Assembly: GCF_000828055.2 (NCBI RefSeq)
Contig: NZ_CP010523.2
Coordinates: 3,472,001-3,536,000, forward strand
DNA length: 64,000 nt
Reading direction: 5' to 3'
Origin: Klebsiella variicola
GTDB lineage: Bacteria > Pseudomonadota > Gammaproteobacteria > Enterobacterales > Enterobacteriaceae
The notes beneath the pieces were generated by a model that had not been told where the DNA came from, searched no databases, and was given only the letters and a program-made list of their open reading frames with translations. Below, in pieces: positions 1 through 64,000 of the stretch. Position 1 is the first letter of the stretch. Every line of letters begins with the position of its first letter. Made by a program: the position numbers and the translations under genes.

Positions 1-357
1 GAATCGCGGTTGCTGATGCACGTCATACAATAAGTCTGACAGCATAGGGCAGGCCGGTAACTCGCTTTTCACCTCCCCTGCGCAATATTCCACCACCATC
101 CAGCAGGGTGAGTAAAACAGCGGGGCTGGCGCCAGCCTGGCAGGCAGTTGGCGGAGCGCGCGATACTGACGGCGGAAATAACAGGAAGCGGCTGATGGGT
201 CGTGCGGCTGGCGCAGCACGTGCCGCTGGTCGCCGTCGCTGATAATCACACTGCCGCCGCTGAGGCCATTCTGGCTCAGCGAGGCGACAGGATGATAGCG
301 GGGGAAGAAGCGCGACAAGAGCTCATCGCGCGTCAGCTTATTGTTGCTGAACAGCAC
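1..357 (-). CDS. thiK: Thiamine kinase ThiK, 5' part only
   Basis: This is the N-terminal 119 codons of a protein matching E. coli thiamine kinase, which phosphorylates thiamine to thiamine monophosphate in salvage. The reading frame runs to the left window edge without a stop, so the catalytic C-terminal half lies outside. The conserved N-terminal pattern ([11 protein letters not shown], then LSGGS and RQPHDP) is visible. The only sensible start is a GTG at 355-357, which lies inside the end of lpoB and gives a 20-base overlap, suggesting translational coupling in an hinT-ycfL-lpoB-thiK operon. Confidence 0.9.
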
Positions 358-985
358 CTTTACCTGACCAGATAATCTCGCCGGTTTGCACCAGCATCAA
401 CTGCATCTTCAGTTCAGGCGCGTTGACGTTGCCGGTGGCATTGGAGTAAAGCACATACTGCGCGCCCACGTTGCGGGCGATACCCATGGCTTTGCTGCGG
501 CTGCCGAGGCTGTCCTGCGGCGACAGGCCCAGCTGCTGTTTGGCGACCCCCAGCTGCTGCGCCGAGACCAGCGTAAACTTGCCGTTGCCGGCCAGCGCAT
601 TACGCAGCGCGCTAGTGGCTTCTCCCGCATTCAGCGTACCATTGGTGCGGTTGTTCACGCTGTCAACCAGCAGAATACTGCCCGCATTGACGCCGCTGGC
701 CTGCAGCATCTGCCCCACCAGCGGCTGGACCGCGCCGTTCCAGTCATAATGACGCACGCGCGGCGCCGGCTGACCAGACTGCTGATCCTGATGCTCAATG
801 GGCCCCGGCTGCGACGGTACGGCAGGAACCGCCGGCACCGTCGGCACCGTGGGCTGCGGCTGCGCAGGCTGCTGCGGCTGCGGTTTGGCCTCTTCGACCG
901 GCGCAGGCTGCTCACGTAACCCCGCACAGCCTGCGAGGAATATCGCCAGTGCTGTGATTAACGCATAGCGACACATTTTCATCAT
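338..985 (-). CDS. lpoB: Penicillin-binding protein activator LpoB
   Basis: LpoB is an outer-membrane lipoprotein that spans the periplasm and activates the peptidoglycan synthase PBP1b. The 215-residue product has a lipoprotein signal ending in LAGC (cysteine about residue 20), a long proline and glutamine rich linker (about residues 25-65) and then the globular domain with [10 protein letters not shown] and SAQQLG stretches typical of the family. Length matches E. coli LpoB. An AAGGGG ribosome site lies 8 bases before the chosen ATG; a second ATG follows directly. It lies 12 bases after ycfL and overlaps thiK. Confidence 0.96.
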
Positions 986-997
986 TATAATTACCCC

Positions 998-1372
998 TTA
1001 CAGATAAAGATAAAGGCGGGCCTTATGCGCCCCCAGGATATTGGCGCTACCATACAATGTCACCGAAGAGCGTGCCGGAACCACGATGGTGCGCGGCGCG
1101 TCCAGCGGATGCATCTCCAGCCCTCGGGCGTCATACCAGAAAAAACGATAGTGCACGGTGACCGGCTGCTGGCGCTCGTTATACAGCGTTGAGGAGGCGG
1201 TAGCCTGAATCTCCGTCGCCACCACGGCAGGCTCGCTGGCGCTGATCCCGGCCGCCAGCACGCTCGACTCCATCACCAGCGCCTGCTGGTCAGAAACCGG
1301 GATCTCCGGATGTGAACTACACCCGGCCAGCAGTCCCGCCGCCAGGCAAGCGCCCAAAAGGGTCCTGAGCAT
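998..1372 (-). CDS. ycfL: YcfL family lipoprotein
   Basis: A 124-residue predicted lipoprotein: signal peptide with a LLAGC lipobox (cysteine about residue 18) followed by a small beta-rich domain (HYRFFWYDARGLEM). It matches E. coli YcfL (DUF1425) in length and place. The molecular role is unknown; its position between hinT and lpoB in one operon hints at an envelope function, but that is inference. The start lies 4 bases after the hinT stop. Confidence 0.92.
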   Translation of the reverse strand: MLRTLLGACLAAGLLAGCSSHPEIPVSDQQALVMESSVLAAGISASEPAVVATEIQATASSTLYNERQQPVTVHYRFFWYDARGLEMHPLDAPRTIVVPARSSVTLYGSANILGAHKARLYLYL

Positions 1373-1376
1373 GGCG

Positions 1377-1733
1377 TTAGCCTTTATGCGCCAGCATCGG
1401 GCCCAGCGGACGACCGCCCAGCAGATGCATGTGGATATGGTAAACTTCCTGGCCGCCGTGGCGGTTGCAATTAACGATCAAACGGTAGCCATCGTCGGCA
1501 AGACCTTCATCGCGGGCGATCTTCGCCGCGACGGTCATCATCCGGCCCAGCGCCAGCTCATGTTCGGTGGTGACGTCATTCACGGTAGGAATCAGAACAT
1601 TCGGGACAATCAGAATGTGGGTGGGTGCCTGCGGGGAGATGTCGCGAAAAGCGGTCACAAGCTCATCCTGATAGACAATATCCGACGGGATCTCCCGGCG
1701 AATGATTTTGCTGAAAATCGTTTCTTCTGCCAT
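1377..1733 (-). CDS. hinT: HIT-family purine nucleoside phosphoramidase HinT
   Basis: HinT hydrolyses adenosine 5'-phosphoramidates and lysyl-adenylate-like compounds in the cytoplasm. The product is 118 residues and carries the histidine triad HIHMH near residues 99-103 followed by [10 protein letters not shown]. The open frame extends upstream to 1865, but the ATG at 1731-1733 has an AAGGA site 6-7 bases upstream and gives the family length, so that start is used. It is the first gene of the hinT-ycfL-lpoB-thiK group. In E. coli fhuE sits between ptsG and hinT; here it is absent. Confidence 0.96.
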
Positions 1734-1948
1734 GACTGATTCCTTATTAGTTTTATCCCATACGCTGGCCTGCTTCTGCAGATAAACGCGGACGCACAGG
1801 TTCAGATAAGAGTATGAGCGACATCCTCCCTCTCTTTCAACCTGAAAGCAGTTTTTCTTATTCAACTATAGACTTAGCTGCTGAGGGATTAAGCATTTGC
1901 CGGATACTCTTCAGGGTTATCGCCTCAGAAAACCTCACCTCGTAACGT

Positions 1949-1974
1949 AAAAAAGGCAGCCAATAGGCTGCCTT
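1949..1974 (-). terminator. Intrinsic terminator after ptsG
   Basis: On the minus strand a perfect 9-bp stem (AAGGCAGCC / GGCTGCCTT, loop of 4) is followed by a run of T. It lies about 20 bases after the ptsG stop and separates it from hinT. Confidence 0.9.
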
Positions 1975-1994
1975 AGTCTCCCCGATACTACGTC

Positions 1995-3428
1995 TTAACT
2001 GTTACGGATGTACTCATCCATTTCAGTTTTCAGGTTATCGGACTTGGTACCGAAGATGGCCTGTACGCCAGAACCTGCCACTACCACGCCAGCGGCGCCC
2101 AGTTTTTTCAGGCCAGCCTGGTCAACTTTCGCTACATCCGCCACGCTAACACGCAGACGAGTAATACATGCGTCGAGGTTGGTGATGTTCTCTTTACCGC
2201 CGAAAGCGGCGATCAGAGCCGGAGCCATCTCGCTGGTTGCGCCAGCTTTGCTCTCTTCGGTGGTATCTTCACGACCCGGTGTTTTCAGATCCAGGGCTTT
2301 AATCAGCACGCGGAAAATGACGTAGTACACGATCGCATAGCAGATACCGACAATCGGGAACAGCCACAGCTTGCTGCTGTTACCGGACAGGACGATAAAG
2401 TCGATCAGGCCGTGAGAGAACGAGGTACCATCACGCATACCCAGCAGGATACAGATCGGGAACGCCAGACCCGCCAGAATGGCATGGATAACGTACAGGA
2501 TCGGCGCCACGAACATGAAGGAGAACTCGATCGGCTCGGTGATACCGGTCAGGAACGAGGTCAGCGCGGCGGAGATCATGATACCGCCCACTTTGGCGCG
2601 GTTTTCCGGTTTAGCAGAGTGCCAAATCGCGATTGCCGCTGCCGGCAGACCGTACATTTTGAACAGGAAGCCGCCAGACAGTTTGCCCGCGGTCGGGTCG
2701 CCTGCCATGTAGCGCGGGATATCGCCGTGGAACACCTGACCAGCCGCGTTGGTGTATTCGCCGATCTGCATCTGGAAAGGAACGTTCCAGATGTGGTGCA
2801 GACCAAACGGCACCAGGCAACGCTCGATGAAACCGTAGATACCAAACGCTACCACCGGGTTCTGATAAGCAGCCCACTGGGAGAAGGTCTGGATCGCGGA
2901 ACCGATCGGCGGCCAAATGAAGGAGAGGATCACGCCGGTGAAGATAGCGGCCAGACCAGAGATAATCGGTACAAAGCGCTTGCCCGCAAAGAAGCCCAGG
3001 TATTCTGGCAGCTTGATACGATAGAAGCGGTTGAACATGTACGCGGCGATAGCACCGGAGATAATACCGCCAAGCACGCCGGTATCAGCCAGGTGTTTTG
3101 CCGCAATCTCTTCAGCAGGTAAATGCAGCACCAGCGGCGCAACCACCGCCATGGTTTTCACCATGATGCCGTAAGCCACGACTGCAGCCAGTGCGGATAC
3201 ACCGTCGTTATTGGTGAAGCCGAGGGCCACACCGATAGCGAAGATCAGCGGCATGTTGGCGAAAACTGAACCGCCTGCTTCTGCCATAACGTGGGAGACC
3301 ACGGCTGGCAGCCAGCTGAAGTTTGCGGAACCGACGCCCAGCAGGATACCTGCGATAGGCAGTACGGATACCGGCAGCATCAGCGATTTACCGACCTTCT
3401 GCAGGTTAGCAAATGCATTCTTAAACAT
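1995..3428 (-). CDS. ptsG: Glucose PTS permease EIICB(Glc), PtsG
   Basis: PtsG imports and phosphorylates glucose in the inner membrane, taking phosphate from EIIA(Glc) (Crr). The 477 residues match the E. coli length: an EIIC membrane domain (about 1-380, many hydrophobic segments), a charged linker, and a soluble EIIB domain with the phosphorylated cysteine in LDACITRLR near residue 421. The gene stands alone with its own promoter and terminator. Its upstream region preserves the Mlc operator and the SgrS pairing region, so both transcriptional repression by Mlc and small-RNA control under phosphosugar stress are expected. Confidence 0.98.
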
Positions 3429-3449
3429 AATTGAGAGTGCTCCTGAGTA
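3429..3449 (-). promoter_or_regulatory. ptsG ribosome site and SgrS target region
   Basis: The bases just before the ptsG ATG (ACTCAGGAGCACTCTCAATT on the minus strand) are the same as the E. coli ptsG segment that base-pairs with the small RNA SgrS, including the AGGAG ribosome site. Recognised from memory of the E. coli sequence; sgrS itself is not in this window. Confidence 0.85.
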
Positions 3450-3523
3450 TTTGGTACTTTTTTACGTTTTCACGCATTGGCCCGGGGGGAGAACCGTGCC
3501 GTGGACAGGACATCTAAGCGCCC

Positions 3524-3551
3524 TTTATTTATTACACAGAGTAAAATAATT
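3524..3551. promoter_or_regulatory. Mlc-type operator upstream of ptsG
   Basis: The AT-rich imperfect palindrome TTATTACACAGAGTAAAATA closely resembles the Mlc operator of E. coli ptsG and sits at the same distance from the start codon, next to the conserved GGGCGC leader. It should bind the glucose-responsive repressor Mlc. Confidence 0.75.
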
Positions 3552-3642
3552 AACGGGATGATTGTTTGACGGCTATCACGTTTCAATCAGCCTTACGGTA
3601 AAAATTTACATCAGCTTACATAAGTTGTATCCAGATGTTGCC
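3552..3642. promoter_or_regulatory. Upstream ptsG control region
   Basis: Gene-free stretch between the Mlc-like site and the ycfH terminator. It is AT-rich and should hold the ptsG promoter and CRP input by analogy with E. coli, but I cannot assign exact promoter boxes. Confidence 0.4.
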
Positions 3643-3674
3643 AAAAAACCTTCACCGCCACTTTTGTGGCGGTG
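3643..3674 (-). terminator. Intrinsic terminator at the end of the pabC-ycfH run
   Basis: Minus strand stem CACCGCCAC / GTGGCGGTG with an AAAA loop, then AAGGTTTTTT. It lies about 50 bases past the ycfH stop. Confidence 0.9.
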
Positions 3675-3724
3675 AACTTTACTCGCTTTGGTTATTAATT
3701 ACGAGCCTTAAAATAATAAGCAGA

Positions 3725-4519
3725 TCAAGCAGGTTGTAAGCGGGCGGGGTCAATATGGAACAGAGTGGCAAAATTATCGGTGGTCTGCTGGGCCAGTTGC
3801 TCCAGCGACACGCCTTTCAGTACCGCCATGTATTCCGCAACGTCACGGACCAGCGCCGGCTGGTTCTCTTTGCCGCGATGGGGGACTGGCGCCAGGTACG
3901 GCGAATCGGTCTCCACCAGCAGGCGATCCAGCGGAACATAGCGCGCCGCATCGCGCAGCTGCTCGGCGTTACGAAAAGTGACGATACCGGAAAACGAGAT
4001 ATAGAACCCCATGTCGAGCAATTTACCCGCTGTCTCCCTGTCCTCAGTGAAACAGTGTAGTACGCCACCGCAATCCGTCACCTTTTCTTCGCGTAAAATG
4101 GCCAGGGTATCGGCGCGCGCGTCACGGGTGTGGACGATCACCGGCTTATTCAGCTCGCGGCCAATGCGTATGTGGTCGCGAAACGAGGTTTGCTGCTGGG
4201 CTTTGGTTTCCGGGGTATAAAAATAATCCAGACCGGTCTCCCCCATCGCCACAACGCCCTCTTCCGCCGCCAGCGTGCGCAGGGTCTCCACCTCGTAGGC
4301 TTCGTCCTGGTTTAACGGATGCACGCCGCAGGAGAAGACGACGTTGTCACGCGTCCCCACCAGCTCACGCATACTGCGGTAGCCGGGCAAGGTCGTGGCG
4401 ACCGCCAGGCAGAATTTCACATCGCGCGCGGCCGCTTTTGCCAGCACGTCGTCGACGTTTTTGTGCAGAGTTTGATAATCCAGACCATCAAGATGGCAGT
4501 GGGAGTCGACTAAAAACAT
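3725..4519 (-). CDS. ycfH: TatD-family metal-dependent hydrolase YcfH
   Basis: A 264-residue TatD-family protein, predicted to be a two-metal nuclease or hydrolase. The start shows the metal-binding DSHCHLD motif; further family motifs are GETGLDYF (about residue 92), HTRDA (about 129), HCFTE (about 154) and ETDSPYLAP (about 203). Length equals E. coli YcfH. It follows holB by 10 bases and is the last gene of the run before the terminator at 3643. Exact substrate is not known from the sequence. Confidence 0.95.
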   Translation of the reverse strand: MFLVDSHCHLDGLDYQTLHKNVDDVLAKAAARDVKFCLAVATTLPGYRSMRELVGTRDNVVFSCGVHPLNQDEAYEVETLRTLAAEEGVVAMGETGLDYFYTPETKAQQQTSFRDHIRIGRELNKPVIVHTRDARADTLAILREEKVTDCGGVLHCFTEDRETAGKLLDMGFYISFSGIVTFRNAEQLRDAARYVPLDRLLVETDSPYLAPVPHRGKENQPALVRDVAEYMAVLKGVSLEQLAQQTTDNFATLFHIDPARLQPA

Positions 4520-4529
4520 AATGTCTCAC

Positions 4530-5534
4530 TCAGAGGTGGGATACGGGTAAAACCGTCCCGGGTTGCAGGTAATGTTCCCAGCGCAGCAGGCGCTCGGTGA
4601 GCAGCAGTTCGCGGTTGACGCCGACGACGTTCAGCAATTGCTCACGGCAGGTACAGACGTCATGGGCGATCGCCTGCAGCCGGGCGGCGGGCAGGCTGTG
4701 CGCCAGCTGCTCCAGCAGCGGCCAGACGTCCGGGTTACTCACCAGGGCAATCCCCTGCTGTCGTTTTTGCGCATCGACCAGCAGCGATGCCAGCCAGTGC
4801 AGGCGAACCGCCGCCTGTTCATGATTGAGTATCGGCAGCAACGCCAGCCAGTCACCGCTCGCCAGAGTGGCCGCCAGGGCCTGACACAGCTGCTGCCGCG
4901 CCGTCCACTGCGGTTCCTGTAATAGTTCGAGCGCCGCGGCCGGCGCGCTGGCGCACAGACGCAACGCGGTCAACAGTGACTCCTGCGGCAGGTTCACCTC
5001 TCGCTCCAGCCAGGCCAGGGCATAAGACTCCGACGGCGGCGCCAGGTGGTGCAGGCGACAACGGCTGCGCAGAGTCGTCAGCAGACGCGCCGGCTCCTGG
5101 CAGGCGAGGAAGAACCAGGTATTCTCCGGCGGCTCCTCCAGCGTTTTCAGCAACGCGTTGGCGGCGGCATCGGTCAGCAAAGCGGCATCGCTAATCCACA
5201 CCACTTTCGCCCCACCGAGGCGCGCGCGCTCATAGAGCTTTTCATTGACATCGCGCACCGCATCAATGCCCAGCGCACTCTTGCCCTTTTCGGGGATCAG
5301 CGGATAGTAATCGGGATGTGTGCCGGCCTGCATCAGCTGGCAACTATGGCAGTGGCCGCAGCTTTTATGTCCTTCGGGCTGGCGGCACATCAGGAAGCGG
5401 CACAGCGCGTAAATCAACGCCTCACCGCCCATCCCGCTCAGAGACTGTAACAGCAAGGCGTGGTGGCCTCGTCCGGCCTGATAGCTTCCGACCAGTTGCT
5501 CGAACGACGGGCGCAGCCACGGATACCATTTCAT
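4530..5534 (-). CDS. holB: DNA polymerase III subunit delta prime, HolB
   Basis: HolB is the stator subunit of the clamp loader that places the sliding clamp on DNA. The product is 334 residues, as in E. coli. Visible are a zinc module ([16 protein letters not shown], about residues 50-65), the [16 protein letters not shown] segment and the SRC motif (LRSRCRL, about residue 158) that contacts the neighbouring ATPase. As in the family, the P-loop position is degenerate. The ATG at 5532-5534 overlaps the tmk stop in an ATGA arrangement; a longer open frame to 5555 is inside tmk and is not used. Confidence 0.97.
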
Positions 5535-6172
5535 GCCGGTTGCTCCGCCATCCACTGGGCGATCGTGGCGCGAATGTCGCGAGCGACGGCGTCGAGCGGC
5601 TGGGTCGCGTCAACCGTACGGATCGACGGGTCTGCAGCGGCCAGCTCAAGGTAGCGCGCGCGGGTGCGATTGAAGAAGTTCATGGACTCCTGCTCAATGC
5701 GATCCAGTTCGCCGCGGGCCCGGGCGCGCTGCAGCCCCACTTCCGGCGTGACGTCGAGGTACAGCGTCAGATTGGGGCGGAAATCGCCGAGTACCGCGTC
5801 GCGCAGCGTCGCCAGCATCGTACGGTCGATTCCCCGGCCGCCGCCCTGATAAGCCTGAGTCGACAGATCGTGACGATCGCCGATCACCCACTGGCCGCGG
5901 GCCAGCGCGGGCTTAATCACGGTCTCCACCAGCTGGACGCGCGCCGCGTAAAACATCAGCACTTCCGCTTTATCATTAATGACCTCATCACCCGTGGACT
6001 GGATATCCAGCACCAGGCTACGCAGTTTTTCGGCAAGGACAGTGCCCCCCGGCTCGCGGGTAAACACCATATCGTGAATACCTGCCGACTGCAGCGTCTC
6101 CACCACCAGCTGACGTGCGGTGGTCTTCCCGGCGCCCTCCAGCCCCTCGATGACGATATAGTTACTGCGCAT
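5531..6172 (-). CDS. tmk: Thymidylate kinase Tmk
   Basis: Tmk phosphorylates dTMP to dTDP, an essential step of dTTP synthesis. The 213 residues begin with the P-loop [11 protein letters not shown] (about residues 8-18), followed by FTREPGGT, the [16 protein letters not shown] substrate segment near residue 97 and the LYLDV strand. It overlaps mltG by 11 bases at its start and holB by 4 bases at its end, so translation of the three genes is likely coupled. Confidence 0.97.
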
Positions 6173-7184
6173 TTTTTTCCTTAAGTACTTTCAGATAGTC
6201 CTGCACCGCACGGTTATGACTGACCAGGTTTGTGGTAAACGTATGGCCCCCTTTCCCGTCGGCGACAAAATAGAGGTATGACGTTTTCGCCGGATGGGCG
6301 GCCGCCTTCAGCGACGCCTCGCCCGGCACTGCGATAGGACCAGGCGGCAGGCCGCTGATGGTATAAGTGTTGTATGCGGTCGGCGTCTCGAGATCCTTAC
6401 GCGTTAACTTACCAGTATACCCCTCGCCCATCCCGTAGATCACGGTCGGATCGGTCTGTAAGCGCATACCGATGCGCAGGCGATTGATAAATACCGACGC
6501 GACGCGGTCGCGCTCTTCCGCCACCGCGGTCTCTTTCTCAATAATCGAGGCCATGGTCAACAGCTGGTTCTGATCGGCATAGGGCAGATTGTCCATCCGT
6601 CCTTCCCAGATCTTCGCCACTTCGGCGACCATTTTCTGATGCGCGCGCTTGAGGATGGCGATATCGCTGGTATTGGCGGTGTACATCCAGGTATCCGGCC
6701 AGAACCAGCCCTCCACCCAGTCGGCATGCTCAAGACCCAACGCCTTAGCCACCGTCGCGTAGCTATCATCCTCGAGAGTGTGCTTCACGTACGGGGCATC
6801 GCGCAGCTGGCGCAGGTAGTCGCTAACGCGCATACCTTCGACAAAGCGCAGCGGAAACTGCGCCTCTTTACCGCTGGCCAGCAGCTGCAGCATCTCGCGC
6901 ACCGTCATCTGCGGCGTGAAGCGATAGGTCCCGGCTTTGAAGTGAGACAGCTCAGGTTCCACCCGCAGCAGCCACTGGAAAACGCGCGGGCGGTTGATCA
7001 CCTTCTCGCGATAAAGATCCTGGCCCAGCGCCAGACGGCCGGTACCGGGCTCCAGGGTGAAGATGGTCTCTTCTTTAATCAGCAGCTTGCTGTCCGCCAG
7101 CTGGCGTACTTTCCACATGCCTGCCGCCGCGGCGATGCCCAGCACCACCACTAACAGCAGAATAAAACGTAACATTTTCTTCAT
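6162..7184 (-). CDS. mltG: Endolytic murein transglycosylase MltG
   Basis: MltG cleaves nascent glycan strands and sets their length from the inner membrane. The chosen ATG gives 340 residues, the E. coli length, with one N-terminal membrane anchor (about residues 4-22), a LysM-like region and the YceG catalytic domain with the motif ASIIEKETA holding the catalytic glutamate near residue 218 and [10 protein letters not shown] after it. An in-frame extension to 7202 lies inside pabC and was not used. It follows pabC by one base. Confidence 0.96.
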
Positions 7185-7185
7185 A

Positions 7186-7995
7186 CTAACCAGACAGCTC
7201 ACACAAAGGGGCTAAAAAATGGTAAAGCTCGCGCGAGGACCAGACGGTCTCCTCCCAGCGACGAACCGGCACCAGCGGCATCAGCGCATTGCAGATCAGC
7301 ACTTCATCGGCTTCACGCAATACCTCAGGACGCGCTGTCACTTCGACAACGCGAAACGCCGATGGTGCCAGCTGTGCGATACAGCGCTGCCGCATAATGC
7401 CGTTGACCCCGGCGTAATCGAGCCGCGGAGTAAATACATCCCGTCCCTGACGCCAGAATAAATTCGCGGCACAGCATTCCGTAAGCCACCCGTCACTGTC
7501 AAGGACCAGCGCCTCATCGGCGTCCGTCTGCTCAAGATGAGAGCGGATCAGTACCTGCTCAAGGCGATTAAGATGCTTCAGTCCGGCAAGCCACGGGTTG
7601 CGCCCCAGGGGCACCGGGCTCTGGGTCAGGGTAATGCCCTCCTCCCGCCAGCGCGCATAATGCGCCGGGAATGGAGAGACACTGAGAATGCGGGTGGGCG
7701 ACACGCAGCCCGCCGTACTGTATCCCCTTCCCCCAACGCCGCGGGTGAGGATCACCTTCAACACGCCCTGCGCGTGCGGCCGCGCCAGACGCTGCATCTC
7801 TTCGCTCAGCGTCAGCCAGTCGTGAAATGGTATTTGTAATTTTTCACAGGTTGTCTGCAAACGCTGCAGATGGGCGTCCAGTAGCGCAACCTGCCCCTGC
7901 TGGATGCGGGCGGTGGTAAAACAGCCGTCGCCAAACTGGGCGGCGCGATCGTTCGCCGCCAGCGTGTCCTGTTCAACGCCATTTATCAAGAACAT
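7186..7995 (-). CDS. pabC: Aminodeoxychorismate lyase PabC
   Basis: PabC is a PLP enzyme that converts 4-amino-4-deoxychorismate to 4-aminobenzoate and pyruvate for folate synthesis. The 269-residue protein starts with FLINGVEQD and [11 protein letters not shown] and carries the PLP lysine in [13 protein letters not shown] near residue 140 and [14 protein letters not shown]. Family: fold-type IV aminotransferases. It begins about 125 bases after fabF, beyond a terminator, and leads into mltG-tmk-holB-ycfH. Confidence 0.95.
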
Positions 7996-8063
7996 AAAGG
8001 ACTCCTTTTCACTGGTCGGTGAGTGTCTCAGGACACGGAGCAGAGGACAAGCGGAGAAAGCCG

Positions 8064-8092
8064 AATAAAAAAGGCCCGACGAACGGGCCTTT
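8064..8092 (-). terminator. Intrinsic terminator after fabF
   Basis: Minus strand stem AAGGCCCG / CGGGCCTT (loop of 5) followed by TTTTTT. It lies between fabF and pabC and probably lets only part of the fab transcript reach pabC. Confidence 0.85.
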
Positions 8093-8120
8093 TGTTAAAG
8101 CAGTACCGGGGCAAGCCCTG

Positions 8121-9688
<1,568 letters not shown>

Positions 9689-9898
9689 ACTCTTAAATTT
9701 CCTATCAAAACTCGCTTTCGCGATGGTTTTCGTAGTGTATAAAATGTTGAAAAATTTGCAACTAAATCCCGGCAGGTCTTACCACGATTTTGCGCTATTT
9801 TGAGGCCGTTTGCCCTAAGAACGCAAATCTTTTCGCACAAAACCGCACAGGGAACCGTGCGAAGTGCGCGGTTCCTGAACGTTTTGCACAAATCTCGG

Positions 9899-10633
9899 TC
9901 AGACCATGTACATTCCGCCGTTGACGTGCAGCGTTTCACCAGTGATGTAACTTGCTTCGTCAGAGGCTAAAAATGCAACCGCGCTGGCGATTTCATTTGG
10001 GGTGCCAAGGCGCCCCGCAGGAACTGCCGCCAGCGTACCCGCACGCTGCTCATCGGTCAGCGCACGCGTCATGTCCGTTTCAATAAAGCCCGGAGCAACA
10101 ACGTTTACAGTAATACCGCGGGACGCAACTTCACGCGCCAGTGATTTACTGAAGCCGATCAGACCCGCTTTCGCCGCAGCGTAGTTGGCCTGACCCGCAT
10201 TTCCCATGGTACCAACCACAGAACCGATAGTGATAATACGTCCATGACGCTTTTTCATCATAGCGCGCATTACCGCTTTTGACAGACGGAAAACCGATGA
10301 CAGGTTGGTTTCGATAATATCGTTCCACTCGTCATCTTTCATGCGCATCAACAGATTGTCGCGAGTGATCCCGGCATTATTCACCAGGATATCCACTTCG
10401 CCAAACTCTGCGCGCACATTTTCCAGAACAGATTCAATAGATGCCGGGTCGGTCACATTCAACATCAGACCTTTACCGTTGGCGCCTAAATAGTCGCTGA
10501 TGGCCTGCGCGCCGCTTTCGCTGGTCGCAGTACCGATAACTTTCGCGCCACGAGCGACGAGCGTTTCAGCGATTGCACGGCCAATACCGCGGCTTGCACC
10601 GGTAACCAGCGCGATTTTTCCTTCAAAACTCAT
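9899..10633 (-). CDS. fabG: 3-oxoacyl-ACP reductase FabG
   Basis: FabG is the NADPH-dependent SDR that reduces 3-oxoacyl-ACP. The 244 residues carry the cofactor motif TGASRGIG (about 12-19), NNAG (about 86-89), the catalytic serine in GSVVGTMGNAG and the YAAAK tyrosine-lysine pair (about 151-155). It lies 12 bases after fabD in the fabHDG run. Confidence 0.98.
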   Translation of the reverse strand: MSFEGKIALVTGASRGIGRAIAETLVARGAKVIGTATSESGAQAISDYLGANGKGLMLNVTDPASIESVLENVRAEFGEVDILVNNAGITRDNLLMRMKDDEWNDIIETNLSSVFRLSKAVMRAMMKKRHGRIITIGSVVGTMGNAGQANYAAAKAGLIGFSKSLAREVASRGITVNVVAPGFIETDMTRALTDEQRAGTLAAVPAGRLGTPNEIASAVAFLASDEASYITGETLHVNGGMYMV

Positions 10634-10645
10634 GGTTTTCCTCTT

Positions 10646-11575
10646 TTATTGCTCAAGCGCCGCAGACATCGCCGCCGGCTCGTTAAGCGCGGAAGCGGTC
10701 AGGGTGTCAACAATACGTTTGGTCAGGCCGGTGAGGACTTTACCCGGGCCAACTTCATACAGATGCGTTACGCCCTGCGCCGCCATAAACTCAACGGTTT
10801 TGGTCCACTGGACCGGGCTGTACAGCTGGCGTACCAGCGCGTCGCGAATGGCGTCCGGCGTGGTTTCGCATTTCACGTCGACGTTATTCACTACCGGAAT
10901 CGTCGGCGCGTTGAAGGTGATTTTCTGCAACTCCAGCGCCAGTTTTTCTGCAGCTGGCTTCATCAGCGCGCAGTGGGACGGCACGCTCACCGGCAGCGGC
11001 AGCGCGCGTTTGGCGCCAGCGGCTTTACAAGCGGCGCCAGCGCGTTCAACGGCCTCTTTATGCCCGGCGATAACCACCTGGCCCGGGGAATTGTAGTTCA
11101 CCGGAGAGACAACCTGCCCTTCGGCCGATTCTTCACAGGCTTTGGCGATAGAAGCGTCATCCAGGCCGATAATCGCGGACATGGCGCCGGTACCTTCCGG
11201 TACGGCTTCCTGCATGAATTTCCCGCGCAGTTCAACCAGACGAACGGCATCAGCGAAACCGATAACCCCTGCGCAAACCAGCGCGGAGTATTCGCCGAGG
11301 CTGTGGCCCGCCAGCAGGGTCGGCGCTTTGCCGCCCTGCTGCTGCCAGACGCGGTATAGCGCCACGGAGGCGGTCAGCAGCGCCGGCTGAGTCTGCCAGG
11401 TTTTATTCAGTTCTTCTGCCGGGCCCTGTTGAGCCAGCGCCCACAGATCGTAACCCAACGCTGCGGACGCTTCACCGAAGGTCTCTTCAATCACCGGCCA
11501 GGTGGCAGCCATATCGGCCAGCATGCCTACGGCCTGGGAACCTTGTCCCGGGAACACAAAAGCAAATTGCGTCAT
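10646..11575 (-). CDS. fabD: Malonyl-CoA:ACP transacylase FabD
   Basis: FabD moves malonyl from CoA to ACP. The 309-residue protein has the nucleophile elbow GHSLGE (serine about 92), arginine in LVELRGKFMQ (about 117) and histidine in VPSHCALM (about 201), and begins with the family FVFPGQGSQ. It is 15 bases downstream of fabH. Confidence 0.98.
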   Translation of the reverse strand: MTQFAFVFPGQGSQAVGMLADMAATWPVIEETFGEASAALGYDLWALAQQGPAEELNKTWQTQPALLTASVALYRVWQQQGGKAPTLLAGHSLGEYSALVCAGVIGFADAVRLVELRGKFMQEAVPEGTGAMSAIIGLDDASIAKACEESAEGQVVSPVNYNSPGQVVIAGHKEAVERAGAACKAAGAKRALPLPVSVPSHCALMKPAAEKLALELQKITFNAPTIPVVNNVDVKCETTPDAIRDALVRQLYSPVQWTKTVEFMAAQGVTHLYEVGPGKVLTGLTKRIVDTLTASALNEPAAMSAALEQ

Positions 11576-11590
11576 GTTTAAATCCTTATA

Positions 11591-12544
11591 CTAAAAACGA
11601 ACCAGCGCGGAACCCCAGGTGAAACCGCCACCAAAGGCTTCCAGCAGAATCAACTGACCGCGTTGGATACGGCCATCGCGAACGGCTTCATCCAGCGCGC
11701 AAGGGACCGACGCCGCGGAGGTGTTGCCATGGCGGTCGAGGGTCACAACGACGTTATCCATCGACATGCCCAGTTTCTTCGCCGTCGCGCTGATAATACG
11801 CAGGTTTGCCTGGTGCGGCACCAGCCAGTCCAGCGCTGAACGTTCAAGATTATTCGCTGCCAGCGTCTCATCAACGATGTGCGCCAGCTCGGTGACCGCC
11901 ACTTTGAAGACTTCATTGCCGGCCATCGTCAGATAGATCGGGTTTTCCGGATCGACGCGATCGACGTTCGGCAGGGTCAGCAGTTCGCCATAGCTGCCGT
12001 CAGCATGCAGATGCGTCGAGATAATGCCTGGCTCTTCAGACGCGCCAAGCACTACCGCGCCCGCGCCGTCACCGAAAATAATGATCGTGCCGCGATCGGT
12101 GGGATCGCAAGTACGCGCCAGCACATCGGCGCCAATCACCAGCGCATAATCCACCGCGCCGTTCTTCACGTACTGATCGGCGACGCTCAGCGCATAGGTG
12201 AAACCGGCGCAGGCGGCCGCGACATCAAACGCCGGGCAACCCTTAACGCCCAGCATAGACTGGATCTGGCATGCCGAACTCGGAAACGCGTGCGTGCCGG
12301 AGGTGGTCGCAACGATAATCAGACCAATCTGCTCCGCGGACACGCCCGCCATCGCCAGCGCCTGCTTTGCGGCTTCAAAGCCCATCGTAGCAACTGTTTC
12401 ATGCGCTGCGGCAATACGACGCTCACGGATACCTGTGCGGGTGACAATCCACTCGTCAGAGGTCTCTACCATTTTTTCCAGGTCGGCGTTTGTACGCACT
12501 TGCTCGGGCAGATAGCTGCCGGTACCAATAATCTTCGTATACAT
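11591..12544 (-). CDS. fabH: 3-oxoacyl-ACP synthase III FabH
   Basis: FabH starts fatty-acid synthesis by condensing acetyl-CoA with malonyl-ACP. The 317 residues show the Cys-His-Asn triad: AACAGF (cysteine about 112), PHQANLRI (histidine about 244) and GNTSAASVP (asparagine about 274). It follows plsX by about 55 bases. Confidence 0.98.
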
Positions 12545-12598
12545 GTACGCTCAGTCACTCTTGGGTAATATACCCGCCTCTTTCAACCTGCCGCGGCG

Positions 12599-13696
12599 TC
12601 AATCGTGGCCATTCGTCCCGCTTTGCTGTCGGGAGTTCACGTCACTGTCGCTTTCCGGCAGCGCGAAACCAGCTGGGTATAAAGATTCCAGGCGCGCGGC
12701 GATCCGTTGAGGAATTTGCCGCTGCACCGCCTGCACTGCCTGCTCTATCGCGACGCTAAAGGCGCGTTGATTGGCAGCACCATGACTCTTGATCACGGAA
12801 CCGCGCAATCCTAACAGACAGGCGCCATTATACTGGTCGGGGTTGAGGTGACTGAATCGCCTCGCCAGGCTTTTTTGTAACCAACGTTTTAATAACAGCA
12901 GCCACCACGACCGTTTTTTGCCCTCTCCCTGAGATTTCAGCAGCGAAAGGAACATTCTGACAACACCTTCCATGGTTTTTAATGTGACGTTGCCCGTGAA
13001 TCCATCACAAACCAGCACATCGGTTTTTCCGGTCAACAGTTCATTGGCTTCAAGATAGCCGATGTAGTTGAGGGAAGGCAGCGTTTTCAGCACTGCGGCA
13101 GCATCGCGAATGCTGCTGAGGCCTTTCATCTCTTCTTCGCCGATATTCAGCAAGGCGACGCGCGGGTTGGTCATGCCAACCACTTCCTCTGCCAGCACCG
13201 CGCCCATGACGGCGAACTGCACCAACATCGTGCTGTCGCAATCGACGTTGGCGCCAAGATCCAGCACCACGGTTTTGCCCTTCTGCTGGTGCGGCAGAAC
13301 CGTCACCAGCGCCGGCCGCTCAATACCTTCGATCGGTTTGAGCAACAGTTTCGCCAGTCCCATCAGCGCGCCGGTGTTGCCGGCGCTGACGCAGGCTTCC
13401 GCCCGCCCTTCTTTCACAAGCTCCAGCGCCACGCGCATTGAGCTTCCGCGACTGCTGCGGATAGCCTGTGCGGGTCGCGCATCACTGGCAATAACTGACT
13501 GCGCAGGAATAATCTGCAGACGCGAACGTTGTTCGAAGTCAGCTTTGGCAAGTAATGGCGTGATGGCGTCGGGGTCGCCGACTAAAAGAAGTGTGAGTTG
13601 CGAATTAGAGTTCAGTGCCTGCAGTGCTGCAGGCACCGTCACGGATGGGCCAAAATCGCCCCCCATGACATCTAACGCCAGGGTTAGACGTGTCAA
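12599..13696 (-). CDS. plsX: Phosphate acyltransferase PlsX
   Basis: PlsX makes acyl-phosphate from acyl-ACP, linking fatty acid and phospholipid synthesis. The conserved protein begins [17 protein letters not shown] and has [12 protein letters not shown] and [11 protein letters not shown] motifs. Homologous sequence starts at a TTG (13694-13696), giving 365 residues; the frame is open further to an ATG at 13762, so the start is uncertain. The C-terminal 20 or so residues ([17 protein letters not shown]) are unlike E. coli. It lies between rpmF and fabH. Confidence 0.92.
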
Positions 13697-13899
13697 GGTA
13701 TCGTCGCTGCCCGGTTCGGTGATTCCCCAGTTGCCCGGGGAGTCCTCACTAAGCTTCATCACGCTGGCACTCGCGAATGTTCACGCTGCAGACGCAACAA
13801 TTTGGGCATTGATGCCCCTGGTGATCGGGTTAACCGAATGTCCAAGGACGCACACGCCCGCCATGGCCTGCAACGGGAAATCCTGCGAGTATCGCGTGA

Positions 13900-14085
<186 letters not shown>

Positions 14086-14089
14086 TCAA

Positions 14090-14623
<534 letters not shown>

Positions 14624-14649
14624 TTAACTTTGTAATGTCATAGAGTCAA

Positions 14650-14677
14650 AGAAAAAGGCAGCCTCAGGTTGCCTTTT
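14650..14677. other. Hairpin in the yceD-yceF divergent gap
   Basis: AAAAAGGCAGCCTCAGGTTGCCTTTT forms an imperfect hairpin with A and T runs on both sides. It lies upstream of both neighbouring genes, so it does not end either; it may be a relic, a leader attenuator for yceF, or the end of an unseen transcript. Confidence 0.45.
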
Positions 14678-14752
14678 GCCATTTATTCGCACACATTGCG
14701 GCGCATAGTTTAAGATGATGCTCTGCGAAGCGCTATATGTGGATGAAAAAAT

Positions 14753-15337
14753 ATGTCTGAACTTATCCTCGCGTCAACCTCTCCCTGGCGGCGCATGCTG
14801 CTGGAAAAACTGGGGTTACCGTTTGAATGTGCCGCGCCTGACGTTGACGAAACGCCGCTGCCGGAAGAATCCGCGCGTCAGCTTGTCGCCCGACTGGCGC
14901 AAGCCAAAGCGCAAAGCCTGGCCTCCCGCTATCCGCACCACCTTATTATAGGCTCCGATCAGGTTTGCGTATTAGACGGTGAAATCACCGGCAAACCGCA
15001 CACCGAAGAAAATGCCCGCCGGCAGTTGCGAAAGGCCAGCGGGACCATCGTCACCTTTTATACCGGTCTGGCGCTATACAACTCCGCCACCGGCCATCTG
15101 CAAACCGAATGCGAGCCCTTTGACGTTCACTTTCGCCATCTCAGCGATAAAGAGATTGAAGGCTACGTCCGCAAAGAGAACCCGCTGCAATGTGCCGGGA
15201 GTTTCAAGAGCGAGGGGTTAGGGATTACGCTATTTGAACGACTGGAAGGCCGCGACCCGAACACTCTGGTCGGTTTACCCTTAATCGCGCTCTGTCAGAT
15301 GCTGCGCCGCGAGAATAACAATCCGCTGTTAGGTTAA
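14753..15337 (+). CDS. yceF: Maf-type nucleotide pyrophosphatase YceF
   Basis: YceF belongs to the Maf family of house-cleaning nucleotide pyrophosphatases; the E. coli member prefers 7-methyl-GTP. The 194 residues show the N-terminal [10 protein letters not shown] motif (about 8-17), the catalytic GSDQV segment (aspartate about 69), [13 protein letters not shown] and the C-terminal LVGLPL. It is convergent with rluC. Confidence 0.95.
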
Positions 15338-15340
15338 AGC

Positions 15341-15370
15341 AAAAAAAACGGCGGAACTGATTCCGCCGTT
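15341..15370 (-). terminator. Intrinsic terminator after rluC
   Basis: Minus strand stem AACGGCGGAA / TTCCGCCGTT (loop of 4) followed by eight T. It sits 5 bases past the rluC stop and also faces the end of yceF. Confidence 0.92.
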
Positions 15371-15374
15371 GCGC

Positions 15375-16328
15375 TTATTTGCTCTTACGTAGCACCTGTA
15401 AACAGTGCTTCAGCTGGTTATCCAGCGGCGCCTCAACGCGCATCACCTCCCCGCTCCCCGGGTGGGTAAACTTCAGCGCCGCCGCGTGCAGGAACAGGCG
15501 GTTTAAGCCGGTACCGGACAGCTGCTTGTCGAACTCGCGGTCGCCATAGCGATCGTCAAAAGCGATAGGATGCCCGGCATACTGGGTATGAACGCGGATC
15601 TGATGCGTGCGGCCGGTGACCGGGCTGCAGCGCACCAGCGTGGCGAATTCGTAACGCTCTTCCACTTTAAAGCGCGTCTCCGACGGCTTGCCTTCCTGAC
15701 TCACGCGAACGATACGCTCCCCACTCTGCAGAATATTCTTCAACAGCGGGGCCTGGACCACTTTGGTATGCGACTGCCACTGGCCGCGCACCAGCGCCAG
15801 GTAGTCTTTCTGCATGCCTTTATCGCGCAGCTGCTCGTGCAGCGAACGCAGCGCCGAGCGCTTTTTCGCCACCAGCAGCACGCCGGAGGTATCGCGGTCG
15901 AGACGATGCACCAGCTCAAGGAAACGTGCCTCCGGGCGCAGGGCGCGCAGCCCTTCAATCACGCCAAAGCTCAGTCCGCTGCCGCCGTGTACCGCAGTAC
16001 CGGAAGGTTTGTTGAGTACCAGAATATGATCGTCTTCATAGAGGATCACCTCAGAGAGCGCGGCCACTTTCTGCAGATGCGGCGATACCGCCTCTTCTTC
16101 ACGCTCCGCCACGCGCACCGGCGGGATACGGACTTCATCACCCGCTTCCAGCTTATACTCCGGCTTCACGCGCTTTTTGTTTACCCGCACCTCGCCTTTA
16201 CGCAGGATGCGATAAATCATGCTCTTCGGTACACCTTTCAATTGGGTACGCAAAAAGTTGTCGATACGTTGCCCCGCTTCATCAGCAGCAATGGCAACCA
16301 TTTTTACGGTTGGGGTCTCAGTTTTCAT
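15375..16328 (-). CDS. rluC: 23S rRNA pseudouridine(955/2504/2580) synthase RluC
   Basis: RluC isomerises three uridines of 23S rRNA. The protein has an N-terminal S4 RNA-binding domain (about residues 20-80, MIYRILRKGEVRVNKKR) and the RluA-type catalytic domain with the aspartate in HRLDRDTSG (about residue 144). The ATG at 16326-16328 gives 317 residues, close to E. coli; an in-frame extension to 16370 is not supported. It is divergent from rne. Confidence 0.96.
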   Translation of the reverse strand: MKTETPTVKMVAIAADEAGQRIDNFLRTQLKGVPKSMIYRILRKGEVRVNKKRVKPEYKLEAGDEVRIPPVRVAEREEEAVSPHLQKVAALSEVILYEDDHILVLNKPSGTAVHGGSGLSFGVIEGLRALRPEARFLELVHRLDRDTSGVLLVAKKRSALRSLHEQLRDKGMQKDYLALVRGQWQSHTKVVQAPLLKNILQSGERIVRVSQEGKPSETRFKVEERYEFATLVRCSPVTGRTHQIRVHTQYAGHPIAFDDRYGDREFDKQLSGTGLNRLFLHAAALKFTHPGSGEVMRVEAPLDNQLKHCLQVLRKSK

Positions 16329-16640
16329 GGTGCGCGATTCTAAATAGCCGGACGCATTAGCGCCACTCATTTTTATATGCTTATATTTATCATTATCCTG
16401 TTTTCACGGTTTACCTGACCGCCATTTTGTTTGTTATTAGAACAATCTGTATGGGCAGGTGATAAAACTGTGAGTAACCGGGTGATAAAAGGTGAAAGTC
16501 AACTTGCTATAACAAGGTTAGCAATGGAATAATGAGACCGTTTTCCGTATTGCATCTTGTTAGAACAAGACATTAGCGGAATGACCAATTTTGTCTGACC
16601 GATCGCCCACGCAGCAATGGCGTAAGACGTTGTGATCTTT
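16329..16640. promoter_or_regulatory. Divergent rluC-rne promoter region
   Basis: No gene here. This AT-rich stretch should hold the rluC promoter and the rne promoters. It contains three related dyads, TTGTTATTAGAACAA (16431-16445), a CTTG..CAAG form (16503-16516) and CTTGTTAGAACAAG (16556-16569), which could be regulator sites. Confidence 0.5.
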
Positions 16641-17027
16641 CAGACAGTTAGCGGGCTGCGGGTTGCAGTCCTTACCGGTACAGGCTCTATGGATTTCAAG
16701 TCGCAGGAAGGCGTCAACTCCGGGACTCCCGGGAGCTCATCTGGATCCTTTGATCGAGGTGAGCAGGTTAAGCCACCATGCCTGCAACGCGAAAGACGAC
16801 GAGTATAAATGGAATATTCTCTGGTGATACATCCCAGGCTGTTCCCCTGAATAATTGCGCTGTGTTTCCGTTTGAAACACAGGCGACCGACACTCTGCGC
16901 CTCTTAAGCGCGCGACAACCGTGAGGTTGGCGACGTGAACCAGACACGAGGCCATCGGTTTTCCCCCGGAAAGGCATTACTCTGCCCGCAGCTTAGTCGT
17001 CAATGTAAGAATAATGAGTAAGTTACG
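16640..17027 (+). promoter_or_regulatory. rne 5' leader with autoregulatory hairpins
   Basis: This untranslated leader strongly resembles the E. coli rne leader, for example around 16690-16830 (CGCAGGAAGGCGTCAACTCC, then GACTCCCGGGAGCTCATC). In E. coli this leader folds into hairpins that RNase E itself recognises, so the enzyme destabilises its own mRNA. The left boundary is approximate. The reverse-strand open frames in it are not genes. Confidence 0.85.
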
Positions 17028-20000
17028 ATGAAAAGAATGTTAATCAACGCAACTCAGCAGGAAGAGTTGCGCGTCGCCCTTGTTGATGGGCAGCGCCTGT
17101 ACGACCTGGATATCGAAAGCCCCGGGCACGAACAGAAAAAAGCGAACATCTACAAAGGCAAAATCACCCGCATTGAACCTAGCCTTGAAGCCGCGTTTGT
17201 CGATTACGGCGCCGAGCGTCATGGTTTCCTCCCCCTCAAAGAAATCGCCCGCGAATACTTCCCTGCTAACTACAATGCGCACGGTCGTCCTAATATCAAA
17301 GACGTGCTGCGCGAAGGTCAGGAAGTTATCGTGCAGATTGATAAAGAAGAACGCGGCAACAAAGGCGCTGCGCTCACCACCTTTATCAGCCTGGCAGGCA
17401 GCTATCTGGTCCTGATGCCGAACAACCCGCGCGCGGGAGGCATTTCCCGCCGTATCGAGGGCGACGACCGTACTGAACTGAAAGAAGCGCTGGCGAGCCT
17501 GGAGCTTCCGGACGGCATGGGTCTTATCGTTCGCACCGCTGGCGTCGGCAAATCTGCCGAAGCCCTGCAGTGGGACCTGAGCTTCCGCCTGAAGCACTGG
17601 GAAGCGATTCAGAAAGCCGCGGAAAGCCGTCCGGCGCCGTTCCTGATCCACCAGGAAAGCAACGTGATTGTCCGCGCATTCCGCGATTATCTGCGCCAGG
17701 ACATCGGCGAAATCCTGATCGATAACCCGAAAGTGCTCGAGCTGGCGCGCCAGCATATCGCCGCACTGGGTCGTCCGGATTTCAGCAGCAAAATCAAACT
17801 GTACACCGGTGAAATCCCGCTGTTCAGCCATTATCAGATTGAATCGCAAATTGAGTCCGCCTTCCAGCGTGAAGTGCGCCTGCCTTCCGGTGGGTCTATC
17901 GTTATCGACAGCACCGAAGCGCTGACCGCGATCGATATCAACTCCGCCCGCGCCACCCGCGGCGGCGATATCGAAGAGACAGCCTTCAATACCAACCTTG
18001 AAGCGGCTGACGAGATTGCCCGCCAGCTGCGTCTGCGCGACCTCGGCGGCTTGATCGTTATCGACTTTATCGATATGACCCCGGTTCGCCACCAGCGTGC
18101 GGTGGAAAACCGTCTGCGTGAAGCCGTTCGTCAGGACCGCGCGCGCATTCAGATTAGCCATATTTCGCGCTTCGGCCTGCTGGAGATGTCTCGCCAGCGC
18201 CTGAGCCCGTCGCTGGGCGAATCCAGCCATCACGTCTGCCCGCGCTGCTCCGGCACCGGTACCGTGCGTGATAACGAATCGCTGTCGCTCTCTATTCTGC
18301 GTCTGATTGAAGAAGAGGCGCTGAAAGAGAACACCAAAGAAGTCCACGCCATCGTTCCGGTACCGATCGCCTCTTATCTGCTGAACGAAAAACGTGCCGC
18401 AGTGAGCGCAATCGAATCCCGTCAGGGCGATGTCCGCGTCATTATCGTGCCAAACGACGAGATGCAGACGCCGCACTACTCCGTCCTGCGCGTGCGCAAA
18501 GGTGAAGAGACCTCAACGCTGAGCTATCTGCTGCCGAAGCTGCATGAAGAAGAGATGGCGCTGCCTGGTGACGAGGAGCCAGCAGAACGTAAACGTCCGG
18601 AGCAGCCTGCGCTGGCCGCCTTTGTGATGCCTGACGCCCCACCGGCACCGATGCTGGAAGAGCCTGTGGCTGCCCCTGCGGTCGCCGCTGCCCCGGTCGC
18701 GGCCGCCGCGCCGGCCCAGCCGGGACTGCTCTCACGCTTCTTCAGCGCGCTGAAAAATATCTTCTCTGGCACTGAAGAAGCCAAGCCGGTTGAAGTTCCG
18801 GTCGAGAAGAAAGCGGAAGAAAAACCGGAGCGTCAGCAGGAGCGCCGCAAACCGCGGAGCAACAACCGCCGCGATCGCAACGACCGCAACGATCGCCGTG
18901 ATAACCGCGACAATCGTGACAACCGCGATAACCGTGACAATCGCGACACCCGCGCGGACAATGCCGAGGGTCGTGAGCCGCGCGAATCGCGTGAAGAAAA
19001 CCGTCGCAATCGTCGCGAAAAGCAGCCGCAAAACGTAGAAGCGCGTGACGCTCGCCAGACCGTCGGCGATGACGCGGACAAAGCCAAATCCCGCGACGAG
19101 CAGCAGCCACGCCGCGAACGCTCCCGCCGCCGCAATGACGATAAACGTCAGGCGCAGCAGGAAGCCAAGGTGCAGACGCGTGAAGAGCCGGAAGTACAGG
19201 AGACTGAGCAGGAAGAGCGTGTGCAGACTCTGCCGCGTCGTAAACCGCGTCAGCTCTCCCAGAAAGTACGCATTGAGTCAGCCGTTGCCGAGCAGACTGC
19301 CGAGATCGCGCCTGAGACCGTTGTGGCTGAAGTCGCCACCCCGCGCAGCGAGCCGGTGAAAGCCGAACTGCCGGCGGTAGTGGAAAACGTAGTGGAACAC
19401 GATGAAAACGGCGAATCCCGTGAAGCGAACGGTATGCCGCGCCGCTCTCGTCGTTCCCCGCGTCATCTGCGCGTGAGCGGTCAGCGCCGTCGTCGCTATC
19501 GTGACGAACGCTATCCGACCCAGTCGCCTATGCCGCTGACCGTCGCCTGCGCCTCGCCGGAGATGGCTTCCGGTAAAGTCTGGATCCGCTACCCGGTCGT
19601 TCGTCCGCAGGACCAGCAGCCGGAAGAGGTTCCGGTTCAGGACACCAGCGCCATTGAAGCCATCGAGGCTGTTGCGACACCGGTTGCCGTGGTTGAAACC
19701 GTCACTGCCGCGCCAGTTACCGTCGAGCCGGCGACCATGGAGCCCGTTACCGCTGAGCCGGTGGTCGTCGAACCTGTCGTAGCCGCCGAGCCGGTTATCG
19801 TTGATACTCCGGAAATTGTCGAGCCAGCCGCTGTCGAGCCAGCGCCGGTCGAAGCGCCAGCTGTCGAAGCGCCTCAGGCTATTGCGCCAGTGACGATCGA
19901 CGCCGAGCCGGTCACGGTTGAACCTGAAGTGGTGGAAACGGCGCCTGTCGTTGAAGCGCCAGTGGAAACCATCGTTCCGGCCACGGAAACCGTGGTGGAA

Positions 20001-20267
20001 GCACCGGTGACCGAAGCCGCCCCAACAGCCCCTGCCGAACCGGTCAAAGCTGAAACGCCGGTAAGCAAACCCGTGGTTGTGGCTGGCGATCGCCATGCTA
20101 CCGCGCCGATGACCCGGGCGCCTGCTCCGGCCTATGTCCCGGAAGCGCCGCGCCACAGCACCTGGGTGCGCCCGCCGTTCGCTTTTGAAGGTAAAGGCGC
20201 CGCCGGTGGTCATAGTGCGACGCGTAAAGCCACCGCAGAACCGACCCGCCCACAGCCCGTCGAATAA
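17028..20267 (+). CDS. rne: Ribonuclease E
   Basis: RNase E is the endonuclease and scaffold of the RNA degradosome on the inner membrane. The 1079 residues contain an S1 domain (about 35-125), the DNase I-like catalytic centre with aspartates in [13 protein letters not shown] (303) and IVIDFIDM (346), the zinc-link CPRC (404-407), the membrane-targeting helix [11 protein letters not shown] (about 565-580), an arginine-rich RNA-binding stretch with tandem RDN repeats (about 620-645), and a long EPV/VEP-rich tail ending in the PNPase-binding region. It is slightly longer than E. coli (1061), mainly through repeat expansion. Confidence 0.98.
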
Positions 20268-20277
20268 GCGTGCTTAA

Positions 20278-20307
20278 TAAAAAAACCGGCCTCTGGCCGG
20301 TTTTTTT
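20278..20307. terminator. Bidirectional terminator between rne and LysR gene
   Basis: Stem AAAAACCGGCC / GGCCGGTTTTT with a 3-base loop and T runs on both strands, ending rne on the plus strand and the converging regulator on the minus strand. Confidence 0.92.
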
Positions 20308-21241
20308 ATGCGCTTTGCGGACGCTGCATCCCGGCCAGATCCGGCATGATCTCCCGCATCAGGTCAAGGAACTTACGCAGGCGTGTCGGATAATAGCGCG
20401 CCCAGGGATAAACCAGATGAACCGGTAGCGAGGCGGGACGCCACTGCGGGAACAGCTCAATCAGCCGTCCGGCGGCAATATCCTCCACGACTGTCCAGCT
20501 GGACACCATCGCCACCCCCAGTCCCGCCAGCGCGGTATTTCGCGCGACGTACAGGCTGTCAGTGCTCAGGCAGGGGGTGATGGCCGTCGAGACGATTTGC
20601 CCACTTTCCAGATGCCGGAGCCGTACCTCATGCTGATAAAAGGTATTAATGGCGATCCACGGCAGGCCGGATAGCGCCTCCAGCGAGGTTAACGGCGGGT
20701 ACTTCGCCAGGAGTTCAGGGGAAGCCACCACGCAGCGCGGCACTTCCGCCAGCAGCACGGATACCGTGGCCGGATCCACCTCCGCGCCAACGCGGATGGC
20801 GCAGTCGATATTATCGCTGAGAAAGTCGACGGTATTATCATTCAGCATCCACTCGACCGACAGTTGCGGATGACGCTGCAGAAATGCGACCAGCGGCGCC
20901 AGCAGCTGTTGCTGGCCAAAAGCATGGGGAGCCCGTACCCGCAGCACCCCCACGGGCTGATCGTCGGCAATACGCAGATCATCCTCCAGCGCCAGCCAGG
21001 CGTCCACGACCTGACGGGCATGGCGATAACAGCGTTCGCCATCGTCAGTGAGCTTCATCGCATGAGTGGTGCGCAGGATCAACTTCACCCCCAGCAGTCC
21101 TTCCAGGGACTGCAGGCGGCGGCTGACGGTTGCCTGGGTGGTATCCATCTGCCCCGCGGCGGCGGAGAGTGAGCCGGCCTCTATAATACGAATATAGGTG
21201 CGCATCAGCTCAATGCGGTCTATACGCTCCTGTCTTTTCAT
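20306..21241 (-). CDS. LysR-family transcriptional regulator
   Basis: A 311-residue LysR-type regulator: winged helix-turn-helix (about residues 8-65, with AGSLSAAAGQM and TQATVSRRLQSLEG) and a two-lobed effector domain. The chosen ATG at 21239-21241 begins MKRQERIDRIELMRTY; the frame is open to 21334 but the earlier part runs over the promoter region. It is divergent from an MFS transporter and most likely controls it, with a dyad at 21254-21270. The effector is unknown. The pair occupies the place of the flagellar cluster in E. coli. Confidence 0.9.
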   Translation of the reverse strand: MKRQERIDRIELMRTYIRIIEAGSLSAAAGQMDTTQATVSRRLQSLEGLLGVKLILRTTHAMKLTDDGERCYRHARQVVDAWLALEDDLRIADDQPVGVLRVRAPHAFGQQQLLAPLVAFLQRHPQLSVEWMLNDNTVDFLSDNIDCAIRVGAEVDPATVSVLLAEVPRCVVASPELLAKYPPLTSLEALSGLPWIAINTFYQHEVRLRHLESGQIVSTAITPCLSTDSLYVARNTALAGLGVAMVSSWTVVEDIAAGRLIELFPQWRPASLPVHLVYPWARYYPTRLRKFLDLMREIMPDLAGMQRPQSA

Positions 21242-21253
21242 TTTTCTTTTGCC

Positions 21254-21270
21254 TATACGTACTACGTATA
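21254..21270. promoter_or_regulatory. Likely LysR operator between regulator and MFS gene
   Basis: TATACGTACTACGTATA is a perfect 7-bp inverted repeat with a 3-base spacer, containing a T-N11-A core. It lies 13 bases before the regulator start in the divergent gap, where LysR proteins usually bind. Function is inferred. Confidence 0.7.
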
Positions 21271-21350
21271 ACCGTTTTACCACCAGCCCGGCTACCGCGC
21301 CAGCTGCATTCAGGGAAAAATAGCGCCATCGCATCTATGAGGTACTGATC

Positions 21351-22565
21351 ATGACACCGACTTCCCTTTCCACCCGCGACGCAGGCTGGATTATCTTCAT
21401 TCTCGCACTCGGCGCCGGCTTTAGCGTCGCCTCTATCTATTATGCGCAGCCGCTACTGCCGCTGATGGGCGCCAATCTCCATCTGTCGGTAGAAGGGATG
21501 GGGCTGGTTCCTACCCTGACGCAGGCTGGCTACGCGCTCGGCATTCTCTTCCTGCTCCCGCTCGGCGACCGTCACGATCGCCGCCGGCTGATCCTGCTGA
21601 AGAGCGCAATGCTGGCGATCCTGCTGTTCCTGTGCAGCCTTACCGGCCAGCTCACCTCACTGCTGGTGGTCAGTCTGCTGATCGGTATGGCGGCCACCAT
21701 GGCGCAGGATATCGTCCCGGCGGCGGCGATCCTCGCTCCGGCAGGCAAGCAGGGAAAAATGGTGGGCACGGTGATGACCGGGCTGCTGCTGGGGATCCTG
21801 CTTTCCAGGACGGTCAGCGGCGTAGTGGGCGCCGTATTCGGCTGGCGGGTGATGTATCAGGCGGCTGCAGTCAGCGTGGCGCTGATTGGCCTGGTGATGT
21901 GGCGGGTCCTGCCGCGCTTCGCCATTCACTCGACGCTGAGCTATCCGCAGCTGATGGCCTCAATGGCGCATCTGTGGCTGCGTTATCCGGCGTTACGCCG
22001 CGCTGCGCTGGCTCAGGGGGCGCTCTCTGTCGCCTTTAGCGCTTTCTGGTCGACGCTGGCGGTGATGCTCTCAGAACACTATCACATGGGGAGCGCAGTA
22101 GCGGGTGGCTTTGGTATCGCCGGTGCCGCCGGGGCGCTGGCGGCACCGCTGGCCGGCGGACTGGCCGATAAGTTTGGCGCCGGTAAAGTGACTCAGATGG
22201 GCGCGGCGCTGGTCACCCTCTCCTTCGCCCTGATGTTTATGCTGCCGCTGCTCCCTCTGCATGGCCAGCTGGCGCTGATTGCTCTCTCGGCTATTGGCTT
22301 CGATCTCGGCCTGCAGTCAAGCCTGGTGGCACATCAGAACCTGGTTTACAGCCTGGAGCCGCAGGCCCGTGGCCGCCTGAACGCTCTGCTGTTCACCGTG
22401 GTCTTTATCGGGATGTCGCTGGGGTCGGTGCTGGGCAGCAAGCTGTACGTGCTGGCCGGCTGGAACGGAGTGGTCACCCTCGCCGTCGTCAGCGGGGCAA
22501 TTGCCCTGGCGATCCGCCTGCTGGAGAGTGCGCGCCTCATCGCAGCCGAACGCCGCACATCATAA
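21351..22565 (+). CDS. MFS transporter
   Basis: A 404-residue major facilitator protein with about 12 hydrophobic segments. The loop after the second segment has the family motif GDRHDRRRLIL (about residues 70-80), and ADKFGAG marks the second half. The N-terminal region (VASIYYAQPLLPLMGANL) is like drug-efflux members such as YnfM relatives. The substrate is not evident. It is divergent from the LysR regulator and ends before a strong terminator. Confidence 0.9.
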   Translation: MTPTSLSTRDAGWIIFILALGAGFSVASIYYAQPLLPLMGANLHLSVEGMGLVPTLTQAGYALGILFLLPLGDRHDRRRLILLKSAMLAILLFLCSLTGQLTSLLVVSLLIGMAATMAQDIVPAAAILAPAGKQGKMVGTVMTGLLLGILLSRTVSGVVGAVFGWRVMYQAAAVSVALIGLVMWRVLPRFAIHSTLSYPQLMASMAHLWLRYPALRRAALAQGALSVAFSAFWSTLAVMLSEHYHMGSAVAGGFGIAGAAGALAAPLAGGLADKFGAGKVTQMGAALVTLSFALMFMLPLLPLHGQLALIALSAIGFDLGLQSSLVAHQNLVYSLEPQARGRLNALLFTVVFIGMSLGSVLGSKLYVLAGWNGVVTLAVVSGAIALAIRLLESARLIAAERRTS

Positions 22566-22598
22566 AAAAAACCCGCTTCGCCTGAGCGAAGCGGGTTT
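22563..22598. terminator. Bidirectional terminator between MFS gene and murJ
   Basis: Stem AAACCCGCTTCGC / GCGAAGCGGGTTT with CTGA loop. The minus strand has eight T after the stem (best for murJ); the plus strand tract is TTTCCTCTTTCC. Confidence 0.9.
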
Positions 22599-22618
22599 CC
22601 TCTTTCCGTCGCAATGGC

Positions 22619-24220
<1,602 letters not shown>

Positions 24221-24265
24221 CTACCGGGTTCAATATGAATTACTACTGTCAGTTGTTACAACGGA

Positions 24266-25189
24266 TTATTCGCTGATGGCGTCACGCCAGAGTTTGTCAA
24301 CCACCCGCTGAGCCAGCAGCGCCTGTTCGCCAGCGGTTTCCGGAACCGTCTGATTTTGCACGCATTCGATGAAATGTCGCGCGCAGCCGACAAAACCGCG
24401 CTGCTCGAGGGTGGTTTGCCAGCCCGCCACCGGGCGCTGGACCACGCCAAGACCACACTCCTCCTGCCATTCGCGCATCTCACTCACCGCATATAACCCG
24501 CCATCGGTGACCGCCTGCACCCACTCACGCTGGCTTCCGGCACGGCGGTGCATGCTGGTGGTAACCTGCAGCCGGGGCGAACTGAACTGGTGTTCGGCAT
24601 AGAGCATTTCACCCTGAGGAGTGATCTGCAACGTGCCGCCGCGCAGGCGCGCCTGACCATCAGCCAGCCACAACGCAGTATCCACCACGTGCAGATAGTC
24701 ATCGAGAAGGGTAAAGCGCAGATCGTTGCCTACGCTGTCGCTACGATGCTTATCCATCCGCAGCGAGGCCGCCTCGCCCAGCCGCCCCTTCAGTTCACGA
24801 TAGAGTGGCGCAAAGCGGCGATTGAAACCGACCATCAGCGTCAGATGACGCCGGGCAGCCAGCTCGACCAGCGCTTCCGCCTCGCTCAGCTTGTCCGCCA
24901 GCGGTTTATCCACACAAACATGAACCCCGGCATTCAACAAGTGATTCACGACTTCATAATGTGAAGCCGTCGACGTATGGACAAAGACCGCATCGCACTG
25001 CGCCGCCAGGGCATCCAGCGAATCAGCATACGGGATCCGCCAGGTTTCGCAGATGCGCAACGCCTTCTCTTTTCCCGGCGACCAGGCTGCCTGCAGCGTC
25101 CAGCTTTCCGCAGCGCCTAACACCGGCAGCCACGCTTTCTGCGCGATGCCCCCTAAGCCAACCACCCCAATGCGCAGTCTTGTCCCCAC
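24266..25189 (-). CDS. yceM: Gfo/Idh/MocA-family oxidoreductase YceM (MviM)
   Basis: A 307-residue predicted NAD(P)-dependent oxidoreductase: the N-terminal Rossmann motif GVVGLGGIAQKAW (about 8-20), DKPLA (about 94) and the GFNRRFAPL segment typical of this family. The substrate is unknown. The start is GTG at 25187-25189, only 2 bases after the yceH stop. It precedes murJ as in other enterobacteria. Confidence 0.93.
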   Translation of the reverse strand: MGTRLRIGVVGLGGIAQKAWLPVLGAAESWTLQAAWSPGKEKALRICETWRIPYADSLDALAAQCDAVFVHTSTASHYEVVNHLLNAGVHVCVDKPLADKLSEAEALVELAARRHLTLMVGFNRRFAPLYRELKGRLGEAASLRMDKHRSDSVGNDLRFTLLDDYLHVVDTALWLADGQARLRGGTLQITPQGEMLYAEHQFSSPRLQVTTSMHRRAGSQREWVQAVTDGGLYAVSEMREWQEECGLGVVQRPVAGWQTTLEQRGFVGCARHFIECVQNQTVPETAGEQALLAQRVVDKLWRDAISE

Positions 25190-25191
25190 GT

Positions 25192-25845
25192 TTAGTCCCC
25201 CAGATGGTGTAACAGCGAGTCAAGGCGCGCTTTCAATTCCGCCACCTCGCCTTCCAGTGCTTCAACCCGGGCACGCAGATCGTCATCGTCTTCCAGCGGC
25301 GAGAGTGCTTCCACCGTGGTGATCAGCGTGTCCATGTCATCGCAAAACAGATGCATATAGCGGCTTTCCCGTTTCCCCGGTTCCCGTGGCAGGCGGGCAA
25401 CAAAAGGACCATCCTCGCGCGTCGCTAACCCTTCCAGCACGCTTTCCACTTCCGCCATATCGCTGAACTCATGCATCCGCTGCGCTCGGCTACGGAGTTC
25501 ACCCGGCGTCTGGGCGCCGCGCAGCAGTAGCGTCGTCACCACCGCTACTTCGCCGGCGCTGAGTTTCAGATCGCCAAATTCAGAGTTGCAAAAGCGCTGC
25601 TCATACTTGGTCACTCGATTGCCGAATCCGCTGACCGTGCGTAAATAGTGGCGCTTCACCAGGGTATCCAGCAGCGTCTGGACCTCACCTTCGCTCAGCG
25701 ACATCACCGGTTCGCGGTTGGTTTTCTGATTGCAGGCGGTCACCACGGCGTTCACCGACAACGGGTACTGCTCGGGCGTGGTAACCTGCTTTTCCAGCAG
25801 ACAGCCAATGACGCGCGCTTCGTGCGCGGTTAACTGATATTTCAT
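25192..25845 (-). CDS. yceH: YceH (DUF480) protein
   Basis: A 217-residue soluble protein of the DUF480 family with tandem winged-helix-like folds ([26 protein letters not shown] at the start, [13 protein letters not shown] in the second) and a C-terminal coiled coil (about 180-215, [18 protein letters not shown]). Its role is not established. It sits 9 bases after rimJ and directly before yceM. Confidence 0.93.
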
Positions 25846-25854
25846 CCTCTCTCC

Positions 25855-26439
25855 TTAGCGCCCTGCTGACCAGTCCGGCGTCGTTAGCGCCGTCAGTACA
25901 TGGTCACGCCACTGCCCGTCAATCAGCAGATAATCTTTGGCGTAACCCTCTTTTTCGAACCCCAACCGCGCCAGCAGCGCGCCGCTGCGCTGATTATGCG
26001 GCATATAGTTGGCCATAATGCGATGGATATGCTGCGTGCGCTGCATATAGCGAATCGCGGCGGTCAACGCTTCAAACATCAGCCCCTGCCCTTGCCACTT
26101 CTCGCCAATGGAGTAGCCGAGATAACAGGCATGGAATGATCCGCGAACTACGTTGGAGAAATTCGCCACGCCAACGATCTCTTTTTCCTCCGCATCGAGC
26201 AGCGCGAAATAAAATGCAGACCCCTGCTTATGAAACTCGCCGATCATTGACAGACGCGCCTGCCACCCGGAGGGATAGCAGTGGCTGTCGTCACGTACCG
26301 GCTCCCAGGGTTTTAAGAACACTTTATTCTCGGCGTAATAATCGGCCAGACGCCAGGCGTCACGATCGTGGACCAGGCGCACCACCAGCCGGTCCGTCGT
26401 CAAACGCACCTTCGGCACGTTACTGCGATAGCCAAACAT
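25855..26439 (-). CDS. rimJ: Ribosomal protein S5 alanine N-acetyltransferase RimJ
   Basis: RimJ is a GNAT acetyltransferase that acetylates the N-terminus of ribosomal protein S5. The 194 residues equal the E. coli length and contain the acetyl-CoA loop [14 protein letters not shown] (about 110-123) and the NxRSxxLLARLGF signature. The ATG at 26437-26439 follows an AAAAAGGAA site; the upstream extension to 26535 has no homology and is not used. It is divergent from mdtH. Confidence 0.96.
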
Positions 26440-26667
26440 TTCCTTTTTAGTCCCCCTGACTTCAATCTTGCTCTCATCACTATACCTGTCCTGCACGATA
26501 GTGTGAAAACAGCAACATACCATTTTCTGCGCCATCTCCTCTTTTCGATGAATAGGCTCAATCGAACTTGCTTTTTGATAAAAAAATATTGTCGCAAGGG
26601 TGCTGGGAAAAGCAGCAGATTGCCCGCAGAATATCCTCGCTTATCTCTATTTTTCCCTGGAGGGGAA

Positions 26668-27876
26668 ATGTCCCGCGTCTCGCAGGCAAGGAGCCTGGGT
26701 AAATATTTCCTGTTAGTCGATAACATGCTGGTCGTGCTGGGCTTTTTTGTCGTTTTTCCGCTGATTTCCATCCGCTTTGTCGATCAGATGGGTTGGGCAG
26801 CGCTGATGGTCGGCATTGCGCTCGGCCTGCGCCAGCTGGTGCAGCAGGGATTAGGCATTTTTGGCGGCGCCATTGCCGACCGCTTCGGCGCGAAACCCAT
26901 GATTGTCACCGGCATGCTGATGCGCGCCGGCGGCTTCGCGGCGATGGCCGTCGCCCATGAGCCCTGGGTGCTCTGGCTCTCCTGTATCTTGTCCGGGTTA
27001 GGCGGCACGTTGTTCGATCCGCCACGAGCCGCGCTGGTGGTCAAACTGGTGCGCCCGCATCAGCGCGGCCGCTTTTTCTCCCTCCTGATGATGCAGGACA
27101 GCGCCGGCGCGGTGATTGGCGCCCTGCTGGGCAGTTGGCTGCTACAGTATGACTTCCGTCTGGTGTGCAGCGCCGGCGCCGCGCTGTTTATCGCTTGCGC
27201 CGCGTTTAACGCCTGGTATCTGCCAGCATGGAAACTGTCCACGGTGAAAACGCCAGTCCGCGAGGGGCTGGGACGGGTGCTGCGGGATAAGCGCTTCGTC
27301 ACCTATGTCCTGACGTTAACAGGCTATTACATGCTGGCGGTGCAGGTGATGCTGATGCTGCCGATCATGGTGAACGACATCGCCGGTTCGCCGGCCGCCG
27401 TGAAGTGGATGTACGCCATCGAAGCCACCATTTCACTGACCCTGCTCTATCCCATTGCCCGCTGGAGCGAGAAACGCTACCGCCTTGAGCACCGGCTGAT
27501 GGCCGGTCTGCTGGTAATGACGCTGGCGATGCTGCCGATTGGCATGACCAGCAGTTTGCAGCAGTTATTTACCCTGATCTGCCTGTTTTACATCGGTTCG
27601 ATCATCGCGGAACCCGCCAGGGAGACGCTGGGCGCCTCGCTGGCGGATTCCCGGGCGCGCGGCAGCTATATGGGGTTCAGCCGCCTGGGTCTCGCCTTCG
27701 GCGGCGCGCTGGGTTACGCGGGCGGCGGCTGGCTGTTTGATGCCGGCAAAGCCGTGGGCCAGCCCGAACTGCCGTGGCTGATGCTCGGCGCCATTGGGTT
27801 TATCACTTTCCTTGCCCTGTGGTGGCAATTCAGTCCAAAACGCTCCGCCTCCGGTATGCTGGAGCCGCGCACCTAA
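26668..27876 (+). CDS. mdtH: MFS multidrug transporter MdtH
   Basis: A 402-residue MFS exporter with 12 predicted membrane segments, matching E. coli MdtH in length and start ([16 protein letters not shown]). The loop motif [14 protein letters not shown] (about 65-78) is typical of the superfamily. In E. coli MdtH is linked to norfloxacin and enoxacin resistance on overexpression. A GGAGG site lies just before the chosen ATG; the open frame to 26368 overlaps rimJ. In E. coli grxB lies between mdtH and yceB; here it is absent. Confidence 0.95.
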
Positions 27877-27991
27877 GAGCGTAGGTCCGCGGTTTCTCCT
27901 GCCTTTCAGCCTATTCTGCTGGCATGAAGAATGCTGACAGGTCATGATGCTTTGTGTCAGGATGAATGATGGTACGAGCTTGAGGAACCCC

Positions 27992-28552
27992 ATGAAAAAA
28001 ATATTGATCGCCGCGGCGCTGATTGTCAGCGGTCTGCTGAGCGGCTGTAACCAGTTGACCCAATACACGGTAAGCGAGCAGGAGATAAACCAGGCGCTGC
28101 AGAAGCGTAACCATTTCGCCAAAGATATCGGTCTGAAAGGCGTTGCCGATGCCCATATTGAGCTGCAGAACCTGACCAGCGCTATTGGCCGTGAAGAGCC
28201 GGGTAAAGTCACGCTGACCGGGGTCGCCAACGTCGATCTGAACTCCCTGTTCGGCACCCAGAAAGCGACGATCGATCTGAAGCTCAAAGCGCTGCCAACC
28301 TTTGACAGAGAGAAAGGCGCTATCTTCCTGCAGGAAATGGAGGTGGTCGATGCCAAAGTGGCGCCCGAGAAGCTGCAGTCGGTGATTCAGGCCCTGCTCC
28401 CCTATCTGAATCAGTCGCTGCGCAGCTACTTCAGCCAGCAACCGGCCTATGTCCTGCGTGAAGACGCCAGCACCGGCGAAGCGCTGGCGAAGAAATATGC
28501 CAAGGGCATAGAGGTGAAACCGGGCGAAATTGTCATCCCCTTTACCAATTAA
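27992..28552 (+). CDS. yceB: YceB family lipoprotein
   Basis: A 186-residue predicted lipoprotein (DUF1439) with a short signal peptide and LLSGC lipobox (cysteine about residue 19), then a mixed domain of the tubular lipid-binding type seen in this family. Function is not established. The ATG at 27992 follows TGAGGAAC and gives the E. coli length. It precedes pyrC. Confidence 0.92.
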   Translation: MKKILIAAALIVSGLLSGCNQLTQYTVSEQEINQALQKRNHFAKDIGLKGVADAHIELQNLTSAIGREEPGKVTLTGVANVDLNSLFGTQKATIDLKLKALPTFDREKGAIFLQEMEVVDAKVAPEKLQSVIQALLPYLNQSLRSYFSQQPAYVLREDASTGEALAKKYAKGIEVKPGEIVIPFTN

Positions 28553-28556
28553 TCTC

Positions 28557-28584
28557 CAGGGCGCTACGGCGCCCTGAATTTTTT
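28557..28584 (+). terminator. Intrinsic terminator after yceB
   Basis: Stem CAGGGCGC / GCGCCCTG with TACG loop, then AATTTTTT. Confidence 0.9.
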
Positions 28585-28599
28585 ACGGAAATGAGTGCA

Positions 28600-28616
28600 A
28601 AGGAAAACGTTTACGC
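28600..28616. promoter_or_regulatory. PurR-like operator of pyrC
   Basis: AAGGAAAACGTTTACGC resembles the PurR box (central AACGTTT). E. coli pyrC is repressed by PurR from a site at this place, so the same is inferred. Confidence 0.65.
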
Positions 28617-28677
28617 TTATCCTTAGTGCCCGGCAAAAAACAGCCCTGATGACTGAACCTATTAGCCGGAGCCTTCC
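28617..28677 (+). promoter_or_regulatory. pyrC leader with start-site switching hairpin
   Basis: The leader begins around TGCCCGGC (28627-28634) and ends at the ribosome site in GCCGGAGCC just before ATG. The 5' GCCCGGC can pair with the GCCGG that overlaps the ribosome site. In E. coli and Salmonella, high CTP favours a transcript start that allows this hairpin and so blocks pyrC translation; the elements are kept here. Confidence 0.65.
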
Positions 28678-29724
28678 ATGACAGCACAACCCCAGGTATT
28701 GAAAATCCGCCGCCCAGACGACTGGCATATCCATCTGCGTGATGACGATATGCTGAAAACCGTCGTGCCTTACACCAGTGAGTTTTATGGCCGGGCGATC
28801 GTGATGCCGAATCTGGTGCCGCCTGTCACCACCGTCGCGGCGGCTATCGCCTATCGCCAGCGCATTATGGACGCCGTCCCGGCCGGGCACGATTTTACCC
28901 CGTTGATGACCTGCTATCTGACAGACTCCCTCGACCCGGCGGAGCTGGAGCGCGGCTTTAACGAAGGAGTGTTCACCGCCGCCAAGCTCTACCCGGCCAA
29001 CGCCACGACCAACTCCAGCCACGGTGTCACCAGCACCGACGCCATTATGCCGGTGCTGGAGCGGATGGAAAAACTGGGCATGCCGCTGCTGGTACATGGG
29101 GAAGTCACCCACGCCGAGATTGATATTTTCGATCGTGAAGCGCGCTTTATTGACACGGTGATGGAGCCCCTGCGCCAGCGCCTGCCCGGTCTGAAGGTGG
29201 TCTTTGAGCATATTACTACCAAAGATGCCGCCGAATATGTGCGTGACGGTAATGAACTGCTGGCGGCCACTATTACCCCGCAGCACCTGATGTTCAACCG
29301 CAACCATATGCTGGTCGGCGGTATTCGTCCTCACCTGTACTGCCTGCCGGTACTCAAACGCAATATTCATCAGCAGGCGCTGCGCGAACTGGTCGCCAGC
29401 GGCTTTAGCCGCGCCTTCCTTGGCACCGACTCCGCACCACACGCCCGCCATCGTAAGGAAGCCAGCTGCGGCTGCGCCGGCTGCTTCAACGCCCCGACCG
29501 CCCTCGGCAGCTACGCCACCGTGTTTGAAGAAATGAACGCTCTGCAGCACTTTGAAGCCTTCTGCTCGCTGAACGGCCCGCGCTTCTATGGTCTGCCGGT
29601 CAATGAAAGCTATGTTGAGCTGGTGCGTGAAGAGACCACGGTCGTTGACAGCATTGCGCTGCCCAATGATAGCCTGGTCCCGTTCCTGGCGGGTGAAACC
29701 GTTCGCTGGACGATGAAGCGATAA
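28678..29724 (+). CDS. pyrC: Dihydroorotase PyrC
   Basis: PyrC closes carbamoyl aspartate to dihydroorotate in pyrimidine synthesis. The 348-residue class II enzyme shows the zinc-binding [12 protein letters not shown] (about 13-24), the carbamylated lysine in [13 protein letters not shown] (about 103), HGEVT (about 140), FEHITTKDA and the late [13 protein letters not shown] with the catalytic aspartate (about 251). It stands alone with its own regulated promoter. Confidence 0.98.
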
Positions 29725-29758
29725 AAAACGTAGCCCCCTGTTGTCAACGCCCATCGGA

Positions 29759-29778
29759 TACTGTATAAATAACCAGTA
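29759..29778. promoter_or_regulatory. LexA box upstream of dinI
   Basis: TACTGTATAAATAACCAGTA matches the SOS box (CTG-N10-CAG with flanking TA) and lies 20 bases before the dinI start. Confidence 0.93.
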
Positions 29779-29797
29779 TCAAAAACAGGGGGCAATT

Positions 29798-30049
29798 ATG
29801 CGCATCGAAGTGTCTATCGCCAAAACGACCGCCTTACCCAACGGCGCGCTGGAAGCGCTGAATAACGAACTCTCCCGGCGTATCGCCGAGCAATTCCCGG
29901 CCATCGACAGTCAGGTGAGCGTGCGCTACGCCACCGGCAACCAGCTCTCGGTGTTCGGCGCCCTGAAAGAAGACAAAGACCGGATAAGCGAAATCCTGCA
30001 GGAAACCTGGGAAAGCGCGGACGACTGGTTTGTCCACGATCTCTCCTGA
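29798..30049 (+). CDS. dinI: DNA damage-inducible protein DinI
   Basis: DinI binds RecA filaments and tunes the SOS response. The 83-residue protein begins MRIEVSIAK and contains ALNNELSRRI and the acidic C-terminal helix ESADDWFVHD that mimics DNA. The ATG at 29798 has an AGGGGG site; the frame is open upstream to 29741 across the LexA box and is not used. It is directly controlled by the box at 29759. Confidence 0.96.
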   Translation: MRIEVSIAKTTALPNGALEALNNELSRRIAEQFPAIDSQVSVRYATGNQLSVFGALKEDKDRISEILQETWESADDWFVHDLS

Positions 30050-30101
30050 AGCATGGCGGGATCCAGTTACTCTGGTTTGCTCCCTCATTGTGCTTTTCTT
30101 T

Positions 30102-30124
30102 GCCGGGTCGCCCCGGCTTTTTTC
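30102..30124 (+). terminator. Intrinsic terminator after dinI
   Basis: Stem GCCGGG / CCCGGC (loop TCGC) then TTTTTT. Confidence 0.85.
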
Positions 30125-30353
30125 TCCCCGCCTCTTGTTCAGAATATTCCTGATTATTCTGCTTAATATTGGCTAAAATGGCCATTTCCCGCGCTTATCT
30201 TGCGTAAAAAAGCGGCGAAAACAAGAAAATCATGCTGCCTTTCATTTAATTTCTCGAGTTTATTCTTGATCCCTGATATAATTAACTTGCTTCAAAAAAC
30301 ATGCATTAAACCTCGAGAATTGTTGTCTTTTAACATATGAATAAGGGGTTATG
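30125..30353 (+). promoter_or_regulatory. bssS upstream region
   Basis: No gene in this AT-rich stretch. An extended -10 element (TGATATAAT, 30274-30282) is the best promoter candidate. Two CTCGAG-centred blocks, AATTTCTCGAG (about 30248-30258) and CTCGAGAATT (30312-30321), flank it as mirror copies. An AAGGGG ribosome site ends the region. Confidence 0.55.
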
Positions 30354-30608
30354 ATGGAAAAAAATAATGAAGTCATTCAGACCCATCCCCTCGTTGGATG
30401 GGACATCAGCACCGTTGATAGCTACGATGCGCTGATGTTGCGCCTGCACTACCAGAACCCCACTCAAGAAAACAGTCATGATGCTGAAATTGGCCAGACG
30501 CTATGGCTAACGACGGACGTCGCACGTCAATTTATTTCAATCCTGGAAGCAGGCATTGCGAAGATTGAATCTGGCGAATACCAGGAAAACGAGTACCGCC
30601 GACATTAA
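30354..30608 (+). CDS. bssS: Biofilm regulator BssS
   Basis: An 84-residue protein nearly identical at both ends to E. coli BssS (YceP): MEKNNEVIQTHPLVGWDIST at the start and ARQFISILEAGIAKIESG near the end. BssS affects biofilm formation through indole and catabolite signalling in E. coli; the mechanism is unknown. A preceding in-frame ATG at 30351 is equally possible. Confidence 0.94.
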   Translation: MEKNNEVIQTHPLVGWDISTVDSYDALMLRLHYQNPTQENSHDAEIGQTLWLTTDVARQFISILEAGIAKIESGEYQENEYRRH

Positions 30609-30642
30609 CGCGATACGGGGAATGACTAAACAATAGTCTTAA

Positions 30643-30672
30643 CAGGCACCTGCGGGTGCCTGAATTATTTTC
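30643..30672 (+). terminator. Intrinsic terminator after bssS
   Basis: Stem CAGGCACC / GGTGCCTG (loop TGCG) then AATTATTTT. Confidence 0.85.
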
Positions 30673-30734
30673 GGGCTTGTATAAGCGCAGGGAGTTAATT
30701 ACCCTGCTAATAAGGCAATTACCCGGAACTCACC

Positions 30735-31862
30735 ATGCAATACGATCTTATCATTATCGGCAGCGGATCGGTCGGCGCTGCCGCTGGCTATTATGCGCGT
30801 CGTGCCGGACTCAATGTTCTGATGACCGATGCCCACCAACCTCCCCATCAGCAGGGCAGCCATCATGGCAGTAGCCGTCTTATCCGTCACGCTTATGGCG
30901 AAGGTGAAAAGTATGTTCCGCTGGTGCTGCGCGCCCAGCAGCTGTGGGATGAACTGGCTGAAATCAGCGGCGAAGCCGTTTTTGAACGCACCGGCGTCAT
31001 TAACCTCGGCCCCGCCAGCTCTCCTTTCCTGGCCAACGTCGCCGCCAGCGCCAGGGCGTTCGATCTTGAGGTTGAAGAGTTAGATGCTCAGGCCGTCATG
31101 CAGCGCTGGCCGGAGATACGCCTTCCCGACGACTATCGGGCGATTTTCGAACCGGCTTCCGGCGTACTGCGCAGTGAGCTGGCTGTCGAGACCTGGATAC
31201 GTCTGGCACGGGAAGCTGGCTGCGCGCAGCTATTCAACTGCCCGGTCTCAGCCATTCATCACCATGCAGACGGGGTCACCATTGATACCCTTGACGGTGA
31301 ATATCACGGCAAGAAATTGCTGATTAGCGCCGGTACCTGGGTCACCCGCCTGCTTCCGGACCTCCCCATCCAGCCGGTACGTAAGGTTTTTGCCTGGTTC
31401 CAGGCCGATGGCCGTTACAGCAGCAAGAATCATTTCCCGGCATTCACCGGCGAGCTACCCAACGGCGATCAATACTACGGTTTCCCGGCGGAAGATAACG
31501 AGCTAAAGATCGGCAAGCATAACGGCGGTCAGCCTGTCTCCACGCCGCAGGAGCGATCGGCGTTTGGCGCTGTCGCCAGCGATGGTTCCGAATCCTTTCC
31601 GTTTTTACGTAACGTCCTGCCCGGGATCGGCGGCTGTCTGCACGGCGCCTCCTGCACCTATGACAACACGGTCGATGAAGATTTTATTATCGATACGCTC
31701 CCTGGCAGACCAGACACGCTGCTGATCACCGGTCTGAGCGGCCATGGCTTTAAGTTTGCGCCGGTGCTGGGAGAAATTGCCAGTCAGTTTGCCCAGTTTG
31801 CCCAGGGACAGACGTCGACCTTTAACCTGACGCCTTTCTCGCTGGCGCGCTTTAGCTCATAA
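30735..31862 (+). CDS. solA: N-methyl-L-tryptophan oxidase SolA
   Basis: SolA is a flavoenzyme of the monomeric sarcosine oxidase family that oxidises N-methyltryptophan. The 375 residues have the N-terminal dinucleotide motif [16 protein letters not shown] (about 6-21), [12 protein letters not shown] and the cysteine in [10 protein letters not shown] (about 310) that carries covalent FAD, followed by FIIDTLPG. No obvious cofactor partner is nearby. Confidence 0.95.
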
Positions 31863-31888
31863 CGGAATGCGGCACGCTTGCCGCCGGA

Positions 31889-31918
31889 AAAAAAACGGCC
31901 TCTGTGTCGAGGCCGTTA
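31889..31918 (-). terminator. Intrinsic terminator downstream of trhO
   Basis: Minus strand stem AACGGCCTC / GAGGCCGTT then eight T. It lies about 120 bases past the trhO stop, beyond the opposing yceO gene, which means the trhO transcript should run antisense across all of yceO. The plus strand has no T tract, so it is a poor terminator for solA. Confidence 0.8.
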
Positions 31919-31934
31919 GTCATTGAGAACGGTT

Positions 31935-32048
31935 ATGCGTCGCCTGTTTAATATGCTGGTTAACAACGTGCGCGAGCACTTTATGATCTACCTTGCGCTG
32001 TGGTTGCTGCTGGCGATCATCGATCTCGTCTGGTTATGGTTTTTCTGA
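31935..32048 (+). CDS. yceO: Small membrane protein YceO
   Basis: A 37-residue peptide starting [20 protein letters not shown] and ending in a hydrophobic helix ([20 protein letters not shown]). It resembles E. coli YceO (46 residues, similar NN.REH motif and hydrophobic tail) and lies in the matching place after solA. Predicted single-pass inner-membrane protein of unknown role. Its last 15 bases overlap the end of trhO on the other strand. In E. coli yceJ and yceI come next; they are missing here. Confidence 0.75.
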
Positions 32049-33098
32049 CGACTCCGGCTCGGGGATCCCGAGTTTGGTGTTCAGTCGGCCACGCGATTTG
32101 TTAAAGATTTTATTGCCGTTTTCGCGTCCGGCGCGCAGTTTGCGCTGCTCCTCTTCCGGCAGCTTATGCTCTTCCATGCACGCTTCGCTACAGCAACCGG
32201 CAAACTTCTCAGCGCAGCTCGGGCACTGTATAAACAGCAGATGACAGCCATCATTCAGGCAATTGGTATGGGTATCGCACGGCGCGCCACACTGATGACA
32301 GTGCGCGATGACGTCATCGGAGATACGCTCGCCCATCCGCTCATCAAAGACAAAGTTTTTGCCAATAAAACGGACCGGCAGCCCCTGCTCACGTGCGCGG
32401 CGGGCGTACTCAATAATCCCGCCCTCGATATGCCAGACCTTATTGAAACCGTTATGCTTCATCCAGGCGCTGGCTTTTTCACAGCGAATACCGCCGGTGC
32501 AATACATAACAATTTTCTTGTCTTTGTGGTCCTGCATCATTTCCACGGCTTTCGGCAGTTGGTCGCGGAAGGTATCCGCCGGGATCTCCAGCGCGTTTTC
32601 GAAATGACCCACCTCATATTCATAGTGGTTACGCATATCGATAAATACCGCATCCGGATCGTCAAGCATGGCATTGACGTCCGCCGCCTTGAGATAATCC
32701 CCAACATTGGAGGCATCGAAAGAGGGATCGTCGATGCCATCGGCGACAATACGGTCACGCACTTTCAGGCGCAGCACCCAGAAAGATTTCCCATCGTCCT
32801 CAAGGGCGATATTGAAACGCAGCCCCGCCAGCGCCGGATCGAAGCCATAGAGAAACTCACGCAGGGCTTCAACGTTGCTTTCCGGCACGCTGATTTGCGC
32901 GTTGATCCCTTCCCGGGCCAGATAAATACGGCCAAAGACCTTCAGCTGGGTTAAGGCAACCCATAACGCATCGCGAGTGGCTTGTGGGTCGACAATGGTG
33001 AAATATTTATAGAATGAGATCGTCGTGCGCGGCTCGGTCTCAGCCAGCATTTGCGCCTTTAACGTCTCATTTGAAATGCGGTTGTGTAACACTGGCAT
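32034..33098 (-). CDS. trhO: tRNA uridine(34) hydroxylase TrhO (YceA)
   Basis: TrhO is a rhodanese-domain enzyme that hydroxylates wobble uridine to 5-hydroxyuridine in tRNA. The 354 residues comprise an acylphosphatase-like N-terminal domain (about 1-115), the rhodanese domain with the active cysteine in CTGGIRC (about 215) and a C-terminal cysteine-rich zinc-like part ([21 protein letters not shown]). The ATG at 33096-33098 ([10 protein letters not shown]) matches E. coli; the frame is open to 33143. It is divergent from lpxL. Confidence 0.95.
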
Positions 33099-33303
33099 GG
33101 TGTACCTGCTCGACATAGAAATGAGGAAATAAACGGCGGGCATGATATAGCAAAGCTAATTAATTTACATCCCTACATTTTACGCTACATTTCTCTCACC
33201 CGGTCGCGCCCCGCTTAACAAAACGAGCTGACTGTCGCCGCCTTTGGCTGGCCGGTAAAAAAATGCGATAATATAAGACGTTGCTCACTGATACGGGTAT
33301 GAA

Positions 33304-34224
33304 ATGACTCATTTGCCTAAATTTTCTCCGGCGCTGTTGCATCCGCGCTATTGGCTGCTGTGGCTGGGTATCGGCCTGCTGTGGCTGGTTGTCCAACTGC
33401 CCTATCCGCTGATTTACCGCCTGGGAAATGCCATCGGCCGGCTGGCCATGCGCTTTATGAAGCGTCGGGCGAAGATCGCCTATCGCAACCTTGAGCTCTG
33501 CTTCCCCGACAAAAGCGAGCAGGAACGTCACCGAATGGTGGTGATGAACTTTGAATCGGTGGGTATGGGACTGATGGAGACGGGGATGGCCTGGTTCTGG
33601 CCGGTTCGTCGTATCGCCCGCTGGACCGACACCATCGGCTTTGAGCATATCCGCGATGTGCAGGCGCAGCAGCGCGGCATTCTGCTAATCGGTATTCACT
33701 TCCTGACTCTCGAGATGGGCGCGCGGATGTTCGGCATGAACGAGCCGGGGATTGGCGTCTATCGCCCCAACGACAACCCGGTGATCGACTGGCTGCAGAC
33801 CTGGGGTCGGCTACGATCCAATAAGGACATGATTGACCGTAAGGATCTGAAAGGGATGATCCGGGCGCTGAAAAAAGGCGACGTGGTCTGGTATGCGCCC
33901 GATCACGATTACGGTCCGACCGCCAGCGTCTTCGCCCCACTGTTCGCTGTCGACCAGGCGGCGACCACCTCCGGCACCTGGATGCTGGCGAAAATGTCCA
34001 AAGCCTGTATCGTCCCCTTCGTCCCGCGTCGCAAACCGGATGGTAAAGGTTATGAACTGATTATCCTGCCGCCAGAGTGTTCCCCGCCGCTGGACGACGC
34101 GGAAACCACGGCCGCCTGGATGAACAAGATTGTTGAGCAGTGCATCATGATGGCCCCGGAACAATATATGTGGCTCCACCGCCGCTTCAAAACCCGCCCC
34201 GAGGGCATGCCCTCCCGCTACTGA
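33304..34224 (+). CDS. lpxL: Kdo2-lipid IVA lauroyltransferase LpxL
   Basis: LpxL adds a secondary acyl chain to Kdo2-lipid IVA in lipid A synthesis. The 306-residue protein has one N-terminal membrane helix (about 17-36) and the HX4E catalytic motif in IGIHFLTLE (about residue 132), with YRPNDNP and YAPDHDYGP downstream. It is very close to E. coli LpxL (HtrB). The gene stands alone. Confidence 0.96.
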
Positions 34225-34231
34225 TCCCTTT

Positions 34232-34255
34232 TCCCGGCCGCGCATGTGGCCGGGA
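34232..34255 (+). terminator. Weak hairpin after lpxL
   Basis: CCCGGCC / GGCCGGG stem with an 8-base loop but no T tract, 8 bases after the stop. Possible Rho-assisted end or mRNA stability hairpin. Confidence 0.35.
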
Positions 34256-34394
34256 ATGCGCTTCTCGCTCATGCTTTAGGCTCTGCTTTAGCTTTAAAAG
34301 CTCTCCTCCATTGCGGCATTTATTTCCCAGGCGCATAATTAGCAGGCTCATATTTTCTCTTAATTTGACCTGCCGCGCAGGCCAGTGGAACCCT

Positions 34395-35633
34395 ATGTCC
34401 TCTGCTGATACCCCTATTAACTGGAAACAAAATCTGACCGTGACCTGGCTCGGCTGCTTTTTAACGGGCGCCGCCTTCAGTCTGGTTATGCCCTTTCTGC
34501 CACTCTATGTCGAACAGCTCGGGGTCACCGGGCATAGCGCGCTGAACATGTGGTCCGGGCTGGTCTTTAGTATCACCTTCCTCTTCTCCGCCATTGCCTC
34601 ACCGTTCTGGGGCGGTCTTGCTGACCGCAAAGGACGAAAAATTATGCTGCTGCGTTCCGCCCTCGGAATGTCCGTAGTGATGATGCTGATGGGGATGGCA
34701 CAGAATATCTGGCAGTTTCTGCTGCTACGCGCACTGCTCGGCCTGCTGGGCGGCTTTATTCCCAACGCCAACGCCCTGATTGCCACCCAGATCCCGCGCC
34801 ACAAAAGCGGCTGGGCGCTGGGCACGCTGTCAACCGGCGCGGTGAGCGGCGCCCTGCTCGGCCCGCTGGCGGGTGGCTTCCTGGCCGACCACTGGGGCCT
34901 GCGCACCGTCTTCTTTATGACCGCGGCGGTGCTGTTTATCTGCTTCCTGTTTACCCTGTTTTTAATCCGTGAAAATTTTGTGCCGATCGCCAAAAAAGAG
35001 ATGCTCAGCGCCAGAGAGGTTTTCTCCTCGCTACAGAATCCCAAGCTGGTGCTCAGCCTGTTTGTGACCTCGCTGATCATCCAGGTGGCCACCGGCTCCA
35101 TTGCGCCGATTCTGACGCTTTACGTGCGCGATCTCGCGGGCAACGTCAGTAACATCGCCTTTATTAGCGGGATGATCGCCTCGGTGCCGGGAATAGCCGC
35201 GCTGATGAGCGCCCCGCGGCTGGGCAGGCTCGGGGATCGTATCGGGCCGGAAAAGATCCTCATCGTCGCGCTAATTATCTCTGTGCTATTGCTGATCCCG
35301 ATGTCGTTCGTTCAGACCCCACTGCAGCTGGGTATCCTGCGTTTCCTGCTCGGCGCGGCAGACGGGGCACTGCTGCCGGCAGTGCAAACCCTGCTGGTGT
35401 ATAATTCCACCAGCCAGATCTCCGGGCGTATCTTTAGCTATAACCAGTCGTTCCGCGATATTGGCAACGTCACCGGCCCCCTGATAGGCGCCTCGGTGTC
35501 CGCCAACTACGGTTTCCGCGCGGTATTCCTGGTCACCGCGGGCGTGGTGCTCTTTAACGCCATTTATTCTACCCTCAGCCTGCGCCGACCTGCCGCGGAA
35601 GCCTCGCAGCCTGACCGCCATTCAGTAAATTAA
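34395..35633 (+). CDS. mdtG: MFS multidrug transporter MdtG
   Basis: A 412-residue MFS exporter with 12 predicted segments, matching E. coli MdtG (YceE) over its length. The loop [14 protein letters not shown] (about 72-85) and [10 protein letters not shown] repeat are typical. E. coli MdtG contributes to fosfomycin resistance and responds to MarA/SoxS/Rob; I see no certain marbox here. The ATG at 34395 fits the family; the longer frame from 34140 overlaps lpxL. Confidence 0.95.
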
Positions 35634-35724
35634 TGTCCAGAGGGGCCCAGCCCCTTGACGCTTTGGCTACCGCCTTCTATAGATTGAATCGTGTTCAATT
35701 CATATTCTTCTCAGGAGATTCGCT

Positions 35725-36111
35725 ATGCCAAAGGATTCGATGTTCTATGCCACGCTCGAAGAAGCTATTGATGCAGCACGCGAAGAATTTCTCGCCAATA
35801 ATCCTGACAGCGATGAAGAGAGCGCTAACGTTGAGCAGCTTAATATTCAAAAGTATGTGCTGCAGGATGGCGATATCGCCTGGCAGGCCGAATTTTTTGC
35901 TGACGAAGACGAACAAGGCGAATGTTTACCGATGCTCAGCGGCGAAGCTGCGCAGAGCGTTTTCGACGGGGATTATGATGAGATAGAGCTGCGCCAGGAG
36001 TGGCTGGAGGAAAATACCCTCCATGAGTGGGATGAAGGCGAATTCCAGCTCGAGCCCTCGCTGGACACCGAAGAGGGACAGACGGCGGCCGACGAGTGGG
36101 ACGAGCGCTAA
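35725..36111 (+). CDS. msyB: Acidic protein MsyB
   Basis: A 128-residue, very acidic protein matching E. coli MsyB, which restores growth of secY and secA mutants in high copy. Conserved blocks are YATLEEAIDAAREEFLA, QKYVLQDGDI and EWLEENTLHEWDEGEFQLEP. The ATG at 35725 follows an AGGAG site; a second ATG at 35740 would give the E. coli start. Its stop codon abuts the opposing yceK stop with no gap. Confidence 0.93.
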   Translation: MPKDSMFYATLEEAIDAAREEFLANNPDSDEESANVEQLNIQKYVLQDGDIAWQAEFFADEDEQGECLPMLSGEAAQSVFDGDYDEIELRQEWLEENTLHEWDEGEFQLEPSLDTEEGQTAADEWDER

Positions 36112-36339
36112 TCAGTTATAGGGCCCGTGGCTGGCATCCAGCGGCAGCAGCAGCGTATCGAACACCAGCGAGAACGGCAGGTCCAGAACGGTGAGATAGC
36201 GCCATGCCGAGTCGCGAACGTCCCACTGCACGCCCGGGTAATATTGATTGCCATGCCCCTGCCCGGGCACCGTCCGGCTGATAATGCTGCCGCAGCCGCT
36301 CAGCAGCAGCGCCATGGCAATGATCGATAATATTCGCAT
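36112..36339 (-). CDS. yceK: YceK family lipoprotein
   Basis: A 75-residue predicted lipoprotein with LLSGC lipobox (cysteine about 17), then the family segment GQGHGNQYYPGVQWD and FDTLLLPLDASHGPYN. Function unknown; related proteins are outer-envelope lipoproteins of the DUF1375 type. The ATG at 36337-36339 has a GAGG site 6 bases upstream and gives the E. coli length. Confidence 0.92.
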   Translation of the reverse strand: MRILSIIAMALLLSGCGSIISRTVPGQGHGNQYYPGVQWDVRDSAWRYLTVLDLPFSLVFDTLLLPLDASHGPYN

Positions 36340-36358
36340 CCACAACCTCGTGTTTCAG

Positions 36359-36393
36359 ATAAAAAAATACCGGCATCGCTGCCGGTATTTTCC
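36359..36393. terminator. Intrinsic terminator after opgH
   Basis: Stem AAATACCGGCA / TGCCGGTATTT with a 4-base loop. On the minus strand it is followed by a T run, ending opgGH about 15 bases past the stop. Confidence 0.9.
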
Positions 36394-36405
36394 TTTACGT
36401 ACGGC

Positions 36406-38934
36406 TTATTTCGTTTTCAGCGCCAGCGGGTTAAGCGCTAACTGCTGATAGGCGTTGACCCACGATGAATATTTCTCCGGCGCGGCCCAGACGCGATAGT
36501 GCAGACGCGACATGGTCACCGGGTCGCTCAACAGCACCAGTCGACGATCGCGGTTCAGCTTATCCGGCGTTTCGTTCAGCGCCTGCTCAACGTGGCGCTC
36601 GCGAGCGATCTCAAGGATATGACCATGACGGTGGCGCGCGGTGGCCATCGCCGTGGCGAGGGCGTTAAACGACGGATTGAATACCGCGTGCATAAAGCCA
36701 TCGTCCAGTGAACGCTGACGGTTCAGCGTCAGGTACGCGTCGGTATCCTTGAGCACCTGCGGCGGCGAATACTCTTCCGGGATCAGGAACAGCTTCCAGC
36801 GCTTGGTGCGCAGGCCCACGGTCGCTCGGCTGGAGATCGCCGACACGAACGGCGACAGGATCAGCGAGACGACGATCGGCGCCAGCCAGAACAGGAAGCG
36901 CAGATCCAGCCAGGCCATTCCGACTGCCCATACCAGCCCCAGCAGCAGCTGCGAGCCGTGACGCATAAAGGCTTCTCCCCACGGCGTGGAGTCATCATCA
37001 CGCTGCGGCGAATTCCACACCACTTCCCAGCCGAGGAAGGCGCTGACCACGAAGACGGTGTGGAACAGCATGCGAACCGGCGCCAGCAGGACCGAGAACA
37101 GGACCTCCAGCAGCAGAGAAAGCGTGACGCGGATAAATCCGCCATACTCTTTCGGCCCTTTACACCACACCAGAATAATACTCAGCAGCTTCGGCAGGAA
37201 CAGCAGCACCATGGTCGAAGCGAACAGCGCGATGGCCAGCTCTGGACGCCACTGCGGCCACACCGGGAACAGCTGACGCGGCTGCAGGAAGTACTGCGGC
37301 TCGGTCAGGGCATGCACCACCTGTAGCGCCGTCGACAGGGCAAGGAACATAAACCACAGCGGCGCCGACAGGTACGACATCACGCCGGTGAGGAACACCG
37401 CCCGGTGAACCGGGTGCATCCCTCTGACGAGGAACAGGCGGAAGTTCATCAGGTTGCCCTGACACCAGCGACGGTCGCGTTTCAGCTCGTCCAGCAGGTT
37501 CGGCGGCAGCTCCTCATAGGAGCCCGGCAGATCGTAGGCAATCCACACCCCCCAGCCGGCACGGCGCATTAGCGCGGCTTCGACGAAGTCGTGCGACAGA
37601 ATCGACCCGGCAAAGTTACCCTCGCCCGGCAGCGGCGCCAGCGCGCAGTGCTCGATGAACGGCTTCACGCGGATAATGGCGTTGTGTCCCCAGTAGTGGG
37701 ACTCCCCCAGCTGCCAGAAGTGCAGACCAGCCGTAAACAGCGGACCGTACACCCGGGTGGCAAACTGCTGGCAACGCGCATACAGCGTGTCCATGCCCGA
37801 AGCGCGCGGGGATGACTGGATGATCCCGGCGTTCGGGTTCGCTTCCATCAGGCGCACCAGGCTGCTCAGACACTCGCCGGTCATCACCGAGTCTGCGTCC
37901 AGCACCACCATATAGCTGTACTGGCTGCCCCAGCGGCGGCAGAAATCATCGATGTTGCCGCTCTTACGCTTCACGCGACGACGGCGACGACGATAGAAAA
38001 TCTGCCCTTCGCCCTGCACTTCGGCAATCAGCTCCATCCACGCCTTTTGCTCAGCCACACAGATATCGGGGTTATAGCTGTCGCTGAGAATATAGACGTC
38101 GAAATGAGCGGCGTTACCGGTCGCTTTCACCGACTCCCAGGTCGCCCGCAACCCGGCGAAAACGCGGTCAACGTCTTCGTTACAGATCGGCATAATAAGC
38201 GCCGTACGGTGCGCCGGGTTCAACGCTTCGTCACCAACCGTCGAGGCGGAAATACTGTACTTGTCGCGGCCAATCAACAGCTGCAGAAAGCCCATTAACG
38301 CAGTCCAGAAGCCGGCGGAAACCCAGCAGAACAGCACCGCGAAGAGGATCAGAATGCCGCTCTGCAACACGTACGGCAGCAGCTGCATGAACGAGATCCA
38401 CAGGTTCTGCCCCACCATGTCGGCCGGGTTGATCAGCGCCCAGCCCTGATAAGGCAGAATGGTTTTCATATACCAGGTGGCCACCACGGTCTGCGACAGC
38501 GTCAGCAGCAGCAGGATGTAGCGACGAATGGTGCCGACGGTACGCCATTTTTGCTCACTCTCGCGCTCTTCTTGCGTCAGGCGGGAGAGATAGCGCGGCG
38601 TGACATCGCGGCCGCGCAGACGATCCCAGAAGCGGCCGACCGGGTTAGTCCGCCACGGGTCCGGGATCATCGAGGAACGCCTGGCTTTCGGCATAGCATG
38701 CAGCTGGGTACGACCTTCGTCATCCTTCACCAGTTGATCGCCAGAAAGCGAATCCGGCCAGCTGTGCGCCAGACGCGCCTTCACCGACCCCAGCGGAGAG
38801 TCGTCTTCGCGAGCGAAGGTCTGATGTTCGTCATCCAGGGCCTGATGAACGGCCTGCAGGCTGGTGTCCGGCAGCGCCGATTTTTCGGCGTCCGACAGCG
38901 GCAATGCGTCAATGTACTTCGTTATCTTATTCAT
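36406..38934 (-). CDS. opgH: Glucans biosynthesis glucosyltransferase OpgH
   Basis: OpgH is the inner-membrane glucosyltransferase that makes the beta-1,2 backbone of osmoregulated periplasmic glucans from UDP-glucose; it also inhibits FtsZ in rich medium in E. coli. The 842-residue protein has an N-terminal cytoplasmic part, about 8 membrane segments and a GT2 catalytic loop with [11 protein letters not shown] (about 340) and the QxxRW-like RDRRWCQGN (about 490). It overlaps opgG by 8 bases. Confidence 0.97.
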
Positions 38935-40480
38935 TGGCAGGCAGCTGATAGCTCCAGGTTTCGCTCAACGTGTCATCACCGTTAACCAGTGCGGCACGCA
39001 TTTCCGTCGTTTTCTTCGGATCTTTGACCTTCAAACGCAGGATCATCCGCCAGCCTTTGGTCACTGGATTGTAACGCACGGTATTTTCAACGATTTCCGC
39101 GTTATCGCCGGTGCTCGCCTGAGCAGCGACCGGGGTATCCGCTGGCAGTTTCTTCATATCGGCGCCGGTGAAGTCGACAATGAAGGCAACCGTACCGTCC
39201 GGCTGACGGATCAGGTTCGACTGCTTCACGTCGCCGGTAGAGCGGCGGGTCTGCATAACGTAAGCGTTATCTGGCGCATGCAGCTTGTCTTCATCGCGGC
39301 TGAAGGTGATGGTGTATTTGAAGTTCATCTCCTTGCCCGGCTCCGGCAGCTGATCCGGCGTCCAGTAAGTCACGATGTTATCGTTCGTTTCATCGTTGGT
39401 CGGAATTTCAACCAGCTCGATTTTCCCTTTGCCCCAGTCCCCTTTCGGGGTGATCCAGGCGCTTGGACGCAGGTCATAACGATCGTCGAGATCCTCGAAG
39501 CGTGAGAACTGACGGCCGCGCTGCAGCAGGCCGAACCCTTGCGGGTTTTCCATCGCATAGCTGCTGACAGCCAGGTGTTTCGGATTGTTCAGCGGACGCC
39601 AGATCCACTCGCCGTTACCGGCCAGGATAGACAGACCATTGGAGTCGTGCAGCGCCGGACGATAGTTGAGCGTCGGAGAAGGCTGGTTGGAACCGAACAG
39701 GAACATGCTGGTCAGCGGCGCCACACCCAGTTTGCCGACTTTGTCACGCAGGTAAACTTTGGACTGGACGTCCACGACGGTGTCGCGTCCCGGCATGATG
39801 ACAAAGCGATAGGCGCCGGTTGCCCGTGGGGAATCCAGCAGCGCATAGATAGTCAGACGCTTGTCAGTGGCTTTTGGACGTTCGATCCAGAACTCACGAA
39901 AACGCGGGAACTCTTCGCCGGACGGCAGCGCGGTATCGATAGCCAGACCACGCGCGGACAGACCGTAAACCTGACCCTGACCCAGCACGCGGAAGTAGCT
40001 GGCACCGAGCATGCTGACGATTTCATCGTTCTTATCTTTGCTGTTGATCGGATACAGTACTTTGAAGCCGGCGAAACCGAGGTCTTTCACCGTGTCTTTA
40101 TCGTGCTGGACGTTACCAAAGTTAAAATAGTCCGGACTATATTTAATTTTGCGCACGCTGGTCGCCGTCACTTCATTGATAGTGACCGGCGTGTCGAAGT
40201 ACATCCCCTGATGGTAAAATTCAAGCTTGAATGGGGTTTTCTGGTTATTCCAGTAAGCTTTATCGTGATTAAACTGAATTTGCTGGTAGTCCGCGTATTT
40301 CATGTCGCGGAAAGCGGAGGGCAGGTTACTCTTCGGCGCTTCATAGCCTTTCCCGGCTAACGTTTTGGCCTCTTTTGCAACGTCATCAATGCTAAACGCC
40401 CATGCAGATGAAGTACACAGGGACAACATTACGGCTGCGCTTAACCAACGCATTTTCATCATCTGTGGTTTATGTTTCAT
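38927..40480 (-). CDS. opgG: Glucans biosynthesis protein OpgG
   Basis: OpgG is a periplasmic protein needed to branch and release osmoregulated periplasmic glucans. It has a signal peptide ending in SAWA (about residue 28) and mature [11 protein letters not shown]; the C-terminal Ig-like part ends in SYQLPANE. The start is uncertain: GTG at 40492 sits next to GGGGG, ATG at 40480 gives 517 residues, and ATG at 40462 gives the E. coli 511. It forms the opgGH operon, divergent from opgC. Confidence 0.95.
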
Positions 40481-40492
40481 ATAAGTAAGCAC

Positions 40493-40731
40493 TTCCCCCT
40501 TTGTGTGCTTAAATCGATCCGATCTATTTTAATGGAAACTCAGGCAATCCGACAACATAATCCCTGCTTTGTTCAGCCTGGCGGCACAGGGAATAAACAG
40601 TTCGCTGTCCCGTTTGCACTTTGAGTGCTTATCCTGGAGACAGATACCCCGAGTTCATGTAGGGTTGCTGATAATGTAAGCGTTATCACCTTGAGTGATA
40701 AGACGAATTATCTGAGATTGTCGTGAATCGT
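40493..40731. promoter_or_regulatory. Divergent opgG-opgC promoter region
   Basis: No gene. It should contain promoters for both opgGH and opgC, which are osmotically regulated in E. coli. Near opgC is a perfect dyad TTATCAC-CTTGA-GTGATAA (40683-40701) preceded by a half-like GATAATGTAAGCG; it is a candidate operator. Confidence 0.5.
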
Positions 40732-41892
40732 ATGAATAATACTCCGGTACAGCGTGAATATTTCTTCGACAGCATCCGCGCCTGGTTGATGCTGCTGGGG
40801 ATCCCTTTCCACATTTCGCTGATTTATTCCAGCCACAGCTGGCATGTCAACAGCGCCGAACCCTCGTGGTGGTTGACGCTGTTTAATGACTTCATCCATG
40901 CCTTTCGCATGCAGGTCTTTTTCGTCATCTCCGGCTATTTCTCCTACATGCTGTTCCTGCGCTACCCGCTGAAAAAGTGGTGGAAAGTGCGCGTTGAACG
41001 GGTCGGTATTCCGATGCTGACCGCCATCCCACTGCTGACGCTGCCGCAATTTATTATGCTGCAATACGTCAACGGCAAGGCGGAAAACTGGCATACCCTT
41101 TCGATGTACGACAAATTTAATACCCTGGCCTGGGAGCTCATTTCCCACCTGTGGTTTTTACTGGTTCTGGTGGTGCTGACCTCGCTGGGGGTGGTGCTGT
41201 TTAAATGGCTGACGCGCCGTCCGGCTGGCCACGGCCTCGCCTTCAGTGACACTGTCACCATGGGCCAGCTGACGATGATTTTCCTCGCGCTGGGGGTCTT
41301 TTATGCGCTGATCCGCCGGTCCTTGTTCCTGCTCTATCCGCCCCTGCTGAGCAATGGTCTGTTTAACTTTGTGGTGATGCAGACGCTGTTCTATCTGCCC
41401 TTCTTTGTGCTGGGCGCGCAGACCTTTATTAACCCACGCTTAAAGACCATGTTCACCACTCCGTCGCCGTGGTGCTGCGCCGCAGCGCTGCTCGGGTTTA
41501 TCGCCTATCGACTGAATCAGCAGTATGGGTCCGGCGACGGCTGGATGTATGAAACCGAATCGGTGATTACTATGGTGTTGGGGCTGTGGATGGTCAATGT
41601 GGTCTTTTCGCTCGGCCATCGACTGCTGAACTTCCAGTCAGCGCGCGTGACCTATTTCGTCAATGCCTCGCTGTTTATTTACCTGGTGCACCACCCGCTG
41701 ACGCTACTGTACGGGGCGTGGATCACCCCGGCCATCAAGTCCAATACCTTAGGCTTTATTGTCGGGCTGGTTTTTGTGGTGGGTATCGCGCTGATCCTGT
41801 ATGAAATTCATCTGCGCATTCCGCTGCTGCGTTTCCTGTTCTCCGGTAAACCGATGAACAAACCGGCCAAAACCCCGGCTTCGGCCAGCTAA
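40732..41892 (+). CDS. opgC: Glucans biosynthesis protein OpgC, succinyltransferase
   Basis: OpgC is an acyltransferase-3 family inner-membrane protein that adds succinyl groups to periplasmic glucans. The 386-residue protein has about 10 hydrophobic segments and family motifs [20 protein letters not shown] (about 11-30) and [14 protein letters not shown] (about 61-74). The ATG at 40732 matches the E. coli start; a GTG at 40723 is an alternative. In E. coli clsC and curli genes lie beyond it; here a TetR gene does. Confidence 0.95.
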
Positions 41893-41926
41893 TTTGCCGC
41901 GGGTGCGGCACGCCAGGCGTGTCGCA

Positions 41927-42520
41927 TTACGCCTGCTCGTCAAAAAGCCGGTCGAAAATCATATTATACAGAGCTTCTAAATCTGCCTTATCGACCGGGG
42001 TCGAGGCGCTCAGCTCACAGCGATAGGCGGCCCCCTCGGTCAGAACGGCGATGAGCTCTGATGCGGCATTGCGTCGCGCATCGCTGAGCCCGGGATGGTA
42101 GCGCTGCGACAGACGCCCTCCTTCCTCTTTCAAACGCCGATCGGCCTGCACCAGGATCTCGCGCAAGCGTGGGTTACGCGAGGCTTCGGCGTTGATCTCC
42201 ATCAGCAGATAATTGTCGCTTTTGGTGGCTGCCGACGTCGGGATCCTGCCGGCCAGCACCGCCGCTTTGCGCGCCAGATTATGGTTCTCATCGATCATCT
42301 CCCCGACCCTGGCGTGGACGATTTCGCTGACAATCGCTTCGATGATCGCCTCTTTGCTGGCAAAAATACGATACAGCTGACCAACACTCAGGCCCGCCTC
42401 GCGGGCAATATCGGCAACGGAAGCGCCATGCAGCCCCTTTTCAGCAAAACACCTTTGCGCAGCGGCAACGATCTCTGCGCGGCGCGCCTGCTGCTTCTGC
42501 TGTACTTTTCCTTCTGACAC
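41927..42520 (-). CDS. TetR/AcrR-family transcriptional regulator
   Basis: A 197-residue TetR-type repressor: helix-turn-helix in the first 60 residues (AEIVAAAQRCFAEKG, then VADIAREAGLSVGQLYRIFASKEAII) and a ligand domain. The target and ligand are unknown. It converges on opgC, 34 bases away, and is 66 bases upstream of ymdB, but on the same strand the next gene beyond its stop is the opposing opgC, so it is monocistronic. Not found at this spot in E. coli. Confidence 0.9.
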   Translation of the reverse strand: MSEGKVQQKQQARRAEIVAAAQRCFAEKGLHGASVADIAREAGLSVGQLYRIFASKEAIIEAIVSEIVHARVGEMIDENHNLARKAAVLAGRIPTSAATKSDNYLLMEINAEASRNPRLREILVQADRRLKEEGGRLSQRYHPGLSDARRNAASELIAVLTEGAAYRCELSASTPVDKADLEALYNMIFDRLFDEQA

Positions 42521-42586
42521 CCTGCTCCCTCCTGCTATCCATCTTTCCCGTCAATACCGGCGGTTATCATAGCCTATTCTGCTGGA

Positions 42587-43114
42587 TCAGGGGTATGACG
42601 CCAGCAGGCGGCGATAGATAGCCGCCGTTTCCTCATCAAAACAGACGAACAGGACGCGCTCAAGGGGGTTATAGCGAGTGAGAAACGCGGTGACGGTGCG
42701 CACGGCGATCTCCGCCGCTTCCTCTTTTGGATAGCCATACACGCCGGTGCTGATCGCCGGAAACGCAATGGAGCGATAGTTGTTTGCCGCGGCCAGCTGC
42801 AGACTGTTTTTGTAAGCATCCGCCAGGGTTTGCGCTTCCATGCGGTCGCCGCCGTGCCAGACCGGGCCCACGGTGTGGATCACCGCGCTGGCGGGAAGAT
42901 CGCCCGCAATAGTGATCACCGCGTGACCGGGAGGACATTCGCCCTGCTGCTGCAATACCTGTTTGCAAGCCGCCAGCAGCGCCGGGCCGGCCGCCCGGTG
43001 GATCGCGCCATCTACCCCGCCGCCGCCCAGCAGCGAGGGGTTTGCCGCATTAACAATCACATCGACTTCAAGCGTCGTAATATCGCCGAGAATTACCTCA
43101 GGTTGAACAGCCAT
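42587..43114 (-). CDS. ymdB: Macrodomain O-acetyl-ADP-ribose deacetylase YmdB
   Basis: YmdB removes acetyl from O-acetyl-ADP-ribose and in E. coli also restrains RNase III. The 175-residue macrodomain shows [24 protein letters not shown] (about 24-47, holding the catalytic Asn and Asp) and the ISTGVYGYP phosphate loop (about 121-129). The ATG at 43112-43114 has a strong GGAGGAG site; the open frame to 43132 is not used. Confidence 0.95.
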
Positions 43115-43216
43115 TTCTCCTCCTGTCGGCATAGCGCGTGGATACGGCTTTCTGCCGATACTAGGGCATTCCCGCCCCCGGGAGCAAGATTATCCCTCAG
43201 CCCTGGCGACGGGAAG

Positions 43217-43246
43217 CTAAAAAAAACAGGACCCTAAGGGTCCTGT
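43217..43246 (-). terminator. Intrinsic terminator after ycdZ
   Basis: Minus strand stem AACAGGACCC / GGGTCCTGTT (3-base loop) followed by TTTTTT, about 20 bases past the ycdZ stop. Confidence 0.9.
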
Positions 43247-43266
43247 TGAGTCTGCTGTTTCGCCAG

Positions 43267-43749
43267 TCAGGCGTTGTCATTAGCGAACGATTTATGTTTG
43301 CCCGCGCGGGCCGCCAGCCACAGGCCACTATTCTTCATGGCATAGCCAAAAACCAGACCCAACGCCAGGGAGGGCACCACCAGGCGCCAGTCGCCGTCTG
43401 CCGCAAAAGTCGCGCAGGCGCCGATAAAGGTGCCCGGTACAAACGACAGCAATGTCTGTCGCGCCTGAATGCACATCAGGAAGGCGACGATACCGGTCAT
43501 CATATAGCTGAGGATCTGCAGCTGCGGGGCCAGTGCGCTACCGTGGATAATCACTAATGCCCAGACCACGCCGCTCATTACCGTGCACGAGGAGATGGCC
43601 AGACCTTTCAGACCGCCCTGCGGGCAGGCGAAATAGGCCGTACAGCCGAGGAAACCGGCCCAGCTCAGCAGGCCGAGAGCGACCGCCACCCATCCCCAAA
43701 TTCCGGAGAGAATGCCCGTCGTTAATGCGATTGCGAAGAGTATGTTCAT
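43267..43749 (-). CDS. ycdZ: YcdZ inner-membrane protein (DUF1097)
   Basis: A 160-residue protein with about five hydrophobic segments, matching E. coli YcdZ of the DUF1097 family. No activity is known. The C-terminal GKHKSFANDNA is hydrophilic and probably cytoplasmic. In E. coli the curli genes csgGFED lie beyond it; here they are absent and ymdB follows. Confidence 0.9.
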   Translation of the reverse strand: MNILFAIALTTGILSGIWGWVAVALGLLSWAGFLGCTAYFACPQGGLKGLAISSCTVMSGVVWALVIIHGSALAPQLQILSYMMTGIVAFLMCIQARQTLLSFVPGTFIGACATFAADGDWRLVVPSLALGLVFGYAMKNSGLWLAARAGKHKSFANDNA

Positions 43750-43852
43750 GGCGCGTATCCTAGCAGATACGCGCCGGAAGAATGAGATCTAAAACACAGT
43801 ATATGAATGAACCTAATTTCAGTTGCATTCAAATAGTGATTAAAATCACATA

Positions 43853-44407
43853 TTATTGCTCATCTTCTTCCTGAAGCTCGTCCCACATCGCGGCGATGGC
43901 GTCGCGGGTCAATGGCGCCATGGTGCGCCAGAATGGCGTGTGCGCATGGGCTTCGACTTTGCCCAGCATCGTCCCGCACCATGGCAGGATATAGTCAGCA
44001 AACAGAAGCTCAAGCGTCTCGCTCTGGTCTTCTGTAGCATGATCCTCCAGCCAGGAGGCGGCCAACAGCAGCGATCCGAGATGATCCGCCGGACCTTCCC
44101 CTGTCGGGATACCGTGTTCGCTCATAAAAGCCCGTACTTCTGCTTCCGAGGAACCCTCCACCCACGCGCTACGGTACGGCGGCACGCTGCAGGCTTCACC
44201 GACGAACAGCGCATTATAGTCCGTCGCCAGGGACTGCATCTCACAGCTTTTCTGCAGACGCGCCAGCAGTTCATCCTGCTCAAGCGGCCAGCTGGCAGCC
44301 AGTTTGCCCTCACGGATCAGGGTAAACAGCGGCACCAGCAGCGGGTCCTGCGGTTGACGGTAATACAGCGAACCCAGCACGCGGCAGAGGATTGAAAACT
44401 CGTTCAT
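43853..44407 (-). CDS. ycdY: TorD-like chaperone YcdY
   Basis: A 184-residue all-helical protein of the TorD/DmsD redox-enzyme chaperone family; the EGPADHLGSLLLAASWL segment (about 103-119) is the family signature. In E. coli YcdY helps load zinc into YcdX and supports swarming. It lies 22 bases after ycdX on the same strand, which supports the partnership. Confidence 0.93.
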   Translation of the reverse strand: MNEFSILCRVLGSLYYRQPQDPLLVPLFTLIREGKLAASWPLEQDELLARLQKSCEMQSLATDYNALFVGEACSVPPYRSAWVEGSSEAEVRAFMSEHGIPTGEGPADHLGSLLLAASWLEDHATEDQSETLELLFADYILPWCGTMLGKVEAHAHTPFWRTMAPLTRDAIAAMWDELQEEDEQ

Positions 44408-44429
44408 TCAGTTATTCCAGTTATACAAA

Positions 44430-45167
44430 TTAAAGGTCAGCAAATTCCGGGATCGCCGGCATGCCCCGCGACTCGAGGAAGTTGAGCAGGCGACGCGGAG
44501 AAACGTTGAGGATCCTCTCCTCCGGGAAATCGACCGCATCAAGGATCTTGCGGCATTCGGTAAATTCCCCGAGGGTAAAGGCAGTGTGAGAGTCCGAGCC
44601 CAGCGCCACCCATCCCCCGGCATCACGCACCGCCGCAGCGATAGCTCGACAGTTATCTTCACTGCCCACGCGCGATGAAATAAAAGAGGAGTTATTAATC
44701 TCCAGCGCCACCTGATAGCGGGCCGCCGCTTCGGCAATAGCCGGGATATCCACCGGGAATTTCGGATTACCCGGATGGCTAATCATATGCACCTTACCGC
44801 TGGCCATCGCGGCAATCATCGCCTGCGTATGGGTATCACGATCCTGCGGCGGGAACACCGGCTCATGGAATCCGGCAATGATCAGATCAAGCGAGGTTAA
44901 CATCGGCCCGGAGCAGTCGATCTCACCTTCGATATTTTTAATATTCGACTCAATACCGCGCAGGATCCCCACCCCGTCTACCAGACGGGGCCAGATGCGC
45001 ATATTAACGAAGTGCCAGTAATGCGGGGCATCCGCCATATCCGGGCCATGGTCGGTGATGGCGAAGAGTTTGATCCCTTTACGCTTTGCTTCCGCAATAT
45101 AATCGTGCAGGGTGCTGTAGGCGTGGGTGCTGGCGACGGTATGCATGTGCAGGTCAACGGGATACAT
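44430..45167 (-). CDS. ycdX: PHP-domain zinc phosphatase YcdX
   Basis: YcdX is a trinuclear zinc phosphoesterase of the PHP family. The 245 residues contain the metal ligands in [10 protein letters not shown] (about 5-14), ITDHGPDM (about 37-44), GIESN, HPGNP (about 130) and GSDSH (about 191). The ATG at 45165-45167 follows AGGAGAATG; the frame is open to 45194. It forms an operon with ycdY. Physiological substrate unknown. Confidence 0.95.
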
Positions 45168-45222
45168 CACATTCTCCTCTTCTGTTTGCCGCAAGAATAG
45201 CAGGAAACCGGGCTATTGATTA

Positions 45223-45248
45223 GCAAAAACCCCGCCGTGGCGGGGTTC
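45223..45248 (-). terminator. Intrinsic terminator after ghrA
   Basis: Minus strand stem AACCCCGCC / GGCGGGGTT then TTT, ending ghrA 8 bases past its stop. Confidence 0.88.
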
Positions 45249-45255
45249 TCTCGTC

Positions 45256-46194
45256 TTAATAACCGCGCTGGCGGTCAACCTGACCGCTTACCGGTTCCCC
45301 TCGCTCAAGCCGGCTAATGGTCTCCGCAATGTAGGTGATAGCTTCCATTGGACGGGTCACTGCCGCCACATGGGGGGTCATGGCCACCCGCGGATGTACC
45401 CATAGCGGGCTCTCCTGCGGCAGCGGTTCGCGACTGAAGACATCGAGCATCGCCCCTTTGAGCTTACCGCTGTTCAGCGCCGCCAGCAGATCCTCTTCAA
45501 CGACATGCACGCCGCGAGCAAGGTTGAGGACATAGCTCTCATCCGGCAACTGCGCCAGCAGCGTTTGGTTAATAATACCGGCGGTTTCGGCGGTATTCGG
45601 CAGCAGGTTGATCAGCACGCGAGTGCCCTGCAGGAATTCGCCCAGTTCGGCCTGACCGGCGAAGCTCTGTACCTGTGGCCAGGATTTGCGGCTACGGCTC
45701 CAGACGCGAAGCGGGAACCCCCAGGGTTGCAGACTTTCCGCAACCTTCGCCCCCAACACGCCGGCGCCCATAATCCCGACAGTGAATTCGTCGGCGCGAT
45801 ACTCGGGCAGCGGCTGCCAGCGGGAAGCCAGCTTCAGCGCCTGATAGTCATCAAAGCGGCGGAACCAGTGCAGCACCTGGCTCACGGCATACTCCTGCAT
45901 CTGCCGTCCCATACCGGTATCTTCGAGGCGAAACAGCGGGATCGACAGCGGCAGCATATCCGGATGGTCACGCAGCTTGCTGAGAATAGAATCTACCCCC
46001 GCCCCGAGGGCAAACACGGCCTTCAGCGCCCGGCCCTGCAGCATCTCTACCGGTGGATGCCAGACCAGGGCATAGTCCGCCGGCTGGTTGTCACCCGCTT
46101 TCCACTCGCGCACCCGCGCCCCGGGTAACTGTTTTTCCAGCTCACGGATCCAGAATGGGGTATCAAAGGTCTGATGGTAAAAAATAATCTCCAT
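45256..46194 (-). CDS. ghrA: Glyoxylate/hydroxypyruvate reductase A
   Basis: GhrA reduces glyoxylate and hydroxypyruvate with NADPH. The 312-residue D-2-hydroxyacid dehydrogenase has the Rossmann motif [16 protein letters not shown] (about 140-155), RSRKSWPQ suggesting NADPH use, the catalytic arginine in [14 protein letters not shown] (about 227), glutamate in DVFSREPLP and histidine in TPHVAAVT (about 275). Confidence 0.96.
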
Positions 46195-46397
46195 AGGGGC
46201 TCCTGATAGCAGACGCCTTTGGCCGATTGACGCTGGCGTCTTATTTTACTCATTGTTTTCTATTGGTTTGCCAGCATAACAAATTTCCCCCGAGCGAAAA
46301 GGGAAAAGGCACTGGCGACAAAAAAAACGGATTTCGCACGTTTAAGGAGCAAGTTGCTCGAAGTTTGTCTAAACGCGCTTTTTTTGCAAAAAGTTGA

Positions 46398-46426
46398 TTG
46401 ACGGGCGATACGTATTTCCCTACATT
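46398..46426 (+). promoter_or_regulatory. Promoter of first tRNA-Ser gene
   Basis: TTGACG (-35), 17-base spacer, TACATT (-10), then a GC-rich AGCGCCCG discriminator typical of stringently controlled stable-RNA promoters. The transcript would begin about 30 bases before the tRNA. Confidence 0.85.
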
Positions 46427-46462
46427 AGCGCCCGTTCCCGACAACAACGGGAAAGACAATAT

Positions 46463-46550
46463 GGTGAGGTGTCCGAGTGGCTGAAGGAGCACGCCTGGAA
46501 AGTGTGTATACGGCAACGTATCGGGGGTTCGAATCCCCCCCTCACCGCCA
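46463..46550 (+). tRNA. serX: tRNA-Ser(GGA), first copy
   Basis: An 88-base class II tRNA with encoded CCA, acceptor stem GGTGAGG / CCTCACC, long variable arm, T-loop GGTTCGAATCC and anticodon GGA at 46497-46499 (reads UCC and UCU serine codons). It is identical to the copy at 51518. The position next to ghrA matches E. coli serX. Confidence 0.97.
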
Positions 46551-46831
46551 TATTTTAAGAAGAGCTCGTACGCAAGTACGGGCTTTTTTTTCGCATGTGG
46601 CACTCTCCAGGGGGATGAGAACCCCCGACCGGGGTTCGACAACTGGCAACGCCAGTTGGACAGACCGCGCACGCAGTAAGCGGGCTGCCCCGCAGGGGCG
46701 AGCGAAGCGAGTCAATCCCCCCCTCACCGCCATATTTTAAGAAGAGCTCGTACGCAAGTACGGGCTTTTTTTCGTCTGTGGCACCCGCCGGGGGGATGAG
46801 AACCCCCGACCAGGGTTCGACAACTGGCAAC
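46551..46831 (+). repeat. tRNA-3'-end tandem repeat array A
   Basis: One full 182-bp unit (46551-46732) and one truncated unit (46733-46831) follow the first tRNA. Each starts with a terminator-like hairpin and carries several short hairpins; the full unit ends in AATCCCCCCCTCACCGCCA, an exact copy of the last 19 bases of the tRNA. The second unit breaks off after GGCAAC, where unrelated sequence begins. Confidence 0.93.
46563..46592 (+). terminator. Terminator after first tRNA-Ser
   Basis: Stem AGCTCGTAC / GTACGGGCT with GCAA loop and eight T. It begins the first repeat unit; a near copy recurs at about 46745-46774. Confidence 0.88.
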
Positions 46832-47029
46832 AGACATTACGCAGTATTGTCAAAGCCAGACTCTTTTTCACACGATTAACAGCGCAGCGAAGATGTTCGC
46901 CAACACTATCCCCTCTTCCGCTTTGAGCCACCCGGCATAACGAAAATCATATCGCTCGGGATGGTGTACGTTATGCATTAACGAAAAGTGCTTTGTTACT
47001 TGCGTATCGACCGTAATTCAATGTAAAAG
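46832..47029. other. Spacer before arginase-family gene
   Basis: AT-richer intergenic DNA between repeat array A and the operator of the next gene. A possible promoter, TTGCGT (47000-47005) and a weak TGTAAA (47022-47027), lies at its right end. Nothing else is recognised. Confidence 0.5.
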
Positions 47030-47047
47030 TGAATGAACGTTCATTCA
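47030..47047. promoter_or_regulatory. 18-bp palindromic operator, TetR type
   Basis: TGAATGAACGTTCATTCA is a perfect palindrome 30 bases before the arginase-family start, right after the candidate -10. Its size and symmetry are typical of TetR-family operators; the TetR gene at 48036 is the likely binder. Confidence 0.8.
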
Positions 47048-47077
47048 TTTTAGCGCATGACAACACAGAAGGTACCA

Positions 47078-47941
47078 ATGACTAGCAAAACACTGCGACT
47101 TATATTTCCTCAATGGCAAGGCGGTAACAATCCTCCCTACTATCTTGGCTCGCAGCTCCTCTCGTTTCTCTCTCCTGAAGCAAAAGGGCCCGTTGAGATC
47201 GTTCCTGTTGAGTTACCAACAACAGAGCCATTGCCAGGGATTAATGGCATCACGGCTAAGCCATCCCTCATCAGGCAACTCAATAATGCTGCCGCACTGA
47301 TTGAAAAACATGATCCCAATAGCATTGTCATTTTAGGCGGAGACTGCCTGGTTTCGCTGGCGCCTTTCGCCCACCTGCTCGATAAGTTCGGAGACAAACT
47401 CGGTGTGCTCTGGATTGACTCGCATCCTGACGTGCAGACGGCTGAACAATATCCAAACGCGCATGCCCATGTGCTTGGTGCGCTAATGGGTACGGGTGAT
47501 AACGATTTAGTTGCCCATGTAAAAACCAAACTTAATCCGTCAAAAATAATGATTGCCGGTATCCACGCGCCACTTCCTTATGAAGCTGAATACCTCACTC
47601 GCCATAACATTACGACGCTAGCACCTGAACAGGTTAAAAGCGGTGCAGATGAAGTCCTGGAGTGGATAGCTAAAGAAAAGATTGCGTATCTGGCGATCCA
47701 TATCGATCTGGACGTACTCGACCCATCTCTGTTCCGCTCCATTCTTTTTGCAAAACCGGGGCGCGGAAAACACGATTTTGGCGACGTTGCTGAAGGCAAA
47801 CTGACGATTGAGGATGTACTCAATCTGATAGCGGCAGCGACGACAAAAGCAGTCCCCGTTGGCCTGACAATCGCTGAACATTTGCCCTGGGACATGCTGA
47901 ATCTCAAGAACATGCTCAGTGAATTACCCCTTCTAAAGTAA
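47078..47941 (+). CDS. Arginase/agmatinase-family protein
   Basis: A 287-residue ureohydrolase-fold protein. Metal motifs are IDSHPDVQ (about 115-122) and HIDLDVLDP (about 211-219), but the first motif is GGDC where arginases have GGDH, so one manganese-ligand histidine is replaced by cysteine. The substrate cannot be told; arginase, agmatinase and formiminoglutamase families all belong here. The ATG at 47078 follows AGAAGG; an in-frame ATG at 47057 has no good site. GC content looks lower than in the neighbours, suggesting transfer. An 18-bp palindrome upstream and a TetR gene downstream suggest a local switch. Confidence 0.88.
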   Translation: MTSKTLRLIFPQWQGGNNPPYYLGSQLLSFLSPEAKGPVEIVPVELPTTEPLPGINGITAKPSLIRQLNNAAALIEKHDPNSIVILGGDCLVSLAPFAHLLDKFGDKLGVLWIDSHPDVQTAEQYPNAHAHVLGALMGTGDNDLVAHVKTKLNPSKIMIAGIHAPLPYEAEYLTRHNITTLAPEQVKSGADEVLEWIAKEKIAYLAIHIDLDVLDPSLFRSILFAKPGRGKHDFGDVAEGKLTIEDVLNLIAAATTKAVPVGLTIAEHLPWDMLNLKNMLSELPLLK

Positions 47942-47951
47942 GACGAAATCC

Positions 47952-47985
47952 AGGAGCCAGACGACAGAGTTTAGCTCTGGCTCCT
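47952..47985 (+). other. Hairpin between arginase-family and TetR genes
   Basis: AGGAGCCAGA / TCTGGCTCCT, a perfect 10-bp stem with a 14-base loop and no T tract. It may slow transcription between the two genes. Confidence 0.6.
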
Positions 47986-48035
47986 TGCATAAAAGCGCGT
48001 TAAAGTCTGGACACCGAATTTACCAAGATGCCGAT

Positions 48036-48608
48036 ATGTTAAAAAAAACCGAAACCTACCATAAGTTGATTACGGCTGCTGCTGCCTGCTTTGCGGAAAA
48101 AGGCTTTAGTGCGACAAGCGTACGTGAAATCTCTACCCGGGCAGGAATTAGTCAAGGAGCAATGTATACGTATTTCAAAAGTAAGGATGAGCTTGTTAAG
48201 GCTATTGTACTGGAAGAACAGAACTCCGCGCTGACTGCCCATAATGCGACCTATGCAGGCTCTTATTTTGATCGCCTTTGTGCACAAGTCACGTCCTGTA
48301 TTAGCGAGATCGGTTACCCTATCACGCATCAACTTTGGGTTGAAATCATGGCTGAGTCTGCGCGTAATCCAGAACTGCGAAAAACGTATATCTCCAGTGA
48401 TGACATCATGCGGAAAAGCTTCGCGCGGCTCATCCAGGAGGGTATCGCTGCCGGAGAGTTTCGCCGTGATATTAACCTTGAAGAAATCACGATCATTATT
48501 TTTGCCCTTATTGACGGTTTAATCGCTCGTCAGGCAATAAACACGACCTTCTCATTCAAGGATGATCTGCCAATGTTTTTTGACGTTATGGCAAAATTGC
48601 TTAAATAA
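48036..48608 (+). CDS. TetR-family transcriptional regulator
   Basis: A 190-residue TetR-type regulator: helix-turn-helix in residues 10-60 (ITAAAACFAEKGFSATSVRE, then GISQGAMYTYFKSKDELVKAI) and a ligand domain of the C-terminal type with SARNPELRKTY. The ATG at 48036 is used; its ribosome site is weak and the frame is open to 47985. Lower GC than the flanks, and it shares a strand with the arginase-family gene 94 bases upstream. Likely controls that gene through the palindrome at 47030; ligand unknown. Confidence 0.9.
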   Translation: MLKKTETYHKLITAAAACFAEKGFSATSVREISTRAGISQGAMYTYFKSKDELVKAIVLEEQNSALTAHNATYAGSYFDRLCAQVTSCISEIGYPITHQLWVEIMAESARNPELRKTYISSDDIMRKSFARLIQEGIAAGEFRRDINLEEITIIIFALIDGLIARQAINTTFSFKDDLPMFFDVMAKLLK

Positions 48609-48796
48609 TACCAGACGGTCATAGTAAAACGATGTATCGAAAAAACCAGAGGTTGCTTATAACAGCCAACGCTCTCAAGCGGCAAACGACTCACACAGTG
48701 AGCAATCTTTCACGAGCCTACGCGATTGCGAAGAGTGCGTGAAAAAGTACGGACGCTTTTCACATATGAGTCCGGCAAAAAACCTCTGCCTACCCA
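48609..48796. other. Intergenic region with nested inverted repeats
   Basis: No gene. CAGAGGTT (48647-48654) and AACCTCTG (48781-48788) form 8-bp ends about 140 bp apart; inside lie CTCAC-ACA-GTGAG (48690-48702) and other dyads. It could be a degenerate small mobile element or end-of-transcript structure, but no target duplication is seen. Confidence 0.35.
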
Positions 48797-49702
48797 TCAA
48801 TCTTCCTCCATCCGCTGATACTCTTCGCTGAGGTAGTCCACCAGCGCCCTGACGGAGGGCAGCAGCCCGCGCCGTGAAGCAAACACCGCATGGATCACTT
48901 CCCGCCGCGGCTGCCACTCATCCAGTACCACCTCTAATTCCCCTGACGCCAGCTGATCGCGCACCATTAATAAAGGAAGCTGTACCACGCCGACGCCGGC
49001 CATCGCCGCCTCGCGCAGCGCCAGCATATCGGTGGTCACCATTCGCGGCGTGAAATACACCTCCGCCCTTGCCCCCCCGGGCCCGGTAAGCTGCCATTTA
49101 TGCTGATGCTTGTTCGCTCCCAGGCTGAGTCCCGGCCAGGCGCTCAGCTCGGACGGCGCCTGCGGGCGTCCGAGCCGGGAAATGAGATCAGGACTGGCCA
49201 CCAGCCGGTGCCCGCGGTCCGCCAGCACGCGCATCACCAGATCGCTATCCTCGATGGGCCGGGGACGGACGCGGATCGCCACATCAATCCCCTCCCCGAC
49301 CACATCCACCCGGCGGTTGGTCGCCTCAAGGTGCAGCGTTACCCCGGGATAGCGCGCCATAAATCGCGCCAGCATCGGTCCAATATGGACATGCAGCAAG
49401 GTGACCGGACAGGTGATCCTGACGCTACCGCGCGGCTCGGCGCGCAGCGTCTCGACCGCCTGCTGCGCCGCCTCGGCCTCTATCAGCATCGCTTTGCAAT
49501 GCTGATAAAAGGTCTGCCCGACCTCGGTGACCGCGAACTGACGGGTGGTTCGCTGGATCAAACGGACGCCCAGCCGCTCCTCGAGTTGCGCAATGCGGCG
49601 GCTGAGCTTGGATTTCGGCTGGTCAAGCGCTCGCCCCGCCGCGGCGAAACCGCCATGGTCTACCACCTGGACAAACCAGGCGAAGTCATTGAGATCCTGC
49701 AT
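48797..49702 (-). CDS. LysR-family regulator beside pirin gene
   Basis: A 301-residue LysR regulator: N-terminal helix-turn-helix (DHGGFAAAGRALDQPKSKLSRRIAQLEERLG, about 15-46, split here for length only) and an effector domain of the group that includes YhaJ-like activators (RITCPVTLLHVHIGPMLARF). It is divergent from the pirin and isochorismatase-like genes, 114 bases away, and likely regulates them. Effector unknown. Confidence 0.9.
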   Translation of the reverse strand: MQDLNDFAWFVQVVDHGGFAAAGRALDQPKSKLSRRIAQLEERLGVRLIQRTTRQFAVTEVGQTFYQHCKAMLIEAEAAQQAVETLRAEPRGSVRITCPVTLLHVHIGPMLARFMARYPGVTLHLEATNRRVDVVGEGIDVAIRVRPRPIEDSDLVMRVLADRGHRLVASPDLISRLGRPQAPSELSAWPGLSLGANKHQHKWQLTGPGGARAEVYFTPRMVTTDMLALREAAMAGVGVVQLPLLMVRDQLASGELEVVLDEWQPRREVIHAVFASRRGLLPSVRALVDYLSEEYQRMEED

Positions 49703-49816
49703 CCTTCCTCCATTGTTCCATTTTTGGAACAGTATAGGTCATTTTTGCTCACTACCGCATACGTCGTCCCGGATATAAGCTTATTTACATCAGATACCGA
49801 TACACAGGAGAAAGCC

Positions 49817-50677
49817 ATGAAACAGATTACAGGAGTCTACACCGCGCCTGCGCAGCATTGGGTAGGCGACGGCTTCCCGGTTCGTTCGATGTTTTCTTAT
49901 CAGACGCACGGCCAGCAGCTGAGCCCCTTCCTACTGCTCGACTATGCCGGGCCGTACACCTTCCCGGCGGGCAGCGATAAACGCGGCGTCGGTGAGCATC
50001 CGCATCGCGGATTCGAAACCGTCACCATCGTCTACGCCGGTGAAGTAGAGCATCGTGACTCCACCGGACGCGGCGGGGTGATTGGCCCGGGCGACGTGCA
50101 GTGGATGACGGCGGGCGCCGGGATCCTGCACGAAGAGTTCCACTCGGAGGCCTTCACCCGCAGCGGCGGCGAGCTGAAGATGATCCAGCTGTGGGTCAAC
50201 CTGCCCGCCAAAGACAAAATGACGACCCCCGGCTATCAGAGCATTACCGCCGGGACGATCCCCACCGTCGCGCTGGCGAATGGCGCCGGACAGGTTCGGG
50301 TTATTGCCGGCCAGTATGACGACGTCAGCGGCCCGGCCCATACCTTCTCACCGCTTAACGTGTGGGATCTGCAGCTGAATCAGGGGCGCGACCTCACGCT
50401 GCGCCAGCCGGAAGGCTGGAGTACCGCGCTGGTGGTGCTGGAGGGGGAAGTGATCATCAACGGTTCCGAGTCCGCCCGCGAAGGTCAGCTCGCCGTCCTG
50501 AGCCAGACAGGAGACGCCCTGCATCTGGAGGCGACCGCCCAGGCAAAAGTTCTGCTGATGGCTGGCGAACCGCTGCAGGAGCCGATTGTGGGCTATGGCC
50601 CCTTTGTCATGAATAACAAAACGCAGATCGCAGAAGCCGTTCGCGATTTTAACAGCGGCCGTTTTGGCCAAATCTAA
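49817..50677 (+). CDS. Pirin-family protein
   Basis: A 286-residue two-domain cupin protein of the pirin family. The metal site shows HPHRGFETVT (about 58-67) and GILHEEFH (about 102-109). Bacterial pirins such as YhhW can act as quercetinases, others bind metabolic enzymes; which applies here is unknown. The ATG at 49817 follows AGGAGAAAG; the open frame to 49100 is antisense to the LysR gene and not used. It is followed 18 bases later by the isochorismatase-like gene. Confidence 0.93.
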   Translation: MKQITGVYTAPAQHWVGDGFPVRSMFSYQTHGQQLSPFLLLDYAGPYTFPAGSDKRGVGEHPHRGFETVTIVYAGEVEHRDSTGRGGVIGPGDVQWMTAGAGILHEEFHSEAFTRSGGELKMIQLWVNLPAKDKMTTPGYQSITAGTIPTVALANGAGQVRVIAGQYDDVSGPAHTFSPLNVWDLQLNQGRDLTLRQPEGWSTALVVLEGEVIINGSESAREGQLAVLSQTGDALHLEATAQAKVLLMAGEPLQEPIVGYGPFVMNNKTQIAEAVRDFNSGRFGQI

Positions 50678-50695
50678 CTGATTGAGGTGAATACT

Positions 50696-51373
50696 ATGTC
50701 TACTCCCGCTAACTTTAACGGTGCTCGTCCGGTGATTGATGTTAACGATACCGCCATGCTGTTGATTGACCACCAGAGCGGCCTGTTCCAGACCGTCGGC
50801 GATATGCCGATGCCAGAGCTGCGCGCTCGCGCCGCCGCGCTGGCCAAGATGGCGTCGCTTGCCGGGATCCCGGTGATCACCACCGCCTCCGTGCCACAGG
50901 GGCCGAACGGTCCGCTGATCCCGGAGATTCATGAAAACGCGCCGCATGCGAAATACATCGCCCGTAAAGGTGAGATTAACGCCTGGGATAACCCGGAATT
51001 CGTCGCCGCGGTGAAAGCGACCGGTCGTAAGACGCTGATTATCGCCGGGACTATCACCAGTGTCTGCATGGCCTTCCCGGCGATTGCCGCTGTCGCCGAT
51101 GGGTATAAAGTGTTTGCCGTGATTGACGCTTCCGGCACCTACAGCAAAATGGCGCAGGAAATTACCCTGGCTCGCGTGGTACAGGCTGGCGTAGTGCCGA
51201 TGGATACCGCCGCCGTCGCCTCTGAGCTGCAGCGCACCTGGAATCGCCCGGACGCCGCAGAATGGGCGGAGGTGTACACCAAAGTCTTCCCGGCCTACCA
51301 ACTGCTGATCGAAAGCTACAGCAAAGCGCAGGACGTGGTGAAGAATAACGAACAGCTGGATTCTCAGCGCTAA
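50696..51373 (+). CDS. Isochorismatase-family hydrolase (YcaC-like)
   Basis: A 225-residue cysteine hydrolase. The triad is visible: aspartate in [10 protein letters not shown] (about 23-32), a lysine near residue 85 and the cysteine in [12 protein letters not shown] (about 119-130). It is closest in look to YcaC-type proteins of unknown substrate. The ATG at 50696 has GAGGTG 7 bases upstream; a GTG at 50687 is possible. It forms a two-gene operon with the pirin gene. Confidence 0.92.
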
Positions 51374-51380
51374 AACCCCG

Positions 51381-51412
51381 CCCCGCTGTACCGCAGCGGG
51401 GTGTTGTTCATT
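51381..51412 (+). terminator. Hairpin after isochorismatase-like gene
   Basis: Stem CCCCGCTG / CAGCGGGG followed by TGTTGTTCATT, a weak T tract. Confidence 0.65.
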
Positions 51413-51447
51413 GCGTGAGCGAACGGTAGAGAAAGAAGAAAATATGC

Positions 51448-51476
51448 TTGACCGTTTTAACGCAACTCCCTATAGT
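51448..51476 (+). promoter_or_regulatory. Promoter of second tRNA-Ser gene
   Basis: TTGACC, 17-base spacer, TATAGT, then AGCGCCCCG discriminator. It has the same layout as the first copy but the flanking sequence differs, so the two genes are not a simple recent duplicate. Confidence 0.88.
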
Positions 51477-51517
51477 AGCGCCCCGTTGCCCACCCAAGGT
51501 GAGCAGCAAGACAATAT

Positions 51518-51605
51518 GGTGAGGTGTCCGAGTGGCTGAAGGAGCACGCCTGGAAAGTGTGTATACGGCAACGTATCGGGGGTTCGAATCCCCCCCTCAC
51601 CGCCA
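51518..51605 (+). tRNA. tRNA-Ser(GGA), second copy
   Basis: Identical in all 88 bases to the tRNA at 46463, with anticodon GGA at 51552-51554 and encoded CCA. It is followed by repeat array B. Confidence 0.97.
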
Positions 51606-52271
51606 TATTCAAGATGAGAGCCTGTACGCAAGTACGGGCTCTTTTCTTTTATATTCTCCGCTGGGGGGATGAGAACCCCCGACCGGGGTTCGACAACTGG
51701 CAACGCCAGTTGGACAGACCGCGAGCCTGCGAGCGGGCTGCCCCGCAGGGGCGAGCGAAGCGAGTCAATCCCCCCCTCACCGCCATATTCAAGATGAGAG
51801 CCTGTACGCAAGTACGGGCTCTCATCTTTTATATTCTCCGCTGGGGGGATGAGAACCCCCGACCGGGGTTCGACAACTGGCAACGCCAGTTGGACAGACC
51901 GCGAGCCTGCGAGCGGGCTGCCCCGCAGGGGCGAGCGAAGCGAGTCAATCCCCCCCTCACCGCCATATTCGAGATGAGAGCCTGTACGCAAGTACGGGCT
52001 CTTTTCTTTTATATTCTCCACTGGGGGGATGAGAACCCCCGACCGGGGTTCGACAACTGGCAACGCCAGTTGGACAGACCGCGAGCCTGCGAGCGGGCTG
52101 CCCCGACAAAAACGCCGGGAGCGTTTTTGAACAACGCCTGCGTTGGCCCCGCAGGGGCGAGGCCCATGGATGGGCCGAGTAACGGCGAGCGAAGCGAGTC
52201 AATCCCCCCTCACCGCCATATTTTAAGAAGAGCTCGTACGCATGTACGGGCTTTTTTTTCGCTTGTGGCAC
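51606..52271 (+). repeat. tRNA-3'-end tandem repeat array B
   Basis: Three full units (51606-51785 and 51786-51965, both 180 bp; 51966-52218, 253 bp) and one truncated unit (52219-52271). The full units end in a copy of the tRNA 3' end, CTCACCGCCA; units 1 and 2 match its last 19 bases and unit 3 has one C fewer. Internal hairpins include CAACTGGC / GCCAGTTG (51694-51712). Unit 3 holds two extra hairpin inserts. The final truncated unit is of the array A type (TTTTAAGAAGAGCTCG). A 318-codon frame passes through because 180 is a multiple of three. Confidence 0.94.
51618..51650 (+). terminator. Terminator after second tRNA-Ser
   Basis: Stem GAGCCTGTAC / GTACGGGCTC (GCAA loop) then TTTTCTTTT. 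Near copies start units 2 and 3, at about 51798 and 51978. Confidence 0.85.
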
Positions 52272-52330
52272 CGCAGACATCCCCGGGGTCGGCAGCAATG
52301 CCTCCCCCGGCTACCAGACCGTACCCGCCA

Positions 52331-52361
52331 GGTAGCCCGGCTAAGCGCAGCGCCGCCGGGA
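52331..52361 (-). repeat. REP-like palindromic element
   Basis: On the minus strand, CCCGGCGGCGCTGCGCTTAG followed by CCGGGCTACC has the stem and off-centre loop layout of an enterobacterial REP unit. A single unit lies between repeat array B and the phoH terminator. Confidence 0.7.
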
Positions 52362-52371
52362 GGATGCCCAA

Positions 52372-52400
52372 AAACGACAAAGCCCGGGCTAGCCCGGGCC
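52372..52400 (-). terminator. Intrinsic terminator after phoH
   Basis: GCCCGGGCTAGCCCGGGC is a perfect 18-bp palindrome (52382-52399), followed on the minus strand by TTTGTCGTTTTTG. Confidence 0.8.
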
Positions 52401-52418
52401 TTGCTCACAGTATGACGA

Positions 52419-53207
52419 TTAATAATAGGCTTTCAGCGTCCGCTGGCAGAGAGCCGAGCGCACGCAGTCATCGGTGGTGAAACGCACGATGCCGATCATC
52501 TCGTCTTCCTCAAAACGCGCCAGCGCATCACTCAGGCCAGACCTCACACCAGAGGGCAAATCGCACTGGGTGATATCGCCATTGACGATGACCGTCACGT
52601 TCTCCCCGAGGCGGGTTAAAAACATCTTCATTTGCGCTGCGGTCACGTTCTGGGCCTCGTCCAGAATCACCACCGCATTTTCAAAGGTACGTCCGCGCAT
52701 ATAGGCGAACGGCGCGATTTCCACCTTGCCGATTTCCGGACGCAGGCAGTACTGCATAAAGGAAGCCCCCAACCTTTTCACCAGCACGTCGTAAACCGGT
52801 CGGAAATAGGGCGCGAACTTCTCGGCGATATCTCCCGGTAAGAAGCCAAGATCTTCATCGGCCTGCAGAACGGGACGGGTAACAATAATTCTGTCCACAT
52901 CCTTATGGATCAGCGCTTCAGCTGCCTTCGCCGCACTGATCCAGGTCTTGCCGCATCCGGCTTCGCCGGTGGCGAAAATCAGCTGTTTATTGTCGATGGC
53001 ATTCAGATAATGCGCCTGAGCTTCATTGCGCGCCTCAATTGGGGAAGTATCACGGCTGTCCCGCGCCATGCCAATTGCTTCTACGCCACTCATTTGCACA
53101 AGCGATGTGACCGATTCTTCTTCACGCTGTTTATGGCTACGTGAATCCCGTCTCAGCACACGTTTTGCTTCACGACGAGCTTTGATCACTGCTTTTTGTC
53201 TTCCCAT
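52419..53207 (-). CDS. phoH: Phosphate starvation-inducible ATPase PhoH
   Basis: PhoH is a cytosolic P-loop ATPase related to the helicase core, induced by phosphate starvation in E. coli; its exact role is open. The 262-residue product begins MGRQKAVIKARREAKRVLRR and contains Walker A ATGEAGCGKTW (about 76-86) and Walker B VVILDEAQN (about 177-185). AAGGTG precedes the ATG at 53205-53207. The frame stays open another 90 codons to 53477; this longer form is close to the length given to E. coli PhoH in older annotation, so the start is not settled. Confidence 0.94.
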   Translation of the reverse strand: MGRQKAVIKARREAKRVLRRDSRSHKQREEESVTSLVQMSGVEAIGMARDSRDTSPIEARNEAQAHYLNAIDNKQLIFATGEAGCGKTWISAAKAAEALIHKDVDRIIVTRPVLQADEDLGFLPGDIAEKFAPYFRPVYDVLVKRLGASFMQYCLRPEIGKVEIAPFAYMRGRTFENAVVILDEAQNVTAAQMKMFLTRLGENVTVIVNGDITQCDLPSGVRSGLSDALARFEEDEMIGIVRFTTDDCVRSALCQRTLKAYY

Positions 53208-53675
53208 GGATAGCACCTTGCGTTGTAGGTTTACATCACACGCGTCAACATCGACGCGACTATGCGCACGAACGATTGAGGTTTGGCTTCCTTGTAAGCC
53301 ATTGCTTGCCGGTAGAACTGACAACGAGTCGCGGCTACGCGCACCGCGTACCCTGCCAAGGTGGTAATAATTCGAAGCGGAAGGAGAAAGGGTAAGAAAA
53401 TCGCTGCCGGAAGCGGGGCTTCCGTGCTGAAGAGTACGGTCTGTGGTTTTACGTTGTCCGGTACGGGACCTTACCATTCGCGATCTCCATAGTGAAACGT
53501 CACACTGCCGGGAACTACCGCGTATGTAATAAGTACATCAAAAAAGATTCTTAATGCAACTTATTTTTCACAATGACGCAACAAATAGTTCTTAAGCAAG
53601 TGTAGGAGACTATCGGTCATTTGTATTACAGAAATATAACACATGGCAGGAAATATAATAAAAAAGAGAAAAACA
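53208..53675 (-). promoter_or_regulatory. phoH upstream region
   Basis: No confident gene. It should contain the phoH promoters. From 53208 to 53477 the phoH frame is open and GC-rich; from about 53500 the sequence becomes AT-rich, as expected of a promoter. I could not place a convincing Pho box. Confidence 0.45.
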
Positions 53676-53706
53676 GCAGAAAACGCCCTGCCCTCACGGA
53701 CAGGGT
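53676..53706 (-). terminator. Intrinsic terminator after efeB
   Basis: Minus strand stem CCCTGTCC / GGGCAGGG with GTGA loop, then CGTTTTCTGCTGTTTTT. It closes the efeUOB operon. Confidence 0.75.
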
Positions 53707-53711
53707 CGGTA

Positions 53712-54995
53712 TCAGGCCTGCAGCAGCGACTCTCCCAGATAGTGCTTATCATCCACTACGCCGGGTAAAACAAAGAAGTAGCCCCCGCCGATGGGTTTGA
53801 CGTACTCCTCCAGTGCCTCGCCGTTAAGCCGTTTCTGCACCGTCAGAAAACCCTTTTCCAGATCGTGCTGATAGCAAACGAATAACAGCCCCATATCCAG
53901 TTGTCCGGCGTTAGTGACGCCCAGCGAATAGCTGTAGCCGCGGCGCATCATCAGGCTGGACTGGGTTTCCGGCGTGCGAGGATTGGCCAGACGAATATGG
54001 CTATCCAGCGCAATGACTTCGCCGCCAGGATCTTTACTGTAATCCGGGGTATCGTGTTCGTTTTTCATCCCCAGCGGCGCACCGCTGTGCTTGTCGCGGC
54101 CAAAGATCGTCTGCTGCTCCTTGAGCGGCGTCCGATCCCAGAACTCCACGTGAAACTGGATAATTCGCGCCGCCTGATAGCTGCCGCCCACGGTCCAGGC
54201 CGGCTCGTCCTGATCGGCTGTCACCCACACGACTTTATCCATCAGCGCGCTGTCGTGGCTCGGCGGGTTAGCGGTGCCGTCCTTGAATCCCAGCAGGTTG
54301 ATCGGGGTCTCTTTGCCTTTACTGCGCGCCGCGCTGTCGGAGATAAACCCTTCCCGCTTCCAGCGCACGCTCAGCAGATCCGGCGTATGTTTGATGACAT
54401 CGCGCAGGGCGTGGATCACCGTATCCTGAGTATTGGCGCAGATCTGCAGCAGCAGGTCGCCATGACACAGGGCGGCATCCAGTGAATCGTTGGGGAAGCG
54501 GGTCATCGGCTGCAGTTTTTTCGGCGCTTTATCCGCCAGGCCAAAACGCTCATCAAACAGTGAATGGCCAACCGAGACGGTCATGGTCAGGTTATCCGGT
54601 GCAATCCACGCCCCTAAGATGCCGGAATCCATCGGCGGCAGCCGGGGATTCGGCGTATCCGGCGCCGGGCCGCCCTGGGTTAAAAAGGCGATACGCTGGG
54701 TCAGCAGCCGAAACAGACGCTCGAGGTCAGCTTTATCTGACGCCAGCACATCGAACGCCACCAGCATCATCGAAGCCTGCTGCGGCGTCAGGATGCCCGC
54801 CTGATGCGGGCCGTAGAAGGGCTGTTTTTCCTGACGGGCGTCGGGTGTGAGCGTCCCGGGGGAACTTTCTGCTTTTGCCGCATGCGCCACCGGGCAGCCG
54901 CCGGTGATGGCCAGCGCGCCGCCAAGCGCGCCGATCCCTTTCAGTAAGCGACGACGTGACGGCTCGTTCACGTCGTGGGGTTTCTGTTGTGCCAT
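53712..54995 (-). CDS. efeB: Deferrochelatase/peroxidase EfeB
   Basis: EfeB is a periplasmic DyP-type heme peroxidase, exported by Tat, that works with EfeUO in iron uptake and may take iron from heme. The 427 residues show a twin-arginine signal ([14 protein letters not shown], about 13-26, ending near AHAA), the GFKDGTANP motif (GxxDG, about 237) and a heme histidine in [10 protein letters not shown] (about 330). It lies 4 bases after efeO. Confidence 0.96.
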
Positions 54996-54999
54996 CGAC

Positions 55000-56127
55000 T
55001 TAGTCCAGACCCAGGATCCCGCGCAGCTGAGCCAGATCTTCCGCCAGGGTGGTGATCGGCCCTTTCAGCGCATTACGGTCAGCGGTGGTCAGCTTATCGT
55101 AGGTCTCGAAACCGTCTTTGGTGCGATATTTGCTGAGGATGCTGTCCACTTTCTTAAAGTTGGCGTCCACTTTCGCCAGCAGCGCGCTGTTCTCTTTTTG
55201 CAGCTGCGGACGCAGCAGGTCGACGATTTTCTGTGCGCCGTCAATGTTGGCCTGGAAGTCCCACAGGTCGGTGTGGCTGTAACGATCTTCTTCGCCGCTG
55301 ATCTTGCTGGCTGCGACTTCCTCAATTAATCCTGCCGCCCCGCCCACCACTTTTGACGGCGGGAACGCCAGCTCGCTGATGCGTTTTTGCAGCTCCAGCA
55401 CATCGCTGTTCAGCTGATCGGCATATTTTCCCATGCCCTTGACGCTGTTATCGCCAAACAGCGCCTTTTCCAGACGGTGGAAACCGGTGAATTTCGGATC
55501 TTCCGCTTTTTTCTCGAAGTCGTCTTCGCGGGCGTCGATGCTGCCGTCAAGGTCAGAGAACAGCTCGGCAATCGGCTCAATGCGCTCGTAATGCTGGCGC
55601 GTCGGGGCGTACAGCGCTTTCGCTTTTTCGATATCGCCCGCTTTCACCGCGTCGGTAAAGGCTTTGGTGCCGCTGACCAGCTGCGCGGTTTCCGCCGTCA
55701 CATAGGCCTTATAAGCGGTGATCGCGTCGCCGAGGCTCAACACCGCATCCGCTTTCGCCGCGTCTTTGGTTGCTTCGCCGGTGACAATCAGTTTCCCTTT
55801 CGGGTTGGTGAGCAGGCCGCAGGTCATATCATATTCGCCTGGCTGCAGGTTAGCGGTGAGCTTTTGGGTAAAGCCCGGCGCGATGTTCTCACGCTCTTCC
55901 ACCACCATGACCCCTTTCAGAATTTCCCACTCCAGCGCTTTCTGGCTATGGTTCTGAATAATAAACTGGGTTTTACCCGCTTTAACGGTCACCTGCATCG
56001 GCTCGCACTGCTTGTCGTTGACGGTGACTTTGACCTGCGGGATATCCGCAGCCTGAGCACCCAATGCAGAGCTGAGCAGCGCGGCCACGGTCGCCCGCAG
56101 CGCATTACGGCGAAAATGAATCATCAT
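55000..56127 (-). CDS. efeO: Iron uptake system component EfeO
   Basis: EfeO is a periplasmic protein with an N-terminal cupredoxin domain (about 28-120) and a C-terminal M75 imelysin-like domain holding HxxE in [11 protein letters not shown] (about 222). It is thought to bind iron and pass it to EfeU. Signal peptide ends near LGAQA. The ATG at 56125-56127 has AAGGG 6 bases upstream and gives 375 residues; a 5'-more ATG at 56131 overlaps that site. Confidence 0.95.
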
Positions 56128-56178
56128 GATCATCCCTTTCGGTAAGTAGAGTGTCGCTTATAAGCTCGCAGCGCCCGG

Positions 56179-57009
56179 TCAGGCAGCCCGCGAGGCAGTG
56201 GTATTATTCCGCGGCGGCAGGGCAAACAGCACCAGCGCCGGGATCAGATAAAGCAGATAGACCGCCACTTCGCTAACGCTCGGGGTCTCCTGGTAGCCGA
56301 AGATCCCTTCAAGCAGTGTGCCGAACAGCGTATGCGTCGACAGCACGTTGCTCAGATCGAAGGCCGTATCCTGGAACAGGTTCCACAGGCCAGCCTCGTG
56401 GAAGGCGCGGATCGCCCCCGCGGCCAGGCCAGCGGCCACCAGCAGAATAAACAGGCTGGTCCATTTGAAGAACACGCCGAGGTTAAGGCGGATACCGCCC
56501 CAGTAGAGCAGGAAGCCCAGCACGATTGCCGTGGCCAGGCCCAGCAGCGCCCCCAGCGGCGGCCAGATGCCGACATCCTGCTGGAATGCCGCCAGCAGAA
56601 AGAAGACCGACTCCAGCCCCTCACGAGCAACGGCGAAAAAGACCATCATCACCAGCGCCCAGCCATGGTGATTACCGCGCTGCAGCGCCTTGTCCACGGC
56701 CTGCTCCAGTTGCTGTTTAACGTTGCGCGAGACATTGCGCATCCAGAAGACCATCCACGTCAGGATCACTACCGCGATGACCGCGACGATCCCCTCGAAC
56801 AACTCCTGTTCGCGCTGAGGAAATTCCCCGGTGGTTTCGTTGATAAAAATGCCTAAGCCAAGACACAGCGCCGCCGCGAGGATCACGCCAATCCACATCA
56901 CGCCAATCCAGTTGCCGCGCTGGGTGCGTTTCAGATAGCTGGCGATCAGGCTGACAATCAGCGCCGCCTCAAGGCCTTCGCGTAACATAATGAGAAATGG
57001 GACAAACAT
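56179..57009 (-). CDS. efeU: Ferrous iron permease EfeU
   Basis: EfeU is the inner-membrane iron permease of the Ftr1 type. The 276-residue protein has about seven membrane segments and two REGLE motifs, LREGLEAAL (about 9-17) and AREGLESVF (about 126-134), that bind iron. The frame is intact, unlike E. coli K-12 where it is frameshifted. First gene of efeUOB, with a Fur-like box upstream. Confidence 0.96.
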   Translation of the reverse strand: MFVPFLIMLREGLEAALIVSLIASYLKRTQRGNWIGVMWIGVILAAALCLGLGIFINETTGEFPQREQELFEGIVAVIAVVILTWMVFWMRNVSRNVKQQLEQAVDKALQRGNHHGWALVMMVFFAVAREGLESVFFLLAAFQQDVGIWPPLGALLGLATAIVLGFLLYWGGIRLNLGVFFKWTSLFILLVAAGLAAGAIRAFHEAGLWNLFQDTAFDLSNVLSTHTLFGTLLEGIFGYQETPSVSEVAVYLLYLIPALVLFALPPRNNTTASRAA

Positions 57010-57066
57010 GCCAATACCCTTAAATGTAAAGCACCGTCAACGAATGCAAAAACAGGTAATATTTAT

Positions 57067-57085
57067 GATAGTGATTATCATTACA
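57067..57085. promoter_or_regulatory. Fur-like box upstream of efeU
   Basis: GATAGTGATTATCATTACA closely matches the 19-bp Fur consensus GATAATGATAATCATTATC, 58 bases before efeU. It implies repression of efeUOB by iron. Confidence 0.8.
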
Positions 57086-57279
57086 ATACTCAAAAACACA
57101 AGCGAAATGTTTAGAGAATGATGACTATCTGTAAATAAATCGCTGGCAAATAATGACTTACGAAAATATTCGCCTGTTATGAGGGAAAAGAATAAGCAAA
57201 GGATTTTTTACGCCAGATATTTACCCGTGGCGGCGGCTATGGCTAAATGGCGGCCTTATTGACCTGCGAAAAGAACAAC

Positions 57280-58464
57280 ATGACTGCATTTTTTCATTTC
57301 CTGCTGGCGCTGGTGGTGATCCTCGCCCTGGCCTGGCTTGTCAGCTACGACAGACAAAATATTCGTATTCGTTACATTCTCCAGTTGATTATTATCGAAA
57401 TAGCGCTCGCCTTCTTTTTCCTGCACGCAGAAAGCGGCCTGTGGCTGGTGAAAAATATCTCCGGCTTTTTTGCTTCACTGTTAGGCTTTGCCGCCGAAGG
57501 GACCAATTTCGTCTTTGGCGGCATGAGCGAAAAAGGGTTAGCCTTTATTTTCCTGGGCGTCCTGTGTCCGATTGTGTTTATTTCCGCGCTGATTGGTATT
57601 CTTCAGCACTGGCGGATCCTGCCGATTTTCATTCGTGTCATCGGTACCCTGCTGTCGAAGGTAAACGGCATGGGTAAGCTGGAATCTTTCAACGCCGTCA
57701 GTTCGCTGATCCTCGGCCAGTCGGAAAACTTCATCGCCTACAAAGGCGTGCTGGGCGACCTCTCCTCACGGCGTCTGTTCACCATGGCGGCGACGGCCAT
57801 GTCGACCGTATCGCTGTCGATTGTCGGCGCCTATATGACCATGCTGGATGCCAAATATGTCGTCGCGGCGCTGATCCTGAATATGTTCAGCACCTTTATC
57901 GTGCTGTCGGTGATTAACCCGACGCGGCCGGACAGCGAGCAGGAAATAAAACTCGAGAAGCTGCACGAATCGCAGAGTTTCTTTGAAATGCTCGGGGAAT
58001 ATATTCTGGCCGGCTTTAAAGTGGCGATGATTATTCTGGCGATGCTGATCGGCTTTATCGCCCTGATCAGCGCCATTAACGCGCTGTTCGCTACCCTGTT
58101 TGGTCTCAGCTTCCAGCAGATCCTCGGCTACGTCTTCTATCCGCTGGCCTGGCTTATCGGTATCCCGCTGAGCGATGCGCTGAACGCCGGCAGCATCATG
58201 GCCACCAAACTGGTCGCTAACGAATTTGTGGCGATGATTGAGCTGCAAAAGATTGCCGCCAGCATGACGCCGCGCGGGCTCGGCATTCTCTCGGTCTTCC
58301 TGGTGTCGTTTGCCAACTTTGCCTCGATCGGCATTATCGCCGGGGCGATCAAAGGCCTGAATGAACCGCAGGGCAATATCGTCTCCCGCTTCGGCCTACG
58401 GCTGGTGTATAGCGCCACGCTGGTGAGCCTGCTTTCCGCCAGCTTCGCCGGGCTGGTGCTGTAA
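57280..58464 (+). CDS. Concentrative nucleoside transporter (NupC family)
   Basis: A 394-residue inner-membrane nucleoside symporter of the CNT family: an N-terminal pair of helices, a NupC-core region, GxxxxE-like [11 protein letters not shown] (about 145-155) and a late FANFASIGI. It is closer in look to NupX/PsuT-type members than to NupC itself, so pseudouridine or other nucleosides are possible substrates. The ATG at 57280 gives the family length. It lies between efeU and putP, where E. coli has nothing. Confidence 0.9.
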
Positions 58465-58495
58465 GACAAACGGCGGGGCTGCCCCCGCAGTTTAC

Positions 58496-58930
58496 TCAGA
58501 ACTGCACGCAGACCGGCTGGTCGACACGCATCACCGACTCCTGCGCGAAGCGTGATTTATAGCCCTGGCGCAGGGCTTCAATACCGGCCTCGCTCTGCGC
58601 ATCGTTGCCATGGATCACCATCAGCGCCTTACTCTGCTCCCGCACCACCTGACCATTCTGGCCAAGCCACTGGCCGCGGGCATCAAACACCGTCAGCCCA
58701 TCGCGAAAGCGCGGCGTGACGTCGCGGTCGACAAACTGTTGCCACTCTTCAGCAGTGATGTCTTTCCCCGCCGGGCGGCTCAGGCCGAAATAAAGCGTGG
58801 TTTGCACCATGGACCGATCCGCCGGGCAGGCGCCGGGCTTCGGCGCGCGGGTCGACGAACTTCCACCCGCCACGCAGCCGCTGAGTAACCCTGCCAGCAC
58901 CAGCGCCATTGCACCCTGTCTGAACGTCAT
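58496..58930 (-). CDS. DUF3574-type lipoprotein
   Basis: A 144-residue predicted lipoprotein with signal and LLSGC lipobox (cysteine about 19), a serine-rich linker, and a small domain with YFGLSRPAGKDITAEEWQQF resembling the DUF3574 family. No function known. The ATG at 58928-58930 is preferred over one at 58945 because of the GAGG site. It converges on the nucleoside transporter. Confidence 0.85.
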   Translation of the reverse strand: MTFRQGAMALVLAGLLSGCVAGGSSSTRAPKPGACPADRSMVQTTLYFGLSRPAGKDITAEEWQQFVDRDVTPRFRDGLTVFDARGQWLGQNGQVVREQSKALMVIHGNDAQSEAGIEALRQGYKSRFAQESVMRVDQPVCVQF

Positions 58931-59018
58931 CTTTGCTATCCTCATTGTTATTAGTCAGGAAATATCAGCGGATTTTCAAATAATTAGCAAGGGTTATAAT
59001 ATTCCGGCCCGGCAACAG

Positions 59019-59047
59019 GCAAAAAAAAGCCCGCCAACGGCGGGCTC
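59019..59047 (-). terminator. Intrinsic terminator after putP
   Basis: Minus strand stem AGCCCGCC / GGCGGGCT followed by eight T, about 20 bases past the putP stop. Confidence 0.92.
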
Positions 59048-59064
59048 GTGAGCGTCAGATGACC

Positions 59065-60573
59065 TTACTCAGCCGTGGCGCGTACCGGCGGCGGCGTATG
59101 ATAATGGGCATCCGCTTCGGCGAAGCGCTGCTGCATGCTGGCCGACGGCGCTTTATCCAGCAGGCTAAAGACCACAATCCCCAGGCTACCGAAGATAAAG
59201 CCCGGAATAATTTCATACAGGCCCAGCCAGCCAAACTGCTTCCAGACGATCACGGTCAGGGCGCCAATCACCATCCCGGCCAGCGCGCCGTTACGGGTCA
59301 TGCGCGACCACATCACCGAGAACAGCACCACCGGACCAAAGGCGGCGCCGAAGCCAGCCCAGGCGTAGCTCACCAGTCCCAGCACGCGGTTTTCCGGATT
59401 GGCCGCCAGGGCAATCGCCACCAGGGCAACCACCAGCACCATCATACGGCCCACCCACACCAGCTCTTTCTGGCCGGCGTTTTTACGCAGGAAGGCTTTA
59501 TACAAATCTTCGGTGATTGCGCTGGAGCAGACCAGCAACTGACAGCTCAGGGTGGACATCACCGCCGCCAGAATCGCCGACAACAGGATCCCGGCAATCC
59601 ACGGGTTAAACAGGATTTGCGCCAGTTCGATAAACACGCGCTCGGCATTCTGATTAACCGCGCCCGCCAGGCTCGGGTTGTTATTGAAGTAGGCAATCCC
59701 AAAGAAGCCGACCGCCACCGCGCCCGCCAGGCACAGGATCATCCAGGTCATACTGATGCGACGAGCATGAACGATACTGTGGTGCGAATCCGCCGCCATA
59801 AAGCGCGCCAGAATATGCGGCTGACCGAAATAGCCCAGCCCCCAGCCCATCAGCGAAATAATTGCCACGAAGTTCAGCCCCTTGAGCATGTCGATATTTT
59901 CGATGCTCTTTTGCTTAATGACTTCCAGCGAATCCCCAAAGCCGCCGACGGAAATAATCACGATCACCGGGGTGAGGATCAGGGCAAAAATCATCAGGCT
60001 GGCCTGCACGGTGTCGGTCCAGCTGACGGCGAGGAAACCGCCGACGAAGGTATAGATAATCGTCGCCGCCGCCCCGGCCCACAGTGCGGTTTCATAACTC
60101 ATGCCGAAGGTGCTTTCAAACAGACGGGCCCCCGCCACAATTCCCGATGCACAATAGATGGTAAAGAACAGCAGAATAACCAGCGCTGAAATAATTCTCA
60201 GCACCCGGCTTTTATCTTCAAAACGGCCGGTAAAATAATCGGGCAGCGTCAGGGCGTTATTATTCACCTCGGTATGCACGCGCAGGCGCCCGGCTACCAG
60301 CTTCCAGTTAATCCACGCCCCCAGCGTTAAGCCAATGGCAATCCAGCTTTCGGAAATCCCGGAGAGAAAAATGGCGCCCGGCAGGCCCATCAGCAGCCAG
60401 CCGCTCATATCCGAGGCGCCGGCGGAAAGCGCGGTCACAAATGGCCCCAGACTCCGCCCCCCGAGAATATAATCATCAAAGTTTTTGGTCGAACGCCAGG
60501 CTATAAACCCTATTAAAACCATACCAAAAATATAAACAATAAATGTCACCAGCATCGGTGTGCTAATAGCCAT
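59065..60573 (-). CDS. putP: Sodium/proline symporter PutP
   Basis: PutP imports proline with sodium across the inner membrane (SSS family). The 502-residue protein matches E. coli PutP in length, has about 13 membrane segments and the sodium-site region SAGASDMSGWLLMGLPG (about 50-66). It is divergent from putA, sharing the 421-base control region. Confidence 0.97.
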   Translation of the reverse strand: MAISTPMLVTFIVYIFGMVLIGFIAWRSTKNFDDYILGGRSLGPFVTALSAGASDMSGWLLMGLPGAIFLSGISESWIAIGLTLGAWINWKLVAGRLRVHTEVNNNALTLPDYFTGRFEDKSRVLRIISALVILLFFTIYCASGIVAGARLFESTFGMSYETALWAGAAATIIYTFVGGFLAVSWTDTVQASLMIFALILTPVIVIISVGGFGDSLEVIKQKSIENIDMLKGLNFVAIISLMGWGLGYFGQPHILARFMAADSHHSIVHARRISMTWMILCLAGAVAVGFFGIAYFNNNPSLAGAVNQNAERVFIELAQILFNPWIAGILLSAILAAVMSTLSCQLLVCSSAITEDLYKAFLRKNAGQKELVWVGRMMVLVVALVAIALAANPENRVLGLVSYAWAGFGAAFGPVVLFSVMWSRMTRNGALAGMVIGALTVIVWKQFGWLGLYEIIPGFIFGSLGIVVFSLLDKAPSASMQQRFAEADAHYHTPPPVRATAE

Positions 60574-60994
60574 GCAAAGTCTCCAGAATTTTTATCGACA
60601 GCATCCCGCTTCGTCGTTTTTTTCCACTACCGGAACGGGGTAATGGTGCGTTGTTTAATTGGGCGACCGTATCCTGACGGAAGCTTCGGTTTTTCACAAA
60701 TGATTTAACACAGCATTTACACGAAAACCCGACAGCGCAAAACGTCATTTTTTTAGAGGTTGCACTCTCTCACGTTTTTAAAGGTTGCACCAAACAAAAG
60801 TGTTAACTCACGCATACAAATACCCTATGAGCACGGGGTTAAAATTCTGCTATTTTAGGCATTATTTTTAACAAATCCGCCATTTCACGGCTTGCGTCAC
60901 AAGCCATAATTAACAAGGTTGCACAAAGTTGCAACATAGTGGATATTTCCATGCAACCGCATAAGCCTAACGATAAATGACAGGAGTTTTGAGC
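60574..60994. promoter_or_regulatory. putP-putA control region with PutA operators
   Basis: No gene. The motif GTTGCA, the core recognised by the PutA ribbon-helix-helix domain, occurs at 60759-60764, 60784-60789, 60918-60923 and 60928-60933, and reversed (TGCAAC) at 60952-60957. Five sites fits E. coli, where PutA represses both genes when proline is absent. An AGGAG site precedes putA. Confidence 0.85.
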
Positions 60995-63900
60995 ATGGGC
61001 ACCACCACCATGGGTGTTAAGCTTGACGACGCAACTCGCGAGCGCATTAAGTCCGCCGCGAGCCGTATTGACCGCACGCCGCACTGGCTGATTAAACAGG
61101 CCATCTTCAATTATCTGGAAAAGCTGGAAAACGATGAGACGCTGCCTGAGCTGCCGGCGCTTCTGAACGGCGCCGCCAATGAAAGCGATGAAGCGGGTTC
61201 ACCGGCGGAAGAGCCGTATCAACCGTTCCTCGAATTTGCCGAGCAGATCCTGCCGCAGTCGGTGAGCCGCGCAGCGATCACCGCCGCCTGGCGTCGCCCG
61301 GAAACCGACGCGGTGCCGATGCTGCTGGAACAGGCCCGACTGCCGCAGTCGCTGGGCGAACAGGCGCACAAGCTGGCGTATCAGCTGGCGGAAAAACTGC
61401 GCAACCAGAAGACCGCCAGCGGCCGCGCCGGCATGGTGCAGAGTCTGCTGCAGGAGTTCTCCCTCTCCTCACAGGAAGGGGTGGCGCTGATGTGCCTGGC
61501 GGAAGCCCTGCTGCGTATTCCGGATAAAGCCACCCGCGATGCGCTGATCCGCGACAAAATCAGCAACGGCAACTGGCAGTCGCACATCGGCCGCAGCCCG
61601 TCGTTGTTCGTCAACGCCGCCACCTGGGGGCTGCTGTTTACCGGCAAACTGGTGTCGACCCATAACGAGACCAGCCTCTCCCGCTCCCTGAACCGCATCA
61701 TCGGTAAGAGCGGCGAACCGCTGATCCGCAAGGGCGTGGATATGGCGATGCGCCTGATGGGCGAGCAGTTCGTCACCGGCGAAACCATCGCCGAAGCGCT
61801 GGCTAACGCCCGTAAACTGGAAGAAAAAGGTTTCCGCTACTCCTACGATATGCTCGGCGAAGCGGCGCTGACCGCCGCCGACGCTCAGGCCTATATGGTC
61901 TCTTATCAGCAGGCGATCCACGCCATCGGCAAAGCCTCCAACGGCCGCGGCATTTATGAAGGGCCGGGCATCTCCATTAAGCTCTCCGCTCTGCACCCGC
62001 GCTACAGCCGCGCGCAGTATGACCGGGTGATGGAAGAGCTTTACCCGCGTCTGAAATCGCTGACCCTGCTGGCGCGCCAGTACGACATCGGTATCAACAT
62101 CGACGCCGAAGAGGCCGATCGTCTGGAGATCTCCCTCGATCTGCTGGAAAAACTGTGCTTCGAACCGGAGCTGGCCGGCTGGAACGGCATCGGCTTTGTT
62201 ATTCAGGCCTACCAGAAGCGCTGTCCGTTTGTTATTGATTACCTGATTGACCTCGCCACCCGCAGCCGCCGTCGCCTGATGATCCGTCTGGTGAAAGGCG
62301 CCTACTGGGATAGCGAAATCAAACGCGCGCAGATGGAAGGCCTCGAAGGCTATCCGGTCTACACTCGCAAGGTCTATACCGACGTCTCCTACCTTGCCTG
62401 CGCGAAAAAGCTGCTGGCGGTGCCGAACCTGATTTACCCGCAGTTCGCCACCCACAACGCCCATACCCTGGCGGCTATCTACCAGCTGGCGGGCCAGAAC
62501 TACTACCCGGGCCAGTATGAGTTCCAGTGCCTGCACGGCATGGGCGAACCGCTGTACGAGCAGGTGGTGGGCAAAGTCGCCGACGGCAAACTGAACCGGC
62601 CGTGCCGGATCTACGCCCCGGTGGGCACCCACGAAACGCTGCTGGCGTATCTGGTGCGCCGTCTGCTGGAAAACGGCGCCAATACCTCTTTCGTCAACCG
62701 TATCGCGGACAATACCCTGCCGCTGGACGAGCTGGTGGCCGACCCGGTCAGCGCGGTAGAAAAACTGGCGCAGCAGGAAGGCCAGGCCGGCCTGCCGCAT
62801 CCGAAAATCCCGCTGCCGCGCGATCTCTACGGCAGCGGCCGCAGCAACTCCGCCGGTCTCGATCTGGCGAACGAGCACCGTCTGGCCTCCCTCTCCTCTT
62901 CCCTGCTCAACAGCGCCCTGCATAAATGGCAGGCATTGCCGATGCTGGAGCAGCCGGTGGCCGAAGGCGAAATGCAGCCGGTGGTTAACCCGGCAGAGCC
63001 GAAAGATATCGTCGGCTACGTCCGCGAAGCCAGCGACGCCGAAGTGCAGCAGGCGCTGACCAGCGCTATCAACAATGCGCCGATCTGGTTCGCCACCCCG
63101 CCGCAGGAGCGCGCCGCCATTCTTGAGCGCGCCGCGGTGCTGATGGAAAGCCAGATGCCGACCCTGATGGGGATCCTGGTGCGCGAGGCGGGTAAAACCT
63201 TCAGCAACGCCATCGCCGAAGTACGCGAAGCCGTCGACTTCCTGCACTATTATGCCGGCCAGGTGCGCGACGATTTCGATAATGAAACCCACCGCCCGCT
63301 GGGCCCGGTGGTCTGTATCAGCCCGTGGAACTTCCCGCTGGCGATCTTCACCGGCCAGATTGCCGCCGCGCTGGCCGCCGGCAATAGCGTGCTGGCGAAA
63401 CCAGCCGAGCAGACGCCGCTGATCGCCGCCCAGGGCGTGGCGATTCTGCTGGAGGCCGGCGTGCCGCCGGGCGTTATTCAACTGTTGCCGGGCCGCGGGG
63501 AAACCGTGGGCGCCGCGCTAACCTCCGATGAGCGCGTACGCGGCGTGATGTTCACCGGCTCCACCGAAGTGGCGACGCTGCTGCAGCGCAATATTGCCAG
63601 CCGCCTCGACCCCCAGGGTCGCCCGACGCCGCTGATCGCTGAAACCGGTGGGATGAACGCGATGATCGTCGACTCGTCGGCGCTGACCGAGCAGGTGGTG
63701 ATCGACGTCCTGGCTTCCGCGTTCGACAGCGCCGGCCAGCGCTGCTCCGCCCTGCGCGTCCTCTGCCTGCAGGAGGAAGTCGCCGACCATACGTTGACCA
63801 TGCTGCGCGGCGCCATGAGCGAGTGCCGGATGGGTAACCCGGGTCGGCTGACCACCGACATCGGCCCGGTTATCGATGCGGAAGCGAAAGAGAATATTGA

Positions 63901-64000
63901 ACGCCATATTCAGGCGATGCGCGCCAAAGGACGCACCGTCTACCAGGCGGTGCGCGAGAATAGCGAAGACGCAAGCGAATGGCGCCACGGGACCTTTGTG
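60995..64000 (+). CDS. putA: Bifunctional proline dehydrogenase/P5C dehydrogenase and repressor PutA, 3' end cut
   Basis: PutA oxidises proline to glutamate at the membrane and represses the put genes when proline is scarce. The first 1002 of about 1320 codons are present. Residues 1-47 form the ribbon-helix-helix DNA-binding domain (MGTTTMGVKLDDATRERI), about 90-610 the FAD proline dehydrogenase barrel (RLVKGAYWD, EFQCLHGMGE), and about 650 onward the NAD aldehyde dehydrogenase (ISPWNFPLAIF, ETGGMNAMIVD, and the catalytic cysteine in SAGQRCSALRV near residue 917). The ATG has an AGGAG site 10 bases upstream. Confidence 0.98.
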   Translation, partial: MGTTTMGVKLDDATRERIKSAASRIDRTPHWLIKQAIFNYLEKLENDETLPELPALLNGAANESDEAGSPAEEPYQPFLEFAEQILPQSVSRAAITAAWRRPETDAVPMLLEQARLPQSLGEQAHKLAYQLAEKLRNQKTASGRAGMVQSLLQEFSLSSQEGVALMCLAEALLRIPDKATRDALIRDKISNGNWQSHIGRSPSLFVNAATWGLLFTGKLVSTHNETSLSRSLNRIIGKSGEPLIRKGVDMAMRLMGEQFVTGETIAEALANARKLEEKGFRYSYDMLGEAALTAADAQAYMVSYQQAIHAIGKASNGRGIYEGPGISIKLSALHPRYSRAQYDRVMEELYPRLKSLTLLARQYDIGINIDAEEADRLEISLDLLEKLCFEPELAGWNGIGFVIQAYQKRCPFVIDYLIDLATRSRRRLMIRLVKGAYWDSEIKRAQMEGLEGYPVYTRKVYTDVSYLACAKKLLAVPNLIYPQFATHNAHTLAAIYQLAGQNYYPGQYEFQCLHGMGEPLYEQVVGKVADGKLNRPCRIYAPVGTHETLLAYLVRRLLENGANTSFVNRIADNTLPLDELVADPVSAVEKLAQQEGQAGLPHPKIPLPRDLYGSGRSNSAGLDLANEHRLASLSSSLLNSALHKWQALPMLEQPVAEGEMQPVVNPAEPKDIVGYVREASDAEVQQALTSAINNAPIWFATPPQERAAILERAAVLMESQMPTLMGILVREAGKTFSNAIAEVREAVDFLHYYAGQVRDDFDNETHRPLGPVVCISPWNFPLAIFTGQIAAALAAGNSVLAKPAEQTPLIAAQGVAILLEAGVPPGVIQLLPGRGETVGAALTSDERVRGVMFTGSTEVATLLQRNIASRLDPQGRPTPLIAETGGMNAMIVDSSALTEQVVIDVLASAFDSAGQRCSALRVLCLQEEVADHTLTMLRGAMSECRMGNPGRLTTDIGPVIDAEAKENIERHIQAMRAKGRTVYQAVRENSEDASEWRHGTFV

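Follow-up and report, generated by a model that had tools for sequence, protein, structure and literature searches.

The window, by which we mean the whole analysed stretch of 64,000 nt from Klebsiella variicola, contains two tRNA-Ser(GGA) genes, each followed by repeats (Table 1). We regard it as practically certain that the array behind the gene at 51518 consists of tandem tRNA-linked repeats (TLR/RtT family). The tRNA gene has a sigma-70-like promoter, which is a consensus match and by itself no proof of function.

Table 1. Features of the two tRNA-Ser(GGA) loci, numbered from the first base of the window
Positions	Strand	Feature	Evidence or remark
46463..46550	+	Second tRNA-Ser(GGA)	ARAGORN; lies beside a ghrA gene, like the annotated tRNA-Ser of E. 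coli
46551..46732	+	TLR unit behind second tRNA-Ser	87% identical to unit 1 at 46561-46732; RtT 34.2 bits
46733..46835	+	Partial second unit there, ends approximate	84% identical to unit 1 at 46743-46831
51448..51476	+	Sigma-70-like promoter of tRNA gene	Consensus match TTGACC-17-TATAGT, 10/12
51518..51605	+	Host tRNA-Ser(GGA)	ARAGORN; Rfam tRNA 53.8 bits
51606..51785	+	TLR unit 1, 180 nt	RtT model 1-130 at 51648-51785, 40.3 bits
51616..51643	+	Terminator-like hairpin opening unit 1	-24.9 kcal/mol for 51606-51655, z -8.2
51663..51682	+	Inverted host T-arm copy in unit 1, 5' strand of P1	90% complementary to 51576-51595
51767..51785	+	Unit 1 tail, 19 nt, 3' strand of P1	Equals tRNA 3' end
51786..51965	+	TLR unit 2, 180 nt	RtT 40.3 bits
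51791..51828	+	Terminator-like hairpin of unit 2	
51966..52218	+	TLR unit 3, 253 nt, tail one C short	RtT 27.7 bits
51976..52003	+	Terminator-like hairpin of unit 3	
52106..52180	+	Insert in unit 3, approximate extent	Read as a second, nested TLR-like core
52219..52271	+	Unit 4, truncated	Trailer and hairpin (52229-52257) alone

Tandem Repeats Finder reports a period of 180 with 2.9 copies and 98% matches at 51587-52105; its score of 1010 lies far above what chance would give. Two adjacent bases are all that distinguishes unit 2 from unit 1, and they stretch the terminator hairpin of unit 2 to 17 pairs. The 3' end of the host tRNA from the T-loop to the CCA (51587-51605) recurs as 19 nt at 51767-51785 and 51947-51965, and as 18 nt, with one C missing, at 52201-52218 in unit 3. 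Inverted copies of the host T-arm lie at 51663-51682, 51843-51862 and 52023-52042, 90% complementary to 51576-51595. Beyond the 18-19-nt tail, each unit thus contains a conserved core and, in inverted orientation, a copy of the host T-arm.

An earlier note had described three full units and one truncated unit of 180 bp behind the tRNA-Ser, each opening with a terminator hairpin and each full one ending in the tRNA acceptor end with CCA, one C fewer in unit 3. The array and the missing C were confirmed. The length holds for units 1 and 2 but not for unit 3, which an insert enlarges to 253 nt; the opening hairpin is present in the three full units, whereas that of unit 4 was not called on the plus strand by the scan; and the units do end in CCA, but the copied tail exceeds the acceptor end alone, since its 19 nt begin at the T-loop. 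The inverted T-arm copy and the related units behind the other tRNA-Ser were absent from that note. Because 180 is a multiple of three, long repetitive reading frames cross the tRNA and the array (51470-52063 on the minus strand, 51524-52480 on the plus strand); they are probably spurious and a caution to annotators. An Rfam Ysr251 match of 161 bits lies nearby at 52424-52617, on the strand opposite the phoH gene.

Approximately 74 nt are inserted in unit 3 after 52105. This insert matches TLR-like cores of both Lys/Val operons in this genome (80% identity, E 1.6e-9), and units of five other genomes of the genus (G244, G249, G250, G255 and G258) carry an insertion at the same place. We read the insert as one TLR core that lies inside another. 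Two GGA hairpin loops are predicted for unit 3, both within the insert, and a ribosomal TLR of the same genome equally has two in the same prediction, whereas the predicted folds of units 1, 2 and the 46463 unit contain none; the array as such does not show the several GGA motifs in hairpin loops that characterize the CsrA-binding ribosomal TLRs. A CsrA role for units 1 and 2 was mostly rejected because they have no GGA hairpin loops. Compared with shuffled sequences, GGA loops are fewer in Lys-, Pro-, Ser- and Tyr-hosted units and more frequent in two Arg-hosted and nine Gln-hosted units, the latter with 1.22 vs 0.58. In some distant units (L167, L182 and others) the last core hairpin carries CAGGGAUG-like loops. 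We take these loops of L167 and L182 to resemble the CsrA motif.

A family search confirmed ghrA and phoH as flanking genes. A protein encoded between the two tRNA genes shares 100% identity over 228 residues with one of Klebsiella pneumoniae ATCC 13883, in keeping with the genus mentioned in the earlier note. When first units are compared, the two Ser loci within a genome average 93.9% identity (8 pairs) vs 86.8% between different genomes (160 pairs), with pairs differing by at least 40 nt in length left out and with two of the eight within-genome pairs (83.7% and 83.3%) below the between-genome mean. This higher identity within genomes suggests that the Ser loci of one genome exchange sequence. 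The trailer of unit 4 is another sign of such exchange, as it equals the trailer behind the 46463 tRNA at 51/53 bases and the trailer of unit 1 at only 16/53 (no gaps). In the 14-kb gap between the tRNA-Ser loci of genome G245, no reading frame of at least 150 aa was taken for an integrase by eye.

The family of these repeats has been known since 1978 in E. coli. Units 1, 2, 3 and the 46463 unit match the whole RtT model of Rfam (RF00391) with 40.3, 40.3, 27.7 and 34.2 bits. The alignment runs over the full length of the model (1-130), and the paired structure is conserved by covariation (see below). None of the four matching units of the window reaches the curated gathering cut-off of 45 bits; at this threshold Rfam leaves them unlisted, and a permissive E-value search found them, together with other matches in the same genome of up to 131.9 bits. 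Unit 1 begins at the first base past the tRNA-Ser, that is, immediately downstream of a tRNA gene as is required of a TLR. The three full units and one truncated unit are within the range of one to five per locus, and the tails, 19 nt in units 1 and 2 and one C less in unit 3, agree with the 18-19 bp of host-identical 3' end. The annotation of E. coli K-12 gives two RtT sRNA units downstream of the tRNA-Ser that adjoins ghrA. Among 5426 complete E. coli genomes, 3780 contain sequence resembling unit 1, and in 3737 of these 3780 records the top match has 80-90% identity.

According to PMC8144298 (2021), E. coli K-12 carries 22 TLRs at ten loci with one to five each, and their hallmark is a tail of 18-19 bp shared exactly with the tRNA or rRNA upstream. 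The same article describes TLRs as having no known function, a starvation role of rtT having been withdrawn, and reports transcription, processing and binding to Hfq and CsrA for three TLRs that follow 5S rRNA. For one of them, RrB, it maps a 173-nt form whose 3' end lies 3 nt beyond the repeated sequence, suggests RNase E and names Klebsiella among the genera with RrB homologues (PMC8144298). RtT RNAs of Actinobacillus are reported to give Northern blot signals (PMC4986893), and a tandem GA motif in RtT was described from covariation (PMC7657543). Our array is a further member of the known TLR family and not a new kind. The likeness to the rtT repeats of tyrT, which the earlier note had seen in the layout, goes deeper than that, as the whole RtT model is matched. 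Its remark of knowing no described RNA from this locus does not hold for the E. coli counterpart with its annotated RtT sRNA, and a host other than tyrT is no novelty, TLRs having been counted at ten E. coli loci (PMC8144298). In the literature searched we found no paper on a tRNA-located TLR in Klebsiella.

RtT matches of at least 34 bits are spread through the same genome, namely behind tRNA-Tyr, tRNA-Pro(CGG), in two Lys/Val operons, in the Arg(ACG) operon and at both tRNA-Ser(GGA) loci, and TLR-type units were seen behind Tyr, Lys, Pro, Arg, Ser and Gln tRNA genes and 5S rRNA. At the 5S rRNA locus L038 of this genome (G000:C1:5268000-5269500) a 17-nt copy of the 5S 3' region lies 168 nt downstream, a spacing as described for RrB in PMC8144298; no RtT match was found there at E ≤ 0.1. 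At E ≤ 0.001 the model matches in 33 of 60 genomes of the family, and 24 of the 27 family genomes without a match are genomes of at most 2.4 Mb. Among genomes drawn from the class 34 of 185 have a match, this genome counted, and at 28 of the 29 other loci listed in that survey the unit stands behind a Gln, Tyr or Ser tRNA. L167 is an RtT-like unit with a CCA-ending tail in whose surrounding stretch ARAGORN found no tRNA.

On average, an inverted copy suits the tRNA it stands behind better than it suits foreign hosts. Of 184 units (139 among the matches listed in the family survey, 16 of this genome and 29 listed in the class survey) 165 were kept, giving 153 distinct units, each with an assigned host tRNA; the 19 left out comprise 7 nearest to a Val but overlapping a Lys tRNA, 5 without tRNA, 4 that are short or contain N and 3 overlapping a tRNA. 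The tail is exact over at least 15 nt in 123 of the 153. Aligned with gaps to the reverse complement of the host 3' end, the inverted copy reaches a mean score of 13.6 for its own host and 9.2 for the 35 other host types (controls: sense strand 9.4, core 5.4). The own host has a mean fractional rank of 0.07, where chance gives 0.5, and none of 2000 permutations of host types reached the observed fit. It is strictly the best of the 36 types in 35 units and best or tied in 99 of 153, and with one representative per type 30 of 36 rank in the best tenth. Tracking is weak for Ser-GCT (5 units, rank 0.27) and Ser-TGA (1 unit, rank 0.24), and the two Arg-hosted units do not track their host (rank 0.51). 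A simple ungapped pairing score is weaker (own 10.1, others 9.1; own strictly best in 12/153), with 0/1000 permutations as high; the clearer signal came from gapped alignment with a longer host 3' end. The sense T-arm half before the core also tracks the host, more weakly, with 2.79 of 5 bases vs 2.04 (0/2000) in the 145 of 153 units that a crude motif parsed. In the Ser array of genome G017 the T-stem of the tRNA differs, and the inverted copy and the tail differ along with it. The stems tend to follow the tRNA upstream of the unit.

Units 1 and 2 are predicted to fold to -62.9 kcal/mol (z -2.7), with the inverted copy pairing with the tail as stem P1. The proposed stems covary, core included. 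In alignment A1, made of 55 hand-picked units out of 81 selected and one E. coli unit and covering many hosts, 89.4% of cells are paired vs 77.2% in shuffles, the covariation score is 0.300 vs 0.126 and 190 cells are altered on both sides vs 57.5, figures that lean upward because the 26 omitted units include atypical or longer inverted copies. Since A1 was hand-picked, the stem count was redone with all 82 units for P1, P4 and P5; P2 and P6 rest on the 56-unit set. With all 82 units P1 is paired to 80.8% vs 71.7% shuffled and shows 82 double changes vs 27.8 (largest shuffle 47), and the core stem P4 is paired to 89.5% vs 76.3%. In the 25 Ser-hosted units nine pairs are altered on both sides vs 3.8 in shuffles, and the fourth P4 pair is unpaired in 20 of these 25. 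RNAalifold preferred a pairing of the sense T-arm half with the tail over P1. This alternative covaries as well (score 0.315), and the partner of the tail therefore stays between P1 and the sense T-arm half. Free drift without conserved structure, which the earlier note had named as the observation that would count against a processed RNA, is not what the 56-unit, 82-unit and Ser-only sets show.

In the genus 39 tRNA-Ser(GGA) loci were read in 20 genomes. At least one complete unit is present at 24 of them, and the number of complete units in a row ranges from 0 to 4. The 15 loci without a complete unit include two that are cut by a contig end, five with decayed remnants (L243 was placed here by eye) and eight with none. 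A complete unit is thus missing at 13 of 37 readable loci, which indicates that the units are dispensable, and their loss within the genus fits weak or no selection. In genomes G259 and G261 the T-stem of tRNA-Ser(GGA) is altered and all four loci (L244, L245, L248 and L249) lack units, an absence that may be one event. At locus L232 of genome G253 TLR units stand in both orientations, which looks like an inversion within the array.

We hypothesize that each unit gives rise to a read-through RNA which is excised in the manner of a tRNA and remains an accessory by-product, its tandem copies being kept by recombination, and as a whole we hold this reading to be fairly probable. Transcription from the tRNA promoter would continue into the array by partly passing the first terminator. 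The RNA of a unit would fold around a core of several hairpins, closed by P1 between the inverted T-arm copy and the tRNA-identical tail, as the covariation argues. The tail would let the enzymes that trim tRNA 3' ends cut out a unit RNA of about 130-180 nt, and a stable processed RNA from the array is plausible. Since species of the genus lack units, this by-product would have at most a modest role. Recombination would keep up the tandem copies and the likeness between the two Ser loci.

A serious rival to the read-through RNA, which we hold to be possible rather than probable, is that the units are neutral or selfish repeats, debris kept alike by unequal recombination and with stems made complementary by template switching, so that an RNA function is needless. 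The variable number of complete units and their absence from a third of the readable loci (13/37) would suit such repeats, as would the occurrence of units in both orientations in G253 and the 175-bp VNTR as which the rtT RNA tract varies in Salmonella according to PMC2658671. Template switching would produce just such a difference as that between units 1 and 2, where both of the adjacent bases extend the terminator palindrome. Moreover, some inverted copies outrun the pairing reach of the tail (18 nt exact in L179, 17 in L170), and an exact run of at least 12 nt was counted for 14 of 153 units against the own host and for 19 of 1224 sampled comparisons against a different one. However, covariation extends to core stems of non-tRNA origin (P4 in the sets of 56 and 82 units, P6 in that of 56), and RtT matches in 34 of 185 class genomes are a wide distribution for debris without selection or continued spread. 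A reading closer to the pairing itself, which we consider rather doubtful, is that TLRs are mosaics of their hosts, with inverted and split sense copies of the tRNA 3' end around a modular, self-nesting core that passes from host to host among tRNA and rRNA genes and is re-matched for each, and that the complementarity itself is functional. If this is true, read-through transcripts could, for example, exchange strands with the tRNA. As a regulator, strand exchange would have the inverted copy pair with the upstream T-arm and the tail with the 5' acceptor strand, so that read-through transcripts can misfold the tRNA. For the tRNA with unit 1 the predicted minimum energy of -133.4 kcal/mol indeed belongs to the swapped fold, 8.4 better than the -125.0 kcal/mol predicted with the native tRNA held, and the inverted copy tracks the host tRNA. 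Yet tRNA and terminator hairpin would be the first to fold as transcription proceeds, P1 is a competing stem inside the unit, and the prediction, made for one locus, ignores modifications and tertiary contacts. We give the swapped fold little weight because it is a prediction that lacks kinetic or probing support, and we consider such a regulator unlikely.

Some integrases use the 3' part of tRNA genes as attachment sites, and the tail covers the part of the tRNA gene that serves them. That the array is a decoy or a scar of such integrases is nevertheless the least credible of the explanations considered, as it leaves the conserved core unexplained and as a TLR-like tail copy also stands behind 5S rRNA. 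Five of 40 E. coli records listed (H52, H53, H54, H63 and H64) have the array without the 5' part of the tRNA. Two of the five were inspected, H52 and H54. Each has a tyrosine-integrase gene close upstream (frameshifted in H52), and beside the annotated array no more of the tRNA is kept than its final 14 or 19 nt, which is what entry of the island into the tRNA itself would leave; this island reading rests on the array-side ends. Very unlikely, too, is a sponge for CsrA or Hfq, the role suggested for RrA, RrB and RrF among the ribosomal TLRs. Unit 3 with its two GGA loops in the insert would suit a sponge, but no such loops occur in units 1 and 2 or in the 46463 unit, among Lys-, Pro-, Ser-, Tyr- and Arg-hosted units only the two Arg-hosted ones exceed shuffles, and PMC8144298 gives CsrA-binding scores below 0.01 for the 19 TLRs that lie in tRNA operons of E. 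coli.

Decades after their discovery TLRs still have no agreed function, and an inverted copy that tracks the host together with a covarying core makes the question of function testable. For the host tracking of the inverted copy and the nested unit 3 we found no earlier description in the literature searched, key older papers aside.

Compared with known systems, the proposed RNA of the array would share its origin in the trailer of a tRNA transcript with the tRNA-derived sponge 3'ETS-leuZ, a likeness by description only, PMC8144298 mentioning neither tandem units nor a tail copy where it treats that RNA. With RrA, RrB and RrF it has in common an RNA region behind the first terminator and a host-identical tail, whereas those have a 5S rRNA host and GGA loops, which are absent from units 1 and 2 of the array. 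The RtT RNA of tyrT (RF00391) is matched over the full model with the same order of parts, but the array is hosted by tRNA-Ser and scores 27.7-40.3 bits against a cut-off of 45. The TLRs of E. coli K-12, for example those behind the tRNA-Ser next to ghrA, have the same position behind the tRNA, tandem units, the same host-identical tail of 18-19 nt and the same terminator-like hairpin between units. One K-12 unit (H7) is 87.3% identical to the array, which differs from the K-12 TLRs in the nested second core held by its unit 3.
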